In this document: in pieces, positions 1 through 64,000 of the stretch | How positions within the stretch are numbered: position 1 is the stretch's first letter | Layout: each line of letters starts with the position of its first letter | From: Bacteroidota bacterium | Lineage (GTDB): Bacteria > Bacteroidota > Bacteroidia > Palsa-965 | DNA: 64,000 nt | Direction of reading: 5' to 3' | Assembly: GCA_006218065.1 (NCBI GenBank) | Contig: VBWE01000003.1 | Coordinates: forward strand, 124,001 to 188,000 | Notes under the pieces: generated by a model | Told to the model about the DNA's origin: nothing | Database searches by the model: none | The model's input: the letters and a program-made list of their open reading frames with translations, nothing else | Made by a program: the position numbers and the translations under genes

Positions 1-1807
1 AGGTTTCCTTGTAAATGTCTTTGTAATCGTCGCCCTGGATGCGGAACTTGTCCTGGTAAATAAAACCGTGCGAGGAAATAAAAACAAGCAGCACGTCTTT
101 TGGACCGATAGTGCCGGTGGTATAATCGTAGCGGCTGCGTTCGATAATTTCTTTGATCGCGTTGGTGGTCGCGTCTTTCCCGATCAGCGTGCGCACGTTC
201 ACCGAACCGAAAAGTTTGTCGGGCTGCGGTCCTGCCTGGTTTTTAAACAGGTCGGCAAAATCCTGCGCGTCTTTTTTCGGAAACTGCAGGTCAAGCGAAG
301 TCCCGATGGAAAGAATATGCAGGTTCGGTTTCGACATGGAGTAAAGCACTTTGAGTTTTTTCGGGCAGCGTTTCCCGGCCGCTTCGATTTCGATGATGTT
401 GATGTTGTCGGCGGTAGCTTCGAGCTGCACGGAGTTGGTGTACGTATAATCGAAAAGCTCATCCTGCGGCGATCCTTTCAGGCTCACTTCGTTGAATTTG
501 CTCGGTCCCACAGGTTTTCCGTTCAGGATTATTTTCACATCCGCAGCACCGAGCTGTTTTCCTGCAATCACTTTGGCGGAAATGTCGAGCGACCCTTTTT
601 CGCATACCAGCGGGCGATCGTCGAGCATATCGGGATTCGGCGCGATCCAGAAAATATTGACGCTCGATGCGGATGAAGCGCCGGTTGCGGCGGGTGTCGT
701 GCCGGTTCCTTTCGCGCCGTTCATCACGATGGGATTCTCAGCGGCGGGCAGCGACTGGCGGTAACCCGGGCCGGGACCGAATCCATCCACCTCGATGAAT
801 TTGCACGCATCATCGTTCCGCACCACGAGGTAACGCCCGCTGCTGGCAAATTCGATGCTGCGCATGGAGGATAAATGCATGATAAGATCGTCCGCAGATT
901 TTTCCAGCTTGTTGTCCTTTACTTCGAAAACATAAATTTTAACCGGGTCGGTAGTGGACCCAAATACGATATGCCGGCTGTCGGGGCTGAACGTGAACGC
1001 AGGCCGCTCGAGTTCTCCGCCGTGCAGCTTCGCAAATTCGTACGTGGTGACGATTTCCATCTGCGCATCCTTCTTGGCATTGCTGTTCAGCGCGAAAAAA
1101 TAAATCGTAAAACCGTCGAAACCGGCTGCGTATTTCCCGTCAGGAGAGCAGCGCATGGTGAAATCGAAATTCAGCGTATTCGCATTCACTTCCTGCAGGC
1201 GCTGCTTCAGTTTCAGCCCGCTCTTGTCGATCTGCAGCTGGTTGCCGCCGTCGAAAAGCAGGTCGTTGCTGCCGGGATAAAAAAACGCGGGCTGGTACGA
1301 GGGAAGTTTGTACGAGCCGGTTTTTAACGCACCTTTTTCGCCGAGTTCCCATACCGAACAAAGTTTGCTGTCCTCGTTCACACAAAACCGCAACCCGTCG
1401 CTGCTGAAAGAAGGAACATAGAAAAAAGGAGTTCCGGCGGCGATCTCTTTTTCGAATACAAAATTTTTGTTTTCCCAGCGGTAAAGTCCCAGTACGTTCG
1501 ACATGGAAATCAGCGCATGCCGGTTGTCGGGACTGATCACGAATTCGGAAACCGTTTTGTCGCCTTCAGCAGTGTGCAGGGCTGTAAATTTCTCAGGAGC
1601 ATAACCGAGCGGAGTTCGCTGCCAGAGCTGCATCCAGCCGTCGCCGTAGGTCATAAATCCGCTCGCGTCGGGAAAGAAAGCGATCTTTTCGTGCGGGGTG
1701 AGCAGCTCGTGCCGTGAAATGACGCGTACCTGCGCAATCGTGAAGGCCGGCAGCAGGAGCAGCGGGATGCTGTAAAGCAGGAAGAGGAAATATCGCCTGG
1801 TCTTCAT
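1..1807 (-). CDS. Exported WD40-caspase-like protein (C-terminus beyond window)
   Basis: The gene starts at ATG 1807 and runs off the left edge, so about 602 codons are visible. Residues 1-26 form a signal peptide ending FTIAQ. Propeller-like repeats with SPDxR/K turns follow (for example FSPDSRH and CSPDGKY), then an Ig-like linker, then a peptidase C14 (caspase-like) domain beginning near PNLHILSIGT. The catalytic His lies in SSHG near residue 580; the catalytic Cys would lie outside the window. Its ATG overlaps the stop of the upstream paralog fragment (ATGA), so translation is probably coupled. The DNA at 1-60 is nearly identical to 2223-2282, which points to recent duplication or gene conversion. 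The role is unknown; an exported self-processing or regulatory protease is an inference. Confidence 0.8.
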   Translation of the reverse strand, partial: MKTRRYFLFLLYSIPLLLLPAFTIAQVRVISRHELLTPHEKIAFFPDASGFMTYGDGWMQLWQRTPLGYAPEKFTALHTAEGDKTVSEFVISPDNRHALISMSNVLGLYRWENKNFVFEKEIAAGTPFFYVPSFSSDGLRFCVNEDSKLCSVWELGEKGALKTGSYKLPSYQPAFFYPGSNDLLFDGGNQLQIDKSGLKLKQRLQEVNANTLNFDFTMRCSPDGKYAAGFDGFTIYFFALNSNAKKDAQMEIVTTYEFAKLHGGELERPAFTFSPDSRHIVFGSTTDPVKIYVFEVKDNKLEKSADDLIMHLSSMRSIEFASSGRYLVVRNDDACKFIEVDGFGPGPGYRQSLPAAENPIVMNGAKGTGTTPAATGASSASSVNIFWIAPNPDMLDDRPLVCEKGSLDISAKVIAGKQLGAADVKIILNGKPVGPSKFNEVSLKGSPQDELFDYTYTNSVQLEATADNINIIEIEAAGKRCPKKLKVLYSMSKPNLHILSIGTSLDLQFPKKDAQDFADLFKNQAGPQPDKLFGSVNVRTLIGKDATTNAIKEIIERSRYDYTTGTIGPKDVLLVFISSHGFIYQDKFRIQGDDYKDIYKET

Positions 1808-2226
1808 TGTTTCGGGACTACATAAATCGTGGTATTTTTCAGCAGGTTCGTCAGCGGCATGTTCGGATGCTGTTCCTGGCCTTTTACATCCTGCACGATT
1901 TTCGGTACGCGCCCGGAAACGTAATCGTACAGTTCGCCGATGGTGATAATGCCGTTGCCGTCCTGGTCGCTTTTGCCGTCGTGCAGGCCTTCCTTAATGG
2001 AGAAGGTAAAAGCGCCGTTCTGCCATTTTACGTCTTCGTATGAATACTCTTCGTTACTGCTGCTGCTGAAGGTGGTAACGCCTTCGCCCTGCGCGTTAAG
2101 CTGGCGGATGGCTTTGTTGATATCGGCTACGCTCGCTTTGGCGCCCCCGCTGAAACAAGCATCAAGGAAGATGAGTTTTTTGCACTGCACTTCGTTCAGG
2201 CGCGACGTGATTTCATCGAAAGCCAC
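1804..2226 (-). CDS. C-terminal fragment of split caspase-like protein
   Basis: This open frame of 140 residues carries the second half of the caspase-like domain whose first half is at 2279-3988. The catalytic cysteine motif LDACFSGG is at residues 21-28. An EF-hand-like calcium loop, DQDGNGIITIGE, lies at residues 87-98. Reading the same frame upstream of its first ATG gives QDKFRIQGDDYKDIYKET, which matches the intact paralog at 1-1807, so the true upstream joint is the 13-bp duplication at 2284-2309. The fragment lacks its own signal peptide and catalytic His. If translated alone it would stay in the cytoplasm and be inactive. Its TGA overlaps the ATG of the next paralog. Confidence 0.75.
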   Translation of the reverse strand: MAFDEITSRLNEVQCKKLIFLDACFSGGAKASVADINKAIRQLNAQGEGVTTFSSSSNEEYSYEDVKWQNGAFTFSIKEGLHDGKSDQDGNGIITIGELYDYVSGRVPKIVQDVKGQEQHPNMPLTNLLKNTTIYVVPKQ

Positions 2227-2278
2227 GGAATACGTTTCCTTGTAAATGTCTTTGTAATCGTCGCCCTGGATGCGGAAC

Positions 2279-3988
2279 TTATCCTGGTAAATAAATCTGG
2301 TAAATAAATCCGTGCGATGAAATAAAAACCAGCATCACGTCGCGCGGGCTGATCGCGCCGGTTTTGAAATCGTAGCGGAAACGTTCGATGGCTTCTTTGA
2401 TCGCCGTGGTCGTCGCGTCTTTCCCGATCAGCGTGCGCACGTTCACCGAACCGAAGAGTTTGTCGTCGCCGGGGCCGGCCTGCGTTTTAAACAGGTCTGC
2501 GAAATCCTGTGCGTCTTTTTTCGGATACTGCAGGTCGAGCGCGGTGCCGATGGACAGGATATGCAGGTTCGGTTTGGAGACGGAGTAAAGGACTTTGAGT
2601 TTTTTTGGGCAGCGCTTGCCGGCGGCTTCCACTTCCACGGTATTTATATTGTTCGAAGTCTGCTCCAGCGGGACTACATTGGTGTAGGTGTATTCGAACA
2701 ACTCATCCTGCGTGGAAGCTTTGATTTTTACTTCGTTGAATTTATTCTGCAGCAGCGGCTTGTTGTTCACAATGACGCGGATATCGTTGTCGTCGATTTT
2801 TTTGCCCGAGATGATCTTCAACTGGATGTCCACGGTGCCTTTTTCGCAGACCAGCGGTTTGTCGCCGGACAGGTCCGGGTTCGGCGTGATCCAGAAAATG
2901 TTCACGTTATTGCTCAGCGGGTTGGCGCCGCCCGCCGAAACCACCGGGTTCACGGCAGGGCTGGCGGCCGGCGTCGTTTTGCCCGCGGAAATTCCGGAAA
3001 CCTGGAGCACGGTCAGCTTATCGTCCTGCAGGCAAACGGCGAATTTACCGTCGGCAATAAACCGGAAGTCGCTCACCACGCCTTCGAGTACGTCGAAGTC
3101 TTTAAAAAATTTAAGCGTGTCGCGCAGCACCTGGAAAACTTTCAGCGGCGTTCGCCCGGCAGCGTCTTCGTTACGTTTTTCTTTTTCTTTATGTACAACG
3201 AGGAATTTGCCGTCGGGACTGAAGCGCACCAGCCCGACTGTGCCCGGGTCATAAACGTCCCCGTTCTCCTGTAATGCTTTGAATGTCCCGTCGGGCAGGC
3301 GTTTCATCATATGCACATCTCCGTAACTGGCGATGGCCAGCAGTTTTCCGTCCGGGGAAAATTCAGGGTTGGTGCTGATGGTTCCCGGTTTTTCGAGTCG
3401 CTGCACTTTTGAGCAATGCTGGTTTTCGAAAGCGTAAAGCGTGGTGTATGAAATGAACGTCACCGGCATGGCGGGCGAAAAAGCGGATTCTTCGTGAATG
3501 TGCATATCGTCGCAGAGCTTCCCCTTGTCCGTAAATTCGGGACCGTCTGTTTTCCACACCATGCTGCCGTCGACCAGCAAATTGCCGTCGGGCGAAAAGC
3601 TCATGTTTTTGAAATCTCCGCGGGGGGCAGTGAAGTAAAACACGGCTTCGAAACTTGTCGCTTTGCGCCGGTAAACTGTTCGCTGCGCATTGTTGTCGGA
3701 AGCCACGATGATCGTGTTTCCGTCGGGACTTATGCACACGATGTACTCATCGGTTTTTCCATCGGTTCCCATCGGGTGTGTGAGATATTCTCCTGCTGCG
3801 AAGCCGCCTGCTATACGGTTCCATACGCGCACGCCTTTTTCCCCGGAGCTTATAAAATAGGAACCGTCGGGCGAAGGATTAACATGCCGGTATTTATCGT
3901 CTGAGTATGTGCGGTCGAGCGTAATGCCGAACTGGCCGGAGACAGGGAGCCAGGACAAAAACAGCAATACGTGGAGCGCGCGTTTCAT
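2279..3988 (-). CDS. N-terminal fragment of split WD40-caspase-like protein
   Basis: Start chosen at ATG 3988 because it opens a clear signal peptide (MKRALHVLLFLSWLPVSGQ) and lies one base past the upstream gene's stop; the in-frame ATG at 4009 would add seven odd residues. About 569 residues: signal peptide, WD40-like propeller (SPDGSYF, SPDGNT, SPDGKLL, SPDGKFL turns), Ig-like linker near NPDLSGDKPLVC, then the first half of a C14 domain ending just after the catalytic His in SSHG (about residue 559). The frame then shifts at a 13-bp tandem duplication and stops after IYLPG. The catalytic Cys sits in the next frame (1804-2226). The gene follows the C1 peptidase in one operon. It is probably inactive unless the frame is restored. 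Confidence 0.8.
   Translation of the reverse strand: MKRALHVLLFLSWLPVSGQFGITLDRTYSDDKYRHVNPSPDGSYFISSGEKGVRVWNRIAGGFAAGEYLTHPMGTDGKTDEYIVCISPDGNTIIVASDNNAQRTVYRRKATSFEAVFYFTAPRGDFKNMSFSPDGNLLVDGSMVWKTDGPEFTDKGKLCDDMHIHEESAFSPAMPVTFISYTTLYAFENQHCSKVQRLEKPGTISTNPEFSPDGKLLAIASYGDVHMMKRLPDGTFKALQENGDVYDPGTVGLVRFSPDGKFLVVHKEKEKRNEDAAGRTPLKVFQVLRDTLKFFKDFDVLEGVVSDFRFIADGKFAVCLQDDKLTVLQVSGISAGKTTPAASPAVNPVVSAGGANPLSNNVNIFWITPNPDLSGDKPLVCEKGTVDIQLKIISGKKIDDNDIRVIVNNKPLLQNKFNEVKIKASTQDELFEYTYTNVVPLEQTSNNINTVEVEAAGKRCPKKLKVLYSVSKPNLHILSIGTALDLQYPKKDAQDFADLFKTQAGPGDDKLFGSVNVRTLIGKDATTTAIKEAIERFRYDFKTGAISPRDVMLVFISSHGFIYQIYLPG
2284..2309. repeat. 13-bp perfect tandem duplication inside the caspase gene
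   Basis: The unit CTGGTAAATAAAT occurs twice in direct succession (2284-2296 and 2297-2309). The intact paralog has a single CCTGGTAAATAAA at the matching place (about 52-64). Since 13 is not a multiple of three, the extra copy shifts the frame and splits the caspase gene between its catalytic His and Cys. Confidence 0.95.
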
Positions 3989-3989
3989 G

Positions 3990-5432
3990 TTACTTGCTTT
4001 CAACAGCAAGAATAATCGGAACGATCGCGTCGGCCGGGCCGTTGAACGTAAAGTTCATCTTGTCGGTTTGGTATTTCACGTCGGTCGATTTCACCAGGCG
4101 TGTGCCGAGCGCTTTGCGCATTTCGAAATAGATCAGGCCGGGAGGTGCGGCTTTCGCGGCGGCCATCACCTGTTTGATATTGTCGATCTTGGTTTTCGAG
4201 AAAAGCACCACGAGGTAATCCGTTCCGGTTTGCCCGATGGATAAAGCGCTTTCGGGTGAAGGAATAATGACGTCCACATTTTTGGTGGGGATCAGCGGCG
4301 TTTCGTTGAAACTTTCCGTCTGGCTTTCCACGCTGCGCGGAAAATGCAGGTGTACTTCTTTCTTCGCATCCACGCTGAATACATACACGTATTCATCCGC
4401 TTCGCTGTTGCGCGCCACCAGTTGAAAGAGATCGCCCACTTTCCAGTCTTTTTTCTCGAGCGTATAATTGCCGGGAAGTCCCATCACCGGGCTGGCCGGG
4501 CTGAATTTCAGGTTGGCTTTGTCGTTGAGGAACTGGAACGTGAAATCGCCACCCACTTCCGATTTCTGCGCAGCAGCCGATTCGGGGCGGAGCAGCATCT
4601 GGAAACCGTACCGGCAGTACTTGGCATAATCCGCGTACTTGATGTAACAGTAACCGCTGTCGGCCCAGTCTTCGCCCCAACTGTTCAGCAATTCGAACTG
4701 CTCTTTGCCTTCATCATAGCCGACAACGACCATCGCATGTCCGCCGGTAGGAAGCCCGAGACCTTTGTCCGTATGCCAGACCGGGTCGGTTTTCGAGATC
4801 AGCGAAAAATTATCGAGCATCGTCATGCCAACCACAACGGGTTTTTTATCGGCGATGCTTTGCTTGGTTTTGGTGAGTTTCACACGTTCTTCGTCAAGCG
4901 TCGTAAAAAGACCGGTATAATCCTGGATGGCGAAATTTTTCGCTTTTTTCTGCAAGCTGTCGGCGGGAACAACCGAGCAGTTGTTGCGGATGAATTCCTT
5001 GTCTTTACAGGTTCCGGTGAGCTGCAGTTTGCTCATCGCGATGGGAATACGCGTACCGCCGTCGCAGCTCGGGTATTCGGCGCGCACGAGGTTGTAGAGG
5101 AAGAGCGCGGAAAAAGCGTTCTCCGTAATTTTTTTCTTGTCCGTCCAGCCGTTGCGGATGGCGTACTGCGTGGTCAGTGCGCCGTAGCAGGTTGACCAGC
5201 CCACGCAGGAGCCGATTTTACCCTGGTCGCCGGGTTTCGGGCAATATTTCCGCAGGCTGGCTTTCAGCGGAAGTTCGCCGAATTTGCTGCCTGCAAACTT
5301 GGACTGGATCGGCAGGTTATTGTACTCGTCGTCGTCAAAATCGAGTCCCGTGGCGCGTGTTACGGCCGGCTGCGCAAAAATTCCCGCCGTTGCCAAAAAG
5401 AACGGGCAAAGGAACAGCAAAAGTTTTTTCAT
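3990..5432 (-). CDS. Exported papain-like (C1 family) cysteine peptidase
   Basis: 480 residues from ATG 5432. Residues 1-21 form a signal peptide ending AGIFAQ. The C1 fold is shown by GKIGSCVGWS (catalytic Cys about residue 76), TGGHAMVVVGYD (His about 232) and LLNSWGEDW (Asn about 250). The C-terminal part contains GDLFQLVARN and YVYVFSVDAKKEVHLHFP, which resemble a DUF4384-type domain. A promoter -7 element at 5458-5465 lies downstream of the earlier GTG at 5471, so 5432 is the better start. It leads an operon with two caspase-like proteins, one base before the next ATG. It probably acts in the periplasm or outside the cell; the substrate is unknown. Confidence 0.85.
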   Translation of the reverse strand: MKKLLLFLCPFFLATAGIFAQPAVTRATGLDFDDDEYNNLPIQSKFAGSKFGELPLKASLRKYCPKPGDQGKIGSCVGWSTCYGALTTQYAIRNGWTDKKKITENAFSALFLYNLVRAEYPSCDGGTRIPIAMSKLQLTGTCKDKEFIRNNCSVVPADSLQKKAKNFAIQDYTGLFTTLDEERVKLTKTKQSIADKKPVVVGMTMLDNFSLISKTDPVWHTDKGLGLPTGGHAMVVVGYDEGKEQFELLNSWGEDWADSGYCYIKYADYAKYCRYGFQMLLRPESAAAQKSEVGGDFTFQFLNDKANLKFSPASPVMGLPGNYTLEKKDWKVGDLFQLVARNSEADEYVYVFSVDAKKEVHLHFPRSVESQTESFNETPLIPTKNVDVIIPSPESALSIGQTGTDYLVVLFSKTKIDNIKQVMAAAKAAPPGLIYFEMRKALGTRLVKSTDVKYQTDKMNFTFNGPADAIVPIILAVESK

Positions 5433-5457
5433 GTCGTTGGAGTAGGATTCAGCATGA

Positions 5458-5465
5458 CAAATATA
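5458..5465 (-). promoter_or_regulatory. -7 element TATATTTG of the protease operon
   Basis: On the minus strand this reads TATATTTG, an exact match to the Bacteroidota -7 consensus TAnnTTTG, about 25 bases before ATG 5432. No clear -33 TTTG was seen. Confidence 0.6.
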
Positions 5466-5500
5466 ATGCACTACAGCGACTTTTAAAGGGCTGAAGCGGT

Positions 5501-5561
5501 TTAATTCAGCCGCAGATTTGCGCAGATTTTCGCCGGACTTACTTGTGGTAATCTGCGGCCA
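5501..5561. repeat. Dispersed CGCAGATT repeat with hairpin ends
   Basis: TTAATTCAGCCGCAGATTT at 5501-5519 recurs almost exactly at 51053-51071. Here the arm GCCGCAGATT (about 5509-5518) pairs with AATCTGCGGC at about 5550-5559. It lies between the stop of the 5583-7154 gene and the protease operon promoter. Confidence 0.6.
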
Positions 5562-5582
5562 ATCCGGCAGGGAAGAAAAGCG

Positions 5583-7154
5583 CTAACGGATAACCCATTT
5601 TGCATAACGCGGCTGTACGCCTTCCTGCGAAACAGAGATGGTATACAACCCGGCCGGCCAGCGGGCCACAAGCGGAAGAGATGATGCCTGCACTTCGTAT
5701 TGAAATTCGGCCAGCACGCGCCCGGTGATATCATGCAGGCGAAGCGTTACGGCAGAACCGGTTGTGAATTCCGAAAGCGGAATATGCAGGACCTGCTGCG
5801 GGGTTGTCGGGTTGGGGTAAACTGCAAGGTTTTCTTCCTGCAGTCCCGGTTGATTCATGCCAACAGTAGAACAAAGCGTAGCGCAGGAGATATTACCAAG
5901 AAAAGACAATGATTCCGGGTTTTGCGCACCGCCATAACCCCGGACCGAGGACAACGGAAAACTTTGCCAGTTAATAACCGATGACTGAACCGCGGGCACG
6001 GTCATGTTGCAAGGTGTGTTTCCGAGGCTGTCTGTTTTGACGATATAAATCGTGTTGTAATCTACCGTATTGACAGCCGTGCTTCCGGCCATTATAAACC
6101 CGTTACCTGCTGTTCGTGCGGCACTGTAAAACATATCGTCCAGGTTTCCGCCATAGGTTTTACTCCAAAGTAAAGTACCGGCCGAATCGGTTTTCAGCAG
6201 CATGCCGTCCAGGCCTCCGCTGCCAAAACCGAGTGTATGTCCGCACAAAGCCAGCCCGCCATCCGCACAGCGAAGCATTTCGTAGCAATTGTCCGGCATA
6301 TTTCCGCCGTAGTGCCGCGTCCACATTTCATTTCCCTGCAGATCTCTCCGGGTCAGGAAAAAATTAGTGTTCCCGTTCCCGGTACTGTCGGAACTGCCTG
6401 CAATAAAACAACCGCCATCAGCCGTATTTAATATCGCGTTGACATAGTCATTGCCGATGCCTCCGAATCTTTTCGACCAGGTCAGTTGTCCTTGTGCATC
6501 CAGGCGAAGCAGGTAAATATCTCCTGACACATTCGCTGCCAGTTTTGCGTACCCTGCAATAAGAAAACCACCCTGCGGCGTTTCCGTAACGGCATTTCCG
6601 CTCTCGATATAATATCCTCCGAAACTGGCTGTCCATAAAGTGTCGCCGAGAGAATCCGTTTTGATCACATACAAATCGACATTCTCGGCGCAATAGGAAG
6701 TGGATGAACCGACCATAATATAACCGCCATCGGAAGTAGCCAGGAAGGCACGCGCATCGTCCAAAAGAGAGCCTCCATATTTTTTTGTCCAGAGCGGGTT
6801 CCCCGAAGCATCGAGACGCATAAGCAGAATATCGTTGTTCCATGCGCCGCAGAGGGCAATGTCGCCATTGGGTAATTCAATAATCTTCGAAGGAATTTCC
6901 CAGGAACCGGTATCGCCCCAGATCCTGGACCAAAGTGTATCACCCGATGCGTTTAACCGGATCAGGCAGATATCCGTGCGTCCCGGATCGGGTTGCTCCG
7001 TCTGCGAAGCAACAAGATAACCGCCATCAGCCATAGTGATTATACTGTACGCATAATCCCGGCTTGCACCACCGGCGGTTTTTTGAAATTCGACCTGTCC
7101 AAACGCGGAACCGGATCCAAGGAAAGCGAAAAATAAAACGGCTGCTCTTTTCAT
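5583..7154 (-). CDS. T9SS-secreted beta-propeller-like protein
   Basis: 523 residues with a signal peptide (MKRAAVLFFAFLGSGSAFGQ). The body is built of about seven near-repeats of roughly 50 residues, with DGGYIMVGSS / NGDIALCG / TADGGCFIAGS strands and D-x-GDTLWSR/WTKKYGG turns. This is the pattern of the secreted repeat proteins common in Bacteroidota. The last 80 residues, from NLAVYPNPT to YAKWVIR, form a type A T9SS sorting domain, so the protein should cross the outer membrane by T9SS and be released or anchored. No catalytic residues are recognised. The T9SS machinery itself is not in this window. Function unknown. Confidence 0.85.
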   Translation of the reverse strand: MKRAAVLFFAFLGSGSAFGQVEFQKTAGGASRDYAYSIITMADGGYLVASQTEQPDPGRTDICLIRLNASGDTLWSRIWGDTGSWEIPSKIIELPNGDIALCGAWNNDILLMRLDASGNPLWTKKYGGSLLDDARAFLATSDGGYIMVGSSTSYCAENVDLYVIKTDSLGDTLWTASFGGYYIESGNAVTETPQGGFLIAGYAKLAANVSGDIYLLRLDAQGQLTWSKRFGGIGNDYVNAILNTADGGCFIAGSSDSTGNGNTNFFLTRRDLQGNEMWTRHYGGNMPDNCYEMLRCADGGLALCGHTLGFGSGGLDGMLLKTDSAGTLLWSKTYGGNLDDMFYSAARTAGNGFIMAGSTAVNTVDYNTIYIVKTDSLGNTPCNMTVPAVQSSVINWQSFPLSSVRGYGGAQNPESLSFLGNISCATLCSTVGMNQPGLQEENLAVYPNPTTPQQVLHIPLSEFTTGSAVTLRLHDITGRVLAEFQYEVQASSLPLVARWPAGLYTISVSQEGVQPRYAKWVIR

Positions 7155-7237
7155 ACAATATGGGGTATACGGAACAACAAGTTAGGGCAATTTACAGGGT
7201 GTACGAAAAATTATCCCGCGATTAAAACGAATACCTG

Positions 7238-9373
7238 CTAAGCCAGCCGGATACCAGCCAGGGTAATATCGTCGGTTTGCTCGCAGCCCTGCATCCAGGT
7301 TTCCAGTACGGCTGCAAAGCGGCGTTCCTGTTCGGCAATGGGAAAGTTCAGCCCGGCTTCGAGCGTTTCGACCAGTTGTTTCAGCATAAATTTTTTTCCT
7401 TTGGGACCGCCGAACTGGTCGGGAACGCCGTCGGAGAAAAGATAGAGCGTGACCGGCCTGCTGAAGTCGATGGTGTGCGAAGTAAAGCGCAGGTCACTCA
7501 TCCCGCTGTTGTCGCCGATGGAAAATTTATCGCCGCGGATGCAGCGGAGCGATTCGCCTTCGGGCGCAATATAAAGCGGTCGTGCGGCGCCTGCGAAATG
7601 CAGTTTTTTCTCTGCCGGGTCGATCAGCAGCAAAGCCATGTCCATGCCATCCTGCAAGGCGCGCCGGCCGATGTCTTCGTTCAGCGCTTTCACCACGGCC
7701 TGGTGCAATTCAGGCAGAATGCCGGCAGGCATTTTCACGGGACCATCCGCCACCAACTGGTTCAGAAGACTCGTCGCCAGCATCGACATCATGGCGCCGG
7801 GAACGCCGTGTCCTGTACAGTCGGCCACGGCGAAATAGATGAACCGCCTGCCGGCCTGCATTTTTTCCATGGCCCAGTAAAAATCGCCGCTCACGATATC
7901 TTTCGGCCGGAAATAAATAAAGGAATCCGGCAGCAGCGCATGAACCAGCTTGTCCGAAGGAATCACGGCATGCTGGATACGTTTGGCGTAATGGATACTG
8001 TCCGTGATTTCCCGGTTCTTCACCTGGAGTTCTTCTTTCTGCGTCTCGATCTGGTTTTTCTGCCGGGCGATGGCTTCCGTTTTTTCCTGCAGCAGGCGGT
8101 TGGCTTTCCGTTTTTCGAGAAACCGGTAAATAAAAATGCCGCTGACTACAAGAAACATGATCGCAACAGCGCCGTAAATGAATTTGATGTTCCGGTCGTT
8201 GCGGATTACCTGCTCTTTCACTTCCGCGTCCAGCGTGAGCAGTTTGATCTGCTGCTGCTGTTTTTCATTGTCGTAACGGGTGGAAAGTTCGTTGATCGCT
8301 TTTTGATTTTCCTCTTTGGCAACGGTCAGCATCGCTTCTGTGAGGATCTCGTAATATTCACTCGCTTTACGATAATCGCCGATGCTCTTATAAACTTCCG
8401 ACAAAGAAGAAGCGGTTTGTTTGATCATGACCGGGATTTTCAGCTGCACAGCCAGTTCGTATGCTGTTTCGAGATACGGCAATGCTTCGCGCGGTTTCCC
8501 GGTTTCGCGCAGCAGGCGGCCTTTATAAAGGTTGGCGTTGATCAGCCCGTAATTGTTGTGCGTGGCGGTGCTGATGGCGTAGGCGCGGTCGAGGTATGAA
8601 GCTGCTTCTTCGTAGCGTTCCAGGGCAACCAGCGTGGTGCTGATGTTGATAAAAACTTCCGCTTCGAAAGTAGAATCGTACAGCGCACCAACCATGTTGA
8701 CGACCCGCTGCTGGTAATACAAAGCGGAATCGGGAATGTCGAGGTTGGTGTATGCCGTACCGATATTATCGGCAGTAACGGCGTACGGACGCGGCGGGGC
8801 ATTGGCCGGGATATACCGGAGACTTTTCTGGTAATAATAAATCGCCGTGCGGAATTCACTGCGGTAAAAAGAAACAGTACCGAGGTGATCGAAAGCATCG
8901 TGAAGCCTAAGTGAATCGTTCTCTTTTTCGGACCAGAGGATGCTGAGATAAAACGACCGGGTCGCTTTTGTGTAATTTCCCATGCGCATATAAACCAATC
9001 CCTGGTAGTCGAAAATGTGACCGTATTGCGCGCGCAGGTCGTTGGCAACTGCATAGCCATGGGCGCTGTCTGTCCAGGCGAGGGAAGTATCGTGCGCGCC
9101 TTTGCTGCGGTATGTCCTGCTGATGGAAAGACAGGCTTTTACCGCAGGTTCGTGCAGTTTGTTTTCCTTCGCGATGCGCAGGCCATACAGGGAAAGTGCG
9201 ATTGCCTGTTCCGGTTTGGTATTGCGCAGTTCAGCGGAAAGAGAATCGGCGAGGCGAACCTGTTCCGCAGCATTTTTCCCGGGAAACAGCGATTGGTAAT
9301 TAGCCGGAATTGTTTGCGTTTGCGCGGTAAAGCACATGAAAAAGAAGCACAGGAATTGTACGGCTGCTTTCAT
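7238..9373 (-). CDS. TPR sensor protein with SpoIIE (PP2C) phosphatase domain
   Basis: 711 residues. Start at ATG 9373 gives a signal peptide (MKAAVQFLCFFFMCFTAQTQ) and fits a TAAGTTTG -7 element at 9383-9390, which excludes the earlier in-frame ATG at 9418. Order: periplasmic TPR array (about residues 60-360), a membrane helix (FIYGAVAIMFLVVSGIFIY), a coiled coil (RLLQEKTEAIARQKNQIET), then a SpoIIE-type phosphatase domain with SGDFYWA, ADCTGHGVPGAMMSML and LFSDGVPDQFGG supplying metal-binding aspartates. Proteins of this design dephosphorylate anti-anti-sigma or similar partners after sensing outside the cytoplasmic membrane. No partner switch genes lie beside it. Confidence 0.9.
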   Translation of the reverse strand: MKAAVQFLCFFFMCFTAQTQTIPANYQSLFPGKNAAEQVRLADSLSAELRNTKPEQAIALSLYGLRIAKENKLHEPAVKACLSISRTYRSKGAHDTSLAWTDSAHGYAVANDLRAQYGHIFDYQGLVYMRMGNYTKATRSFYLSILWSEKENDSLRLHDAFDHLGTVSFYRSEFRTAIYYYQKSLRYIPANAPPRPYAVTADNIGTAYTNLDIPDSALYYQQRVVNMVGALYDSTFEAEVFINISTTLVALERYEEAASYLDRAYAISTATHNNYGLINANLYKGRLLRETGKPREALPYLETAYELAVQLKIPVMIKQTASSLSEVYKSIGDYRKASEYYEILTEAMLTVAKEENQKAINELSTRYDNEKQQQQIKLLTLDAEVKEQVIRNDRNIKFIYGAVAIMFLVVSGIFIYRFLEKRKANRLLQEKTEAIARQKNQIETQKEELQVKNREITDSIHYAKRIQHAVIPSDKLVHALLPDSFIYFRPKDIVSGDFYWAMEKMQAGRRFIYFAVADCTGHGVPGAMMSMLATSLLNQLVADGPVKMPAGILPELHQAVVKALNEDIGRRALQDGMDMALLLIDPAEKKLHFAGAARPLYIAPEGESLRCIRGDKFSIGDNSGMSDLRFTSHTIDFSRPVTLYLFSDGVPDQFGGPKGKKFMLKQLVETLEAGLNFPIAEQERRFAAVLETWMQGCEQTDDITLAGIRLA

Positions 9374-9382
9374 AGGGTAGTG

Positions 9383-9390
9383 CAAACTTA
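9383..9390 (-). promoter_or_regulatory. -7 element TAAGTTTG, very close to the start codon
   Basis: The minus strand reads TAAGTTTG, matching TAnnTTTG, only nine bases upstream of ATG 9373. The transcript would have almost no 5' leader. Confidence 0.55.
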
Positions 9391-9463
9391 AGGAACTATC
9401 CGGCAATGAGGGGTTCAACCCGGTTTTGCAAGGATAGGTTGCGGATCATCGTAACAGATAAAA

Positions 9464-9592
9464 GCAAAAGCAAAAAAGGAAATATCCGTTTTTCGCAGAC
9501 CCTGTACCGGAGTCTCTGCTAGTCGACGACTCTGTCGTCGACTAGCGAAGTCTCGTTTACGAAAGCTCTTTTAAACGTGTTTTTGCTTTTGC
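9464..9592. repeat. Long inverted repeat after the 9607 stop, with inner palindrome
   Basis: GCAAAAGCAAAAA at 9464-9476 pairs perfectly with 9580-9592. The right arm extends to the stop at 9607 as heptamer-like units on the minus strand (CAAAAAG, CAAAGGG, CAAAAGC). The loop holds the perfect palindrome 9518-9546. Confidence 0.6.
9518..9546. repeat. 13-bp perfect hairpin with GTCGAC core
   Basis: GCTAGTCGACGAC (9518-9530), loop TCT, then its exact reverse complement (9534-9546). The AGTCGAC core resembles the palindrome at 21617-21644, which suggests a REP-like dispersed element. It is not followed by a T-run, so it is a weak terminator at best. Confidence 0.8.
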
Positions 9593-9606
9593 CCTTTGCT
9601 TTTTGA

Positions 9607-11159
9607 TCAGGGACCAGTCACGATCAGCTTCACGGAATAGTTGCCCGTTTTTCCGCGGAACTGCAGAAAATAAATTCCGCTTTCGATGCCGGTGAGATTT
9701 AGTGCCGTGCGGCGGGTTGAAGGAGCCAGTATTTCTTCGCGGATTTTTTGGCCTGAAATAGTGAGCAGCGTCACAGAAAGGATATCCTGCAAGCCATCCA
9801 ACTGCACAAAGCCTGCTGCCGGATTTGGGTAAACAGACGTACAGGATCACCTGCAATACCCGAAACGAAAGCAAGACTGTCCAATCGCGCCAGCGCAACG
9901 TCGAAAGAATTGACGCTGTTGCCGGGATTGTACACCGAGCCGGCGATGACGGGCCTTCCGGCGATGTCGATTGCAATCGTGCGTCCGCCGTTTTGCCGGT
10001 TCTGCGTACTGTCGAAAGCAAAATTAAAATGCCCGCTTCCGTTGAAGGAATTTTCCGCGATCCATGTTCCGCCCGAAGGTTTAAGGCAATACGCAAATGC
10101 TTCGTCCGAAAAATAATACGGCGTAAAATTCACGGGAGCCGTGCTGTTGCCAGTAACCCACAGACGGCCGTAACTATCCAGGCACATCGCATGGCCATGA
10201 TCGAAACCGTTTTGCAGGTCGAAGGCATCAACCGCATACGTGTGATTAATATGCGTCACCGTAATAAGATCAAAATCGGTGGGCAGGCTGCCCGCGTTAT
10301 TCTGCAGTGCAATCCAGTTACTGTCCGCCGAAACCAGCACCTGCGCAATACTTTGAATTTCTCCCGGGTGAAAATCGAAACGCATCAGCCCCGTTCCGTT
10401 GAAACTGCTGTCGGCTGTGCCGTTGCCGTTCAGCATGAAAAGCGCGCCTTCATAATAAAAACCGTTGTTGAAAGCGCCGCCGCAGAGAATCCGTCCGTCC
10501 GGCAATTCGGTTACATCTTCAAAATAACCGCCGTAGGCGTGAACGGGTGTTTCGGGTGTGATGCGCGCGTTGGTAATGCCGAGCAGGAAGTCGATCGCGA
10601 TTTTTCCTGTTCCGCCGAAACTGCTGTCGGGTGTGCCGTCGGGAAGGAGGCGGGCGAGGCAGGGCAGTTCCTGCGCCAGGTTATTGTTCACAAAAGTCAT
10701 CCCGCAAACCAGCAGTTTCCCGTCCTGCTGCAAACCGATGGAATAGGCGAGATCGCTGGTGCTTAAAAAAGTAAAACCGGTTTCTCCCGATTGCCCGAAC
10801 CAGTTGCAGGAACTTCCGTCGGGACGGAACGCGCGGATGCAGAATGCGCGGTTCTGGTCGGCAGAATCGCGGCCCTGGCCGAGCAGGTAAATCACCGTAA
10901 ACGTGAGATCGGGACTTCCGCCGGGCAGCAATTTATCCACGATCACATCCTCCGAATAGATGCTGCTGTCGTCGGAAGCAAAAGCGAAAATCACCGAAGT
11001 ATCGGGCAGGGCAAGCAGGGCGGCGGCTTCGTCGTAATAGTCGGCGGAATAAACCAGCAGACCGTTGCCCGCGAAGCTTTGATCGAGCAGGGGAGACTGT
11101 GCGCGGGTGCTATAAAGTGGGAATAAAAAGAATAAAGAAATGAGGATTGCTGTCCGCAT
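9607..11159 (-). pseudogene. Frameshifted T9SS-secreted protein
   Basis: Starts at ATG 11159 with signal peptide MRTAILISLFFLFPLYSTRA. The body has repeats of the DSSFGGTGK / DSSFNGTG type with LLPDGT and DGRILCGGAF strands, as in delta-60-repeat secreted proteins. The frame ends at 9771 after CRISFL, but another frame downstream reads VYPNPAAGFVQLDGLQDI and ends KLIVTGP at 9607, a clear T9SS type A sorting domain. Adding one base in the run GATCCTGTACGTCTG (about 9833-9847) joins the two as GDPVTSVYPNPAAG. As it stands, the protein would reach the periplasm but lose its T9SS signal. A sequence error is possible. Confidence 0.8.
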
Positions 11160-11256
11160 GATACCTGTAAGATGCTTTCCGCCGTGGAAACTTGCGAAAG
11201 ATCAGCATTTCTCTCCTGATTATTTGTGCGGGCATGTTGCGAGGCTCCTGGTTGTT

Positions 11257-12864
11257 TTATTTTTTTACGAAACGCTTCACGGCAATACGCTGTTCATCCT
11301 GCACGAGCAGCATATACACGCCACTGCACAGCCCGCTGAGGTCGAGCAACTGCCGCGACGTTTCGCCTTCCTGTTTCATCAGCAGGCGGCCCCGCAGATC
11401 GGTGACCGAAACCGTATACCGTCCTTCGCCTTTGTAATCCAGCCAGGCTGCGTCTCCGGCGGGATTCGGGAAAAGCGAAAGCATGGAATCGTGGCTCGGA
11501 TCATCGATACCGTTTTTGGGAATGGTGAAGGAATATCTCGCCAGCCGCGCAAAAAGGTCTTGACTGATCCATTGATTTCCCGCGACGAAAATGCGGTCGG
11601 TCATCGGTCCCGCGCTGAGCGCTTCCACCTGCAAAGCCCCGTCGTTGGCAATGGCGGAAAATTCGTTGAGCAGGTTGTAATTGCCGAGATGCAGGCCGGT
11701 GAGCGGGTGAATGATTTCGAGCTGGTCGAAACCCGGCGTGTACATCGAACAATAAATCGCTTTGCTGGTGATCGCCAGGTCGATAATGGATTTGCCGGTG
11801 AAAGACGAAAGCGTAAATGTATTGATGAGATTCCCCGCATTGTCGTATTTCCAGATCACCGGCGTCAGCGCGGGATTAGTAATGTTCTGGTAGCAGGACG
11901 TAAAAACGTAACAGTTGTTCCCGAAGACTTTGATGCCGGGAATATAATCCTGGGAATCCGAAAGGTATTGCGTGCCGATGAGCGTAAGGTGCCCGGCATT
12001 GTCGATCGAATAGATGGTGAGTTTCCCGCTGCGGTCATTGCTGTTGATATTTGTCTGCGAAGTGAAATACATCGTATTGCCCACGATGCGCATGGATTGC
12101 GGGTAATCCGAAAATCCCGCCGAGTCGATGATTACTTCGGTTACAAACTGCCCGTTGTCCAGCAGCGAAATCAGCGCGCGGCCGTTTTCATCCGTGGAAC
12201 TGAGGTAAATGTGATTGTTGTTGTCGCGCTGGATTTCAAAAGCGAAAGCGGTGTAATTCGAAACGCCGGAATAGCTCAGCGTATCGATGATGGTAATATT
12301 GCCGGTCGCATTGTCGGTGGCCAGTATGCCGACGTTTTTAGCTCCAACCGAAAAGTCCCACTGTTCGTACCCCCAGAGCATGCGGTTGTTCAGCGAATCG
12401 TCGATCACCCAGGAGTTTCCTTTCAGGTTACGCTCGTGCGGGAAGAATGCGTTTGATACCGGGAGGGATTGCTGCCAGAGCAACTGGCCGCTGGTTCCCA
12501 TCTTTTCAAAAAAGAGCTGGTTGTTCTGGAAGCCGAGGCAATAATAGATTTCGCCGTTCTTCGGATAAAAACCACGCAGCCTGTAATCGAGATAGGAATT
12601 GTTGTCGAACAGCGAATCGTATACCATCTGTCCCGACTGGTTTCGGCGGTTCAGTGCGTTGGCGTGGATTTGATTATTGACGTCCACCCAAACGTTCAGG
12701 ATACCGGAAACGATATCGTTGTTGCTCTTGTCGAAAGCAAAAACCGCGTTGGCATTTTCCTGCGGGTAAGTTTCCGTTTGCACCCAGTCAAGATTGATGG
12801 TTTGCGCGCCGGCCGTGCAGGAAAAAAGCAGGACGATACTGGAAAGTCTGTACATCTTTTTCAT
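11257..12864 (-). CDS. T9SS-secreted protein of unknown function
   Basis: 535 residues with a signal peptide (MKKMYRLSSIVLLFSCTAGAQ). The central part is rich in beta strands (repeated YYCLG, MYFTSQT, CYVFTSC, IYCSMYT), consistent with a propeller, but no family is recognised. The C-terminus from DSMLSLFPNPAGDAAWLDY to IAVKRFVKK is a type A T9SS sorting domain. It is tandem with two other T9SS cargo genes (5583-7154 and 9607-11159) on the same strand, separated by the SpoIIE phosphatase gene and by gaps of about 100-230 bases. The cargo genes probably arose independently rather than as a single operon. Confidence 0.85.
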   Translation of the reverse strand: MKKMYRLSSIVLLFSCTAGAQTINLDWVQTETYPQENANAVFAFDKSNNDIVSGILNVWVDVNNQIHANALNRRNQSGQMVYDSLFDNNSYLDYRLRGFYPKNGEIYYCLGFQNNQLFFEKMGTSGQLLWQQSLPVSNAFFPHERNLKGNSWVIDDSLNNRMLWGYEQWDFSVGAKNVGILATDNATGNITIIDTLSYSGVSNYTAFAFEIQRDNNNHIYLSSTDENGRALISLLDNGQFVTEVIIDSAGFSDYPQSMRIVGNTMYFTSQTNINSNDRSGKLTIYSIDNAGHLTLIGTQYLSDSQDYIPGIKVFGNNCYVFTSCYQNITNPALTPVIWKYDNAGNLINTFTLSSFTGKSIIDLAITSKAIYCSMYTPGFDQLEIIHPLTGLHLGNYNLLNEFSAIANDGALQVEALSAGPMTDRIFVAGNQWISQDLFARLARYSFTIPKNGIDDPSHDSMLSLFPNPAGDAAWLDYKGEGRYTVSVTDLRGRLLMKQEGETSRQLLDLSGLCSGVYMLLVQDEQRIAVKRFVKK

Positions 12865-12968
12865 GGTTTCTTCGGATTACCTGGCGATAAGGTTTGCCAT
12901 CTTATTCACCGGTACAAAGGTTATTTTCTCCTGGCGTCCCGGCAAGAAAAAGATGTAATACTCATCCG

Positions 12969-13051
12969 GATTCGCACAAGCTATTTTTATTATATAATTT
13001 ATATTAATGTATTGAAATACAGTAATTTAATTATAAAATAGCATGCGAATT
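12969..13051. promoter_or_regulatory. AT-rich inverted repeat in a divergent promoter gap
   Basis: GATTCGCACAAGCTATTTT at 12969-12987 is the imperfect inverse of AAAATAGCATGCGAATT at 13035-13051. The 47 bases between are almost wholly A and T. The gap lies between a minus-strand gene (start 12864) and a plus-strand gene (start 13128). It could be an operator or hairpin; no regulator is identified. Confidence 0.5.
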
Positions 13052-13127
13052 CAGGAACCTGTTTTTTCCTGTATCAACCTGCCGGTCATTCAAAAGCAAT
13101 GTGCATTTTTGTTCAAAGCAAATTTCT

Positions 13128-14642
13128 ATGCAGCAACAGGATCAGTTGTTCGAATTGATACGATCGCTCAGCCCGCACGAGAAGGGATATATCCGGCGGA
13201 TGTCGGCCCTGCATCACCAGGATGGGGAGAATAATTATACCCGGCTTTTTGATGCGATCGACCGGCAGAAAAAATACGACGAAGCGGCGCTGAAGAAAAA
13301 ACTCGCGAAGGAAAAATTCGTGCGGAATTTCCCGGGTGCAAAAAATTACCTGCTGAACGCCATTCTCCGTCATCTCGAATCGTATGATTCATCCACGCAG
13401 CGCGAAGTACGCAGCCTGCTCAGCCAGTATGCCATCATGCGCCGGAAAGGCTTGCTGGCGCTGGGTTACAAACTGCTGCGCCGCGCGCATGAACTCTGCC
13501 GGAAAAACGAACTGGATTACCAGCGCACAGAAGTACTGATGACTTTACTCTCGCATACCATCGCGTATGGCGGTCACCCGGAATGGCCCGGCGGCCCGGA
13601 AGACCTGCTCAAGCATATCCGCGAAAGCACCAGCCTGAACTATTCGGCCAGCAGTATGCGTTATGAATTGTACCAGCTGAAAAAACAAACGCCCGGCATG
13701 ATACGCGCCCGCACAACAGGGCAGGCCGATATGTACCGGCAGAAAGCGCTGCAGTTGCTGGAATACGACAAATCCACGCTGAAATCGTTCGATACGCGTT
13801 ACCAGTATTACCAGTTGCTCACCAATTATTTCTACATCAGCAACGAGAACGAATCCGGTTTGCGTTATGCCAACGAACTCTGCGACTGGCTGCTGGAAAA
13901 CTGGTCGTATGCCGTACCGCAGGCCATGCCCTATATCGCCGCTTTTTATAACAAGGCCCTCTACGAACTGATGCTTTATAAACCGGGCCTGCAGAAATCA
14001 CTGGACGTGCTCGAGCGGCTGCTGGTGGAAGAACAGCTCGGTAATCCCGACTCGCGTGTTTTGTACCGCCGGCTGAAACTGCTGGAAGCCTGGGAGACTT
14101 GCCGCTACGAAGACGTGCACCGGCTTGTGGCTTCCGGGATCAGTTTCCTGCGCGAGCATAAAGGACTGATCAGTCACCCGGCGGAAGAAATACTGTATCA
14201 CCTGCTCAACGCTTTCGCGCATTTTGCGGAAGGATCCCTGGATGCCGCCGCGAAAGAACTGCGCCTGCTGCTGCGTCATCCGTTCGAAGAAAAAGCCCAT
14301 ACGCTCAGCTCCAACGCGCGGCTCGTACTGCTTATCGTGGAATTCGAACGTGGCGACCGGCTCGGCCTCGACAGCCAGATCCGTTCCACTTACCGTTTCC
14401 TGCTGAAAAAAAAGCAGTTGCATCAGATCGAAAAATGCGTGCTCGATTTCCTGCGATTTGCACTGCGTAAAATGCACGGGCCGGAAGAAATGCCGGAAGC
14501 CTTCCGGGAACTGAAAAAGAACATCGAAACCGGCGTGCGGCTTTTCGATTTCGTATCGTATCTCGAGAGCCGGATTACCGGGGTTCCTTTCGCGCAGGTG
14601 CGCCTCCAGCATGCGGGAGAACGCTGGGGAAGGGCGCTTTGA
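13128..14642 (+). CDS. Conserved helical protein, paralog of 54595-56127
   Basis: 504 residues from ATG 13128 (MQQQDQLFELIRSLSPHEK); the in-frame ATG at 13101 would add nine residues with no homology to the paralog. No signal peptide. The whole protein is alpha-helical, with TPR-like or HEAT-like helix pairs (ALQLLEYDKSTLKSFDTRY, LDVLERLLVEEQLG). The opening matches the second copy at 54595-56127: QLFELIRSLSPHEKGYIRR against SLYELIRSMNAEEKRAFKI, then LFD-x-ID/FFD and a KNYLLNAILRHLES-like helix. Such roughly 500-residue proteins are common in Bacteroidota with no known role; I recognise the family only by pattern. It stands alone ahead of the ribosomal operon. Confidence 0.75.
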   Translation: MQQQDQLFELIRSLSPHEKGYIRRMSALHHQDGENNYTRLFDAIDRQKKYDEAALKKKLAKEKFVRNFPGAKNYLLNAILRHLESYDSSTQREVRSLLSQYAIMRRKGLLALGYKLLRRAHELCRKNELDYQRTEVLMTLLSHTIAYGGHPEWPGGPEDLLKHIRESTSLNYSASSMRYELYQLKKQTPGMIRARTTGQADMYRQKALQLLEYDKSTLKSFDTRYQYYQLLTNYFYISNENESGLRYANELCDWLLENWSYAVPQAMPYIAAFYNKALYELMLYKPGLQKSLDVLERLLVEEQLGNPDSRVLYRRLKLLEAWETCRYEDVHRLVASGISFLREHKGLISHPAEEILYHLLNAFAHFAEGSLDAAAKELRLLLRHPFEEKAHTLSSNARLVLLIVEFERGDRLGLDSQIRSTYRFLLKKKQLHQIEKCVLDFLRFALRKMHGPEEMPEAFRELKKNIETGVRLFDFVSYLESRITGVPFAQVRLQHAGERWGRAL

Positions 14643-14683
14643 GGGTGATTATTCCCGGGTTTTAATTGATTTTACCAATGAGA

Positions 14684-14714
14684 TTGCTCGTCTCAAACCG
14701 ATTACTTATCTTTG
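14684..14714 (+). promoter_or_regulatory. Promoter of the rpsF operon
   Basis: TTG at 14684-14686, 20 bases, then TATCTTTG at 14707-14714 (TAnnTTTG). Just downstream CCCTC (14715-14719) can pair with GAGGG (14728-14732) in the leader. Confidence 0.6.
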
Positions 14715-14765
14715 CCCTCCCTAAAAAGAGGGATCATTAAGTTTAACCAAATCAAAACAAACCAA

Positions 14766-15122
14766 ATGCAGTACGAAACCGTCTTCATTCTTACTCCCGT
14801 TTTGTCTGACGACCAGGCAAAGGAGGCGGTGGCAAAATTCAGGAAAATCCTGAAGGATCTTGGAGCTAACATCGTTCACGAAGAAAGCTGGGGCCTGAGA
14901 AAGCTGGCCTACCAGATCCAGAAAAAGTCCACCGGTTATTACCACCTGTTTGAATTCCAGGCCACTGGCAACGCTGTTGCTGACCTGGAACTCGCGTTTA
15001 AACGCGACGAACGTGTGCTCCGTTTCATGACTGTCGCCCTCGACAAGCATGCCGTGTCTTTCAACGAAAGACGCCGGACCAAAATCAAGGGTAAGAAAGA
15101 AAAAGAGAGCGCGAACGCTTAA
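14766..15122 (+). CDS. rpsF: Ribosomal protein bS6
   Basis: 118 residues from ATG 14766 ([17 protein letters not shown]); an in-frame ATG at 14712 would lie inside the promoter and is rejected. The S6 fold signature is clear: YETVFILTP, the [20 protein letters not shown] strand, and the [13 protein letters not shown]-like end (here [16 protein letters not shown]). A basic tail, [13 protein letters not shown], follows. bS6 pairs with bS18 on the 30S platform. It is the first gene of rpsF-rpsR-rplI, with 28 bases before rpsR. Confidence 0.97.
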
Positions 15123-15150
15123 TTGTTGAACCAATTCAAACAGGAAAAAA

Positions 15151-15459
15151 ATGGCTGAGCCCACTACAACAACTTCGTCCGCTCCCGCAGCACCTGCCGC
15201 AGCCGGCGAGATCCGTTACCTCAACCCGCCTACGGTTGAAGTAAAGAAGAAGAAATACTGCCGCTTCAAAAAAGCCGGTATCCGTTATATCGATTACAAA
15301 GACCCGGACTTCCTCCTGAAGTTCGTCAACGAGCAGGGAAAAATTCTTCCCCGCCGTCTCACCGGTACTTCGGTGAAGTACCAGCGCAAGGTGTCATCTG
15401 CCATCAAGCGCGCGCGCCATATCGCACTCATGCCTTACGTGGCCGACCTTCTCAAATAA
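15151..15459 (+). CDS. rpsR: Ribosomal protein bS18 with extended N-terminus
   Basis: 102 residues. The core, from [20 protein letters not shown] to [14 protein letters not shown], is a standard bS18 that binds bS6 and 16S rRNA. The first 24 residues ([20 protein letters not shown]) are a low-complexity Ala/Pro/Thr tail that most bS18 proteins lack, so the protein is longer than the usual 75-85 residues. In Bacteroidota, bS18 with bS6 and bS21 forms the pocket that hides the anti-Shine-Dalgarno end of 16S rRNA (known for the phylum); whether this tail takes part is inference. Confidence 0.97.
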
Positions 15460-15468
15460 TTTAAACCC

Positions 15469-15474
15469 AGGAGG
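15469..15474 (+). promoter_or_regulatory. Perfect Shine-Dalgarno AGGAGG before rplI
   Basis: AGGAGG ends nine bases before ATG 15484. Strong Shine-Dalgarno sites are rare in this phylum, and none as strong was noticed at other starts in this window. Confidence 0.7.
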
Positions 15475-15483
15475 AAACCAATC

Positions 15484-15933
15484 ATGGAAATCATTCTCAA
15501 ACAAGACGTCAAAAATCTCGGGTATAAAAACGACATCGTTAAGGTGAAAGCCGGTTACGGCCGCAATTACCTTATTCCGCGCGGAATCGCCATCATGGCC
15601 GACGAAACGTCGCGTAAAATACACGCCGAGAATATGAAACAGCGTGCCCACAAAGAAGCCAAGATCAAAGCGGAAGCGGAAGCCAATGCGGAAAAGATCA
15701 AAGGTATGGTGGTAAAAGTAGGCGCCAAAGCAGGTGAAAACGGCAAGATCTTCGGATCAGTGAACGCCGTGCAGATCGCCGAAGCTCTCCGCCTCCTCGG
15801 TATGGATGTGGATCGCCGCAACATTACCATCCTCAACGAAGAAAACGTGAAAACCCTCGGCGTTTATTCCGCCAAGGCCCGCCTGCACAAAGAAGTGCTC
15901 GTGGAGTTCAACTTCGAAGTGGTAAGCGAATAA
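15484..15933 (+). CDS. rplI: Ribosomal protein bL9
   Basis: 149 residues, the usual length. The N-terminal domain MEIILKQDVKNLGYKNDIVKVKAGYGRNYLIPRGIA is the bL9 signature. A long connecting helix follows (HAENMKQRAHKEAKIKAEAEANAEKI), then the C-terminal domain with GENGKIFGSVNAVQIAEAL and HKEVLVEFNFEVVSE. It binds 23S rRNA near the L1 stalk and influences frame maintenance. Last gene of rpsF-rpsR-rplI, followed by an intrinsic terminator 24 bases after the stop. Confidence 0.98.
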   Translation: MEIILKQDVKNLGYKNDIVKVKAGYGRNYLIPRGIAIMADETSRKIHAENMKQRAHKEAKIKAEAEANAEKIKGMVVKVGAKAGENGKIFGSVNAVQIAEALRLLGMDVDRRNITILNEENVKTLGVYSAKARLHKEVLVEFNFEVVSE

Positions 15934-15957
15934 GTTTCGAAACAGATTTACAGAAAA

Positions 15958-15989
15958 CGCCCGGACAAAAAAGTCCGGGCGTTTTTTTT
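15958..15989 (+). terminator. Intrinsic terminator of the rpsF operon
   Basis: CGCCCGGAC (15958-15966), loop AAAAAA, GTCCGGGCG (15973-15981), then eight T. A textbook rho-independent terminator. Confidence 0.95.
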
Positions 15990-15992
15990 GTG

Positions 15993-16244
15993 GTCCGGGG
16001 GACTCACCCCCTGGCCCCCTCTCTCCGGACAGGTTTCGTCCGTTTTCCAAAATCCTGTTTTTGTATCACCTGCCCGCAAAGAGGGGGAATACAAACTTCC
16101 TTAATCGCGTCAAAGACGCGATTAAGGAAGAAGTATAAATACATTTTTTGTTCCCCCTCTTTGCGGCTTTGTCGCAAAAGAAGACTTTCGTTTACACAAA
16201 CAACAAAGTCGGAGAGAGGGGGTTAGGGGGTGAGTCCCCCGGAC
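15993..16244. repeat. Three-level nested palindrome, about 250 bp
   Basis: Outer arms 15993-16027 and 16210-16244 pair over 35 bases with two mismatches. Middle arms 16074-16089 and 16151-16166 (CCGCAAAGAGGGGGAA and its complement) pair perfectly over 16. Inner arms 16096-16111 and 16115-16130 pair perfectly over 16 with loop AAA. It fills the convergent gap between rplI and the oppC-like gene (stop at 16248). Confidence 0.9.
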
Positions 16245-16247
16245 TAC

Positions 16248-17585
16248 TTACTGTTTCAACTTCGGATCCAGCGCATCGCGCAGGCCTTCGCCGATCAGGT
16301 TATACACGGTTACCGTGATGAAGATTGCCGTTCCCGGGAATATGACCAGCCACCAGGCCTGGAAATGTTCTTTGCCCTGGAAAAGGAGTTTGCCCCAGGT
16401 AACCGTATCGGGCGGAACGCCGATGCCGAGGAAGGAAAGCGATGATTCGATCAGGATGGCGGAAGCCACGCCGAAAGCGATCGATACTAATGAAGGCGCC
16501 AGTCCGTTTTTCAGGGCGTGCCCGAAGATGATGCGTTTTTCACTGAAGCCCATTGCTTTGGCCGCCTGGATATAATCCATGTTGCGGATCTTCAGCAGTT
16601 CCGCGCGGGTGAAACGTGCAATGCCTGTCCACGATGTGAGCCCGATGATCACCATCACGTAAACGATCGACGGTTCTTTCGCGATCGCGGCGAGGGCAAG
16701 AATGAGAATCAGCGTGGGAATGGAATTCAGTATTTCGATGCCGCGCGAGATATAGGAATCGACGGGTACGTTTACTTCTTTACCGAGGAAAGAACCGCGG
16801 CTCAGGATTTTACCGATCATGGAAAAGAGCCAGACCACGGCGAAGAACAGGATGATGCTGAGTATCAGCTGGACCAGGAACATGAACCCGGAATCTGCAA
16901 TGGCGTCTTTCAGAGTAAAGGATCGTAAACTGAAGGCATAGAACCAGGCTATCGGAATGCCGGCAATGGTGAGCCACAAACGCGCTCTTCGTGTGCGCAG
17001 CCGGTGGTCGCCGAAATAACCGGCAAGCGAACCGAGGACCAGCCCGATGATGGACGCGATACCCATGGAAATAAACCCGATGCTGAGCGAGATGCGCGAA
17101 CCGTGGATCAGCCCGGCAAAAACGTCTTCGCCGGAAGCATTTGTCCCGAGCAGGTGTTTGAACCGGCCTGGCATGTATATCGTATCGCCTTTGGAATCGA
17201 TGAATTTCTGATCGCCGCCGGGTTTTACGTAATCGCTGTTGGGGATATCGGCTTTACCCGGGGACCAGGGAATCGGCGCCCACACGACGGATTCGTAGTC
17301 CAGTCTTTTCCATTCGGTGATGTCGAGCTGCAGGATTTCTTCTTTACCGGTTGCCGGATCTTTGATCACGTATTTATTGTCGAATGAAAAAGCAGGCCAG
17401 AACGTTTCGCCTTTATACTTGATGTAAAGCGGTTTGTCGTTGGCGATGATCGGTGCGAAAATGGCGAGGATGGCGAAGAACCCGAGAATATAAATGGAGT
17501 AATACGCCGGCTTGTTCTTCTTGAACTGGGCCCAGGCGTATTTCCTGAAACTGAATTGCGTTGTATTTTTCTGCTCGTCGGCCAT
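16248..17585 (-). CDS. Oligopeptide ABC transporter permease, OppC/DppC type
   Basis: 445 residues. N-terminal helix YYSIYILGFFAILAIFAPII is followed by a roughly 100-residue periplasmic stretch. The permease core is HLLGTNASGEDVFAGLIHGSRISLSIGF to FLGIGVPPDTVTWGKLL, including the EAA coupling motif region (DYIQAAKAMGFSEKRIIFGHALKNG). OppC proteins are usually about 300 residues, so the extra length here is periplasmic and loop insertion. Start ATG 17585 abuts the stop of the OppB gene. It is the last gene of the operon SBP-OppB-OppC. No ATP-binding subunit is encoded nearby. Confidence 0.9.
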   Translation of the reverse strand: MADEQKNTTQFSFRKYAWAQFKKNKPAYYSIYILGFFAILAIFAPIIANDKPLYIKYKGETFWPAFSFDNKYVIKDPATGKEEILQLDITEWKRLDYESVVWAPIPWSPGKADIPNSDYVKPGGDQKFIDSKGDTIYMPGRFKHLLGTNASGEDVFAGLIHGSRISLSIGFISMGIASIIGLVLGSLAGYFGDHRLRTRRARLWLTIAGIPIAWFYAFSLRSFTLKDAIADSGFMFLVQLILSIILFFAVVWLFSMIGKILSRGSFLGKEVNVPVDSYISRGIEILNSIPTLILILALAAIAKEPSIVYVMVIIGLTSWTGIARFTRAELLKIRNMDYIQAAKAMGFSEKRIIFGHALKNGLAPSLVSIAFGVASAILIESSLSFLGIGVPPDTVTWGKLLFQGKEHFQAWWLVIFPGTAIFITVTVYNLIGEGLRDALDPKLKQ

Positions 17586-19085
17586 TTATTTACTCGAATA
17601 GGAAATTCGCGGATCAACAATTGCGTACATGATATCTGCAAAAAGATAACCGATCAGCGTCATGAAACCGGACAGGGTAAACACGGCGATAATCATCGGG
17701 TAATCTTTGGTATGAATGGCCTGTATGATTTCCTGCCCCATGCCCGGGATACCGAATATGTATTCCAGGATGATGGAACCGCCGATCGCTGCGGGAAAAA
17801 TATTTGAGAATACGGTGATGATCGGCAGCAGCGCATTCCGCAGGCCATGTTTGTAAACTACCAGGAACGGCGTAAGTCCCTTGGCGCGCGCTGTCCGGAT
17901 ATAATCCTGGTTGATGACTTCGAGCATGGCCACGCGCATGGTGCGGCTCAGGAAAGCGAGCGAACTGTACGTGTACGAAACCAGCGGCAGGACAAGGTAA
18001 GGCCCTGAAATATTTATTTTCTCCCAAAGCGATGCGCCTTCCGGGTAACCGGTTGCCGGTTTTACGCCGTTCGCTTCAAACCAGTCGAGCATATCGGGAT
18101 TCGCGAAGGTGATCAGCAACAAGGTTCCGATGAAAAACGGCGGCAGAGAATAAAGCATGAACAAAACCACCGATGAAGCGCGATCGAAAAGTTTGCCGCG
18201 GTTGGCCGCAGCGTGGATGCCCACCGGGATACTGATGAGATACGCGAGCATCACCGACAACAAGGTCATGGTCATCGACCAGGGCACTGCGCGTTTGATG
18301 GTTTTGGTAACCGCCTGCCGCGTAGCATAGGAAAGACCAAAATCGCCGCGGATAACGCCTGCGGTATATATGGAGCCTTTGCCTGTAAGCCAGTTCCCGT
18401 CGCCGAACATCCAGCGGTGGTACTGGTTGTAGCCGAAAAAATTAATTTGAGGAATCCAGTTTTTCCAGCGGCTTGCATTATTGCGCATGTTCTCGAAAGC
18501 AGTATAAGCTTTGTTGAACGCATCTTTTACCGAGCCGAGGAATTTGTTTTCGTTCAGCAGGCTGCGGATGGTGTTGAATTTGGAAATGATTACCACTTCG
18601 TCGTGGCTGAGCATAAGCGCGAACGATTCATTTTCCACCACATCGGCGAGGCCTTCGGCGGTTTCTTTTTTCATCGGCTTATAAACATTCGAATCGGGGA
18701 GGAGGCTTCTTGCGGCGATATTCAGTTTTTTCAGCTGTTCGAAAAAAACACTGATCTGGTCCCAGTTTCCGTAATTATCGACGAGCCGTTCGAGCGACTC
18801 CCGCTGATTTTTGTCGGTAATTTTGTACATCGAATCCGGCGATGCGGCGCTGGTGATCGTAAAATAAAATACCGGCAGATCGAGGCCGAGTTGGTGCCGC
18901 AGCGAGTCTTTGGCACGCAGCAGGTTGTCGCTGAGCGCGCTGCCCGATTCGCCGCCCTGTGCTGCCGTTACAAGATTTTCGATAGGATCTCCCGGCGCGT
19001 TAAGGCTGATCACGAATGCTATCAGTGAGATCAGGAATAACGTCGGAATGAAAATCAGAACCCGGCGAAAAATATACTTCAGCAT
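17586..19085 (-). CDS. Oligopeptide ABC transporter permease, OppB/DppB type
   Basis: 499 residues against about 310 for a standard OppB. TM1 (FIPTLFLISLIAFVISLNAPGDP) carries the family N-terminus. About 180 extra residues between TM1 and TM2 form a charged periplasmic domain (ESLERLVDNYGNWDQIS, DNAFNKAYTAFENM region). The normal core then resumes at GDFGLSYATRQAVTKTIKRAVPWS, with the EAA region NQDYIRTARAKGLTPFLVVYKHGLRNALLP. It forms the membrane channel with the OppC-like protein. The enlarged periplasmic domain may dock the large substrate-binding protein encoded just upstream (19104-20987). Confidence 0.9.
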   Translation of the reverse strand: MLKYIFRRVLIFIPTLFLISLIAFVISLNAPGDPIENLVTAAQGGESGSALSDNLLRAKDSLRHQLGLDLPVFYFTITSAASPDSMYKITDKNQRESLERLVDNYGNWDQISVFFEQLKKLNIAARSLLPDSNVYKPMKKETAEGLADVVENESFALMLSHDEVVIISKFNTIRSLLNENKFLGSVKDAFNKAYTAFENMRNNASRWKNWIPQINFFGYNQYHRWMFGDGNWLTGKGSIYTAGVIRGDFGLSYATRQAVTKTIKRAVPWSMTMTLLSVMLAYLISIPVGIHAAANRGKLFDRASSVVLFMLYSLPPFFIGTLLLITFANPDMLDWFEANGVKPATGYPEGASLWEKINISGPYLVLPLVSYTYSSLAFLSRTMRVAMLEVINQDYIRTARAKGLTPFLVVYKHGLRNALLPIITVFSNIFPAAIGGSIILEYIFGIPGMGQEIIQAIHTKDYPMIIAVFTLSGFMTLIGYLFADIMYAIVDPRISYSSK

Positions 19086-19103
19086 CAGTGCGTCCCCGCC
19101 AGA

Positions 19104-20987
19104 TTACATACTTGGTTTTGATGAAGCTCCTTTGGCGCCGTCGAGCAGCCGCATATTATTCAGCAGCACGCCGGGTTTCTCGAAATAGAAATCGCCGTTA
19201 CCAAAACGTTTGTGCATCGCAACTTTGCGCGGAGGAACGTAAAGGAAAATATAGGGCTGGTCTTCGTAGATAATCGCCTGGAGTCTTTTTTCCATCGGCA
19301 CGCGAACCGAATCGTTGGGCGTGGTGCGGATTGAATCGATCAGCCGGTCGCTTTCGGCAGAACCGAATCCTACGTAATTCGAACCTTTGTTTTCCCAGTT
19401 GGCGCTCGACCAGATTTGTTTGGGATCGTCGATGTAAAACGAACCGGCCCAGGCGCCCATGTACATGTCGAAATCATGTGCCTGGACTTTCTCGTAAAAA
19501 GCAACGAATTCCACGCCGCGGATATTGGCTTTGATACCGGCCTTGTACATTTCCGAAGAAATATTCTTGACGATATTTTCCGTTACCGGGTTCCCTGCAA
19601 TATAGGTCAGCTCGAACTCGAACGAGATTTTTTTGCCGTCGATCGACTTATCGCGGATATTGTCGCCGTCCGAATCTTTCCAGCCGGCTTCATCCAGCAG
19701 CTTGCGCGCACCTTCGAGGTCGAACGGAACCGGTTTCAGGTCGGTATTGTAGCAGGATTTGATCGGCGAAATGTAGCTCGTCATCCGTGTGGCTCGTCCT
19801 TTCAGGTAAGTCTGGATGATCTGGTCCACGGGCGTCAGCATGGCCATGGCACGGCGCACTTTTTTATCGGTAAAGAAAGGCTGGCGGTTGACCGACTGCG
19901 GTTTCATATTCAGTCCCATGTACTGGTAATCGAAATTATCCACGAACTGGGAATTGTAGTTTTTGTTGAAGTTCGCATCTTCCTGCAGCTCGATGAGTTT
20001 CACCGTGCTGATCCAGGTGGATACATCGATGGCCTGCTTTTTCATCTCGAGCGAAATGGAGTTATCGTCCACGTTGATCTTCAGGATGATCTTGTCGGGA
20101 TAGGATGCATCATACATGGTGGCATTGGGAAGTTTCGTCGTCCAATGATCTTTCTTGCGGACCAGTTCGATACGCTGTTTTTCTTCCCATGCGTTTACTT
20201 TATATGCGCCCAGTCCGCGCAGGAAAGCCAAATCGCGTCCGTATTTCGGGTCATTGAATTCTTTTGCCCAGGCTTCGAGGTCGGGATGCTTGGTTTCCAT
20301 GAACTTCGGATCGTCGAATTGCTCCATGGTGAATTTGCCGAGCACGTTTTTCGGATCGAAGTATTTGCGCTGCATGATGGCGATGTCGGACAGGAAAGCC
20401 ATATTCTGAATATACTTGGACTTCATGACCATGGTAAACTTACGCGGGTTGGCCGGGTCGGCCTTGATGGTCTTCAGCGAGTTGATATAATCTTTCGCAT
20501 GCGGGTTGTTCGTCAGCGGGCATTTGTTCGCCATGAGCGAGAACACCACATCTTCAAGAGTAACCGGGCTTCCGTCGTCCCAGCGGGGTTCTTCGCGGAG
20601 TTCATAGGTATAATTAAGCTCGTCGGCAGAAACTTCCGGCATGCTTTTGACCAGGTCGGGACGCAGGTCATCAGTACTGAGGATGAACCGCTGCGTGAAG
20701 TCAAGGATCACGCGGCGTGGATTCGATTTGCCGTTGGTCGGGTGCAGGTTATCGGGTTCGGCGCGCCAGTGATACACCACGATATTCTCTTTGGACCAGT
20801 CGCTTTCCCACTTGGCAGCGGGTTCGTTGCGGATGAATTTTTTCTGATCCGAAACCTTGGCATCGGCAGTTCCTTTCTTATCATCAACAAACTTGCCGGT
20901 TTTATCATCTCCGCAGGAAACCGCGGCAATTGCACCAGCCACCGCCAAGGTCAGCGACAGCGAGTAAAAACGATGTGTCTTTTTCAT
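19104..20987 (-). CDS. Peptide-binding protein, SBP family 5 (lipoprotein)
   Basis: 627 residues. The N-terminus MKKTHRFYSLSLTLAVAGAIAAVSCGDD has a lipobox ending in Cys 25, so it is a lipoprotein. The SBP_5 fold is shown by NIVVYHWRAEPDNLHPTNG, YTYELREEPRWDDGSPVTLEDVVFSL and QYMGLNMKPQSVN...FFTDKKVRRAMAM. It should capture peptides or related solutes in the periplasm and deliver them to the two permeases encoded downstream. It is the first gene of the operon, with a TATATTTG promoter element 40 bases upstream. The length exceeds the typical 540 residues. Confidence 0.9.
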   Translation of the reverse strand: MKKTHRFYSLSLTLAVAGAIAAVSCGDDKTGKFVDDKKGTADAKVSDQKKFIRNEPAAKWESDWSKENIVVYHWRAEPDNLHPTNGKSNPRRVILDFTQRFILSTDDLRPDLVKSMPEVSADELNYTYELREEPRWDDGSPVTLEDVVFSLMANKCPLTNNPHAKDYINSLKTIKADPANPRKFTMVMKSKYIQNMAFLSDIAIMQRKYFDPKNVLGKFTMEQFDDPKFMETKHPDLEAWAKEFNDPKYGRDLAFLRGLGAYKVNAWEEKQRIELVRKKDHWTTKLPNATMYDASYPDKIILKINVDDNSISLEMKKQAIDVSTWISTVKLIELQEDANFNKNYNSQFVDNFDYQYMGLNMKPQSVNRQPFFTDKKVRRAMAMLTPVDQIIQTYLKGRATRMTSYISPIKSCYNTDLKPVPFDLEGARKLLDEAGWKDSDGDNIRDKSIDGKKISFEFELTYIAGNPVTENIVKNISSEMYKAGIKANIRGVEFVAFYEKVQAHDFDMYMGAWAGSFYIDDPKQIWSSANWENKGSNYVGFGSAESDRLIDSIRTTPNDSVRVPMEKRLQAIIYEDQPYIFLYVPPRKVAMHKRFGNGDFYFEKPGVLLNNMRLLDGAKGASSKPSM

Positions 20988-21027
20988 ATGAAGAGCCTAA
21001 AATGTTGCCGCTCCGAACAGCAACCCG

Positions 21028-21035
21028 CAAATATA
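21028..21035 (-). promoter_or_regulatory. -7 element TATATTTG of the peptide transporter operon
   Basis: Minus-strand TATATTTG matches TAnnTTTG, 40 bases upstream of ATG 20987. Confidence 0.55.
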
Positions 21036-21110
21036 ACATTACGATTTATTCTGCCTATTGCCATATATAGGGTTTCTCGACCAACCATATAAAAAGCACG
21101 ACCGGGACAT

Positions 21111-21142
21111 TTTGGGCAAAAGGAATCTTTTTTCTACATTTG
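21111..21142 (+). promoter_or_regulatory. Promoter of tRNA-Ser
   Basis: TTTG at 21111-21114, a 20-base spacer, then TACATTTG at 21135-21142. This is an exact Bacteroidota promoter, 31 bases before the mature tRNA. Confidence 0.8.
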
Positions 21143-21173
21143 CTGCCCCATAAAAACAAAGGAAACGGCCAAA

Positions 21174-21262
21174 GGTGAGGTGGGTGAGAGGCCGAAACCA
21201 ACAGTTTGCTAAACTGTCATACGGGTTAAACCGTATCGAGGGTTCGAATCCCTCCCTCACCG
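21174..21262 (+). tRNA. tRNA-Ser(GCT)
   Basis: 89-base class II tRNA. Acceptor stem GGTGAGG (21174-21180) pairs with CCTCACC (21255-21261), discriminator G 21262. The anticodon arm reads CAGTTTGCTAAACTG with anticodon GCT, which decodes AGC/AGT serine codons. A long variable arm (ATACGGGTTAAACCGTAT) and a GAGGG-TTCGAAT-CCCTC T arm complete it. CCA is not encoded. Its last bases and the downstream terminator are repeated 388 bp further on, on the far side of a GIY-YIG gene. Confidence 0.95.
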
Positions 21263-21329
21263 CTGAACTGCGCCTGCCATACTATGGCTTCGTTCAGCAG
21301 GCTTTTTTAGTAAGAATATTGTAGGTCTG
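21255..21329 (+). repeat. Direct repeat copy A: tRNA 3' end plus terminator
   Basis: Begins with the tRNA acceptor 3' strand CCTCACCG and continues through the terminator to GTAGGTCTG. Matches copy B at 21643-21728 apart from an 11-base insertion in B. Confidence 0.9.
21264..21308 (+). terminator. Terminator after tRNA-Ser
   Basis: CTGAAC (about 21263-21268) with GTTCAG, and GCCTGC with GCAGGC, form a stem that ends in TTTTTT at 21303-21308. The same sequence recurs at 21651-21708. Confidence 0.7.
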
Positions 21330-21365
21330 CCAACCTTATGCCTGGCGGGTTTTATTATAGATAAG

Positions 21366-21638
21366 ATGTGGTACGTGTATATTTTAAAAAGTATAAACAA
21401 GAGGTTTGTTTACATCGGTTCAACAAATAACCTGGAAGAACGATTACGCAAGCATAATGCTGGTTTATCCCAGTCAACCAAAGCATATGCGCCTTATAAG
21501 ATTGTAGCATACATGGCTGTAGAAACAGAAAAGCAGGCAAGGGCGCTGGAAAAATATTTTAAGACAGGTTCCGGGAAAGCGGTTTTGTATAAACGTATTT
21601 TAGGCTCACACCCCCTGGTCGACGAAGCTTTAGCGTAG
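21366..21638 (+). CDS. Small GIY-YIG endonuclease
   Basis: 90 residues, the normal size of stand-alone GIY-YIG proteins (UPF0213-like). The motif is VYILKSINKRFVYIGSTNNLEERLRKHN: Y-V-Y then YIG, followed by the conserved Arg (R27) in EERLRKHN and the catalytic Glu region (ALEKYFKTGSGKAVLYKR). Start ATG 21366 (MWYVYIL). Proteins of this type cut DNA, but most stand-alone copies have no known substrate. The gene lies between two direct copies of the tRNA-Ser 3' end plus terminator. Its last codons (LVDEALA) run into the palindrome at 21617-21644. Confidence 0.9.
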   Translation: MWYVYILKSINKRFVYIGSTNNLEERLRKHNAGLSQSTKAYAPYKIVAYMAVETEKQARALEKYFKTGSGKAVLYKRILGSHPLVDEALA

Positions 21639-21644
21639 TCGACC
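21617..21644. repeat. Palindrome GGTCGAC...GTCGACC at the GIY-YIG 3' end
   Basis: GGTCGAC pairs with GTCGACC around a 14-base loop (GAAGCTTTAGCGTA). Shares the GTCGAC core with the hairpin at 9518-9546. It overlaps the last codons of the GIY-YIG gene and abuts direct repeat copy B. Confidence 0.7.
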
Positions 21645-21728
21645 TCACCGCTGAACTGCGCCTGCTGCCCGCTTGCCATACTATGGCTTCGTTCAGCAGG
21701 CTTTTTTAGTAAGAATATTGTAGGTCTG
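21643..21728 (+). repeat. Direct repeat copy B: tRNA 3' end plus terminator
   Basis: CCTCACCG followed by the same terminator as copy A, with an 11-base insertion (21666-21676). The tRNA body is absent; only the acceptor 3' strand is repeated. Confidence 0.9.
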
Positions 21729-21812
21729 TGGTACGTGTATATTTTAAAAAGAATAAACAAGAGATTTGTTTACATCGGTTCAACAAATGACCTGGAAGAA
21801 CGACTGAGCAAA
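21727..21812 (+). pseudogene. Truncated second copy of the GIY-YIG gene
   Basis: Reads WYVYILKRINKRFVYIGSTN then DLEERL, nearly identical to the first 27 codons of the gene at 21366. The start codon is lost because about 38 bases before it are deleted (CTGTGG instead of GATGTGG), and homology ends after about 21810. It lacks the catalytic C-terminal part. It belongs to the same tandem duplication as direct repeat copy B. Confidence 0.85.
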
Positions 21813-21856
21813 AAATCCATCCTGAAAACCCCGAAAAACAAATTCCTGACAGCCTC

Positions 21857-22975
21857 TCAGGCCAAGACCGCCTGTTTGTCCTGCGCACCCGCCACCGGTT
21901 TTCCCAGCGTTTTCAGCCGCCGGGCATGCGAAACAAATGCATCCAGGAAAGTCGGTTTAAGGTTGTAGGTAATTCCGAATTCCCGCGCTGTTTTTTCCAC
22001 GATGGGCGCAATTTTCCGGTAATGTATATGACAGGTATTCGGAAAAAGATGGTGCTCGATCTGGAAATTCAGTCCTCCCACGTACCAGTTCAGGAAAAGA
22101 TTGTTCCGCGCAAAGTCCGATGTGGTGTGCATCTGGTGAACCATCCACTCGTTTTTTATTACCCCGTCGCTGTCGGGAAGCGGCTGGTCGGTGCCTTCTA
22201 CTACGTGCGCCATCTGGAAAACGGTACTCATGATCATGCCCGCAGTTACATGCAGGATACTGAAACCCAGCAGTACCTGCCACCAGGAGAAATCCGTAAA
22301 CAGCAAAGGCAGGCCGATCGCGGCAGAAAAGTACAGCGTCTTCGTAAAGACCAGTTTCATGATTTCCACCGCCGGTTTGCGATGCTGTTCCTGCGTCATC
22401 CCGCTGCGATTATAATCCAGCAACTGCGCCACGTCCGATACCAGTTTGGAAAGCGTCATCAGCCCGTAAAAAAAATAGGCGTAGATGAATTGTCCCCGGT
22501 GAACTTTCCGGAGCGGGGCATGTTCGCATAACCGGAGCAGCGCTTTGGTTTCAATGTCCTGGTCGAATCCGTAAATATTGGTAAACGTGTGATGCAGGAT
22601 ATTATGCTGCACTTTCCAGTTGAACGTATTGCTGCCGAGCAGGTACATGCTGGAAGCAAATACCTTGTTCACCCACGGCCTCTCCGAAAAAACCCCGTGT
22701 GCGGCATCGTGCATAACGGACATGCCGATTCCCGCTTCGCCGATACCCATGAGTATGACCAGCAGCACGGCCGCCCAGGCGCTCATCGGCACCGCCAGGA
22801 TAACGACAAAAGGCGCGATATATAAAGACAGCATCATGACCGCTTTTACAAACATGGTCATATTGCCTTTGACGGAAATTCCTTTTTCCCTGAAGTACGC
22901 GTTTACATTTTTTCGTACCGCAAGGGCAAATTGTTTTTGCGCAGGATCATCGCTGGTGAATTTGACAACTTTCAT
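21857..22975 (-). CDS. Front-end fatty acid desaturase family protein
   Basis: 372 residues, a membrane di-iron desaturase. Three histidine boxes are present: HDAAH (89-93), HNILHH (124-129) and QIEHH near residue 308. The third box starts with Gln rather than His, as in front-end (delta-5/delta-6 type) desaturases; the N-terminal cytochrome b5 domain seen in eukaryotic enzymes is absent. Hydrophobic segments flank the boxes (LYIAPFVVILAVPMSAWAAVLLVILMGIG). It would introduce a double bond into membrane acyl chains, using separate electron donors not encoded nearby. A perfect palindrome at 23044-23057 lies 69 bases upstream. Confidence 0.9.
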   Translation of the reverse strand: MKVVKFTSDDPAQKQFALAVRKNVNAYFREKGISVKGNMTMFVKAVMMLSLYIAPFVVILAVPMSAWAAVLLVILMGIGEAGIGMSVMHDAAHGVFSERPWVNKVFASSMYLLGSNTFNWKVQHNILHHTFTNIYGFDQDIETKALLRLCEHAPLRKVHRGQFIYAYFFYGLMTLSKLVSDVAQLLDYNRSGMTQEQHRKPAVEIMKLVFTKTLYFSAAIGLPLLFTDFSWWQVLLGFSILHVTAGMIMSTVFQMAHVVEGTDQPLPDSDGVIKNEWMVHQMHTTSDFARNNLFLNWYVGGLNFQIEHHLFPNTCHIHYRKIAPIVEKTAREFGITYNLKPTFLDAFVSHARRLKTLGKPVAGAQDKQAVLA

Positions 22976-23043
22976 GAACGGAAATTTTATTCAAAAAAAT
23001 AAAGTCCGCCCAAAAAGCAGAATGACTTTGCTTCATGCTGCCG

Positions 23044-23057
23044 ATGATTATAATCAT
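23044..23057. promoter_or_regulatory. Perfect palindrome ATGATTATAATCAT, possible operator
   Basis: 14-bp perfect dyad between the divergent desaturase gene (start 22975, minus) and the MbnP-like gene (start 23208, plus). No regulator can be named. Confidence 0.4.
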
Positions 23058-23177
23058 TAAAAACAGGGATGGTTTTTGTATGCGGGGAGCCCGGCATGCC
23101 GCGAACCATTCATCCCTATTGCTGGCAATCCCTACTTATGCCTTATTCTGATCATCGTTTTTCAGCCGGTTAATGTG

Positions 23178-23185
23178 TATTTTTG
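23178..23185 (+). promoter_or_regulatory. -7 element TATTTTTG of the MbnP/MbnH-like pair
   Basis: Exact TAnnTTTG match, 22 bases before ATG 23208. Confidence 0.6.
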
Positions 23186-23207
23186 TTAGAATCATAAAAA
23201 ACAAAAC

Positions 23208-23987
23208 ATGTTTCCGAAAAAATACCTGTTAGGTGCGCTGCTGGCCGGAGCCTTTGTGTTTTCTTCCTGCAAAAAGGAAAACCCCCAGCCGGGTGATGAC
23301 GGTACTCCGGCCACGGGTTCGCTGACTGTTTCTTTAAGCACCAACGTGAACGGTCAGCCTCTCGTACTTGGTACGCAAACATATTTGAACGAGGCCGGCG
23401 ACAGTTTCACGGTGTCGATGTTTCGCTATTATCTTACCAATATTGTTTTGTACAGGCCCGACGGTTCTACTTACGTTGAACCGGAAAGTTACCGCCTGAT
23501 CAGCGAATCGCAGCCGGGTTCGCTTACGTTCTCGATAAACGGCGTGCCGCCGGGTGATTATTCCAGCATGCGTTTCATGATCGGGGTGGACAGTACGCGT
23601 AATGTTTCAGGCGCACAAACCGGCGCACTTGATCCGGCCAATGGCATGTTCTGGACCTGGAGTACGGGATATATTCATGCCAAATTCGAAGGAACTTCAC
23701 CGAGTTCGCCGGGCGCGGGGCACATGGTCGCCTTTCACGTGGGCGGTTTCAACGGACCGCATCACGGCATCCGGGGAGTATCCACGTCATTCGGAACGGC
23801 GCGTGCCAGTGTAAGTACGACAAGCACACCGACTGTTTTTTTCGATGTGAATCTCGCAGAATGGTTTAAAAACCCGAATACGATTTCATTCGCAACGGAA
23901 TACAACAATACCGGCGTGAACCCGACCAATAAAATGATCGCGGACAATTACGCGGATATGTTTACCCTGAATCATATTCAGAACTAA
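23208..23987 (+). CDS. MbnP-like copper-binding lipoprotein
   Basis: 259 residues. The N-terminus MFPKKYLLGALLAGAFVFSSCKKE has a lipobox (FSSC). The family pattern is clear: VSMFRYYLTNIVLY, then FMIGVDSTRNVSGAQTGALD, FWTWSTGYIHAKFEG, GGFNGPHHGIRG and a C-terminal NTNKMIADNYADMF-like end. In characterised MbnP proteins, a Trp is oxidised to kynurenine by the partner MbnH, making a high-affinity copper site. The next gene, two bases downstream, is a diheme enzyme of the MbnH/MauG type, so the pair probably works together in the periplasm. No methanobactin biosynthesis genes or TonB receptor are nearby. Confidence 0.85.
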   Translation: MFPKKYLLGALLAGAFVFSSCKKENPQPGDDGTPATGSLTVSLSTNVNGQPLVLGTQTYLNEAGDSFTVSMFRYYLTNIVLYRPDGSTYVEPESYRLISESQPGSLTFSINGVPPGDYSSMRFMIGVDSTRNVSGAQTGALDPANGMFWTWSTGYIHAKFEGTSPSSPGAGHMVAFHVGGFNGPHHGIRGVSTSFGTARASVSTTSTPTVFFDVNLAEWFKNPNTISFATEYNNTGVNPTNKMIADNYADMFTLNHIQN

Positions 23988-23989
23988 CC

Positions 23990-25057
23990 ATGAGAAGACG
24001 GGTTTTTCTTGCTGTAATTTCTGCAGTAATCGTCACGCCGTTTTTCTTTTCCGGCTGTGCGGAAGATCCGTATATCCCGCAACCTGCGGTGGATGAATAT
24101 GTTTTCCGCGTGCCGTCCAATTTCCCGCAGCCCGTTTATAATTTCGCGAACAATACGGTGAGTGAAGCCGGTTTCAAGCTCGGGCGCAAACTGTTTTATG
24201 ATCCCATCCTTTCCCGCGATAATTCCACGTCCTGTGCAAGCTGCCACCAGCAGGCTTCCGCTTTTGCGCACACGGAGCACCGTTTCAGTCACGGCATCAA
24301 CGACCAGCTCGGAAACCGGAATGCGCCGCCGGTGTATAATATGGCCTGGCTTCCGTATTTCATGTGGGACGGCGGGATAAACCATATCGAAAGCCAGCCT
24401 TCGGGACCGATCACCAACCCGATCGAAATGGATGAGAGCCTGGGAAATGTGATTGCGAAGCTTTCCGCAACGCCGGCATACCGGGCCATGTTCACCGACG
24501 CTTTCGGCGATGATACCATTACCACGCAGCGCATGTTCCGCGCGATGGCGCAGTTTATGGGCATGATGGTTTCCGCAAACTCACGTTACGATAAATACAT
24601 GCGCGGTGAAACGGGCGGTGAAATGAATGCGCAGGAACTGAGCGGGCTGAGTCTCTTCCGCCAGAAATGCGCGTCGTGCCATACCGAACCGCTTTTCAGC
24701 GATTACGCTTTCCGGAACAACGGTCTCGCAGCCGACCCGACGATCAACGACTCGGGCCGTACGCACATCACGCAGAATCCGGCCGACATGTACAAATTCA
24801 AAACGCCGTCGCTGCGCAATATCGAACTGACCACGCCGTATATGCATGACGGGCGTTTTATAACGCTGGACCAGGCGCTGAATCATTATACTTCCGGCGT
24901 GGTTGCCGGTCCCACGCTCGATCCGCTGCTTGCCGACGGCATCCCGATGACCGCGCAGGAAAAAGCCGATATCATCACATTCCTCAAAACGCTGACGGAT
25001 ATTTCCTTTACGATCGACCATCGTTTCTCCGAGCACGCGGTTTCCCACGAACACTAA
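23990..25057 (+). CDS. Diheme cytochrome c peroxidase/MbnH-like enzyme
   Basis: 355 residues with a lipobox-like N-terminus (FFFSGCAEDPY). Two heme c sites, CASCHQ near residue 81 and CASCHTE near residue 225, mark the bacterial diheme peroxidase/MauG family. LGRKLFYDPILSRDNSTSC and PSLRNIELTTPYMHDGRF are family signatures. MauG and MbnH use a bis-Fe(IV) state to oxidise residues on a partner protein; classical CcpA removes peroxide. The tight linkage to an MbnP-like gene favours the MbnH role (inference). The C-terminus is His-rich (SEHAVSHEH). Its stop TAA touches the left arm of the inverted repeat at 25057-25206. Confidence 0.88.
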   Translation: MRRRVFLAVISAVIVTPFFFSGCAEDPYIPQPAVDEYVFRVPSNFPQPVYNFANNTVSEAGFKLGRKLFYDPILSRDNSTSCASCHQQASAFAHTEHRFSHGINDQLGNRNAPPVYNMAWLPYFMWDGGINHIESQPSGPITNPIEMDESLGNVIAKLSATPAYRAMFTDAFGDDTITTQRMFRAMAQFMGMMVSANSRYDKYMRGETGGEMNAQELSGLSLFRQKCASCHTEPLFSDYAFRNNGLAADPTINDSGRTHITQNPADMYKFKTPSLRNIELTTPYMHDGRFITLDQALNHYTSGVVAGPTLDPLLADGIPMTAQEKADIITFLKTLTDISFTIDHRFSEHAVSHEH

Positions 25058-25206
25058 TTTTGGATTGGCGATTTCGGATTGGCGATTTGTGATGTATCTC
25101 TGCGGAAACTCAGCGTCTCTGCGATGAAAAATTCCTGTAATGCATTTCACCGCTAAGACGCTAACGTTTTCATTCAATCGCAAATCCGAAATCGGCAATC
25201 CAAAAT
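25057..25206. repeat. Heptamer inverted repeat filling a convergent gap
   Basis: Arms 25057-25087 and 25176-25206 pair over about 31 bases with few mismatches; the outer 24 have one. The left arm is a run of 7-base units: GATTGGC, GATTTCG, GATTGGC, GATTTGT. It begins at one gene's stop codon and ends at the other's, so it is probably the bidirectional terminator. Confidence 0.8.
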
Positions 25207-32945: not shown

Positions 32946-33824
32946 TTATCCGTTTACGATTTTCGAGCGCAGCTGCTCGATTTTCTGGATCAGTTGATCA
33001 AGGTCTTCTTTGGAAACTTTGACGGCATTGAAATCCACGTCATCGCTTTCTTTGATCGTTTTGATGGCGGGGATGTTTTCGTAAATGGTCTGCAGGGCGG
33101 AGAAGTCGGCAAGCAGCGTGGGAATACCGGCGTCTTTGCTTTCGTTCACTTTCAGTTCTTTAATGATGCTGCTCAGGATGGTCATCTGCTCGAGCAGTTT
33201 GGGAACGATCTTTTCGTCCGGGCTCTTTTTATAAACCTGCGCACCGATGTACATACTTTCTACCCAGGCGCCGGAATAAATGATGCCGTAAAGCTGTTTC
33301 TGATCATTCTGCGCCATGAGCATGTCGGTTTCCATCTGGATATCGGCAATTACGCCCCGAAGTGAATCCTCGTTGTCGAGATTCTTGTTGAAGCGTTCGT
33401 ACAGCCCGTTGTTTTCAAAAATTTTGCCAAGATCGACGGCGGTGGCACATTCTTTTACCACTTTCATATATTTCACGGCCTCGTTGTTCTGCTTGTTCAT
33501 CACGCAGTACGCCATGTCGGCGCTGTAAACACCCATATTCTGGGCACGCTGGAACCGGGTCGAATATTTCGAGGAAGAAGCGGCATCATGCCCCACCCCG
33601 GGAAGGTATTTCAGGCCGGATTTTTTGAAAAGTGCGGCCACCTGGAGTGGCGAAGGTAAAGTGTAGCTCACCGCGTCGTCCGAATCATCGTCCATATCGT
33701 CGGTGGTCAGGTCCGTACTGTCTTTCGGCTTGGCGGAATCTCCTGCGGGCTTGCCGGAATCACCGCTGCAGGCGGCAAGCAGCATCAGGCACGGGAGAAG
33801 AACCAGGGTCATGCTTTTTTTCAT
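32946..33824 (-). CDS. Lipoprotein of unknown function
   Basis: 292 residues from ATG 33824 (MKKSMTLVLLPCLMLLAACSG), a perfect lipobox LAAC. An acidic low-complexity linker follows (DSTDLTTDDMDDDSDDA). The rest is helical, with YSTRFQRAQNMGVYSADMAYC, VVKECATAVDLGKIFEN and a C-terminal coiled coil (SKEDLDQLIQKIEQLRSKIV). Similar proteins occur in Bacteroidota without known function; I do not recognise a named domain. It is the first gene of the 33824-32455 unit and is divergent from the chaperone operon. Confidence 0.75.
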   Translation of the reverse strand: MKKSMTLVLLPCLMLLAACSGDSGKPAGDSAKPKDSTDLTTDDMDDDSDDAVSYTLPSPLQVAALFKKSGLKYLPGVGHDAASSSKYSTRFQRAQNMGVYSADMAYCVMNKQNNEAVKYMKVVKECATAVDLGKIFENNGLYERFNKNLDNEDSLRGVIADIQMETDMLMAQNDQKQLYGIIYSGAWVESMYIGAQVYKKSPDEKIVPKLLEQMTILSSIIKELKVNESKDAGIPTLLADFSALQTIYENIPAIKTIKESDDVDFNAVKVSKEDLDQLIQKIEQLRSKIVNG

Positions 33825-34067
33825 AGCGATAAGTAAAGTCTTAGTCGGTTTTGGTTTGATTTTCAACGTGCTAAACTAAGAAAAAATCCGATCATCCCGG
33901 TTTTATGGCAGTCGGGGCCTGTTTTTTGCCGGACAACGGCTCCGGGAAAAGGCCGGCGGATTTACCTGTTAACATCTGTTAACGGGCTTCCGTTCAATCG
34001 GCCGGAGATACTATTTTTGCCCCCGTACGATCAGGCAAAAGGCGGGTTTTCCAGTGGAAAGTTTCCT

Positions 34068-34075
34068 TACATTTG
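34068..34075 (+). promoter_or_regulatory. -7 element TACATTTG of the chaperone operon
   Basis: Exact TAnnTTTG match, with TTTT 17 bases upstream. A second match, TATTTTTG, lies at 34012-34019. The position fits ATG 34117 and excludes the in-frame ATG at 34054. Confidence 0.6.
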
Positions 34076-34116
34076 CTCTTCGTTCAAAAATAGCTGACCA
34101 AAACCAACAATTACGT

Positions 34117-36264
34117 ATGAAAAAGGCAATCGCCCTAACCGTTTGCGCCCTTAGTTTTTTGACTTCACAGGTCATGGCACAGCCGGGCAAGGACCAGGTC
34201 CTCATGAATGTTTGCGGCACCAATGTGACTGTAACGGAATTCATGAGTGTTTACAAGAAAAACAATAAAGAACAGGGCAACGATCCCAAAGCGATCGACA
34301 ATTACCTCGACCTCTTCACCATCTTCAAGATGAAAGTGAAAGAAGCCGAAGAAATGAAGCTGGACACCGCGTCCACTTTCAAAACCGAGCTCGACGGTTA
34401 TCGCCGCCAGCTGGCCCAGCCTTACCTGACCGATAAAGACGTGAATGAAGCCCTGCTTCGCGAAGCGTACGACCGTATGCTCCAGGACGTTCATGCCCAG
34501 CATATCCTGATCAAATGCGATGAAAACGCGCTGCCGAAAGACAGCCAGATGGCCTGGAACCGCGTGATGATCGCGCAGGCGATGGTGAACGGGAAGCCGG
34601 TTACCAAAATGATCGACGAGTTCGACAAGCAGCTCAAAGCCGATCTTACCGCCAACGGAACAAAGAAAATGACCAAAGCCGATTCCACCACCTGGAAAGC
34701 GATGGTTGACCCGCTGCGCTCATTAGACAAGCGTTACAAAGGCAAAGCCGTTCCTTTCGGTGATGCCGCCAAAGCCCTTTCCGACGATCCTTCGGCCAAA
34801 GAAAACGGCGGCGACCTCGGGTATTTTACATCCATGCAGATGGTTTATCCTTTCGAATCGGCCGCATACAACGGCAAAGTGGGTGAAGTGAGCATGCCCG
34901 TCCGCACACGTTACGGTTTCCACCTGGTGAAAGTGCTCGACAAACGTCCCGCCCAGGGCGAAGTCCGCGTAGCGCATATCATGGTCAAAACAACGCCCGG
35001 CGGATCGGTTGACGATTCGCTCAAAGCCAAGCAGAAGATCGAAGAAATTTACGCCAAGCTGAAGCAGGGCGAGAAGTTCGAGGAACTGGCCAAACAGTTT
35101 TCCGACGATAAACCGTCTGCCGCCAAAGGCGGTGAACTGCCCTGGTTCGGCCGCTATAAAATGCCGGCGGAATTCGAAAACGTTTCTTTCGCGCTTGCTG
35201 AAAACGGCGACGTTTCGCAGCCCGTGAAAACCCGTTACGGCTGGCACCTGGTCAAGCGTCTCGAACGCCGCGGCATCGGCAAGTACGATGACATGAAGGC
35301 CGAACTCAAAACACGCATCAGCCGCGACAGCCGCTCACAGAAAGGACGCGAATCCCTCATCGCACGCATCAAGGAAGAATACACGTTCCAGGAAGAAATC
35401 CTCGTCATCAAAGGAAAGAAAAACACGTTCCCGGCGCTGGAAGCTTTCTATACGGTTATCGATACGTCGATTTACAAAGGCGTATGGACACCGAACGACA
35501 AAGTGAAAGCGATGGGCGAACCGCTTTTCCGTCTCGGCGACAAAACCTATTCACAGGCCGATTTCGCGAAATTTATCGAAACGCACCAGGCCCGCCGGGC
35601 GAAAACGAACGATATCGCATCGATCGTGAACGCACAGTACAAACAGTTTGTAGAAGAAACCTGCGTAGCGCTCGAGGAATCGAACCTGGATAAGAAATAT
35701 CCCGAATTCCGCGCCCTGATGCAGGAATACCGCGACGGCATCCTGCTGTTCGACCTCATGGACCGCAAAGTCTGGTCGAAAGCCGTGAAAGATTCCGCAG
35801 GCCTGAAAAACTTTTATGAGAAAAATAAAACGAAGTACATGTGGGATGAACGTTCGGATGCTGCCGTTTACAGCTGCGCCAGCGATTCGGTAGCCCAGGT
35901 GGTTCGTGCCATGCTCAAGAAGAAAAAGACGGACAAGGAAATTCTCGAAGCCGTAAATAAAAATTCACAGCTCAACCTGCAGGTGGAAAGCAAGCTTTTC
36001 AATAAAGGAGAAAACGAGCTTGTGGACAAGAACTGGAAAATGAAAAAAGGTATTACGGAGAATACCATGAAAGACAAAAAAGTAGTCTTCATGAGCAAGA
36101 AAAAGAAAGTGCCGCCCACGAACAAAACACTCCAGGAGGCCAAAGGTTTGGTTACCGCCGATTACCAGAACCAGCTGGAAAAGGAATGGGTGGAAAGCCT
36201 GAAGAAAAAATGCGCGGTTACAGTTAACAAAGACGTGCTGGACTCGATCAAAAAAGGGAACTAA
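34117..36264 (+). CDS. Periplasmic peptidyl-prolyl isomerase with two parvulin domains
   Basis: 715 residues from ATG 34117 (signal peptide ends VMAQPG). N-terminal SurA-like helical region, then a parvulin-like domain at VHAQHILIKCDE and a second at VRVAHIMVKTTPGG, with FEELAKQFSDDKPSAAKGGELPWFG and TRYGWHLVKRLER. The first domain carries an insertion (LTANGTKKMTKADSTTWKAMVD). A long C-terminal region without known fold follows. It should fold or escort outer membrane proteins. First of three SurA-like genes followed by a MoxR ATPase, an order common in Bacteroidota. Confidence 0.92.
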   Translation: MKKAIALTVCALSFLTSQVMAQPGKDQVLMNVCGTNVTVTEFMSVYKKNNKEQGNDPKAIDNYLDLFTIFKMKVKEAEEMKLDTASTFKTELDGYRRQLAQPYLTDKDVNEALLREAYDRMLQDVHAQHILIKCDENALPKDSQMAWNRVMIAQAMVNGKPVTKMIDEFDKQLKADLTANGTKKMTKADSTTWKAMVDPLRSLDKRYKGKAVPFGDAAKALSDDPSAKENGGDLGYFTSMQMVYPFESAAYNGKVGEVSMPVRTRYGFHLVKVLDKRPAQGEVRVAHIMVKTTPGGSVDDSLKAKQKIEEIYAKLKQGEKFEELAKQFSDDKPSAAKGGELPWFGRYKMPAEFENVSFALAENGDVSQPVKTRYGWHLVKRLERRGIGKYDDMKAELKTRISRDSRSQKGRESLIARIKEEYTFQEEILVIKGKKNTFPALEAFYTVIDTSIYKGVWTPNDKVKAMGEPLFRLGDKTYSQADFAKFIETHQARRAKTNDIASIVNAQYKQFVEETCVALEESNLDKKYPEFRALMQEYRDGILLFDLMDRKVWSKAVKDSAGLKNFYEKNKTKYMWDERSDAAVYSCASDSVAQVVRAMLKKKKTDKEILEAVNKNSQLNLQVESKLFNKGENELVDKNWKMKKGITENTMKDKKVVFMSKKKKVPPTNKTLQEAKGLVTADYQNQLEKEWVESLKKKCAVTVNKDVLDSIKKGN

Positions 36265-36342
36265 GAGGCAACCCTTGGGAAGGATTTTCGTCCTACTTAT
36301 ATGATCTGCACCAGCGTCGCCCAAAACGATACATAATTATCC

Positions 36343-37239
36343 ATGAAACCCGGAATGTCTGATATAATCCAAAAGTCGATATTCCGGGTTTTGCTTTGCC
36401 TTCCCCTGCTGCTTCCTTCGTGCAAGATGGAACAGCAAAAGGAAGAGGACAAAGGCGAGGTGGTGGCGCAGGTTTACAATTACAAACTTTACAAATCGGA
36501 CCTCGCGGATATGGTGCCCGGCGGGAAATCGAAAGAGGACAGCGCGCGCATCATCGACAATTACATAAACAGCTGGGTGCACGAAATGGTACTCTATCAT
36601 AAAGCGGAGCAGAATCTTTCGGCGCAGCAGAAAAACGTGGACAAGCAACTCGAGGATTTCAGGCGTTCCCTGGTCGTATATGCGTATGAAAAAGAACTCG
36701 TGCGGCAGAAACTCGATACGGTTGTCGGTGAAGAGGAGATCGGGCAGTATTATGATCTGCACCAGCAGGATTTCGAACTGAAAGACAATATCCTCAACGT
36801 GGTATATGTAAAAGTGGACAAGAAAGCTCCGCAGCTTGCCAAACTGCGCACGCTGTACAAATCGGACAAGCCGGCGGATAAACAGGACCTGGAAAAATAC
36901 TGCAAACAGTTTGCGCAGAACTATTACCTCGAGGAGAATACCTGGCTGCTTTTCGACGACCTGCTCAAGGAAATCCCGATCCAGACGTACAACAAAGAAC
37001 TTTTCCTGCAGAACAACCGCTTCGTGGAAGTAGCCGATTCATCGAGCTATTATTTCGTCAACATCAAGGGATTCAAGATCCGGAACAGCATTTCGCCGCT
37101 TGCTTTCGAGCGTGAGAATATCCGGAACATCATCCTGAATAAACGCAAACAGGAGCTCACCGAAAAAATGAAAAAAGATCTGCTTGCGGAAGCGCAGAGC
37201 AGCGGCGAGATAAAAATAACACCCGGTAAAAAACCATGA
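36343..37239 (+). CDS. SurA-like lipoprotein without a clear PPIase domain
   Basis: 298 residues (287-295 if a later ATG is used). The lipobox is LLLPSCKMEQ. After it comes a SurA N-domain-like region (VVAQVYNYKLYKSDLADMVP, YINSWVHEMVLYHKAEQNL) and then a region where a parvulin domain would sit (ILNVVYVKVDKKAPQLAKLRTLY), lacking the usual GG-W and H-x-I motifs. It is probably a chaperone without isomerase activity, as in other Bacteroidota triple clusters. Its stop overlaps the next start (ATGA at 37236-37239). Confidence 0.82.
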   Translation: MKPGMSDIIQKSIFRVLLCLPLLLPSCKMEQQKEEDKGEVVAQVYNYKLYKSDLADMVPGGKSKEDSARIIDNYINSWVHEMVLYHKAEQNLSAQQKNVDKQLEDFRRSLVVYAYEKELVRQKLDTVVGEEEIGQYYDLHQQDFELKDNILNVVYVKVDKKAPQLAKLRTLYKSDKPADKQDLEKYCKQFAQNYYLEENTWLLFDDLLKEIPIQTYNKELFLQNNRFVEVADSSSYYFVNIKGFKIRNSISPLAFERENIRNIILNKRKQELTEKMKKDLLAEAQSSGEIKITPGKKP

Positions 37240-38633
37240 GTACTATGTATTTTCAAAACAGGATAAGCCGCTTCCTTTTTTCCGCAACGCTGTTCGTTTT
37301 CGCTGCTTTTGCAGTGCAGGCGCAGCCCGGCGGACAGGTGGTCGATCGTATCGTGGCCGTGGTCGGCGGGCAGATGGTGAAATATTCCGAACTGCAGAAC
37401 AACCTGATGCAACTGAAGAACAGCGGCGCACCGACCAATGAAAATTCGCTTACGGAAGTGCTCGAAGAACTGATGCTGCAGAAACTACTGGTTTCGCAGG
37501 CCTACCGCGACAGTCTGAAAGTGGGCGACGGGGAAGTGGACCAGGAAATCGACCGGCGCATGCGGTATTACCTGCAGCAGTTCGGTACCACGGAAGCCTT
37601 CGAACAATTTTACGGCAAATCCGTCGAAGCGTTCAAGCTCGAACTGCGTGAAAAAATCCGGGAACTGCTGCTCGCCCAGCGGATGCAGGCGAAAGTGATC
37701 GGCGATATCACCGTTTCGCCTTCGGAAGTAAAAGCGTATTTCAACGGTATTCCGAAAGACAGTCTCCCGTTCATCAACGCGGAAATCGAAGTAGGGCACA
37801 TCGTCGCCAAACCGAAAGTGAATACCGAACTGAAAGAATACACGAAAAAAAACCTGGAAGATTTGCGCGGCCGCATCATGCGCAACGAAATCGATTTCTG
37901 CGCCGCCTGCCGGAGCTATTCGGAAGACCCGGGATCGATCGATAACTGCTGCACGTATAAAAACGTTCGCCGCGGCATGTTCGTGCCGGAATTCGAAGCG
38001 GTGGCTTTCCGCCTGAAAGAAGGAGAAATTTCGGAAATCGTGGAAACGGAATACGGCTACCACATCATCAAACTGATCGCGCGTAAAGGCGACGAGATTG
38101 ATGTGGCGCATATCCTGCGCGTTCCCCCGATCACCGCCGAAGACCTGCGCGTATCGAAAACACGCCTCGACAGCATCCTGCACCTGATCGAAATCGATAC
38201 CGTGGATTTCTGCGAAGCAGCAGCCAAATATTCTGACGAAGAAGATTCGCGTTACAATTGCGGGCTGATCCTGAACCCGCAAACCGGCACTTCGCGGATC
38301 GAAACGAGTATGCTCGGGCAGATCGATCCCACGCAGGGATTCCCGCTTTTCCTTGACGAGATGAAAACAGGCGCCATTTCAAAACCCGTGCTGATGACCA
38401 CGCGCGACGGCCGCCAGGCGTACCGGCTGGTCTGGCTCAAGTCGAGGATCGAACCGCATATCGCCAACCTGATCCAGGATTACCAGCGGATGCAGGACGA
38501 TGCACAGATTGACAAGCAAAGAAAGACGCTCGATACCTGGGTGAACCGGAAGCTGGAAACCACCTATGTCCACATTGCCGATGACTTTAAAAACAGTAAG
38601 TTTGAACATGGCTGGCTGAAATACGCGAAGTAG
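37236..38633 (+). CDS. surA: SurA family periplasmic chaperone/PPIase
   Basis: 465 residues with a signal peptide (FLFSATLFVFAAFAVQAQ). SurA N-domain VVDRIVAVVGGQMVKYSELQ is diagnostic. Two parvulin domains follow: EVGHIVAKPKVN...EIDFCAACRSYSEDPGSIDNCC...FEAVAFRLKEGEISEIVETEYGYHIIKL, and DVAHILRVPP...EAAAKYSDEEDSRYNCG. The unusual cysteine pairs (CAAC, NCC, RYNCG) stand where GG-LGW is usual. It escorts beta-barrel proteins to the BAM complex. It is translationally coupled to the preceding lipoprotein gene. Confidence 0.92.
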   Translation: MSTMYFQNRISRFLFSATLFVFAAFAVQAQPGGQVVDRIVAVVGGQMVKYSELQNNLMQLKNSGAPTNENSLTEVLEELMLQKLLVSQAYRDSLKVGDGEVDQEIDRRMRYYLQQFGTTEAFEQFYGKSVEAFKLELREKIRELLLAQRMQAKVIGDITVSPSEVKAYFNGIPKDSLPFINAEIEVGHIVAKPKVNTELKEYTKKNLEDLRGRIMRNEIDFCAACRSYSEDPGSIDNCCTYKNVRRGMFVPEFEAVAFRLKEGEISEIVETEYGYHIIKLIARKGDEIDVAHILRVPPITAEDLRVSKTRLDSILHLIEIDTVDFCEAAAKYSDEEDSRYNCGLILNPQTGTSRIETSMLGQIDPTQGFPLFLDEMKTGAISKPVLMTTRDGRQAYRLVWLKSRIEPHIANLIQDYQRMQDDAQIDKQRKTLDTWVNRKLETTYVHIADDFKNSKFEHGWLKYAK

Positions 38634-38649
38634 CCCTCAAATAACTCCT

Positions 38650-39615
38650 ATGGAACAGTTTAAATCTGATGTTGAAGCGGTTGATTTTTTCAACGACCGG
38701 TATAAAAAACTGCAGGCCGAAATCCACAAAGTGATTGTCGGGCAGGATGAAGTAGTGAAAGATGTGCTGATCTCTATTTTCAGCAACGGGCATTGCCTGC
38801 TTGTCGGTGTTCCCGGCCTGGCGAAAACCCTGCTCGTGAATACGATCGCGAATACGCTCGGTCTTACGTACAACCGTATCCAGTTTACTCCCGACCTGAT
38901 GCCGAGCGATATCATCGGTACCGAGATTCTCGATGAATCCAGGCAGTTTCGTTTTGTGAAAGGACCTTTGTTCGCGAACATCATTCTTGCGGATGAGATC
39001 AACCGTACTCCGCCGAAAACACAATCGGCCCTGCTCGAAGCCATGCAGGAAAAAACAGTTACCACTGCCGGGAAACGATACGATCTGCCCAAACCGTTTT
39101 TCGTACTCGCTACGCAAAACCCGATCGAGCAGGAGGGAACCTACCCGCTGCCCGAAGCGCAGCTCGACCGTTTTATGTTCAACGTATGGCTTACCTATCC
39201 GAAGTACCAGGACGAACTCCAGGTGGTGAAAAACACGACTTCCGATTATAACGTGAAGCTGGAAAAAATCCTCGGTGCGGATGAAATCCTGTACCTGCAG
39301 GACCTGGTGCGCCGCGTACCGGTTACGGACAACGTACTGGAATATGCCGTGAAGCTCGCCGTGAAAACACGTCCGAATACGGCCGATGCAACCGCCGAAG
39401 TCAATAAATTTCTTTCCTGGGGCGCCGGGCCGCGCGCTTCGCAGTACCTCGTACTCGGCGCGAAGTGCCATGCCATCGTCAGCGGAAAATATTCGCCCGA
39501 TATCGAAGATGTGAAAGCGGTCGCTCCTGCCATTCTCCGTCACCGCATCGTACGGAATTATAAAGCGGAAGCGGAAGGAATCAGCGTGGAGGATCTTATT
39601 GCAAAGCTTATGTAA
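38650..39615 (+). CDS. MoxR family AAA+ ATPase
   Basis: 321 residues. Walker A GVPGLAKTLLV, Walker B ILADEINRTPPKTQSALLEAMQE, sensor 1 FFVLATQNPIEQEGTYPLPEAQLDRFM. C-terminal lid RASQYLVLGAKCHAI and DIEDVKAVAPAILRHRIV. MoxR ATPases act as chaperones that insert cofactors or activate VWA-domain partners, usually together with DUF58 and BatA genes; those genes are not in the window. It follows surA by 16 bases and is probably cotranscribed. A palindrome at 39622-39642 follows the stop. Confidence 0.93.
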   Translation: MEQFKSDVEAVDFFNDRYKKLQAEIHKVIVGQDEVVKDVLISIFSNGHCLLVGVPGLAKTLLVNTIANTLGLTYNRIQFTPDLMPSDIIGTEILDESRQFRFVKGPLFANIILADEINRTPPKTQSALLEAMQEKTVTTAGKRYDLPKPFFVLATQNPIEQEGTYPLPEAQLDRFMFNVWLTYPKYQDELQVVKNTTSDYNVKLEKILGADEILYLQDLVRRVPVTDNVLEYAVKLAVKTRPNTADATAEVNKFLSWGAGPRASQYLVLGAKCHAIVSGKYSPDIEDVKAVAPAILRHRIVRNYKAEAEGISVEDLIAKLM

Positions 39616-39621
39616 TACATA

Positions 39622-39642
39622 GGGCGATTCACTGAATCGCCC
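39622..39642. repeat. Palindrome GGGCGATTC-ACT-GAATCGCCC
   Basis: 9-bp perfect stem, 3-base loop. Same core as 40204-40246; the two copies flank the small membrane protein gene. Serves as a possible terminator between convergent genes or as a REP-like unit. Confidence 0.85.
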
Positions 39643-39656
39643 GTACGAAGTATCCG

Positions 39657-40160
39657 TTAATTATATAGACGAGTCCACGCTGAAGTAACAGTTGCCGTTT
39701 TTTCTTTCTGCATACCTGCTCTGTCGCTGCCGGCACGGTAAGCGGCAATGCTCATCAGGAGAATCACGACAAATGAAATGATTGTGAAAACCATATTCTT
39801 CTCCTGGATTTCTTTCCCTTGTCTTAAACTCAGGAAAAAAACGACGATCGCGAACAGGGCGAGCAAAATGCCTGCAATCAGCATCAGCGTTCCGCCCGGC
39901 CAGTGCTGGATACCGAATAACAAGCCGGCGGACAGTGCAACCAGGGCTATCGCACTGATCATGCGCGAGAGTTTGACGATTTTCGGAAAATCTTCTGCGT
40001 TGACATAAGCCATCAGCGCGGGCTGATAGAGGAATCCAAAAACACCAAACCCGAGGATCAGGCTGATTCCCGCGCCCGGGAAGTGCATGAACTTAAAGAT
40101 GGTACCGATGGAAACCAGCACAAGGCTGATGATGGCGAGGAGAAGGGACGTTTTACGCAT
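39657..40160 (-). CDS. Four-helix membrane protein with GldL-like motifs
   Basis: 167 residues from ATG 40160 (MRKTSLLLAIISLVLVSIG). It has four or five membrane helices. Two pairs share a motif: FKFMHFPGAGISLILGFG and FGIQHWPGGTLMLIAG, i.e. F-x-x-x-H-x-PG-x(4)-L-x-x-G. The same F-x-x-M-H-W-PG pattern occurs in the membrane helices of GldL, the T9SS motor protein, but the cytoplasmic part of GldL is missing. Function unknown. The gene stands alone and has GGGCGATTC palindromes on both sides. Confidence 0.75.
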   Translation of the reverse strand: MRKTSLLLAIISLVLVSIGTIFKFMHFPGAGISLILGFGVFGFLYQPALMAYVNAEDFPKIVKLSRMISAIALVALSAGLLFGIQHWPGGTLMLIAGILLALFAIVVFFLSLRQGKEIQEKNMVFTIISFVVILLMSIAAYRAGSDRAGMQKEKTATVTSAWTRLYN

Positions 40161-40203
40161 GTGTTTATGAGTAGCGACTATGTACGGGCGATTCACGGAG
40201 TAC

Positions 40204-40246
40204 CTACTTCGTAGGGGCGATTCAGTGAATCGCCCCTACGAAGTAG
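40204..40246. repeat. 20-bp perfect palindrome, REP-like
   Basis: CTACTTCGTAGGGGCGATTC (40204-40223), loop AGT, exact complement (40227-40246). A degraded partner sits just upstream (TACGGGCGATTCACGGAGTA, about 40182-40201). Confidence 0.9.
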
Positions 40247-40303
40247 CGATTAAATGTACCTGTTACGCTGGACCGATTACGTATACCTGTTACGCCGAAC
40301 CAA

Positions 40304-43177
40304 CTACACCGCACCTACCAAATCCAACTCCTCTTTCAAAAACTTCGCCGTGTAGCTGTTCTTGTTTTTGATTACCATCTCCGGCGTTCCCTCGCACAAA
40401 ATCATCCCACCGCCGCTTCCGCCTTCCGGGCCGAGGTCGATAATCCAGTCGGCAACTTTGATGATGTCCAGGTTATGTTCAATTACCAGTACGCTGTTGC
40501 CGTTGTCCACGAGTTTGTTCAGCACTTCGAGCAGGATGCGGATGTCCTCGAAATGCAAACCGGTCGTCGGTTCGTCGAGGATATACAGCGTGCTGCCGGT
40601 TTCTCTTTTGGCGAGTTCGGTGGCGAGTTTCACGCGCTGCGCTTCACCTCCGCTGAGCGTAGTGCTTTGCTGCCCGAGCGTAACATAACCGAGCCCGACA
40701 TCGTGCAGGGCTTTTACACGCTGCAGGATGGACGGATGGTTTTCGAAAAATTCCACGGCCTGGTCGATGGTCATGTTCAGCACATCGCTGATCGATTTTC
40801 CTTTGTAGCGGATCTCGAGTGTTTCACGGTTGTAGCGTTTGCCGTTGCAGGTTTCGCAGTTCACGTACACGTCGGGCAGGAAATTCATCTCGATGGTGCG
40901 GAGCCCGGCGCCCTGGCAGGTTTCGCAGCGACCGCCTTTTACGTTGAAGGAAAAACGCCCCGGTTTGTACCCGCGGATTTTCGCTTCGGGCAGTTCGGCA
41001 AACAAATTGCGGATATCGGAAAATACGTTGCAGTACGTGGCCGGGTTTGAGCGGGGCGTACGCCCGATAGGACTCTGGTCGATCTCGATCACTTTATCGA
41101 TATACTGCAGGCCGTGAATTTTTTTGTATGGCAGCGGTTTCCGCTCGCTCCGGTAAAAATGTTTGTTCAGGATCGGGTACAGCGTTTCGTTGATCAGCGA
41201 AGATTTGCCGGAACCGCTTACGCCGGTGATGCAGACGAATTTGCCGAGCGGGATTTCCACCGTTACGTTTTTCAGGTTGTGGCCGGTGCAATCGTCGAGG
41301 ATGATGCTTTTGCCGCTGCCTTTCCGGCGGACAGGAGGAACGACGATGCTTTTTTTGCCCGTGATATAATCGGCGGTGAGCGTATCGAATTTCAGCATCT
41401 CGTCGGGACTTCCTTCGGCAACGATATGTCCGCCGTGGATACCGGCGTGCGGGCCGATGTCCACCACGTGGTCGGCAGCCATGATCATTTCCTTGTCGTG
41501 TTCCACCACGATCACGCTGTTGCCGATATCGCGCAGTCTCTTCAGCGAATCGATCAGGCGGATATTGTCGCGCTGGTGCAGGCCGATGCTCGGTTCGTCG
41601 AGGATATAAAGCACACCCACGAGTTGTGAACCGATCTGCGTGGCTAAGCGTATCCGTTGCGCTTCGCCGCCGGAAAGCGAGCGTGAACTACGGTCGAGGG
41701 TCAGGTAATCGAGGCCGACGTCGAGCAGGAACCGGATGCGTGCGCGGATTTCTTTCAGCACTTCGCGCGCGATGATCTGCTGTTTTTCACTGATCCGTTC
41801 TTCGATACCTTCCATCCAGCGATCCAGCATCACGATATCGAGCGAAGCCAGCTCGGCGATATTTTTATCGTCGACTTTAAAGTAAAGCGCTTCTTTTTTC
41901 AGGCGCGCGCCGGAGCATTTCGGGCAAACGGCTTCGTTCATGAATTCCTGCGCCCATTTCTGCACACCAGCCGAGCCCGCTTCTTGTTCCTGCCGCGCGA
42001 TGAAATTCACCACGCCTTCGAAGGAAAGCGAATAGCTTGTCGCGCTGCTGTAATTGTCGGCTTTTACTTTCAGCACCTCGTCGGTTCCGTAAAGAATGGC
42101 GTTCAGGGCGTCCTCGGGAATATCTTTGATCGGGTCGCCGACTTTGAATTTGTACTTATCGGCGATCGCGTCGATCTGTTTGAATATCCAGCTGCTGCGG
42201 TATTCCCCGAGCGGAACGATGCCGCCGGCCTTGATGCTTTTCGCCGTGTTCGGGATGATCTTGGCGATGTCGATCTCGAGCACGTGGCCCAGTCCGTTAC
42301 AGCGCGGACAGGCCCCGTAAGGCGAGTTGAAGGAAAATAAATTCGGCGCCGGTTCGTCATACGATATGCCCGAGGTGGGACACATGAGGTGCCGGCTGAA
42401 ATGCTGTACTTCTTCTGAATCCGCTTTGCTGATCATCAGGCTGCCTTTGCCGTGGCGCATGGCGAGTTTTACGGATTCGGCGAGCCGCTGGCGATCGTCG
42501 CTGCTCACGGAGATCCGGTCGATGACGATTTCAATATCGTGTACTTTGTACCGGTCGAGCTGGACGCGGGAAGTAAGTTCAATCACTTTTCCGTCGACAC
42601 GTGCGCGCAGGAAACCCCATTTCCGGATCTGCTCGAACAGTTCGCGGTAATGTCCTTTCCGTCCTTTGACGATCGGGGCGAGGACGATAATTTTTTCGCC
42701 GGAAAATTTCTGGAGGATGAGATCGATGACCTGGTCTTCGCTGTACCGGATCATTTTTTCGCCCGTTACATACGAGTAAGCATCGGAAGCGCGCGCATAA
42801 AGCAGGCGGAAGAAGTCATAGATCTCCGTGATCGTGCCGACCGTGGAGCGCGGATTTTTGTTTACGGTTTTCTGCTCGATGGAAATGACCGGGCTGAGTC
42901 CCGTGATCTTATCCACGTCAGGTCTTTCGAGATCGCCGAGAAACTGGCGTGCGTACGATGAAAACGTTTCGATGTAGCGGCGCTGTCCTTCGGCATAAAT
43001 CGTATCGAAGGCGAGTGATGATTTTCCCGAACCGGAAAGACCGGTGATGACCACGAGTTTGTTGCGCGGAATGCTGACGCTGATATCTTTCAGGTTATGC
43101 ACCCGCGCGCCGATTACTTCGAGGCGTTCAATTTCACTTTCAGCAAGGGGAATATGTTCGTTTTTTCCGGAAGCCAT
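40304..43177 (-). CDS. uvrA: Excinuclease ABC subunit A
   Basis: 957 residues, full length. Walker A sites [14 protein letters not shown] and [17 protein letters not shown] signatures [12 protein letters not shown] and [12 protein letters not shown]. Zinc-finger cysteines are in [26 protein letters not shown] and CETCNGKR. It finds bulky DNA damage and loads UvrB for nucleotide excision repair. Last gene of an operon that otherwise serves cell envelope polysaccharide (WecA-like, lytic transglycosylase). The start lies four bases after the transglycosylase stop. Confidence 0.98.
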
Positions 43178-43181
43178 GAGG

Positions 43182-44384
43182 TTATTTGCGCAGGATGACG
43201 ATTTCAGTCCCTGCTTTTGGTTCTTCGCCGCCGGGGATCTTGTTCCAGACGCGCAATTCTTCTTCTGTTACTTTGTACTGCCCGGCTATTTTAGCGAGCA
43301 GTTCGCCTTCTTTCACATAATGTACCAGCGGATGCGAGAGGCTGTCGCTTTTTACTTCCGACGGTGTGACAAAACGCGAAGCCGTGTCGGGATTCGCGCC
43401 GGGAATACCGGGAGCATCTTCCTCGAAGCCGTATACTTTCACGCCTTTTTTCGGAAACTGGAGCAGGTATGTTTTTTTCTCCGGGTTATTGAGCTTGCCG
43501 CTGATCAGCCAGGGATTGAAATATTTGAGCATCTTATATGTATACCCTTGTGCAAGCGCAAAAGCGGGAAGGTCGGTGATGCCGGAATCGACTTTGACCG
43601 TAACGGTAGGAACCGGCGGATATAAATCTTTCTGGCGAAGCTGGTACCCGTATGTTTTCGGTTTGGTCAGGATTTCTTTCACGGCCAGCAGGCGGAAAAC
43701 ATAACGGGCCGTTTCTTCATTCAGGTAAAGATCATAATAGTTCCCGCTTTTCTGCCGGTCGAGCTGTTTGTCCACACCGCCCATGCCCAGGTTATACGAA
43801 GCTGCGGCCAGCGTCCAGTTTTTGTATTTCGCGTACGCTTCCCTGAAATATTTGCAGGCCGCTTCGGTCGATTTTTCCACGTGGTAGCGTTCATCCACGT
43901 CCTCGCTGATTTCCAGCCCGTAATTTTTCGCAGTCGGTTCGATGAATTGCCAGAAGCCGGTTGCCTGCTGCGGTGAAACCACGTTGGAGAAACCGCTTTC
44001 GATCACCACGATGTATTTGAAATCGTCGGGTATGCCGTTCCGTTTCAGAACCGGCTCGATGACCGGGAACCAGCGGCTTGCTTTTTTATGGAAGAGCAGG
44101 GTTTGCGACTGCCAGTAGGTATTCACCATCAGCTCGCGCTCGAGGCTTTCGCGCACGGTGAAATCGTCAACCGGAACTCCTTCGCCGGCAAAGTTCAGGT
44201 CCTTCGGGATCGTGATGCCGAATACTTTGTAATTGGCATTGAAATAATTCCGGTACGCGTCATCCGAAACCGGGTCGCCCGAAGAAAAAACAAAAACGCG
44301 CACGATGACCAGCAGCACGATGAGTGCGGGAACAACCAGCAGTTTTTTCCTGTACTGCTTCAGCCAGCCGGACAGTTTACTCAT
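43182..44384 (-). CDS. Membrane-anchored lytic transglycosylase with LysM (MltD-like)
   Basis: 400 residues from ATG 44384 (404 from 44396). An N-terminal membrane helix ([19 protein letters not shown]) anchors it. The SLT domain shows [28 protein letters not shown] (catalytic Glu in VIESGF), [20 protein letters not shown] and [16 protein letters not shown]-terminal LysM ([30 protein letters not shown]) binds peptidoglycan. It cleaves glycan strands to 1,6-anhydroMurNAc ends. Either start overlaps the 3' end of the WecA-like gene. Confidence 0.92.
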
Positions 44385-45462
44385 CACTGGTTTCATTTTT
44401 TTCTTTTTTAATCCGCGTGATATAAAACAATCCGCCTGCTACGGCCAGGATGTACCCGCCGAAAATCAGCTGGTGTGTGATGTTCCAGTCGGTGATGGTG
44501 CCCTGCACTACGAAAATCAGGACCATCGAAATCATCGAAATCCCGGAAAGCGCGAAGGCCACCTGGCTGTCGCTCAGCCCGAGGTAGGAGAGATGATGCG
44601 TGGTATGGTCTTTTCCCCCGACAAAAGGCGAAGTGCCGCGCAGGATCCGGTTGATGATCACGGTAGCCGTATCGGTGAGCGGAACGAGAAAGCCGAGTAA
44701 AACAATGGTGATCTGTTTGGTTGCGATCACGTTCTGCCCGAAATCCGGCGCGTTCCAGAAATAGCGGATGCCCATGGCTGCCGTAAGGATGCCGAGAAAC
44801 TGGCTGCCGGTATCGCCCATGTATAAACGCGACGGGTGCCAGTTGTAATAAAGAAATCCGCCCAGCGTACCCAGCACACCGAGCAGGATGATGATGTCTA
44901 CGTTCCCGAAATCTTTGCCGATGTACAGCATCAGGAGCGCTTCCAGGAAAACGAAACCGGAAACGCAGGCCGCGATGGCATCCATATTGTCGATCAGGTT
45001 GATCGAGTTCATGATGCCTACTACCCACAAAACGGTGAGTACATAATTCATCCATTCGTTTTCGAACAGGTGTATGCTGGTTCCCGTACTGATCAGGATT
45101 ACGCCGCAAAGCACCTGGACCGTGAATTTGAAAAACGGTTTGGTATTGTAGGCGTCGTCCGCCAGGCCCATGATGAACGCCAGTGTGACCGCCCCGAGCA
45201 GGCCGAGCAGCGACTGGTTGAGCAGTACGGTGGTTTGCGGGAAAAAGATGGAGTAGCTGGCGGTGGAAAGGAGGAAGATGACGTAGAATGTTATTCCGCC
45301 GAGCGAAGGTTTCTGCCGTTCGCTCCAGCGCTGCACACCTTCCGGGTTATTGCGGATGCCCAGCGTCCGGGCAAAACGAAGGAACAACCCGTTCAAAAGA
45401 AACGAGATCAGTACGATGCAGATAAACCATGCTGCATAGATGAGTACCAGGTGGTTGTTCAT
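44377..45462 (-). CDS. Undecaprenyl-phosphate sugar-1-phosphate transferase (WecA/TagO-like)
   Basis: 361 residues, about ten membrane helices. Family motifs: RWSERQKPSLGGITFYVIF, FIMGLADDAYNTKPFFKF (catalytic Asp pair LADD), NSINLIDNMDAIAACVSG (NxxNxxDGxD-like) and LYMGDTGSQFLG. KDHTTHHLSYLGLS is the HIHH-like sugar-binding region. It joins a HexNAc-1-phosphate to undecaprenyl phosphate, starting polysaccharide or O-antigen units. Neighbours RfbC, Wzc and Wza on the same strand fit exopolysaccharide or LPS synthesis. Confidence 0.93.
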   Translation of the reverse strand: MNNHLVLIYAAWFICIVLISFLLNGLFLRFARTLGIRNNPEGVQRWSERQKPSLGGITFYVIFLLSTASYSIFFPQTTVLLNQSLLGLLGAVTLAFIMGLADDAYNTKPFFKFTVQVLCGVILISTGTSIHLFENEWMNYVLTVLWVVGIMNSINLIDNMDAIAACVSGFVFLEALLMLYIGKDFGNVDIIILLGVLGTLGGFLYYNWHPSRLYMGDTGSQFLGILTAAMGIRYFWNAPDFGQNVIATKQITIVLLGFLVPLTDTATVIINRILRGTSPFVGGKDHTTHHLSYLGLSDSQVAFALSGISMISMVLIFVVQGTITDWNITHQLIFGGYILAVAGGLFYITRIKKEKNETSDE

Positions 45463-45502
45463 ACCGTTTTAAAAGGGCCACAAAGGTACGCATAAAGGGC
45501 TG

Positions 45503-46048
45503 CTAAAACAAGCTGTTGAATCCCGCGAAAGGCTTGCCCTGCCTGTCTTTTTCCGACAGTACCGGCTCACTGTCAAGGCCCCAGTCGATTCCCAGCCCGG
45601 GATCGTTCCAGAGCAGGCAGCCTTCGGAAGCCTTATTGTAAAAATTGGAACACTTGTATGCAAAGACCGTGTTATCTTCCAAAGTCAGGAAACCGTGCGC
45701 AAAACCTTCCGGGATAAAGAAGATCGTTTTGTTTTCGCCCGTCAGCCTGATCGTGAAATGTTTGCCGTACGTGGGTGAATTTTTGCGGATATCCACCGCC
45801 ACATCGAGCACGGCCCCGCTGATTACGCGTACGAGCTTGGCCTGGGCGTGGGGCGGTTCCTGGAAATGGAGCCCGCGTAAAATACCTTTCTGTGAAAGCG
45901 ACTGGTTGTCCTGCACAAAATCGTGATGCAAACCGAAGCCGGCGAAAACCTGTTTGTTGTACGATTCGAAAAAATGACCTCTCCCGTCTTCAAAAATGCG
46001 CGGCCGGAGGATAACAAGGCCGTCGATCGGCGTCTTAATCAATTCCAT
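45503..46048 (-). CDS. rfbC: dTDP-4-dehydrorhamnose 3,5-epimerase
   Basis: 181 residues. RmlC fold: RIFEDGRGHFFESYNKQVF, FVQDNQSLSQKGILRGLHFQ (catalytic His in LRGLHFQ), GAVLDVAVDIRKNSPTYGKH, FIPEGFAHGFLTLED and DPGLGIDWGL. It turns dTDP-4-keto-6-deoxyglucose into the rhamnose precursor. RmlA, RmlB and RmlD are not in the window and must be elsewhere. It lies 40 bases before the WecA-like gene and after the heptamer repeat 46094-46152. Confidence 0.96.
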   Translation of the reverse strand: MELIKTPIDGLVILRPRIFEDGRGHFFESYNKQVFAGFGLHHDFVQDNQSLSQKGILRGLHFQEPPHAQAKLVRVISGAVLDVAVDIRKNSPTYGKHFTIRLTGENKTIFFIPEGFAHGFLTLEDNTVFAYKCSNFYNKASEGCLLWNDPGLGIDWGLDSEPVLSEKDRQGKPFAGFNSLF

Positions 46049-46064
46049 TATTCAAATAGGTATT

Positions 46065-46152
46065 TATCCCTTCGGGATAGTAAACTGAATTTTAATGCCG
46101 AATGCCGAACTCCGGGTATTAAAGAGACTAAAACTTCGCCATTCGGCATTCG
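46065..46152. repeat. TATCCC hairpin plus heptamer inverted repeat
   Basis: TATCCC-TTC-GGGATA (46065-46079), then AATGCCG units (46094-46114) with the inverse CATTCGGCATTCG to 46152. The same two-part arrangement occurs at 60561-60671. Confidence 0.75.
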
Positions 46153-46155
46153 AAG

Positions 46156-48606
46156 TTATTTTTTTCTAAAAGGCAGCCAGCTTTTTTTCTTTTCGTGCTG
46201 GTCGTCATAATACCCGTAGCCATACCCGTAGCCATACCCGTAGCCGTACCCGTAGCCGTAATTGTACCCGTAACTGCGGCGTTCCACGTCCACGCCGTTC
46301 AGTACGATGGACAAGCGTTTGATGCCGCTTTCGTTGTACAGCCGGTCGGCAACCTGGATGAAATTACGCCGTGAATAGTCGGAGCGGAAAATATAAATCG
46401 GGTAATCGGCAATCCGGAGCATGGCCATGCCGTCGGTAACCAGGCCGATCGGCGGATTGTCGATGATGATCAGGTCGTATATTTTTTTCAGCTCTTCCAG
46501 CATGGCCGTCATCTGCGCGCTGATGATCAGTTCCGACGGGTTCGGCGGAACCGGCCCGGCCGTGATGAAGTGCAGGTTTTCGAGCGCGCTTTGCCGGATG
46601 CAGTCGCTCATTTTGTCTTTCCCGATCAGGATGGTGCTCATGCCGTGCACATTGTCGGTTCCGAAACCTTTGTGGATTTTCGGTTTGCGCATGTCGAGAT
46701 CGAGGATGATGACTTTTTTGCCCGAGTACGCGATGATTCCCGCGAGGTTGATCGCTACGAATGTTTTTCCTTCTCCCGAAATGGTGGAAGTTACGGCCAT
46801 GATTTTCGAACCTTCGGTATTGTCGATGAACTGCATGTTGGTGCGCAGGGAACGGAACGCTTCCGCGATGATCGATTTCGGATTTTTATCGACGAGCAGC
46901 TGGGAAACGGGAATCTCTTTTTTGTAACGCGGAACGATGCCCAGCGCGGCAATGGTGGCCTGCGTATGGCGCGTGATCTCATTCAGCGAGCCGATCGTAT
47001 CGTGCAGGATATAGCGTACGATGGTGAGTACCAGGCTGAGCAGGAATGCTACGAGAAAACAGGTGATGAAGGTGGTGGACCGGCTCGGTGCAATGGGCGT
47101 ATCGGGCCGTTTGGCTTTATCGAGCAGTACATGCTGGGCGGTAAAACCGGCTTTGGAAATCTGGTATTCCGCTTTCTTTTCCAGCAGCAGCGTGTAGAAT
47201 TTTTCGTTGATGGAAAAGAGGCGCTGGAGGCTGGCATATTCCGTTTCGGCGCCCGGGTTGTTCCCGAGTTTGGAACGGTATTCGGTCAGCCTTTCCTGCA
47301 GATCTTTTTTCTTCGAAACAACGCCTTCAAGTATGGAATGTACGCTCGCCGTCAGGATTTTTTTCTGCGTTTCGATCTGCGCATCATACGTTTTGATGGC
47401 TTTGTTATCGGGCTTTGCGTTGATCAGTGCGGTGGCGCGATCGGAGACCAGCTGGTAAAGCGCATTCAGCTGGTTGCTGATATTGTTCTGGTACTCGGAG
47501 CCGGCGAGCAGCGAAAGCAGGGAATTGACTTCGATCTTCCCGGGTTCATTCAGTTCCTTATCGATCTGCGCCAGGACGCGTTCTTCCAGTTCGATCTGCG
47601 TGAGCTGGTTTTCGATCGTGCTGAAACGCTCGAAATAAAACGCTTTTTCTTCCGGGTTTTCGCTTACGTTATTGCTTTTCTTGAATGTTTTGATCGCGTC
47701 TTCCGAAGTTTTCAGGCGTTCGTAAACGCTTTCCAGCTGGCCGTCGATGAAGTCGAGTACTTTCTTGGCGCTTTCGCTGCGGCGTTCCACGTCGTACTGG
47801 ATGAACTCGCCGGCGACGGCTGTAACGACATCGCTGGTTTTCTGCGCACTGTTGTCGCTGAACGAAATACGCAGGGTTTGCGCCGCTTCATTAGCCAGTG
47901 TTACGGATAAGCGGCCGGCATAAACGGCTGCGAGATCATCCATATCATTGATCACGAAGTAGTACGTGTTTTTGGCGCCGTCGACCTTGAGCATTTCCTG
48001 TACGGCGATAATATTGGCCGTGATCATCAGCGAGTCGCTTTCCGTTTCAAACCATTCGCCCGTTTTGAAGCGCATTTTCGTTCCGCCGGCAACATCGATC
48101 TCGCCCCCGGCGGCACTGGCATCGAAACGGATATTGATACGCTGGCCGTGAAACGATTTGTTTTTCGGTTTTTCGTTGACCGTATATGCCGATGATTTGT
48201 AATGCTCGTTGGTTTTAAAAGTTCCTTCGGCATAGTAGCTCACTTCCAGCGGGAGCGTAGCCAGTGCACGTTTCAGGAATACTTTGGACCGGAGCTGCTC
48301 GATGCCGCTGGCAAGCAGGTTCTGGTCTTCCATCTCGTAAATATTCTGCACATTCAGCACCTTGTTGGCATTGTTGCTGGTGTTGATCTGGAGTATGGTG
48401 GATGATTCGTAAACCGTGGGTGCGTAGCGCAGGTAAAGCACAAAAGAGATGCCGGCACCGGTGAAAAAAAGCAGGTACCACCATAAATTCCGGCGGAGAA
48501 TGAACATGAAAAGCCCCAGCTCGAATTCGCTGCTGAAATTAGCCAGCCGCTCGCGGTAACGATCGAATGTGTCTTGCGAAGTGGATTTAATCTGGTCCTG
48601 CAGCAT
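46156..48606 (-). CDS. Polysaccharide co-polymerase and tyrosine autokinase (Wzc-like)
   Basis: 816 residues. Wzz-type part: N-terminal helix (NLWWYLLFFTGAGISFVLYL), periplasmic coiled coil (EVSENPEEKAFYFERFSTIENQ region) and second helix (TFITCFLVAFLLSLVLTIV). BY-kinase part: Walker A AVTSTISGEGKTFVAINLAG, Walker A' IILDLDMRKPKIH, Walker B DLIIIDNPPIG. The tail is a Gly-Tyr run (SYGYNYGYGY..GYYDDQ) that supplies the autophosphorylated tyrosines. It controls chain length and export of polysaccharide with the Wza-like protein encoded upstream. Confidence 0.94.
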   Translation of the reverse strand: MLQDQIKSTSQDTFDRYRERLANFSSEFELGLFMFILRRNLWWYLLFFTGAGISFVLYLRYAPTVYESSTILQINTSNNANKVLNVQNIYEMEDQNLLASGIEQLRSKVFLKRALATLPLEVSYYAEGTFKTNEHYKSSAYTVNEKPKNKSFHGQRINIRFDASAAGGEIDVAGGTKMRFKTGEWFETESDSLMITANIIAVQEMLKVDGAKNTYYFVINDMDDLAAVYAGRLSVTLANEAAQTLRISFSDNSAQKTSDVVTAVAGEFIQYDVERRSESAKKVLDFIDGQLESVYERLKTSEDAIKTFKKSNNVSENPEEKAFYFERFSTIENQLTQIELEERVLAQIDKELNEPGKIEVNSLLSLLAGSEYQNNISNQLNALYQLVSDRATALINAKPDNKAIKTYDAQIETQKKILTASVHSILEGVVSKKKDLQERLTEYRSKLGNNPGAETEYASLQRLFSINEKFYTLLLEKKAEYQISKAGFTAQHVLLDKAKRPDTPIAPSRSTTFITCFLVAFLLSLVLTIVRYILHDTIGSLNEITRHTQATIAALGIVPRYKKEIPVSQLLVDKNPKSIIAEAFRSLRTNMQFIDNTEGSKIMAVTSTISGEGKTFVAINLAGIIAYSGKKVIILDLDMRKPKIHKGFGTDNVHGMSTILIGKDKMSDCIRQSALENLHFITAGPVPPNPSELIISAQMTAMLEELKKIYDLIIIDNPPIGLVTDGMAMLRIADYPIYIFRSDYSRRNFIQVADRLYNESGIKRLSIVLNGVDVERRSYGYNYGYGYGYGYGYGYGYGYYDDQHEKKKSWLPFRKK
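46210..46270. repeat. 12-bp tandem repeat coding the Gly-Tyr tail
   Basis: About five copies of CCCGTAGCCATA-like units (variants GTACCCGTAGCC) encode alternating Gly and Tyr at the kinase C-terminus. Units are multiples of three, so slippage would change the number of tyrosines without breaking the frame. Confidence 0.85.
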
Positions 48607-48631
48607 AAATCAGGAGTTTGGCAAAAGGCCG

Positions 48632-49411
48632 TTATCTCGAAAAGATGGCATAGATAGCCAGCGCGGTAGTGAAAAGACTTACGATGGGTGTGATCTCGCG
48701 CAGGGTTTCGCGTGCAATGTATTTTCTCGGCTCAATGTATATGATGTCGTTGGCCTGGACGATCAGGTTCGCTTCGGCAATACCTTCTATCCTGGAAAGA
48801 TCGAAATGATAAATATTCGGTTTGGCAGGATTTCCGCTGCTCCTGATGAGTTTAATATCGTAAGCTTTGCCGCTTTGCGGAATACCGCCGGTAACGGTAA
48901 TGGCTTCCAGGAGTGTGGTGTTGGAATTGGTAAGCAAAACTACCCTGGCCTGGCCGTCATTCCCGGGAAATACGATAACCCGTTTATTGACCACTTCTAC
49001 CATGGCGAAAGGATCGATATAATACTTCGAGAATATTTTCTGCAAAGTATCTTCCGCTTGTCTCACGGTATAGCCTACCAACGATATTTCACCGATTACA
49101 GGCAGTTTCACTACACCCCGGTTATCGATCTGGTATTGAAAACTGAGCGTGTTGATAAACGTATTGTCGCGGCTGTTCAGTGTCGTCAGGTTGATGATGC
49201 TGAAACCGTCGTTTGCGAACAAGCGAAACTCGATGATATCGTTCGGGGCAATACGATATTCCTGTGCACTGTAAGCCGTAGAATCCATTTTCATGGTATC
49301 AAACTTGTAATCTTTTTTAGTTTGAAGCATAATGCTCGGATTCAACACCTTGCAGCTTGGCATCGAAAGCAGCAGCAGGAAAGCGGCCGCACATAAGATC
49401 AGATTCCTCAT
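48632..49411 (-). CDS. Polysaccharide export lipoprotein (Wza-like)
   Basis: 259 residues from ATG 49411 (MRNLILCAAAFLLLLSMPSCKV, lipobox MPSC). The Poly_export domain is YRIAPNDIIEFRLFANDGF, VVKLPVIGEISLVGYTVRQAEDTLQKIFSKYYIDPFAMVEV. One SLBB-like domain follows (ARVVLLTNSNTTLLEAITVTGGI and RSSGNPAKPNIYHFDLSRI). A C-terminal helix (PIVSLFTTALAIYAIF) ends the protein. It forms the outer membrane channel for polysaccharide together with the Wzc-like kinase 25 bases downstream. A TATTTTTG promoter element precedes it. Confidence 0.93.
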   Translation of the reverse strand: MRNLILCAAAFLLLLSMPSCKVLNPSIMLQTKKDYKFDTMKMDSTAYSAQEYRIAPNDIIEFRLFANDGFSIINLTTLNSRDNTFINTLSFQYQIDNRGVVKLPVIGEISLVGYTVRQAEDTLQKIFSKYYIDPFAMVEVVNKRVIVFPGNDGQARVVLLTNSNTTLLEAITVTGGIPQSGKAYDIKLIRSSGNPAKPNIYHFDLSRIEGIAEANLIVQANDIIYIEPRKYIARETLREITPIVSLFTTALAIYAIFSR

Positions 49412-49441
49412 AGCAATAGTCGGGGGACTCCCGGATTCAAG

Positions 49442-49449
49442 CAAAAATA
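49442..49449 (-). promoter_or_regulatory. -7 element TATTTTTG of the polysaccharide export operon
   Basis: Minus-strand TATTTTTG, 31 bases before ATG 49411; it lies after the in-frame ATG at 49522 and supports the later start. Confidence 0.55.
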
Positions 49450-49548
49450 GGCAAAATAACCGGAATTCGCCGGTAAGCATCCAGGCCGTGACCTGCAGGC
49501 TGTTTATCCCTTTCGATGCCAAAGAAAAGCAGGCGTATTAAAAAGCCT

Positions 49549-49556
49549 TATTTTTG
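49549..49556 (+). promoter_or_regulatory. -7 element TATTTTTG of the ChaN-like gene
   Basis: Exact TAnnTTTG match, 19 bases before ATG 49576; excludes the in-frame ATG at 49516. Confidence 0.6.
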
Positions 49557-49575
49557 CGCGAACCTAATAACGTAT

Positions 49576-50508
49576 ATGAAGACATTATTCTACCTCCTGC
49601 TGTTTTGTCCTGTCCTGCTCACAGCACAGGAAACACTTTCGGAAAAAAATTACCGGGTTTATTCCGTGAAACAGGCCAAAGAGGTCTCGCTGAACGAAAT
49701 TGCCGACGACATGAAAAATTACGATGTTCTTTTTCTCGGGGAAGAACATAACGACAGCGTAACGCATTACCTGGAGAAAACCATGTTCGGGCTGCTGCAT
49801 GCCAGGTACGGAACGAATATGGCGCTTTCGATGGAAATGTTCGACCGCGATGTGCAGCCCGTGATGAATGAATACCTCCAGGGATTTATCCGCGAGAAAA
49901 ATTTCACGAAAGATGCGCGCGTCTGGAGCAATTACCGCGACTACCGCCCGATGGTGGAATTTGCAAAGGAAAAAAAGCTGGATGTGGTTTGCGCCAATGC
50001 AGCCGGGCGTTACAGCAATCTCGCCGGCCGCAAAGGCCAGAAAGCCCTGGCGGAACTGCCGGCGGAATCGAAAAAATTCTTTGCGCCGCTTCCGTATGAT
50101 ACCGCGAGCGGCGAATACTATAAAAAACTGATGGACCTGACCGGCCATTCCGCTCCCGATACCGCTAAAAAAGATACGGCCAAAGCAAAACCGGCGCCGA
50201 TGATGATGGGTAATTTCAATCTCATCATGGGGCAATCGCTCTGGGACGCCACCATGGCCTATTCCATTTCCGAATACCTCAAAAAAAACAAAGGGAAAAA
50301 AGTGATGCAGGTCAACGGCCGGTTTCACAGCGATGAAGGATTTGCGATTGTAGCACAGCTCACGAAATACAATCCGAAAGCCAAACCGCTTATCATTTCC
50401 ACGGCCAGCGACGACGCTTTTCCGAAAATCGACTGGAGCAAGTACAAAAAGAACGGCGATTACATCATCATCACCGATCCCAAAGTACCGAAGACGTATG
50501 AAGATTGA
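49576..50508 (+). CDS. ChaN family exported protein
   Basis: 310 residues from ATG 49576 (signal peptide MKTLFYLLLFCPVLLTAQ). The ChaN/DUF399 pattern is VLFLGEEHNDSVTHYLEKTMFGLL, SMEMFDRDVQPVMNEYLQG and VQVNGRFHSDEGFAIVAQL, with conserved acidic and His residues of the Tiki-like/EreA-like fold. Characterised ChaN binds heme at a dimer interface; other members of this superfamily are metalloproteases or esterases. Here no lipobox is seen, and the middle carries a Lys/Ala-rich insertion (DTAKKDTAKAKPAPMMM). No heme uptake genes are adjacent. Function uncertain. Confidence 0.85.
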   Translation: MKTLFYLLLFCPVLLTAQETLSEKNYRVYSVKQAKEVSLNEIADDMKNYDVLFLGEEHNDSVTHYLEKTMFGLLHARYGTNMALSMEMFDRDVQPVMNEYLQGFIREKNFTKDARVWSNYRDYRPMVEFAKEKKLDVVCANAAGRYSNLAGRKGQKALAELPAESKKFFAPLPYDTASGEYYKKLMDLTGHSAPDTAKKDTAKAKPAPMMMGNFNLIMGQSLWDATMAYSISEYLKKNKGKKVMQVNGRFHSDEGFAIVAQLTKYNPKAKPLIISTASDDAFPKIDWSKYKKNGDYIIITDPKVPKTYED

Positions 50509-50553
50509 TTTTCCCGGTTAATCAGGCTATTTTAGACCCAAACCCCGATCAAT

Positions 50554-51057
50554 ATGCCGGCCCGGCGATTTTTACTGCTGCTTTTTTTCCTGGACCTGGG
50601 TTTCGCCGGTTTTGCCCGTGCGGATCAAACAGGATTCACGCTTTCCGACTCTGTTTTTCAGCAGGGATCGCTGCTGAGAACTTACGCCGTTGTTTTTGAC
50701 TACGATAAAAATACGATCAGGCCGCCGGCATTTCCTTTCCTCGATTCCGTTGCGCAGTTTTTGCTGAAACACGATAGTTTGAGCTTCGAAATCAGGTCGC
50801 ACCTCGACGTCCGCTCGTCATCTGAAATGTACGGGCAGAACCTGTCACAGAAACGGGCGAAAGCAATCGCAGATTATTTTATTGCAAAAGGAATAGCCGC
50901 GAAAAGGCTTATCCCGAAGGGGTATCATAATACCATGCCGCTGTTTTCGAAACAGGAAATTGCCAAAATGAAAACAAAGGAGGAACAGGAAGCTGCATAC
51001 GCGAAGAACCGCCGGGTGGAGTTTGTTATTATTTCTACGAAAAAACCAGGAGAATAA
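50554..51057 (+). CDS. Small OmpA-family protein
   Basis: 167 residues with a signal peptide (RRFLLLLFFLDLGFAGFARA). Nearly the whole mature chain is one OmpA C-terminal domain: YAVVFDYDKNTIRPPAFPFLDSVAQFLL, FEIRSHLDVRSSSEMYGQNLSQKRAKAIADYFIAKGI, RLIPKGYHNTMPL and KNRRVEFVII. The domain binds diaminopimelate in peptidoglycan. There is no beta-barrel, so it is a periplasmic peptidoglycan-binding protein. The usual N-x-x-L-S-x-x-RA motif is present. Confidence 0.9.
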   Translation: MPARRFLLLLFFLDLGFAGFARADQTGFTLSDSVFQQGSLLRTYAVVFDYDKNTIRPPAFPFLDSVAQFLLKHDSLSFEIRSHLDVRSSSEMYGQNLSQKRAKAIADYFIAKGIAAKRLIPKGYHNTMPLFSKQEIAKMKTKEEQEAAYAKNRRVEFVIISTKKPGE

Positions 51058-51090
51058 TTCAGCCGCAGATTTCGCAGATTCACGCAGATT
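51053..51090. repeat. Second copy of the CGCAGATT dispersed repeat
   Basis: ATAATTCAGCCGCAGATTTCGCAGATTCACGCAGATT-like run matching 5501-5530. No inverted partner is visible here. Confidence 0.6.
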
Positions 51091-51107
51091 AATTTGTTCG
51101 GTCCGCG

Positions 51108-52277
51108 TTACAATCCTTTTCCGCGCAGCAGGTCCCGGTACAGTTTTTCCATGTCGCTTACGAGCCGCGTATAATGAAAACGATCTTTCACATGCGCCTG
51201 CCCGAGCTCCGAAAACTGTTTGCGCAGGTCATCGTCATCCGTCATTTGCAGCAGGCTTTTGGCAAAAGCATCCGCATCGCCGGCGGCGGAAAGCAGCGCG
51301 GTTTTCCCGGGAATCACCACATCGGCAATGCCGCCGACTTCGGTTGAAACGACCGGTTTCCCGGCGGCCTGCGCTTCGATGAGACTGACCGGTGTACCTT
51401 CATTCCACGAACTGAGCGCCACGATATCCGCACCGGCGTAAGCCACGTCCACGTCTTTCATCCACGATGTGAACGTAAGCGTCGTGCCGGTGAGCCCGAG
51501 ACTTTGCGCCCGCGTCTCGATTTCCTGCCGCATTTCACCGTCGCCGATAATGAATGCGCGGATCTTTTTTTTGGTTTGCGGAAGTATTTTCGCCAGCGCC
51601 TCGATAAACAGCTGGTGATTTTTCACAGGCACCATCCTGCCCACAATCACCAGCGCAAGTTCGTCATCGGCGACCTGCCAGCGGTTGCGGAATTGCCGGC
51701 GTTTTTCTTCCTGCCCGCTCATGAAACGGCTGAGGTCGAAACCGAGCGGGATGACTTCCACTTTTTCGGCGGGACAGATGCGGTGGATTGCAGCCAGTTC
51801 TTCTTTTTGCCTGGCGCTGATGGCGATGATTTTATCCGTGCGGCGTGCGAGATAACGTTCTACGTTTTTGTAAAAAGTCGTCGTCGCTTTTCCGAAATAG
51901 GAATGGAAAACGTGACCGTGAAACGTATGCACGATCACCGGTACATTGCACGATACCGCCGCCAGTCGCCCGATGGCCCCGGCTTTCGAAGCATGCGTAT
52001 GCACGATATGCGGCCGGAAATCGCGGATGAGTTTTTTAATTTTCCGGTAAGCTGCGCGGTCGCTGAGCGGGGAGATGGCCCGGCGCATTTCCGGGATGAT
52101 CACCGGTTTCAGTCCCAGGTTCTCCAGGATAAATTCCGAGCTGTCTTCCGTTTCGTCTTTGGCACCGCCCACGAGCATCGTTTCAAAATCGGCCGGCATG
52201 TATTTGCCCAGGTAAGCCACATTGTATGTCGGCCCGCCGAGATTGAAACGGTTGATGATGCGGAGTATCCTGTACAT
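51108..52277 (-). CDS. Glycosyltransferase, GT4 family
   Basis: 389 residues. GT-B fold: the N-terminal domain has FNLGGPTYNVAYLGKYM and PHIVHTHASKAGAIGRLAA, HTFHGHVFHSYF. The C-terminal domain has LVIVGRMVPVKNHQLFIEAL, FIIGDGEMRQEIETRAQSLGL and the E-x7-E motif SSWNEGTPVSLIEAQAAGKPVVSTEVGG. A retaining transferase using a nucleotide sugar, acting in the cytoplasm on a lipid-linked glycan. It is the last gene of the RidA-AsnB-GT group, two bases after the asnB stop, so the group may build a polysaccharide. Confidence 0.93.
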   Translation of the reverse strand: MYRILRIINRFNLGGPTYNVAYLGKYMPADFETMLVGGAKDETEDSSEFILENLGLKPVIIPEMRRAISPLSDRAAYRKIKKLIRDFRPHIVHTHASKAGAIGRLAAVSCNVPVIVHTFHGHVFHSYFGKATTTFYKNVERYLARRTDKIIAISARQKEELAAIHRICPAEKVEVIPLGFDLSRFMSGQEEKRRQFRNRWQVADDELALVIVGRMVPVKNHQLFIEALAKILPQTKKKIRAFIIGDGEMRQEIETRAQSLGLTGTTLTFTSWMKDVDVAYAGADIVALSSWNEGTPVSLIEAQAAGKPVVSTEVGGIADVVIPGKTALLSAAGDADAFAKSLLQMTDDDDLRKQFSELGQAHVKDRFHYTRLVSDMEKLYRDLLRGKGL

Positions 52278-52278
52278 G

Positions 52279-54174
52279 TCAGCCTGCGAAATATTTTTTC
52301 CACCAATATTGAAAAACGATCAGTCCCCAGGTCCGTGCGGCAGAATCGCCGGGACTGGCGGATTTTAATTGTGCGCGAAGTTGTTTCACGGCTTCCGGTT
52401 TAAAAATCGCCTGTTCCCGGATTCGTTTTTCATCGAGCAGTTCATCCGCAAGCCCGCGCAGTTCGCCGGTCAGCCAGCGGTGCAGCGGGACTTCGAAACC
52501 CTGCTTCCTGCGTGCGAAAATTTCAGCGGGAAGTAAATTCCGGAATGTACTTTTCAGTATTTTTTTCTGCTCCCGCGCATCGATTTTATATTCCGCCGGC
52601 AACTGCATGACAAAATTCACGATGCGGTGATCGAGGAACGGCGGACGCACTTCGAGCCCGTGGCACATGCTCATCCGGTCCACTTTCACAAGCATGTCGC
52701 CCGGAAGCACAAGCGTCATGTCCGCAAGCAGCACGTCGTTCAGTCCGTCGCCACGTTTAAGCAATGCGAGTATCTCGTTCCGGTGTTTTTGATATTCGCC
52801 GCTTTCCGCTTTGGAAAGATCGCCCGCGAGCATCTGCGCATCGTGCTCGGTTGCATATCCCGCCCAGCGCCAGTAACGTTCTTCCGGCGAAAGCCGCAGT
52901 CCTTCAGCAAAACGGCGCAACTGCCGGATGCGGTTCCCGCTTTTGCTGTTGCGCGAAGCCGGGAGCAGGTTCCAGAGCGCCTGCCCGTTTTTGATCAGCG
53001 TATTCCGGAAACCGCCGTTGCGCGCTAGGTATTCCGCGCGGTGCTTGTTGTAGCCGGCAAACAATTCATCCGCACCGTCGCCCGAAAGCGCAACAGTCAC
53101 GTGTCCCCTCGTTTTTTTGCTGAGCAGGTTGACCGCCAGCGCGGATGAATCGGCGAAAGGCTCGTCGGTATAATCGAGCGTTTCGAACAGGTTGTCCAGG
53201 ATATCTTTTTCGCTGATCGGGAAAACGGTATGTTCCGAACCGATATGTTTCGCCACCAGCCGGGCATGTGGTGTTTCGTCGAAATGCGGCGTGCCGGGAA
53301 AACCGATCGAGAACGTATGGAGTTTCTGCACCTGCTTCGCCGCGAGCGCCGCAATCACCGACGAGTCGATGCCGCCGCTGAGGAAAACGCCGAGCGGTAC
53401 ATCGGAAACTAAGCGAAGGCGAACCGCATCTTCGGCCAGGCGGAATAAATTTCCGCAGGCGGCTTCGTAATTGCCGGTAAAGGGTTCCTGTTTTTCGTGC
53501 AGCAGGTGCCAGGGCCCGGTTTCCATCGCGTGGTTCGGCCGTATTTCCATCCACCAGCCGGGAAGCAGCTTGTTCACGTTCCGGAGCATGGTGGTCGGCC
53601 CGGAAGGAACGTAGTTCAACTGCAGGTAAGCGAAAAGTACCGCGTTGTTCAGTTCCTTTTCGATGCCGAAGGAAAGCAGTCCCTTGATTTCCGAAGCGAA
53701 AAAAATACCGTCTTCGTTCCTCGAATAATAAAGCGGTTTTTCGCCGTACCGGTCGCGGGCGATAAAAAGTGAACGGACCGTATTGTCCCGGATCGCGAAG
53801 GCAAAAAAACCGTTCAGTTTTTTCAGCGCTTTTTTGCCCTGCAGCACATAAAGCCGCAGCAGGACTTCGGTATCGCTCTGCGTGCGGAAAATTTCACCGG
53901 CGTTTTCGAGTTCGCTGCGCAGTTCGCGGTAATTGAAAATTTCGCCGTTGAAAACGATCGTGTAACGTCCGTCGCTACTCGTAAACGGCTGCGCCGCCGC
54001 TTCGCTCGTATCGATCACGGCCAGGCGCGTATGACCAAGGCCCGTATCGCCTTCGCGGAAAATACCCCGTCCGTCGGGTCCGCGGTTTTCCAGGCTCTGC
54101 ACTGCAGCGGGAAGGCGATCGAGCATGGCCCGGCCTTTATCCGTGATGGCTATTCCGCCGCAGATGCCGCACAT
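52279..54174 (-). CDS. asnB: Glutamine-hydrolysing asparagine synthetase
   Basis: 631 residues. Ntn glutaminase: MCGICGGIAI with nucleophile Cys2, RGPDGRGIF, GLGHTRLAVID, NGEIFNYRELR. Synthetase: VPLGVFLSGGIDSSVIAAL (PP-loop SGGIDSS), TFSIGF, DYTDEPFADSSALAVNLLS, ALSGDGADELFAGYNKH. In clusters with glycosyltransferases, such enzymes often amidate sugar carboxylates rather than make asparagine; here the gene abuts a GT4 gene, so a role in polysaccharide is likely (inference). Confidence 0.95.
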   Translation of the reverse strand: MCGICGGIAITDKGRAMLDRLPAAVQSLENRGPDGRGIFREGDTGLGHTRLAVIDTSEAAAQPFTSSDGRYTIVFNGEIFNYRELRSELENAGEIFRTQSDTEVLLRLYVLQGKKALKKLNGFFAFAIRDNTVRSLFIARDRYGEKPLYYSRNEDGIFFASEIKGLLSFGIEKELNNAVLFAYLQLNYVPSGPTTMLRNVNKLLPGWWMEIRPNHAMETGPWHLLHEKQEPFTGNYEAACGNLFRLAEDAVRLRLVSDVPLGVFLSGGIDSSVIAALAAKQVQKLHTFSIGFPGTPHFDETPHARLVAKHIGSEHTVFPISEKDILDNLFETLDYTDEPFADSSALAVNLLSKKTRGHVTVALSGDGADELFAGYNKHRAEYLARNGGFRNTLIKNGQALWNLLPASRNSKSGNRIRQLRRFAEGLRLSPEERYWRWAGYATEHDAQMLAGDLSKAESGEYQKHRNEILALLKRGDGLNDVLLADMTLVLPGDMLVKVDRMSMCHGLEVRPPFLDHRIVNFVMQLPAEYKIDAREQKKILKSTFRNLLPAEIFARRKQGFEVPLHRWLTGELRGLADELLDEKRIREQAIFKPEAVKQLRAQLKSASPGDSAARTWGLIVFQYWWKKYFAG

Positions 54175-54180
54175 GAAAAA

Positions 54181-54561
54181 TCAGTTTTTTATCGCGATCA
54201 TGGAAATTTCCACGGCAACATCCAGCGGAAGCCGCGATACTTCAACGGTTTCGCGCGCAGGATAGTCACCGGTAAAATACGATCCGTACACGGCATTGAC
54301 TTTTGAAAAATTGTTGAGGTCGGTGAGGAAGATGGTCGTTTTCACCACGTCGGAAAACTGCATGCCCGCATCGGCGAGAATACCTTCCAGGTTTTTCATC
54401 ACGCGGGTGGTTTCCGCTTCAATGCTCTCGTTGTGGATGTTGCCGGTAACCGGATCTTTGCCGACCTGGCCGGAAATGAAAAGCATGTTATTGACGAGTA
54501 CGCCGTGGCTGTAAGGGCCGATGGGCGCGGGGGCGTTTGACGAAGTGATGATTTTTTTCAT
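54181..54561 (-). CDS. RidA family enamine/imine deaminase
   Basis: 126 residues, full length. Family motifs: PAPIGPYSHGVLVNNMLFISGQVGKDP, EAETTRVMKNLEGILADAGM, VVKTTIFLTDLNNFSKVNAVYGSYF and PARETVEVSRLPLDVAVEISMIA, with the active-site Arg in PARETV. It hydrolyses reactive 2-aminoacrylate and related enamines formed by PLP enzymes. It lies six bases before asnB and may have its own promoter (TATCTTTA on the minus strand at 54586-54579). Confidence 0.95.
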   Translation of the reverse strand: MKKIITSSNAPAPIGPYSHGVLVNNMLFISGQVGKDPVTGNIHNESIEAETTRVMKNLEGILADAGMQFSDVVKTTIFLTDLNNFSKVNAVYGSYFTGDYPARETVEVSRLPLDVAVEISMIAIKN

Positions 54562-54594
54562 GGTTCTTTGTTTGGTCGGTAAAGATACTTCGAT

Positions 54595-56127
54595 TCACTT
54601 TTGCACCGGCGCGGATTTTTCGGCGGACAGTTTGGCGATGTTTTTCCCGGTGAGGTGCGTTTCGATCCAAAGATCGTAAGCAAAATCACCGAACCGGCGA
54701 ACAAGCAGCGGATCTTTTTTCATTTCGGTGCATTCATCGCGAAGCAGGAGAAACTGGGAAACCTGTTCTTTCGCTGTGAGCTTGCTGATGCGCAGGAGAT
54801 AGAGAATGATGGTTTCTTCCAGCCTGGAATACGTGTTGTAGCGATACATCATTTTTTCGTTGCCGACCAGGCGCGAGTGCAGCAGGTCGGTATTGTCCAG
54901 CTCGAAATGGATCAGCAGTTCGATCAGCAGGATATTTTCGATCATGTATTTCGCCATGTGGTCGAAATCATAATTCACCAGCTTGTTTAACCATTTCAGT
55001 GCCGGTTTGAAACGGCCGGTGTTGAAATAATGGCACATGATGTTATAAGGAATCAGCGTTTTCCCGAAATGCGAAAGCGAATGATCGTGCTCCGCGAGAA
55101 ATTTCTCCATGACCGGGACCAGCGTATCCGTATGGTCGTATCGTCCGAAAGCGATATTCTGCGTCAGCCTCGAAACATTCACGCGTTCCTCCATCAGGAT
55201 GCGTTCGCTTTTGTTTTTGGCCGGGTAGGCCAGCACGCGCCGGCTGAGCGGATCGAGCCGTTTCATATCGCCTTTGAGTGACAAAAGCATGGACGCGTTA
55301 TTATAAAGATTGACTAAGCTGTTTGTTCCCCCGCTCAGTTTCGCGGTATCGGCCGAAAGCGCGAGATCGAGCGCTTCCAGCGCATAATCGAGCGCAGGAT
55401 CCAGCTGATCCATATACCGGTGATACAAAGTCAGCGTGCCGAGCCGGAGTATGGCCGTTTCCGATGTGGCGAAAAGCGGGAGTTTCCGGCGAAGTTCATT
55501 CCCGATGGTTTTTAAATCCAGTTCCTGCTTTTTGCTGAGCGTGGATGCCGACTGCCTGCTGACGAGAAAAATAAGCTGCATGGAAATTTTCCGGTAATGC
55601 AGGTATAGTTCGTGCTGCTGCAGCGCTTTGTTCTGCCTGACCAATTCTTTCTCCAGGAGCTCGCCGAAAAGTTCCGGGTCGCTGAGCCGGATGGTGATTT
55701 TTTCGATGAGTTGTCCCGCCTGCAGCACGAGCAGCGGCCGCCCGGACTGTTCAGCGAGGATGGAAAGTTTGCGTACCCGTTTCAGCGCGGCATCGTAATG
55801 ACCTTTCGCGAACAGCACGTCGGCATGCGCCAGCCGGCGCTGGAAATCGTAGTGAAAATCTTCGTGCTCGTATTTCCGTACAAGCACTTCCAGCAACTGT
55901 TCCGTGAGGTATGCTTTGGTAACGTGCGGCTGGTTGCCGAGAGACTGGTGGGCAAGGGCCTGTTTTACTTTTTTCGCATCGTAATCGCGCAGTCCGTCGA
56001 AAAAATCGAAAAGCCGGAGATACTTTTTGCCGTCTTTCGGGGAATATTTTTTCGCCTGGATCTTGAACGCGCGTTTTTCTTCGGCGTTCATCGAACGGAT
56101 CAGTTCATATAAGGAGTCGGCAGGCAT
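54595..56127 (-). CDS. Conserved helical protein, paralog of 13128-14642
   Basis: 510 residues (MPADSLYELIRSMNAEEKRAFKI). No signal peptide; all alpha-helical with TPR-like pairs (AHADVLFAKGHYDAALKRVRKLS, LDPALDYALEALDLALSADTAK, FNTGRFKPALKWLNKLVNY). The N-terminal 60 residues match the protein at 13128-14642 in spacing and key residues (YELIRSM/FELIRSL, RLFDFFDGLRDYDAKKVKQAL / RLFDAIDRQKKYDEAALKKKL). The family is not named; a scaffold or regulatory role is a guess. It sits 33 bases upstream of ridA and may lead that transcript. Confidence 0.75.
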   Translation of the reverse strand: MPADSLYELIRSMNAEEKRAFKIQAKKYSPKDGKKYLRLFDFFDGLRDYDAKKVKQALAHQSLGNQPHVTKAYLTEQLLEVLVRKYEHEDFHYDFQRRLAHADVLFAKGHYDAALKRVRKLSILAEQSGRPLLVLQAGQLIEKITIRLSDPELFGELLEKELVRQNKALQQHELYLHYRKISMQLIFLVSRQSASTLSKKQELDLKTIGNELRRKLPLFATSETAILRLGTLTLYHRYMDQLDPALDYALEALDLALSADTAKLSGGTNSLVNLYNNASMLLSLKGDMKRLDPLSRRVLAYPAKNKSERILMEERVNVSRLTQNIAFGRYDHTDTLVPVMEKFLAEHDHSLSHFGKTLIPYNIMCHYFNTGRFKPALKWLNKLVNYDFDHMAKYMIENILLIELLIHFELDNTDLLHSRLVGNEKMMYRYNTYSRLEETIILYLLRISKLTAKEQVSQFLLLRDECTEMKKDPLLVRRFGDFAYDLWIETHLTGKNIAKLSAEKSAPVQK

Positions 56128-56152
56128 AATGCGAACTAAAGTAACAAATACC

Positions 56153-56201
56153 GACTTTCAAACAGCAACTCTCAAAAGCCAACCCTCAAAAGCCAACCCT
56201 C
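56153..56201. repeat. Left arm of the repeat flanking the Mrr island
   Basis: Two perfect 14-bp units CTCAAAAGCCAACC (56171-56184, 56185-56198), i.e. paired heptamers. CAACTC...CCCTC (56166-56187) is the inverse of 57392-57413 with 17 of 22 matches, all differences being transitions. Confidence 0.7.
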
Positions 56202-56212
56202 TATCCATGACG

Positions 56213-56229
56213 TTGACAGGCTTAGCCAC
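56213..56229 (+). repeat. Left copy of a short direct repeat flanking the Mrr gene
   Basis: TTGACAGGCTTAGCC here against CTGACAGGTTAGTCC at about 57309-57323: one gap and few mismatches. Also AGCCACC (56225-56231) is the inverse of GGTGGCT (57303-57309). Possible insertion footprint. Confidence 0.4.
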
Positions 56230-56308
56230 CATGGTACCGTGCTATTAATAATCGTTTACAAATGTTTGTTGCCAAATAGTTTACTTGAAGATCAACAAAA
56301 TTAGAGAC

Positions 56309-56339
56309 TTTGCTTTATTAGTTTGGAATTGTAAATTTG
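56309..56339 (+). promoter_or_regulatory. Promoter of the Mrr-like gene
   Basis: TTTG at 56309-56312, spacer 19, TAAATTTG at 56332-56339. The in-frame ATG at 56285 lies upstream of it, so ATG 56384 is the start. Confidence 0.75.
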
Positions 56340-56383
56340 ATGGGATAGTGCTTATGCACAAGCCATACGCAATAATTAAAATT

Positions 56384-57229
56384 ATGAAAGGACCTCAATT
56401 TTTGACATACATGAACCCTCTCCTCGATACTCTCAAGGAAAATGGAGGTTCAGGCAATGTTGGCGACATTATTGATAAGGTAATACAGAGACTAAAACTT
56501 ACAGAGGACGCAGTTTCAAAAACCCTTCCCTCGGGAGGTTCGCGGGTGAAAAATAGAATTCAGTGGGCTAGATTTTATCTTAGCAAGGCTGGATTAATTG
56601 AGAGTGGCAGACATGGTGTTTGGCAACTGACAAAAAAAGGTTTTGAGTCTCATATGTCTGATGACGAGGTTTATACCCTTTTCAGAAATGTACATAAACA
56701 ATTTAAACAAGGATCCTCACAAAAGTCTAAGTCAAAAGAGGACAAAATAGATGATGAAGTAGTTGAAGACGAAGCACACGCAATTCAGTTGATAGAAATA
56801 CTAAAAAATCTATCTGCATCAGGGTTTGAAAAAATATGTAAACGCTTCTTGACTGAAATTGGAATACATGATATTGTGATTACTGGCGGTAGTAACGATC
56901 AAGGAATAGACGGAATAGGAATTATTAAACTAAATGATGTTGTTAATTTCAACATTGTGTTCCAATGCAAAAGATATAAAGATAGCGTGGCCCCACATCA
57001 CGTGCGAGATTTTCGTGGTGCAATGCAAGGAAGAGCAGACAAAGGCTTGATTTTGACAACTGGCAGATTTACTAATGAATCAAAAAGAGAAGCTTCCCGT
57101 GATGGAGTTCCTCCTATTGAACTAATAGACGGAGAAAGATTAATATCCCTATTTGAAAAGTATGAAATTGGAATGAAACCAGTGACTATTTATGAGATTG
57201 ACTCGGAGTTCTTTAAGAATTTTAAATAA
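56384..57229 (+). CDS. Mrr-like restriction endonuclease
   Basis: 281 residues from ATG 56384 (MKGPQFLTYMNPLLDTLKENGG). The N-terminal winged helix (Mrr_N type) contains RVKNRIQWARFYLSKAGLIES and GVWQLTKKGFE. A charged linker follows, then the Mrr catalytic domain: GFEKICKRFLTEIGI, GGSNDQGIDGIGII (catalytic Asp) and VFQCKRYKDSVAP (Q-x-K), then RADKGLILTTGRFTNESKREA. Type IV enzymes of this class cut modified DNA. Base composition is much richer in A and T than the neighbours, and codon use differs (many AAA, ATT, GAA). No methylase gene is present. It looks horizontally acquired. Confidence 0.92.
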   Translation: MKGPQFLTYMNPLLDTLKENGGSGNVGDIIDKVIQRLKLTEDAVSKTLPSGGSRVKNRIQWARFYLSKAGLIESGRHGVWQLTKKGFESHMSDDEVYTLFRNVHKQFKQGSSQKSKSKEDKIDDEVVEDEAHAIQLIEILKNLSASGFEKICKRFLTEIGIHDIVITGGSNDQGIDGIGIIKLNDVVNFNIVFQCKRYKDSVAPHHVRDFRGAMQGRADKGLILTTGRFTNESKREASRDGVPPIELIDGERLISLFEKYEIGMKPVTIYEIDSEFFKNFK

Positions 57230-57391
57230 TGTGTATAACAATGACTTCCCAAAAGCGGGACGAAAGTTGTGGCAGAAATTTTTAATAATTAATAAATATC
57301 AGTGGTGGCTGACAGGTTAGTCCTCCGAAATCCCCTCACTACGCTAAACCCCGAAACCGTTATAGTGAAGTAATTGGAATCGTTGCTGCTT

Positions 57392-57430
57392 GGAGATTGG
57401 TTTTTGGGAGTTGTTTTTTGGTATTTGAAA
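57392..57430. repeat. Right arm of the repeat flanking the Mrr island
   Basis: Heptamer run: TTGGAGA, TTGGTTT, TTGGGAG, TTGTTTT, TTGGTAT, TTGAAAA (from 57391). GGAGATTGG...GAGTTG (57392-57413) is the inverse of 56166-56187. Confidence 0.7.
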
Positions 57431-57448
57431 ATTCAGGATTTACTTTTA
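57417..57448 (+). promoter_or_regulatory. Promoter of the GNAT gene
   Basis: TTTG at 57417-57420, spacer 20, TACTTTTA at 57441-57448, only four bases before ATG 57453. The -33 element lies inside the heptamer arm. A leaderless mRNA is likely. Confidence 0.5.
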
Positions 57449-57452
57449 CCTC

Positions 57453-57944
57453 ATGACCGATATCAAACTGGATAAAGCAGGCAGAAACGACGCGGATATT
57501 ATTTCGGAACTGGCCCGGCGGATCTGGAACGATCATTACCTGCCTATTATCGGGCAGGACCAGGTGAATTATATGCTTGCGCTGATGTATTCACCCGCGG
57601 CGCTGCACCAGCAGATGGAAGACGGGCACGTGTTTTTCCTCGTTCGCGAAAAAGAAAAACCGGTCGGGTATATTTCACTGAGCACAAAAGAGAGCAGCCG
57701 GTATTTCCTGCATAAATTTTACATCGAAACGAACGATCAGCGGAAAGGGATCGGGACGGACGTGTTTCACAAAACAACCGCGCTGTTTCCCGGCATGCGC
57801 GAGATGCGGCTTACGGTGAACCGGAAAAATTTCAAATCCGTTAATTTCTATTTCAAGCTGGGATTCCGGATAGAAGAAGTGAAGGATTTCGATATCGGCG
57901 GCGGTTACCTGATGGAGGATTTCATCATGGTGAAGTATTTTTAA
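57453..57944 (+). CDS. GNAT family N-acetyltransferase
   Basis: 163 residues. The acetyl-CoA binding motif is FYIETNDQRKGIGTDVFHKTTALF (R-x-x-G-x-G/A: QRKGIG). Strand beta-4 is KPVGYISLSTKESSRYFLHKFYI, and LTVNRKNFKSVNFYFKLGFRIEE is the usual GNAT end (N-x-x-S/A-x-x-F/Y-x-x-x-GF). It transfers an acetyl group to an amine; the substrate is unknown. It ends four bases into the convergent DUF5916 gene's stop (shared TTAA). Composition is back to the local average, so it is not part of the Mrr island. Confidence 0.9.
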   Translation: MTDIKLDKAGRNDADIISELARRIWNDHYLPIIGQDQVNYMLALMYSPAALHQQMEDGHVFFLVREKEKPVGYISLSTKESSRYFLHKFYIETNDQRKGIGTDVFHKTTALFPGMREMRLTVNRKNFKSVNFYFKLGFRIEEVKDFDIGGGYLMEDFIMVKYF

Positions 57945-60348
57945 TTTTTCTTTCTCCCCAGCGCTTTCTTGATATACAGGTAATCGAGGTAGTACAGCAC
58001 GCGAACCGAGATGGAATTGTACTGCGGAGCCTGGACGGTACCGCTCAGGTTGTGGATGAAATTGTAATCGATCTGCGGATCTTCTTTCAGGATATTCTGT
58101 TTCCAGGCGATGCTGAGCGTGCTGCCCGGTGCGAATATCCATTTGTAAACCATGTCGATATTGAACGAGTTGAAACTGAAGTCGTGGTTACCGGCATAGT
58201 TGATGTAATCGTGCAGGTTCCCGTCTTCCTGCAAAACGTAATAACCGAGGTAATGCCCGGTAGCCCAGTAATGGCGACCATTTACGGAAAGCGACATATC
58301 GCGCATAAAAACGTATGATGCCGAAAGCGTATTGGTAATGTTCTGGATCACGCGGCGGCCGAAAACAATGGTTCCGTCGTTTTCGGTGTTCACCCAGCCG
58401 CGGTCGCCATAGTCGCGGTGAAAATCCGGTCCGTAGGTTAACGTAAACCGGTTTCCCGCACGCCAGTTCGTGAATATACTTGCCCCGCCCCAGGGGTTGC
58501 GCGGGATAGTCCCGGGAATTTCATTGGTAATACCACCGTAGTAGTTGAAATTAAAACTGACTTTTTTATTCGAGTTGGTATTGAAGCCGCCGAAAATATT
58601 CGTGAAACCGGTGCGTACATAAACACGGCCCGGCGTTCGCGGTTCATAATAATCGCGTTCATCAACCGGTGCAATATAGGTTCCGATATATGTATTGCTG
58701 AAGTTTTTGAACATGCCCCACGAAAACAGGTTGATGCCGAACTGGTTCCGCTCACCGGTCAGAATATTGTTCTGATAATTCATGCTCAGTTCCACGTTGC
58801 CCTGCAGCAGCTTTTTCCAAGGTTTGAAGAGATAATAGGCAACCCAGGGTTCTCATTGCGGTTTATGCCGTACTGCCATTTGCCGCTGTTTTTGGCCAGG
58901 CGGATGTTATATTTATAACCGAGCGTGGAATTGAATTGCGCCTGCAGCGTATCGATCGGTTCAAGGATGTTGCTGACCGCGCCGGAAGCGTTGATGTTCC
59001 AGGTATTTTTCTTGTTGTTGATGGACAGCCCTGCACCGGTAACGTTGGAATGATTGTATCCGCCCGCACGGATCACGTTGGTATTGATCAGGTAAGCCGA
59101 CGAACCGTTTTTCATCTGCTTGTCCATCACGAAAATATTGTAGTTCGAACGCGGTTCGGTCAGGATGTTGCGTTCTTCACCTGTCAGCGTATCCTGGGCA
59201 ACAGCATACGTATTGTCCACGATAGCATTCAGGATACCCAGCCCGAGCCCGTTGGCTGTTCTTCCCGACATTTTTGTGGCATTGAGCAGTTTAGCGCGTG
59301 ACGGATTCCGTACCAGTTTTTCATCGGTATTCAGCATATAAGGTGCATCATAAAAAAGCGAAGGTGCTTTCCCGATCCGCCGCGAATAAAAAAGATCGCC
59401 GCGGCTGAACAGGTCGGTGCCTTCCAGGAAGAACGGCCTTTTATCTTCCAGCTGCACTTCGAATGCGCGGAGATTTTTTACCACGGCATCACTTTGCACC
59501 TGGCTGAAATCGGGCAGGAGCGTGGCGTCAATGGTAAAGCTTTCGTTGATACCGTATTTCAGGTCGAGGCCGCCGCTGAAACTGGCCGAGCCTTTTGTTT
59601 CACCCGCTGCGCCGTCTTTGTCCCAGATTCCCGTGGCGTATGGCGTAAGGGAAAGCCGGACCGGTACATCCACCCCGGTAATGCCTTTCAGGATGCCCCA
59701 GTATTTCTGCCCGTTCTGCGCTTCGCGCGGAGTAATGGCCCACTGGTCGAACTCCTGTGCGCGCTGGATATTGCGGGTGATCTGCAGTCCCCATTCCTGC
59801 TCTTTCTGCGCGGGAAAACGGATGGCGGAATAGGGGATGGCGATTTCCACGCTCCAGCCGTTGGGCAGCATTTTTACAGCGCTTTTCCAGACGGCATCGT
59901 AATTATAGTCCGAGAAACGGGAATCGCTCTGAACGCCGGAAGCGGTAACGGTAAAGTCATACGCATCCTGCTGGGTATTATATGTATCGAAAACGACACG
60001 GAAATTATCCGCGGTAAGGTAACCGTCGCGCACGCCGAGCTGTTTCATAATACTGTCGGGCTGGGTATCGTAAAGCATCCCCGAGATATAGATGGCCGTA
60101 TTGTCGTACATGATCCGCGCTTCGGTTTTCTGCGAAACGGCGGCATACTGGATCGGGGAACTTTGCCGGAAAGAGGAGGTGACTTCGGCCTGCTGCCAGT
60201 CGGCTTCGTCCAGGATCCCGTCGATTCGCGGGGCCTGGGTAACACGGTGAGCCTGTAATATCTTCCGGACGATCGTGTCGGCGGAGTTCTGCTGGGCATG
60301 ACAAATACCGGCCAGGCTGAAGAGGAAGAGGAAAAAACCGTGTTTCAT
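57941..60348 (-). pseudogene. Disrupted DUF5916 exported protein
   Basis: Start ATG 60348 (signal peptide MKHGFFLFLFSLAGICHAQ). The N-terminal part is a CBM9-like domain (APRIDGILDEADWQQAE, VVFDTYNTQQDAYDFTV, EIAIPYSAIRFP) followed by the DUF5916 barrel start (LTPYATGIWD, TLLPDFSQVQSD, RPFFLEGTDLF). The frame stops at 58786 after KSCCRATWN. A second frame continues EPWVAYYLFKPWKKLLQGN...MNYQNN to YIKKALGRKKN at 57941. The frames meet near 58848-58858. The segment that normally links them in DUF5916 proteins looks about 20 residues short, so a small deletion is more likely than one wrong base. Probably an inactive outer membrane barrel protein. Confidence 0.8.
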
Positions 60349-60372
60349 AGAGAGTGGAGGGTGACGCTGGTT

Positions 60373-60380
60373 CAAAAGTA
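60373..60380 (-). promoter_or_regulatory. -7 element TACTTTTG of the DUF5916 gene
   Basis: Minus-strand TACTTTTG matches TAnnTTTG, 25 bases before ATG 60348. Confidence 0.55.
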
Positions 60381-60560
60381 CGTGGTGAGCGGTGGAAATG
60401 TCTTGTTTTTTAGATGGCAGGTTGTTAATTGTTGTGAACGGTTTTATAACAAGTTGTTAAGTAGATGACTGAAGGGTAAAAAAGTTACCGTTTGTTGCAG
60501 ATTATATTGGTCATCCGGAGCCGCCGGTTTTGGATAACGCCCATATTGCAAAGAGGTGAA

Positions 60561-60671
60561 TATCCCTTCGGGACAGTTGAAATAAAAACGCCCAATGCCA
60601 AACGCTCAATAATAAGGTTCATCGGATAGATTAATTGTTCATTGAGCGTTGAGCGTTTGGTATTGGGCGTT
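60561..60671. repeat. TATCCC hairpin plus heptamer inverted repeat in a divergent gap
   Basis: TATCCCTTCGGGA (60561-60573), then a 23-bp stem 60587-60609 / 60649-60671 with one G-T pair. Heptamers on the right arm: TTGAGCG, TTGAGCG, TTTGGTA, TTGGGCG. It lies in the 470-bp gap between divergent genes, upstream of the sucC promoter; the rest of the gap shows no gene. Confidence 0.85.
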
Positions 60672-60787
60672 ATGCCGGCTTCGGAAAACCATAATACTAC
60701 GGCCGGATTAAAGACACATATCAGCCTCCCGGAAAGTCATTTCTCCCAAAATATCAACAGGCAGCTATCCAAGGCAAATTCCTTGTA

Positions 60788-60795
60788 TTTTTGAG
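60788..60795 (+). promoter_or_regulatory. -7 element TATTTTTG of sucC
   Basis: Exact TAnnTTTG match, 26 bases before ATG 60822. Confidence 0.6.
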
Positions 60796-60821
60796 CCCCG
60801 GCACCTAAAAAACACGTCGAT

Positions 60822-62015
60822 ATGAACCTTCACGAATACCAGGGAAAACAGATTCTGAAAGGCTACGGCATTCCGATCCAGGAAGGCATTGTGGCAGAAA
60901 CCGTCGAGCAGGCTGTGGAAGCAGCCAAAACCATTCAGCAGCAATCGGGCAAAAACATCGTCATCATCAAAGCCCAGGTTCATGCCGGGGGCCGCGGAAA
61001 AGGCGGCGGGGTGAAAGTAGCCAAGAACCTGGATGAAGTAAAGGAGAAAGCCGGCGCCATCATCGGTATGCGCCTCATTTCGCCGCAAACCAGCGCGAAA
61101 GGCAAATTAGTAAGCAAAGTGCTGATCGCGGAAGATATGTACTATCCCGGCCCTTCTGAACCGAAAGAATTTTACATGAGCGTACTGCTCAACCGCGCCA
61201 AAGGCCGTAACGTGATCGTATATTCCCCGCAGGGCGGAATGGATATCGAGCATGTGGCTGAAACGACGCCGGACCTGATCTTCAAAGAAGAGATCGATCC
61301 CGCTGTCGGGCTTCGTGATTTCCAGTGCCGCAAAATAGCATACCACCTCGGCTTGTCGGGCGACGCGTTCAAGAACATGACGAAGTTTATCGCCAACCTG
61401 TACAAAGCATACGAATCCATCGACGCCAGCCTTTTCGAGATCAATCCCGTGCTGAAAAGTTCCGACGATAAAATCATCGCCGTGGATGCCAAGGTAACCG
61501 TCGACAACAACTCGCTTTTCCGGCACAAGGACATCGAAGCGATGCGCGATGTACTCGAAGAAGATCCGACCGAAGTGGAAGCCGACAGTCACGGCCTGAA
61601 TTACGTGAAGCTCGACGGGAACGTGGGCTGTATGGTAAACGGCGCAGGACTGGCCATGGCCACCATGGATATCATCAAACTGGCCGGGGGCGACCCGGCG
61701 AATTTCCTCGACGTAGGCGGTACTGCCAATGCAGCCCGCGTGGAACAGGCTTTCCGCATCATCCTGAAAGACGCGAACGTAAAAGCCATCCTCGTCAATA
61801 TTTTCGGTGGTATCGTGCGTTGCGACCGTGTTGCACAGGGCATCGTGGACGCGTACAAAAACATCGGCGATATCAAGGTGCCCATCATCGTCCGCCTGCA
61901 GGGAACCAATGCCGAAGAAGCCAAAAAAATCATCGAACAGTCTGGCCTGAAAGTCTATTCCGCCATCCAGTTGCAGGAAGCGGCCGACCTGGTTAAGCAG
62001 GTTGTAAAATCATAA
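60822..62015 (+). CDS. sucC: Succinyl-CoA synthetase, beta subunit
   Basis: 397 residues, full length. ATP-grasp: MNLHEYQGKQILKGYGIPI, VIIKAQVHAGGRGKGGGVKVAK, FEINPVLKSSDDKIIAVDAKV. CoA-ligase domain: GNVGCMVNGAGLAMATMDIIKLAGGDPANFLDVGG and LVNIFGGIVRCDRVAQGIV. It forms succinyl-CoA synthetase with SucD, making GTP or ATP in the TCA cycle. sucD is not adjacent; an FNR-like regulator follows 30 bases later, probably in the same transcript. Confidence 0.97.
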   Translation: MNLHEYQGKQILKGYGIPIQEGIVAETVEQAVEAAKTIQQQSGKNIVIIKAQVHAGGRGKGGGVKVAKNLDEVKEKAGAIIGMRLISPQTSAKGKLVSKVLIAEDMYYPGPSEPKEFYMSVLLNRAKGRNVIVYSPQGGMDIEHVAETTPDLIFKEEIDPAVGLRDFQCRKIAYHLGLSGDAFKNMTKFIANLYKAYESIDASLFEINPVLKSSDDKIIAVDAKVTVDNNSLFRHKDIEAMRDVLEEDPTEVEADSHGLNYVKLDGNVGCMVNGAGLAMATMDIIKLAGGDPANFLDVGGTANAARVEQAFRIILKDANVKAILVNIFGGIVRCDRVAQGIVDAYKNIGDIKVPIIVRLQGTNAEEAKKIIEQSGLKVYSAIQLQEAADLVKQVVKS

Positions 62016-62045
62016 CCGGTTACTGCGGGTAAAAACTGCACGGAA

Positions 62046-62756
62046 ATGCAGAAAAAGGTTGCACAGCCTGAATGTGAGCATTGCCAGGCACGGTATAAAT
62101 CAATCTTTTGTTCCATCGGGCAGGACCAGGTTCATGAGCTGGATACGACCAAGCATTGCCAGCATTTCAAAAAAGGACAGGTCATTTTCAGCGAAGGAAG
62201 CCGTCCACACGGATTGTACTGCGTGAATTCCGGCAAGGTGAAACTCACCATGCTGGGCGATGAAGGCCGCGAGCAGATCGTACACCTGGCCAAAGACGGC
62301 GATATCATGGGCTACCGTGCCCTGCTCAGCAACGATACCTATTCGCTCACGGCCACCGCGCTCGAAGATGCTTCGGTTTGTTTTATCCCGCGCAGCACTT
62401 TTTTCGGCCTGGTGGAAAAAAACGCCAGCCTTTCGCTCCAGCTGATCAAACTTTTGTCGAGTGAACTGCGAAGCGCCGAAAGACAGATCACCGATCTTGC
62501 GCAGAAACCCGTGAGAGAGCGGCTTGCAGAAGCCCTGCTGTTCATCAAGGAAACGTACGGTTTCGAAGCCGACGGCCAGACGCTGAACGTAACGATGACG
62601 CGGGAAGAGATTGCGAACATCGTGGGAACGGCAACGGAAACCGTGATCCGCCTGCTTTCCGATTTCAAAACAGATAAACTGATCGGGCTGAACGGAAAAA
62701 AAATCAAGGTACTCGACCTGGCCAAACTTATCCGCACGGCGAACATGAGTGACTGA
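62046..62756 (+). CDS. Crp/Fnr family regulator with N-terminal cysteines
   Basis: 236 residues. The N-terminus has C-E-H-C and, nine residues on, C-S-I, followed by KHCQHF, so a C-x2-C-x8-C cluster of FNR type; further Cys occur in GLYCVNSG and ASVCFIP. cNMP-fold: QVIFSEGSRPHGLYCVNSGKVKL, REQIVHLAKDGDIMGYRALL. C-terminal HTH: VTMTREEIANIVGTATETVIRLLSDF with the FNR-like E-x-x-x-R recognition helix. It may sense oxygen or NO through an iron-sulfur cluster (inference from cysteines). It sits between sucC and the RIC-Usp fusion gene, which may be its target. Confidence 0.88.
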   Translation: MQKKVAQPECEHCQARYKSIFCSIGQDQVHELDTTKHCQHFKKGQVIFSEGSRPHGLYCVNSGKVKLTMLGDEGREQIVHLAKDGDIMGYRALLSNDTYSLTATALEDASVCFIPRSTFFGLVEKNASLSLQLIKLLSSELRSAERQITDLAQKPVRERLAEALLFIKETYGFEADGQTLNVTMTREEIANIVGTATETVIRLLSDFKTDKLIGLNGKKIKVLDLAKLIRTANMSD

Positions 62757-62829
62757 CAGGCCGTACAATTTCCGGCCGTAAAAAGACGTTAAACAGTATA
62801 ACCGGGAGTTCCCTTCCTCCCTTTTTGAT

Positions 62830-62837
62830 TAAGTTTG
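62830..62837 (+). promoter_or_regulatory. -7 element TAAGTTTG before the RIC-Usp gene
   Basis: Exact TAnnTTTG match, 70 bases before ATG 62908. No FNR box of full quality was found nearby. Confidence 0.5.
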
Positions 62838-62907
62838 AGTAAACAATACCCGCCTCCGCACTGGGAGAGAGACTGAGCCAAGCGGGTATCTAACTGGACC
62901 GTATTTT

Positions 62908-64000
62908 ATGAATAAGCAAACCCAAGCCGGTTATGCCGAATGGCTTGTAACCGAACTCTGCGACCACCTGGAGCAGCATCACCATGCCCTGATCCGCGAC
63001 CTGTTTCCCGAACTGGCTATCCAGTCGCGCGCAGCGGCTAAAATCGACAGCACGTCCATCCCGGAAATGACCCGGCTGGAGCGGCTTACGGCGGAAATCA
63101 CGGAAGAACTGAAGCAGTACCTGCTTTTTGATTTTCATATCCTGCTTCCTTTTCTCCGCTACCGCGGAAAATATTCGGAAAGCGATGTCTCGCAGCTCGC
63201 GGATGAAAAAACGGTTTCTTTCGCCAAACGTGCGCGCGGCAGGCAGGCCGAAGTGGAAAAGATACTTGACAACCTGCGTAAGCTTACTTCGAACTACAAT
63301 ATACCGGTTGATATTTCACCTTCGGCCAAACACCTGATCCAGGCGCTTCGTGAACTGGATGCGCTGAGCCGCGAATTGTTTTCCGTAGAACGCGACATCA
63401 TTATTCCGAAAACAGGATTGCTCGATCTCCCGCTGCAGGGAGCAACCGAATCCGAAAAAAAAGCAAACCGTCAAAACAACGCTCCCATGAAACCGATTTT
63501 TGTTTGCACTGATTTTTCAGCAGGCAGTGATAATGCCGTGCGTTACGCTGCACAGATGGCCCTGGCTTTTCATGCCGAACTCATCCTTTTTCATGCCAGT
63601 CACAGTTCGGTAAGCGCTACCGGGCAGGAAACAAGCAAAACAACGGATGAAAAACAGCGCGAGGCGGAAGCGCGTAAAAAACTGGACGCTGTGGCCGCCC
63701 AGCTGAAAAAAGAACACGGGATGGAACCGCGCACGGAATGTGTAACCGGTTTGCCCGTAGAAGAAATCGTTTCGACCGCCTCACGTTTCGATGCGGGGTT
63801 AATCATAACCGGCGCACGCGAAACGGCTGCCGGCAGCGGCCTTGTGGGCGGACTGGTGTACGACCTGATGCATTCCGCAACACGCCCGGTGATGGCTGTG
63901 CCGATGGGCATTTCATTTACGCCGCCTAAAAAAATAGTGCTGGCCAGCGATCTTCAGCGCGGCGAGCAATTCGACGACTCCCTGCTTCGCAGCTTAGTCA
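62908..64000 (+). CDS. RIC/hemerythrin-like domain fused to universal stress protein domains (partial)
   Basis: ATG 62908; 364 codons are visible and the frame is open at the window end. Residues 1-175 are helical and follow the RIC/ScdA (YtfE) C-domain pattern: LCDHLEQHHHALIRDLFPEL, then EELKQYLLFDFHILLPFLRY, NLRKLTSNYNIPVDIS and LFSVERDIIIPK. Several metal ligands of that family are replaced (His to Tyr in QYLL, His to Phe before SVERD). After a short linker, MKPIFVCTDFSAGSDNAVRY (from residue 194) opens a Usp domain with LIITGARETAAGSG; a second begins near KKIVLASDLQ. It may act in redox or NO stress under the FNR-like regulator encoded just upstream. Assignment of the first domain is by pattern only. 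Confidence 0.7.
   Translation, partial: MNKQTQAGYAEWLVTELCDHLEQHHHALIRDLFPELAIQSRAAAKIDSTSIPEMTRLERLTAEITEELKQYLLFDFHILLPFLRYRGKYSESDVSQLADEKTVSFAKRARGRQAEVEKILDNLRKLTSNYNIPVDISPSAKHLIQALRELDALSRELFSVERDIIIPKTGLLDLPLQGATESEKKANRQNNAPMKPIFVCTDFSAGSDNAVRYAAQMALAFHAELILFHASHSSVSATGQETSKTTDEKQREAEARKKLDAVAAQLKKEHGMEPRTECVTGLPVEEIVSTASRFDAGLIITGARETAAGSGLVGGLVYDLMHSATRPVMAVPMGISFTPPKKIVLASDLQRGEQFDDSLLRSLV

Follow-up and report, generated by a model that had tools for sequence, protein, structure and literature searches.

We uncovered, at the 3′ end of a bacterial tRNA-Ser gene, a compact DNA unit of about 388 bp that is probably a minimal selfish mobile element, entering the 3′ ends of tRNA and tmRNA genes and regenerating them by target duplication. 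It is centered on a lone gene for a small GIY-YIG endonuclease, and comparison of its relatives reveals one anatomy beside tRNA-Ser genes with four kinds of anticodon and beside several other RNAs in many phyla; mobility and copying are what these comparative patterns suggest. It is apparently a kind of small mobile DNA at tRNA and tmRNA ends that has not been described previously: in the open-access journal literature, we encountered mitochondrial, phage and casposon papers, and none that describes a bacterial tRNA-end GIY-YIG element.

The window, by which we mean the whole 64,000-nucleotide stretch of DNA analyzed, displays the unit in an occupied tRNA-Ser(GCT) locus followed by the remains of an older copy (Table 1). 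A direct repeat, CCTCACCGCTGAACTGCGCCTGC, is found at 21255–21277 and 21643–21665, and its first base is exactly the first base of the tRNA-Ser 3′ acceptor strand; the identity of the repeats R1 and R2 runs on to 21665 because a second hairpin comes after R2. An earlier note on this DNA had proposed that the tRNA 3′ end and its terminator region recur 388 bp downstream, followed again by a GIY-YIG gene that is truncated and startless, and both statements hold: the spacing is 388, and the second gene has CTGTGG (at 21726) in place of ATG and stops after ~85 nt. With respect to the differences between the copies, the 11-bp insertion that it reported is present (taking the spacing from 388 to 399), but its 38-bp loss is in reality one of 39 bp (from 399 to 360). 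Likewise, its “terminator” is the left terminal hairpin, or at the very least also that, and the inverse right hairpin, which overlaps the last codons and the stop of the GIY-YIG gene and abuts R2, had gone unreported. There is no other notable ORF between the repeats. The arrangement is not a product of chance, since it recurs at scores of loci.

Table 1. Features of the tRNA-Ser(GCT) locus in the window
Feature	Position	Strand	Evidence
tRNA-Ser(GCT), target gene, intact, CCA not encoded	21174..21262 (end 21262/3)	+	ARAGORN, Rfam RF00005
R1, left direct repeat: tRNA 3′ acceptor strand, G73, C74	21255..21263	+	repeat comparison
hpL, left terminal imperfect hairpin GC-TGAA-CTGCGC..GCTTCG-TTCA-GC	21262..21298	+	DNA fold z=-2.8, motif, co-varying arms
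GCAGGC then T run; recurring GCAGG, possible tRNA terminator	21297..21310	+	recurs at other loci
GIY-YIG endonuclease gene, 90 aa, intact	21366..21638	+	Pfam PF01541 E=1e-17
hpR, right terminal hairpin, inverse of hpL	21617..21644	+	DNA fold z=-3.1, motif, co-varying arms
R2, repeated tRNA 3′ end CCTCACCGC	21643..21651	+	repeat comparison
Hairpin of displaced older copy, with 11-bp insertion	21650..21697	+	alignment, DNA fold
Remnant of a decayed GIY-YIG gene: startless, truncated, with a 39-bp loss upstream	21729..21812	+	PF01541 E=4.7e-8

Relatives were drawn from a family/class sample of 59 genomes, from named genome contigs (the best 80 of 104 matches) and from a phylum sample of 392 genomes, of which 30 match at E<=1e-16, with 8 further matches there given no locus of their own. 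The 136 loci thus collected (L001–L136) come to 132 after removal of 4 tandem mates or duplicates and to 124 non-redundant relatives after removal of 8 near-copies. The earlier note had staked its proposal on an association of GIY-YIG genes with tRNA 3′ ends in other genomes, and this is what the census displays: the gene lies behind a same-strand tRNA in 91 of the 124 (the named-contig part being the best 80 of 104), at distances of 4–459 bp (median 106), and behind a tmRNA in 11, as recovered by an Rfam scan of 17 tRNA-less loci. From the tRNA density of the window’s own genome, we estimate that ~0.3% of genes would be expected to have a same-strand tRNA no more than 600 bp upstream. An opposite-strand tRNA is upstream in none of the 124, and an upstream tRNA within 600 bp is always on the same strand. 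The remaining contexts are a same-strand tRNA downstream only (11/124) and a miscellaneous class (11/124), several members of which are cut by contig ends or show, on visual inspection, pieces of a tRNA or tmRNA (L009, L047, L055, L096 and L131). In the 132-locus set, the upstream tRNAs are those for Ser (69), Leu (11), Met (6), Ala (3) and others, with the Ser anticodons gct (30), gga (14), tga (14) and cga (11). The range of targets is wider than the tRNA-Ser 3′ end of the earlier note, extending to any tRNA-like 3′ end and, in some branches, to the 5′ end. Among the best 80 of 104 named-contig matches, the records of the three RNA-linked groups span 20 NCBI phyla, those with tRNA-Ser targets alone 13; collections of phages, plasmids and viral contigs yielded no match. 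Within the window’s own genome (57 tRNAs in 5.26 Mb), five of the eight PF01541 matches lie within ~500 bp of a tRNA; two GIY-YIG genes stand in a row behind its tRNA-Val, a 43-nt near-copy of that tRNA’s end lying between them, and another is found behind tRNA-Ala.

The tmRNA (ssrA) group comprises small same-strand GIY-YIG genes 58–362 bp behind the RNA (loci L094, L095, L099, L102, L103, L105, L014, L020, L023, L025 and L036). The tmRNA 3′ end is clearly repeated at one of the 10 testable loci, L036, which also features both hairpins; the others may represent an older, settled branch.

The earlier note had called for a survey of flanking tRNA-end copies, and at 66 of 96 testable loci the repeat downstream of the gene outscores every one of 60 dinucleotide shuffles, with the other 30 not rising above them. 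In the set of 62 tRNA-Ser loci, which feature 30 distinct R1 sequences, a locus’s own R1 recurs behind the gene at 33 loci (at least 12 of 13 nt, 3′-anchored), versus 18 of 3542 trials with R1 sequences from other loci under the same criterion. Therefore, the repeats derive from each locus’s own tRNA. They cover about tRNA positions 60/61 to 73/74, are mostly 12–18 nt long and lie on both outer sides of the unit, which is why the tRNA stays whole. Many loci have a single gene but two tRNA ends, with R2 giving way to an unrelated flank or, often, to a native-looking terminator (by eye); where an unrelated flank comes after R2, the repeat mostly ends at ~C74, and 4–5 nt later at L040, L048, L057 and L069. 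In a single clade (L059, L061, L064, L065 and L122; SH-aLRT 95), there are five different R1 sequences, and R2 equals R1 over 13/13 positions in four members, R2 not having been found in L065. In the downstream-only class, it is the tRNA 5′ end that is repeated upstream of the gene (10 of 11 loci). A branch associated with tRNA-Leu (L010, L128, L129, L131, L132 and L137) displays a further peculiarity: the tRNA piece beside the gene is broken, in its T arm or 5′ part (by eye), by a palindrome of the type CCTGCCTGCCG..CAGGCAGG, which could protect the repeat against renewed cutting.

The two hairpins are one imperfect motif, placed in inverted orientation at opposite ends of the unit in the tRNA-Ser set. 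The left motif, CTNCG..CTTCG, is found at 50 of the 62 loci (shuffle mean 1.2, maximum 6) and missing at 12; the right one, CGAAG..CGNAG, is found at 48 (shuffle mean 1.6, maximum 7) and missing at 14. Both occur together at 40, and the wrong-orientation motifs number 3 on the left and 0 on the right. The basal arms co-vary: pairing is 0.89 versus 0.50 for re-dealt arms on the left (49/62 loci, 22 distinct arm pairs), a value biased by the choice of the best-pairing arms among a few candidates, and 0.79 versus 0.41 on the right (48/62 loci, 32 distinct), where the arms were not so chosen. Both window hairpins fold well as single-stranded DNA; two single mismatches interrupt the stem in the window’s hpR and in the hairpins of L042, the latter with z of only -1.3 and -1.9. 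The reading frame of the gene enters or passes the right hairpin at 26 of 48 loci. On the left, the outer arm starts at the tRNA’s own C74 (plus CCA where encoded), and hence the inner arm complements the end of the target. This arm usually has complementarity to the bases that follow the tRNA end and may serve as a guide. Separately, there is no sign of a dispersed REP-like hairpin family, as ACTRCGC..GCTTCGT occurs at 6 places in the genome (3 of them in this locus) and a control pattern at 3. At L037 and L068, the left hairpin appears a second time downstream of the gene, with its inner part reverse-complemented and its stem kept.

An empty site in relatives, which the earlier note had also sought, was found in one genus, probably Fodinibius on the basis of loci L052 and L057, which carry that name and are near-copies of its loci. 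The tRNA-Ser(gct) neighborhood is recognizable in all 12 genomes of this genus, with the GIY-YIG match in three (G338, G326 and G280) and absent from nine. The 359 bp from the tRNA end to the end of R2 in G280 are missing in G134, G204 and G447, whose joined flanks are, over the aligned bases, 81, 80 and 78% identical to those of G280, respectively (G411 at 77% and G302 at 60% being the further congeners in this comparison). Most of the unoccupied loci retain a left hairpin; in G204, a hairpin is accompanied by the apparent start of a lost GIY-YIG gene (by eye). Gain and loss are indistinguishable here, because recombination between the repeats would delete the unit exactly and the left hairpin mostly remains. 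In another genus, one and the same tRNA-Ser is occupied in the congeners G127 and G450 by different GIY-YIG lineages, which share 61% and 39% identity with the window protein, and each of these has a repeated tRNA end of its own. In G450 (L214, 2087–2750), a repeated tRNA-Ser piece is broken by a long hairpin and followed by a truncated second GIY-YIG copy of another lineage. In G446 of the 12-genome genus (L151), an integrase-like ORF lies downstream of tRNA-Ser(gct), at the end that bears GIY-YIG units in congeners (by eye), and two kinds of elements may share this one site. In the window’s own family, the tRNA-Ser(gct) genes of G004 (97%) and G008 (93%), where only the tRNA matched, lead into an ordinary-looking terminator with no GIY-YIG match nearby. 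The Rfam family Plastid-psbl-rps4, which probably contains antisense tRNA-Ser, matches window positions 21209–21262 on the minus strand, antisense to the tRNA-Ser, at 54.4 bits, below its cut-off of 68.

The earlier proposal that the tRNA 3′ end, terminator and GIY-YIG gene copy themselves as a unit beside the tRNA is supported by the census, the repeats, the tandem units and the occupied and unoccupied alleles, from which the copying itself is inferred. In the mechanism that we propose, the Slx1-like nuclease would recognize the imperfect terminal hairpins and cut at their feet and at a tRNA-like 3′ end; insertion with repair would duplicate that end, and repeated hits on one tRNA would drive older copies outward to decay, as in the window. 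More specifically, we tentatively propose a new class of bacterial transposable elements, for which the case is about balanced if slightly short of persuasive: a lone GIY-YIG protein of 80–90 residues would be the transposase, reading structured hairpin ends whose mismatches are conserved and inserting in tRNA and tmRNA 3′ ends (in some branches, 5′ ends) with a duplication of mostly 12–18 nt, possibly guided by the inner arm. A possible but rather doubtful alternative is homing, wherein tRNA 3′ ends that lack the unit are cut by the nuclease and acquire the gene through homologous recombination with a copy that has it, the second tRNA end then being the displaced native end and the hairpins terminators or regulatory structures. 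GIY-YIG is a class of homing endonucleases, occupied and unoccupied alleles exist at one site as in homing genes (3 of the 12 congeners being occupied), long repeats that include the hairpins would aid recombination, and a recombinational history could yield much of the anatomy. The mobile ORFs (mORFs) of fungal mitochondria also display the same order of gene end, endonuclease ORF and displaced native end, as far as the excerpted account goes (PMC3630166). However, homing copies between like sites, and the 30 different tRNA ends matched within one family imply that new targets were entered often. Moreover, terminal inverted hairpins with co-varying arms are, to our knowledge, not part of homing endonuclease genes. 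Thus, as new target sequences were entered repeatedly and the ends are built like those of transposons, we favor a transposition-like, nuclease-driven insertion with target duplication over pure homing, with recombination possibly sharing the work.

The protein itself is a member of the GIY-YIG superfamily, with 64.6 bits against the Pfam PF01541 cut-off of 22.6 and the conserved Y..Y-x-G, R and E residues. Across 42 aligned sequences, G18, R26, H30, E62 and Y64 are invariant, Y5 and Y16 nearly so, and K66, G70 and R77 also kept. The AlphaFold model of the 90-aa protein (pLDDT 93) resembles the Slx1/UPF0213 nucleases, the best PDB matches being UPF0213 BH0048 (1zg2) and Slx1 (7cq2, 4xlg and 6seh), all with Foldseek E-values above 0.001; NCBIfam profiles gave nothing above cut-offs and PHROGs weak endonuclease matches only. 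In a quick tree of 118 proteins over 85 columns, in which many forks are open, the proteins group by type of target (a clade for tRNA-Met at 100, one group for Leu and one rich in tmRNA loci), while Ser anticodons and phyla are mixed. The dN/dS values of 0.03–0.22, where computable among the 40 closest pairs, indicate purifying selection. One could see here a cellular factor for processing or repair, co-transcribed with the tRNA or tmRNA and maintained by selection, with hairpins serving as RNA processing or termination signals: such constraint, the invariable co-orientation with upstream tRNAs within 600 bp and the mostly repeat-less Bacteroidota tmRNA branch would fit such a role. Yet, this is improbable for a gene matched in merely those 30 genomes of the phylum sample, absent at the same tRNA in nine of 12 congeners and mixed across phyla on the tree (57 changes of phylum label, against a minimum of 22 and a shuffled mean of 86). 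Moreover, only as inverted repeats do the two hairpins have a motif in common, which is suggestive of their being recognized in DNA.

Behind a tRNA-Leu in G288, five tandem copies at 450-bp spacing, identical at 444–450 of 450 positions, are followed by a decayed distal copy; that it is the distal copy which has decayed, here as in the window, agrees with the tRNA having been entered repeatedly. It is very improbable that slippage or unequal recombination merely duplicated a tRNA end with an immobile resident GIY-YIG gene once in the window’s genome. Near-identical arrays like this one exist, and the two copies in the window lie side by side and agree at 93% over 85 nt. However, loci with one gene but both repeats contradict such an event, and the unrelated flanks or native-looking terminators after R2 and the patchy presence among related genomes also speak against it.

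If the element behaves as we propose, a fold known for homing, repair and restriction would also power a one-gene, insertion-sequence-like element of less than 400 bp, aimed at sites that rank with the best conserved in bacterial genomes. This would account for the small GIY-YIG genes behind tRNA and tmRNA genes, offer a small, tractable setting in which to study DNA insertion that is structure-guided and site-specific, and raise the question of how the element crosses phyla without a visible carrier. Were the GIY-YIG protein indeed a transposase, the element would rank among the smallest autonomous mobile elements, spread over ~20 phyla with no visible phage or plasmid carrier.

Several known systems share individual features with this unit; those nearest to it in behavior are the mitochondrial mORFs, casposons at tRNA ends and the homing genes of phages near tRNAs. 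Like insertion sequences, it has terminal inverted repeats and short direct repeats derived from the target; the known transposases are of the DDE, HUH, serine and tyrosine classes, none of which is present, the GIY-YIG gene being the sole one in the unit. The IS200/IS605 and REP/RAYT elements likewise feature imperfect terminal or subterminal hairpins and base pairing between element and flank; they use an HUH Y1 transposase and are not known to make target duplications or to be tied to tRNA ends, whereas the tRNA-end unit has a GIY-YIG protein in lieu of the HUH TnpA and duplicated ends. Tyrosine-recombinase islands at tRNA 3′ ends carry an integrase and cargo, and the tRNA is made whole again by a duplicate of its 3′ end (att); in contrast, our unit is ~390 bp long and has no integrase or other recombinase gene between its repeats. 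SegB of phage T4 belongs to the GIY-YIG class, and we know of no terminal hairpins or tRNA-end repeats in it or in free-standing GIY-YIG homing endonucleases. UPF0213 BH0048 (1zg2) and Slx1 are the nearest solved folds to the predicted protein; Slx1 differs in being listed with Slx4 on branched DNA, and the entry titles give no role in mobile elements. By the excerpted text of PMC10448857, SegB is a homing endonuclease that favors inheritance of a T4 tRNA gene region; it is unlike the unit in being phage-borne. Casposons, as far as the excerpted PMC4046053 describes them, have terminal inverted repeats and target duplications, and some of their integrations overlap tRNA 3′ ends and leave the gene unaltered; however, they encode Cas1 and PolB, with a GIY-YIG gene only as an extra in one casposon, whereas the ~390-bp unit has one ORF and neither of these genes. 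The mORFs are reported from atp6 of Allomyces and from atp6, atp9, cox2 and nad3 of Glomus (PMC3630166, in excerpt): an endonuclease ORF (LAGLIDADG, and GIY-YIG in atp9) lies behind the gene’s 3′ end with the native end displaced. Their targets, however, are mitochondrial protein genes, the excerpt describes no terminal inverted hairpins for them, and the inserted end is regarded as foreign to the host gene; a displaced end is present at the tRNA-end loci, yet as a rule the two repeats, R1 and R2, agree with one another and with the local tRNA.

What the first reader, a model, noticed from the sequence alone, without database searches (positions are those of the whole stretch)
56153..57430. 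Mrr-like gene island enclosed by inverted heptamer arms and short direct repeats
The AT-rich Mrr gene sits between arms of the heptamer type (56166-56187 against 57392-57413, 17 of 22 matching, all differences transitions). Inside these are short direct repeats (TGACAGGCTTAG / TGACAGGTTAG) and an inverted AGCCACC/GGTGGCT. It looks as if a defence gene entered the loop of a heptamer hairpin, which would make these hairpins landing sites for cargo.
Basis: partly seen in the sequence, partly recalled or inferred. Interest (0 to 1): 0.7.

Follow-up and report, generated by a model that had tools for sequence, protein, structure and literature searches.

The report
Stranded gene cassette inside repeat hairpin
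A DNA-cutting defence gene sits between two halves of a repeat hairpin because it arrived as an integron-type gene cassette, one of about ten such orphan cassette islands scattered over this Bacteroidota genome, most with a landing-site-like leader but no integrase nearby.

Summary
Six CAANNNN heptamers (56159-56200) face seven TTGNNNN heptamers (57383-57431) across an AT-rich (36% GC) Mrr gene. The mechanism lies between the arms. Directly after the Mrr stop codon is an attC site (57229-57369; 42.6 bits, E 7e-8 in the window). Directly before the gene is a leader of about 131 bp (56241-56371) with a Bacteroidota-type promoter, ending where an attI/attC crossover would lie. The genome has 16 attC sites at 10 such islands. 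The leader occurs at 7 of the 10 and has no counterpart in 38 relatives. Relatives carry complete integron-like arrays whose integrase resembles XerA, lacks the IntI-specific domain, and is absent from this assembly.

The arms belong to a dispersed family of intergenic heptamer palindromes. In 2.11 Mb of this genome, the window holds the only same-theme convergent pair more than 200 bp apart, so a pre-existing hairpin was probably split. Hairpins as general landing sites are not supported: no other island has both arms, although 3 of 9 others have one nearby (P about 0.002). Both recombination sites of the Mrr cassette look decayed. Best reading: an orphan cassette.

The parts
56145..56200 (+). 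left heptamer arm: 8 units of CAANNNN type (second unit imperfect), strict CAANNNN x6 at 56159-56200
   Evidence: cyclic-profile score 44.2 with a profile trained without island arrays
56201..56240 (+). spacer with the left copies TGACAGGCTTAG and AGCCACC; function unknown
   Evidence: outside the conserved leader
56241..56371 (+). attI-like leader with Bacteroidota-type promoter (TTTG-N19-TAAATTTG at about 56311-56341); ends at the expected crossover, here AAGCCA instead of AAGTTA
   Evidence: 84.6 bits with R2 (training member); 73% identical over 126 bp to C20:112990-113114; alignment A3
56384..57229 (+). mrr-like gene, 281 aa from the ATG at 56384 (open frame begins at TTG 56285); Mrr_N + Mrr_cat, putative type IV methyl-directed restriction endonuclease
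   Evidence: Mrr_cat 98.2 bits, Mrr_N 83.7 bits; PADLOC PDC-S02 101.8, mREase_IV 85.7 bits
57229..57369 (+). attC recombination site, conserved ends and core; 8 of 17 stem pairs broken, so probably decayed
   Evidence: model R1, window not in training: 42.6 bits, E 7e-8 in the window, 5.8e-6 in the whole genome
57383..57431 (-). right heptamer arm, TTGNNNN x7
   Evidence: cyclic-profile score 50.0

Best explanation
The island is a single orphan integron-type gene cassette. A circular cassette carrying mrr and its attC site was inserted by a site-specific tyrosine recombinase into an attI-like leader that carries a promoter, so the gene is transcribed from the leader. The leader and cassette lie in the loop of an intergenic heptamer palindrome that was probably there before and is now split by 1.2 kb. 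No array-type integrase is present in the assembly now, and both crossover sites of this cassette have decayed, so the gene is probably fixed in place and works as an ordinary Mrr-type restriction gene. Shown: attC homology, leader homology, genome-wide recurrence, absence of an array-type integrase from the assembly, arms. Inferred: the insertion reaction, promoter activity, order of events, Mrr activity.
For: attC after the stop codon: 42.6 bits, E 7e-8 in 64 kb, the only match in the window; 16 attC sites at 10 islands genome-wide with E <= 0.01, AT-rich against neighbours of about 0.5 GC in the islands profiled (the two C20 islands not profiled). The attC stem is real: over 80 sites 89.4% of cells pair, 399 double changes against 136 in shuffles, and slid controls fall to 30-45% (alignment fitted to the model). 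Leader: full copies at 7 places in G000, 72-95 bits, plus a weaker one at C46; all precede attC islands, and one copy (C6:98808) was found by a profile that did not contain it, as was the C68 half-copy. A3: TAnATTTG is invariant and similarity ends around AAGTTA. What follows differs per cassette and resembles what follows attC R' boxes. Relatives: 28 of 39 genomes (own included) have R1 sites; complete loci such as G004:C13 have an integrase 1.7 kb before the first attC. G000 has no array-type integrase (best 117 bits, XerD level).
Against: Stem arms of the window attC are poor (8 of 17 pairs non-standard) and the leader lost GTT, so activity cannot be read from it. Three Mrr orthologues (61-75% identity) found in one scan are not followed by attC, so this gene is not a habitual cassette. 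No empty leader was found, though dispersed attI sites should sometimes be empty. No strain without the gene was available. R1 was trained partly on a site from this genome (C20).
Confidence: 0.85

Rival explanations
1. The heptamer hairpin is itself the target: an integrase (or another enzyme) recognises the folded palindrome and inserts cargo in its loop, as attC hairpins are recognised.
For: Index island has both arms; theme-c arrays lie within 250 bp of 3 of 9 other islands, all on the leader (5') side.
Against: No other island has two arms; junctions are leader/attC, not arms; 11 short-spaced convergent CAA-type pairs in 2.11 Mb have no room for cargo; the enrichment weakens to P 0.009 and 0.025 at laxer cut-offs, and theme and distance were chosen post hoc.
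Confidence: 0.1
2. The two arms are independent arrays that happen to face each other; no hairpin was ever split.
For: Arms are no more alike than unrelated arms of the theme; single arrays are common (81 arrays, 11 close convergent pairs).
Against: Expected number of chance convergent theme-c pairs within 1.3 kb is 0.15 for 22 arrays; no other same-theme pair with such spacing was seen.
Confidence: 0.3
3. The leader and cassette are a composite unit (like the delta-attI gene cassettes of mobile integrons) that moves as a whole, so the leader is cargo and not the landing site.
For: Leader is a discrete element of about 131 bp at scattered places, never seen empty in 2.11 Mb or, as a full copy, in the whole genome outside the islands. 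PMC12901181 (passages) describes cassettes bearing delta-attI.
Against: Sequence right after the leader varies like cassette ends, as at a recombined attI; the left ends show no shared crossover motif (by eye).
Confidence: 0.3

Closest known systems
Integron gene cassette / CALIN (cluster of attC sites lacking an integrase), incl. single-attC elements
   Same: attC at the 3' end of a gene, AT-rich foreign gene, no integrase nearby; CALINs and single attC are described in PMC9024848 and PMC8618304 (passages)
   Different: Islands begin with a shared attI-like promoter leader, repeated at 7 of 10 places; CALINs are not described this way in the passages seen
Cassette insertion at attG sites (Loot et al. 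2024, cited in PMC12901181; the 2024 paper itself not read)
   Same: Cassettes scattered over the chromosome away from an integron
   Different: attG sites diverge from attI/attC (PMC12901181 passage); here the left site is a homologous 131-bp leader at most islands
Integron integrase IntI (TIGR02249)
   Same: Array-linked integrases of relatives match both halves of the profile (195, 207, 167 bits for three tested)
   Different: Below the 265-bit cut-off, profile match broken at the IntI-specific stretch, best NCBIfam match XerA-like NF040815 (215, 215, 193 bits, cut-off 220), N-terminal extension of about 85-150 aa
Heptamer repeats such as the TAACTGA arrays (PMC4679880, passages)
   Same: Short heptamer arrays in intergenic DNA of some Bacteroidetes
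   Different: Here units are degenerate CAANNNN with several themes and form convergent palindromes; the TAACTGA arrays are direct repeats of one sequence

Membership tests
Integron gene cassette | attC site downstream of the ORF on the same strand | tested here: met
   57229-57369 +, 42.6 bits; stop codon ends at 57229
Integron gene cassette | attC folds with paired R and L boxes | tested here: inconclusive
   family stem supported by covariation, but 8 of 17 pairs broken in the window copy
Integron gene cassette | can be excised or inserted by an integrase | not testable with these tools
   needs an excision assay
Complete integron | intI-type gene next to the array | tested here: not met
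   no array-type integrase in G000; so filed as an orphan cassette (CALIN-like), not as an integron
IntI integrase (for the relatives' loci) | IntI-specific additional domain | tested here: not met
   TIGR02249 matches in two pieces, the first ending at about 175-181 of 315, the second from about 232-245
attI site (leader) | lies next to intI and accepts cassettes at G/TT | tested here: inconclusive
   ends at AAGTTA or GAGTTA before cassettes in 6 of 7 aligned copies, but no intI present; in G008 the sequence before a solitary island is 83% identical over 35 bp to that beside the integrase
Mrr / type IV restriction endonuclease | Mrr_N and Mrr_cat domains | tested here: met
   83.7 and 98.2 bits, above cut-offs
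Mrr / type IV restriction endonuclease | cuts modified DNA | not testable with these tools
   needs expression and restriction assay

The most novel reading that the evidence does not exclude
This Bacteroidota lineage runs a distributed integron: instead of one attI beside the integrase, several promoter-bearing attI-like leaders are scattered over the chromosome, often beside heptamer palindromes, and a trans-acting XerA-like integrase without the IntI-specific domain loads cassettes (restriction and methylase genes among them) at all of them. The index genome has lost, or its assembly lacks, the integrase, leaving the loaded sites behind.
Probability: 0.3. Interest if true: 0.82.

Novelty: new variant of a known kind. 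Interest (0 to 1): 0.58.

Why it matters
Integrons have been reported as rare in Bacteroidetes. The IntegronFinder 2.0 passages say only integrases without attC had been seen there before, plus one complete integron in Salinibacter. A 14-sequence attC model built here finds sites in 28 of 39 genomes of this class, in several of them next to an integrase type that a search requiring the IntI-specific domain would be expected to miss. If confirmed, it would suggest that the IntI-specific domain is not needed for attC recombination, and that cassettes can be expressed from many chromosomal sites instead of one.

Tried and rejected
Rfam found nothing above gathering scores in the island. The leader is not present in relatives: nhmmer over 36 loci gave no hit, best R2 score 20.2 bits. 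The 510-aa neighbour has no match above 38% identity and none full-length above 26% outside itself, so synteny through it failed. GNAT orthologues gave no clean empty site. Mrr orthologues L251-L253 are not cassettes. A possible second case of genes in long-spaced same-theme arms at C12:1244-3678 proved to be two complete hairpins. Arm-to-arm similarity as proof of a split hairpin was rejected. Folding the joined flanks gives a hairpin (-52.2 kcal/mol), but with arms of other loci it gives -34.9 to -58.9, so this is not specific. Literature: searches showed no listed paper whose title or abstract start describes dispersed attI leaders or an integron with a XerA-like integrase in Bacteroidota. 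Only listings and the passages cited were seen, and most subscription papers are not held.

Full report
Setting. The window is G000:C41:124001-188000 of a 5.26-Mb genome in 81 contigs; that it is Bacteroidota is inferred from the promoter type, the relatives and the Mrr orthologues, not from a named record. Between a 510-aa gene on the minus strand (no Pfam match; a family with 35 matches in this genome) and a GNAT gene on the plus strand lies an island of 36.4% GC in a window of 50.7%.

Check of the observation. The arms are as described (17 of 22) and longer: CAANNNN x6, with two further units upstream, and TTGNNNN x7. No other run of 4 or more exists in the window. Over 2.11 Mb of this genome there are 81 arrays (4 of 5 slots). 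The count at period 7 is 82 against 0-9 at the other periods tested. Arrays fall into themes (by eye), and convergent neighbours closer than 200 bp prevail (11 '+-', 2 '--', none '++' or '-+'). The heptamer palindrome is therefore a real, dispersed, mostly intergenic feature of this genome.

What lies between the arms. BLAST of the island against the own genome and 38 relatives gave short matches on either side of the gene. The right one proved to be an attC site. I collected candidates by a regular expression, aligned 14 and built model R1. R1 finds the window site, not in its training set, at 57229-57369 with 42.6 bits (E 7e-8 in the window; 5.8e-6 genome-wide). Over 80 sites the 17 stem pairs are 89.4% standard with 399 double changes (136 in shuffles); slid controls reach 30-45% (the alignment was fitted to the model and includes one training member, C20:114154). 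In the window copy 8 of 17 pairs are broken, so the site is probably decayed.

The left side. The leader (56241-56371) is 73% identical over 126 bp to C20:112990-113114, where it precedes another attC cassette array. Similar leaders stand before the islands at C19, C6 (two), C13 and C73, and weakly at C46. Model R2 gives 72-95 bits for seven copies, all training members; the second C6 copy was first found by a profile that did not contain it. A half-copy at C68 (26.5 bits) led to a further AT-rich open frame without a detected attC (L120). C2 and C63 share another 66-bp sequence instead (85%); at C20:47.7k no leader was seen. TAnATTTG is invariant and fits the Bacteroidota promoter consensus as I recall it. 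Similarity ends at AAGTTA; beyond it each sequence resembles what follows attC R' boxes. This is what a used attI site would look like. The window copy reads AAGCCA.

The system in relatives. R1 hits 28 of 39 genomes (own included) at E <= 0.01. Tyrosine recombinases of one type (at least 150 bits with the G008 protein) occur at 26 places in 20 genomes. At least 10 of these 26 have an attC within 5 kb on the same contig (a lower bound from 29 typed attC rows). Several others end within 1.4 kb of a contig end (compare). The three integrases tested match TIGR02249 below its cut-off and in two pieces, and match NF040815 (XerA-like) best; for the one compared with the PDB the closest chains are a XerC-like protein and XerA, then IntI4. 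G000 has only a XerD-level match (117 bits). In G008 a solitary island is preceded by a sequence 83% identical over 35 bp to the one beside the integrase; in G006 two pairs among three islands share 31-32 bp (87-91%). In G004, G009 and G018 the same comparison showed no such shared leader.

The arms again. A cyclic profile of the window's theme, trained without island arrays, finds 22 hits of score 28 or more in 2.11 Mb; the reversed-sequence control gives 21 at 25 and 9 at 30 against 37 and 17, so the profile alone is noisy. Such arrays lie within 250 bp of 5 of 20 island boundaries (4 of 10 islands; P 1.2e-4 with the index island, 0.0018 without it, 0.009 and 0.025 at laxer cut-offs). The other three are on the 5' side only. 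Island boundaries without a leader, such as that of the C20:47.7k island, were set by eye. Chance convergent pairs within 1.3 kb are expected 0.15 times. I read this as a hairpin split by the island, with about 60-70% confidence, and leave the enrichment open. One theme-c hairpin also encloses another palindrome (GAGCGCAGTCGA, C4:25869-26051), so such loops can hold other sequence.

The gene. Mrr_N and Mrr_cat are both above cut-off. One scan found three orthologues (70%, 61%, 75% over part) in other Bacteroidota MAGs, none with attC. One follows an open frame that I read as hsdR-like (no family search), one has its own heptamer hairpin just upstream (by eye).

Verdict. Ordinary parts (Mrr gene, dispersed repeats) in an unusual arrangement: an orphan integron-type cassette with an attI-like promoter leader, in a genome with ten such attC islands and no array-type integrase in its assembly. 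The landing-site idea is right in spirit (something is a landing site) but points at the wrong element.

Noticed in passing
G004:C13 (L099), G006:C1 (L179), G009:C109 (L111), G021:C18 (L188), G030:C46 (L106), G031:C37 (L189): Integron-like arrays with a nearby tyrosine recombinase; the three such proteins tested are XerA-like, lack the IntI-specific stretch and bear an N-terminal extension.
   Followed up: partly
L052:17060-17132 (G000:C20:137060-137132), upstream of an ssb-like gene: The first half of the leader resembles this region (31 bits), possibly a shared operator; SOS control is a guess.
   Followed up: no
G000:C4:25869-26051 (in L118): Heptamer arms enclose a GAGCGCAGTCGA palindrome, a nested repeat.
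   Followed up: partly
window 54595-56127: Member of a lineage-specific protein family with 35 matches in this genome, no Pfam family.
   Followed up: no
L151:9200-10615 (G000:C6): Another island carries a C5 cytosine methylase with an HTH domain behind its own leader.
   Followed up: partly
L252:3758-3850: A Flavobacteriales MAG has a different heptamer hairpin directly upstream of its Mrr orthologue.
   Followed up: no
window 28060-28210 and 31186-31234: Further heptamer palindromes of the TTTGAGA and GTTTCAA themes; the first has a loop of about 50 bases.
   Followed up: no
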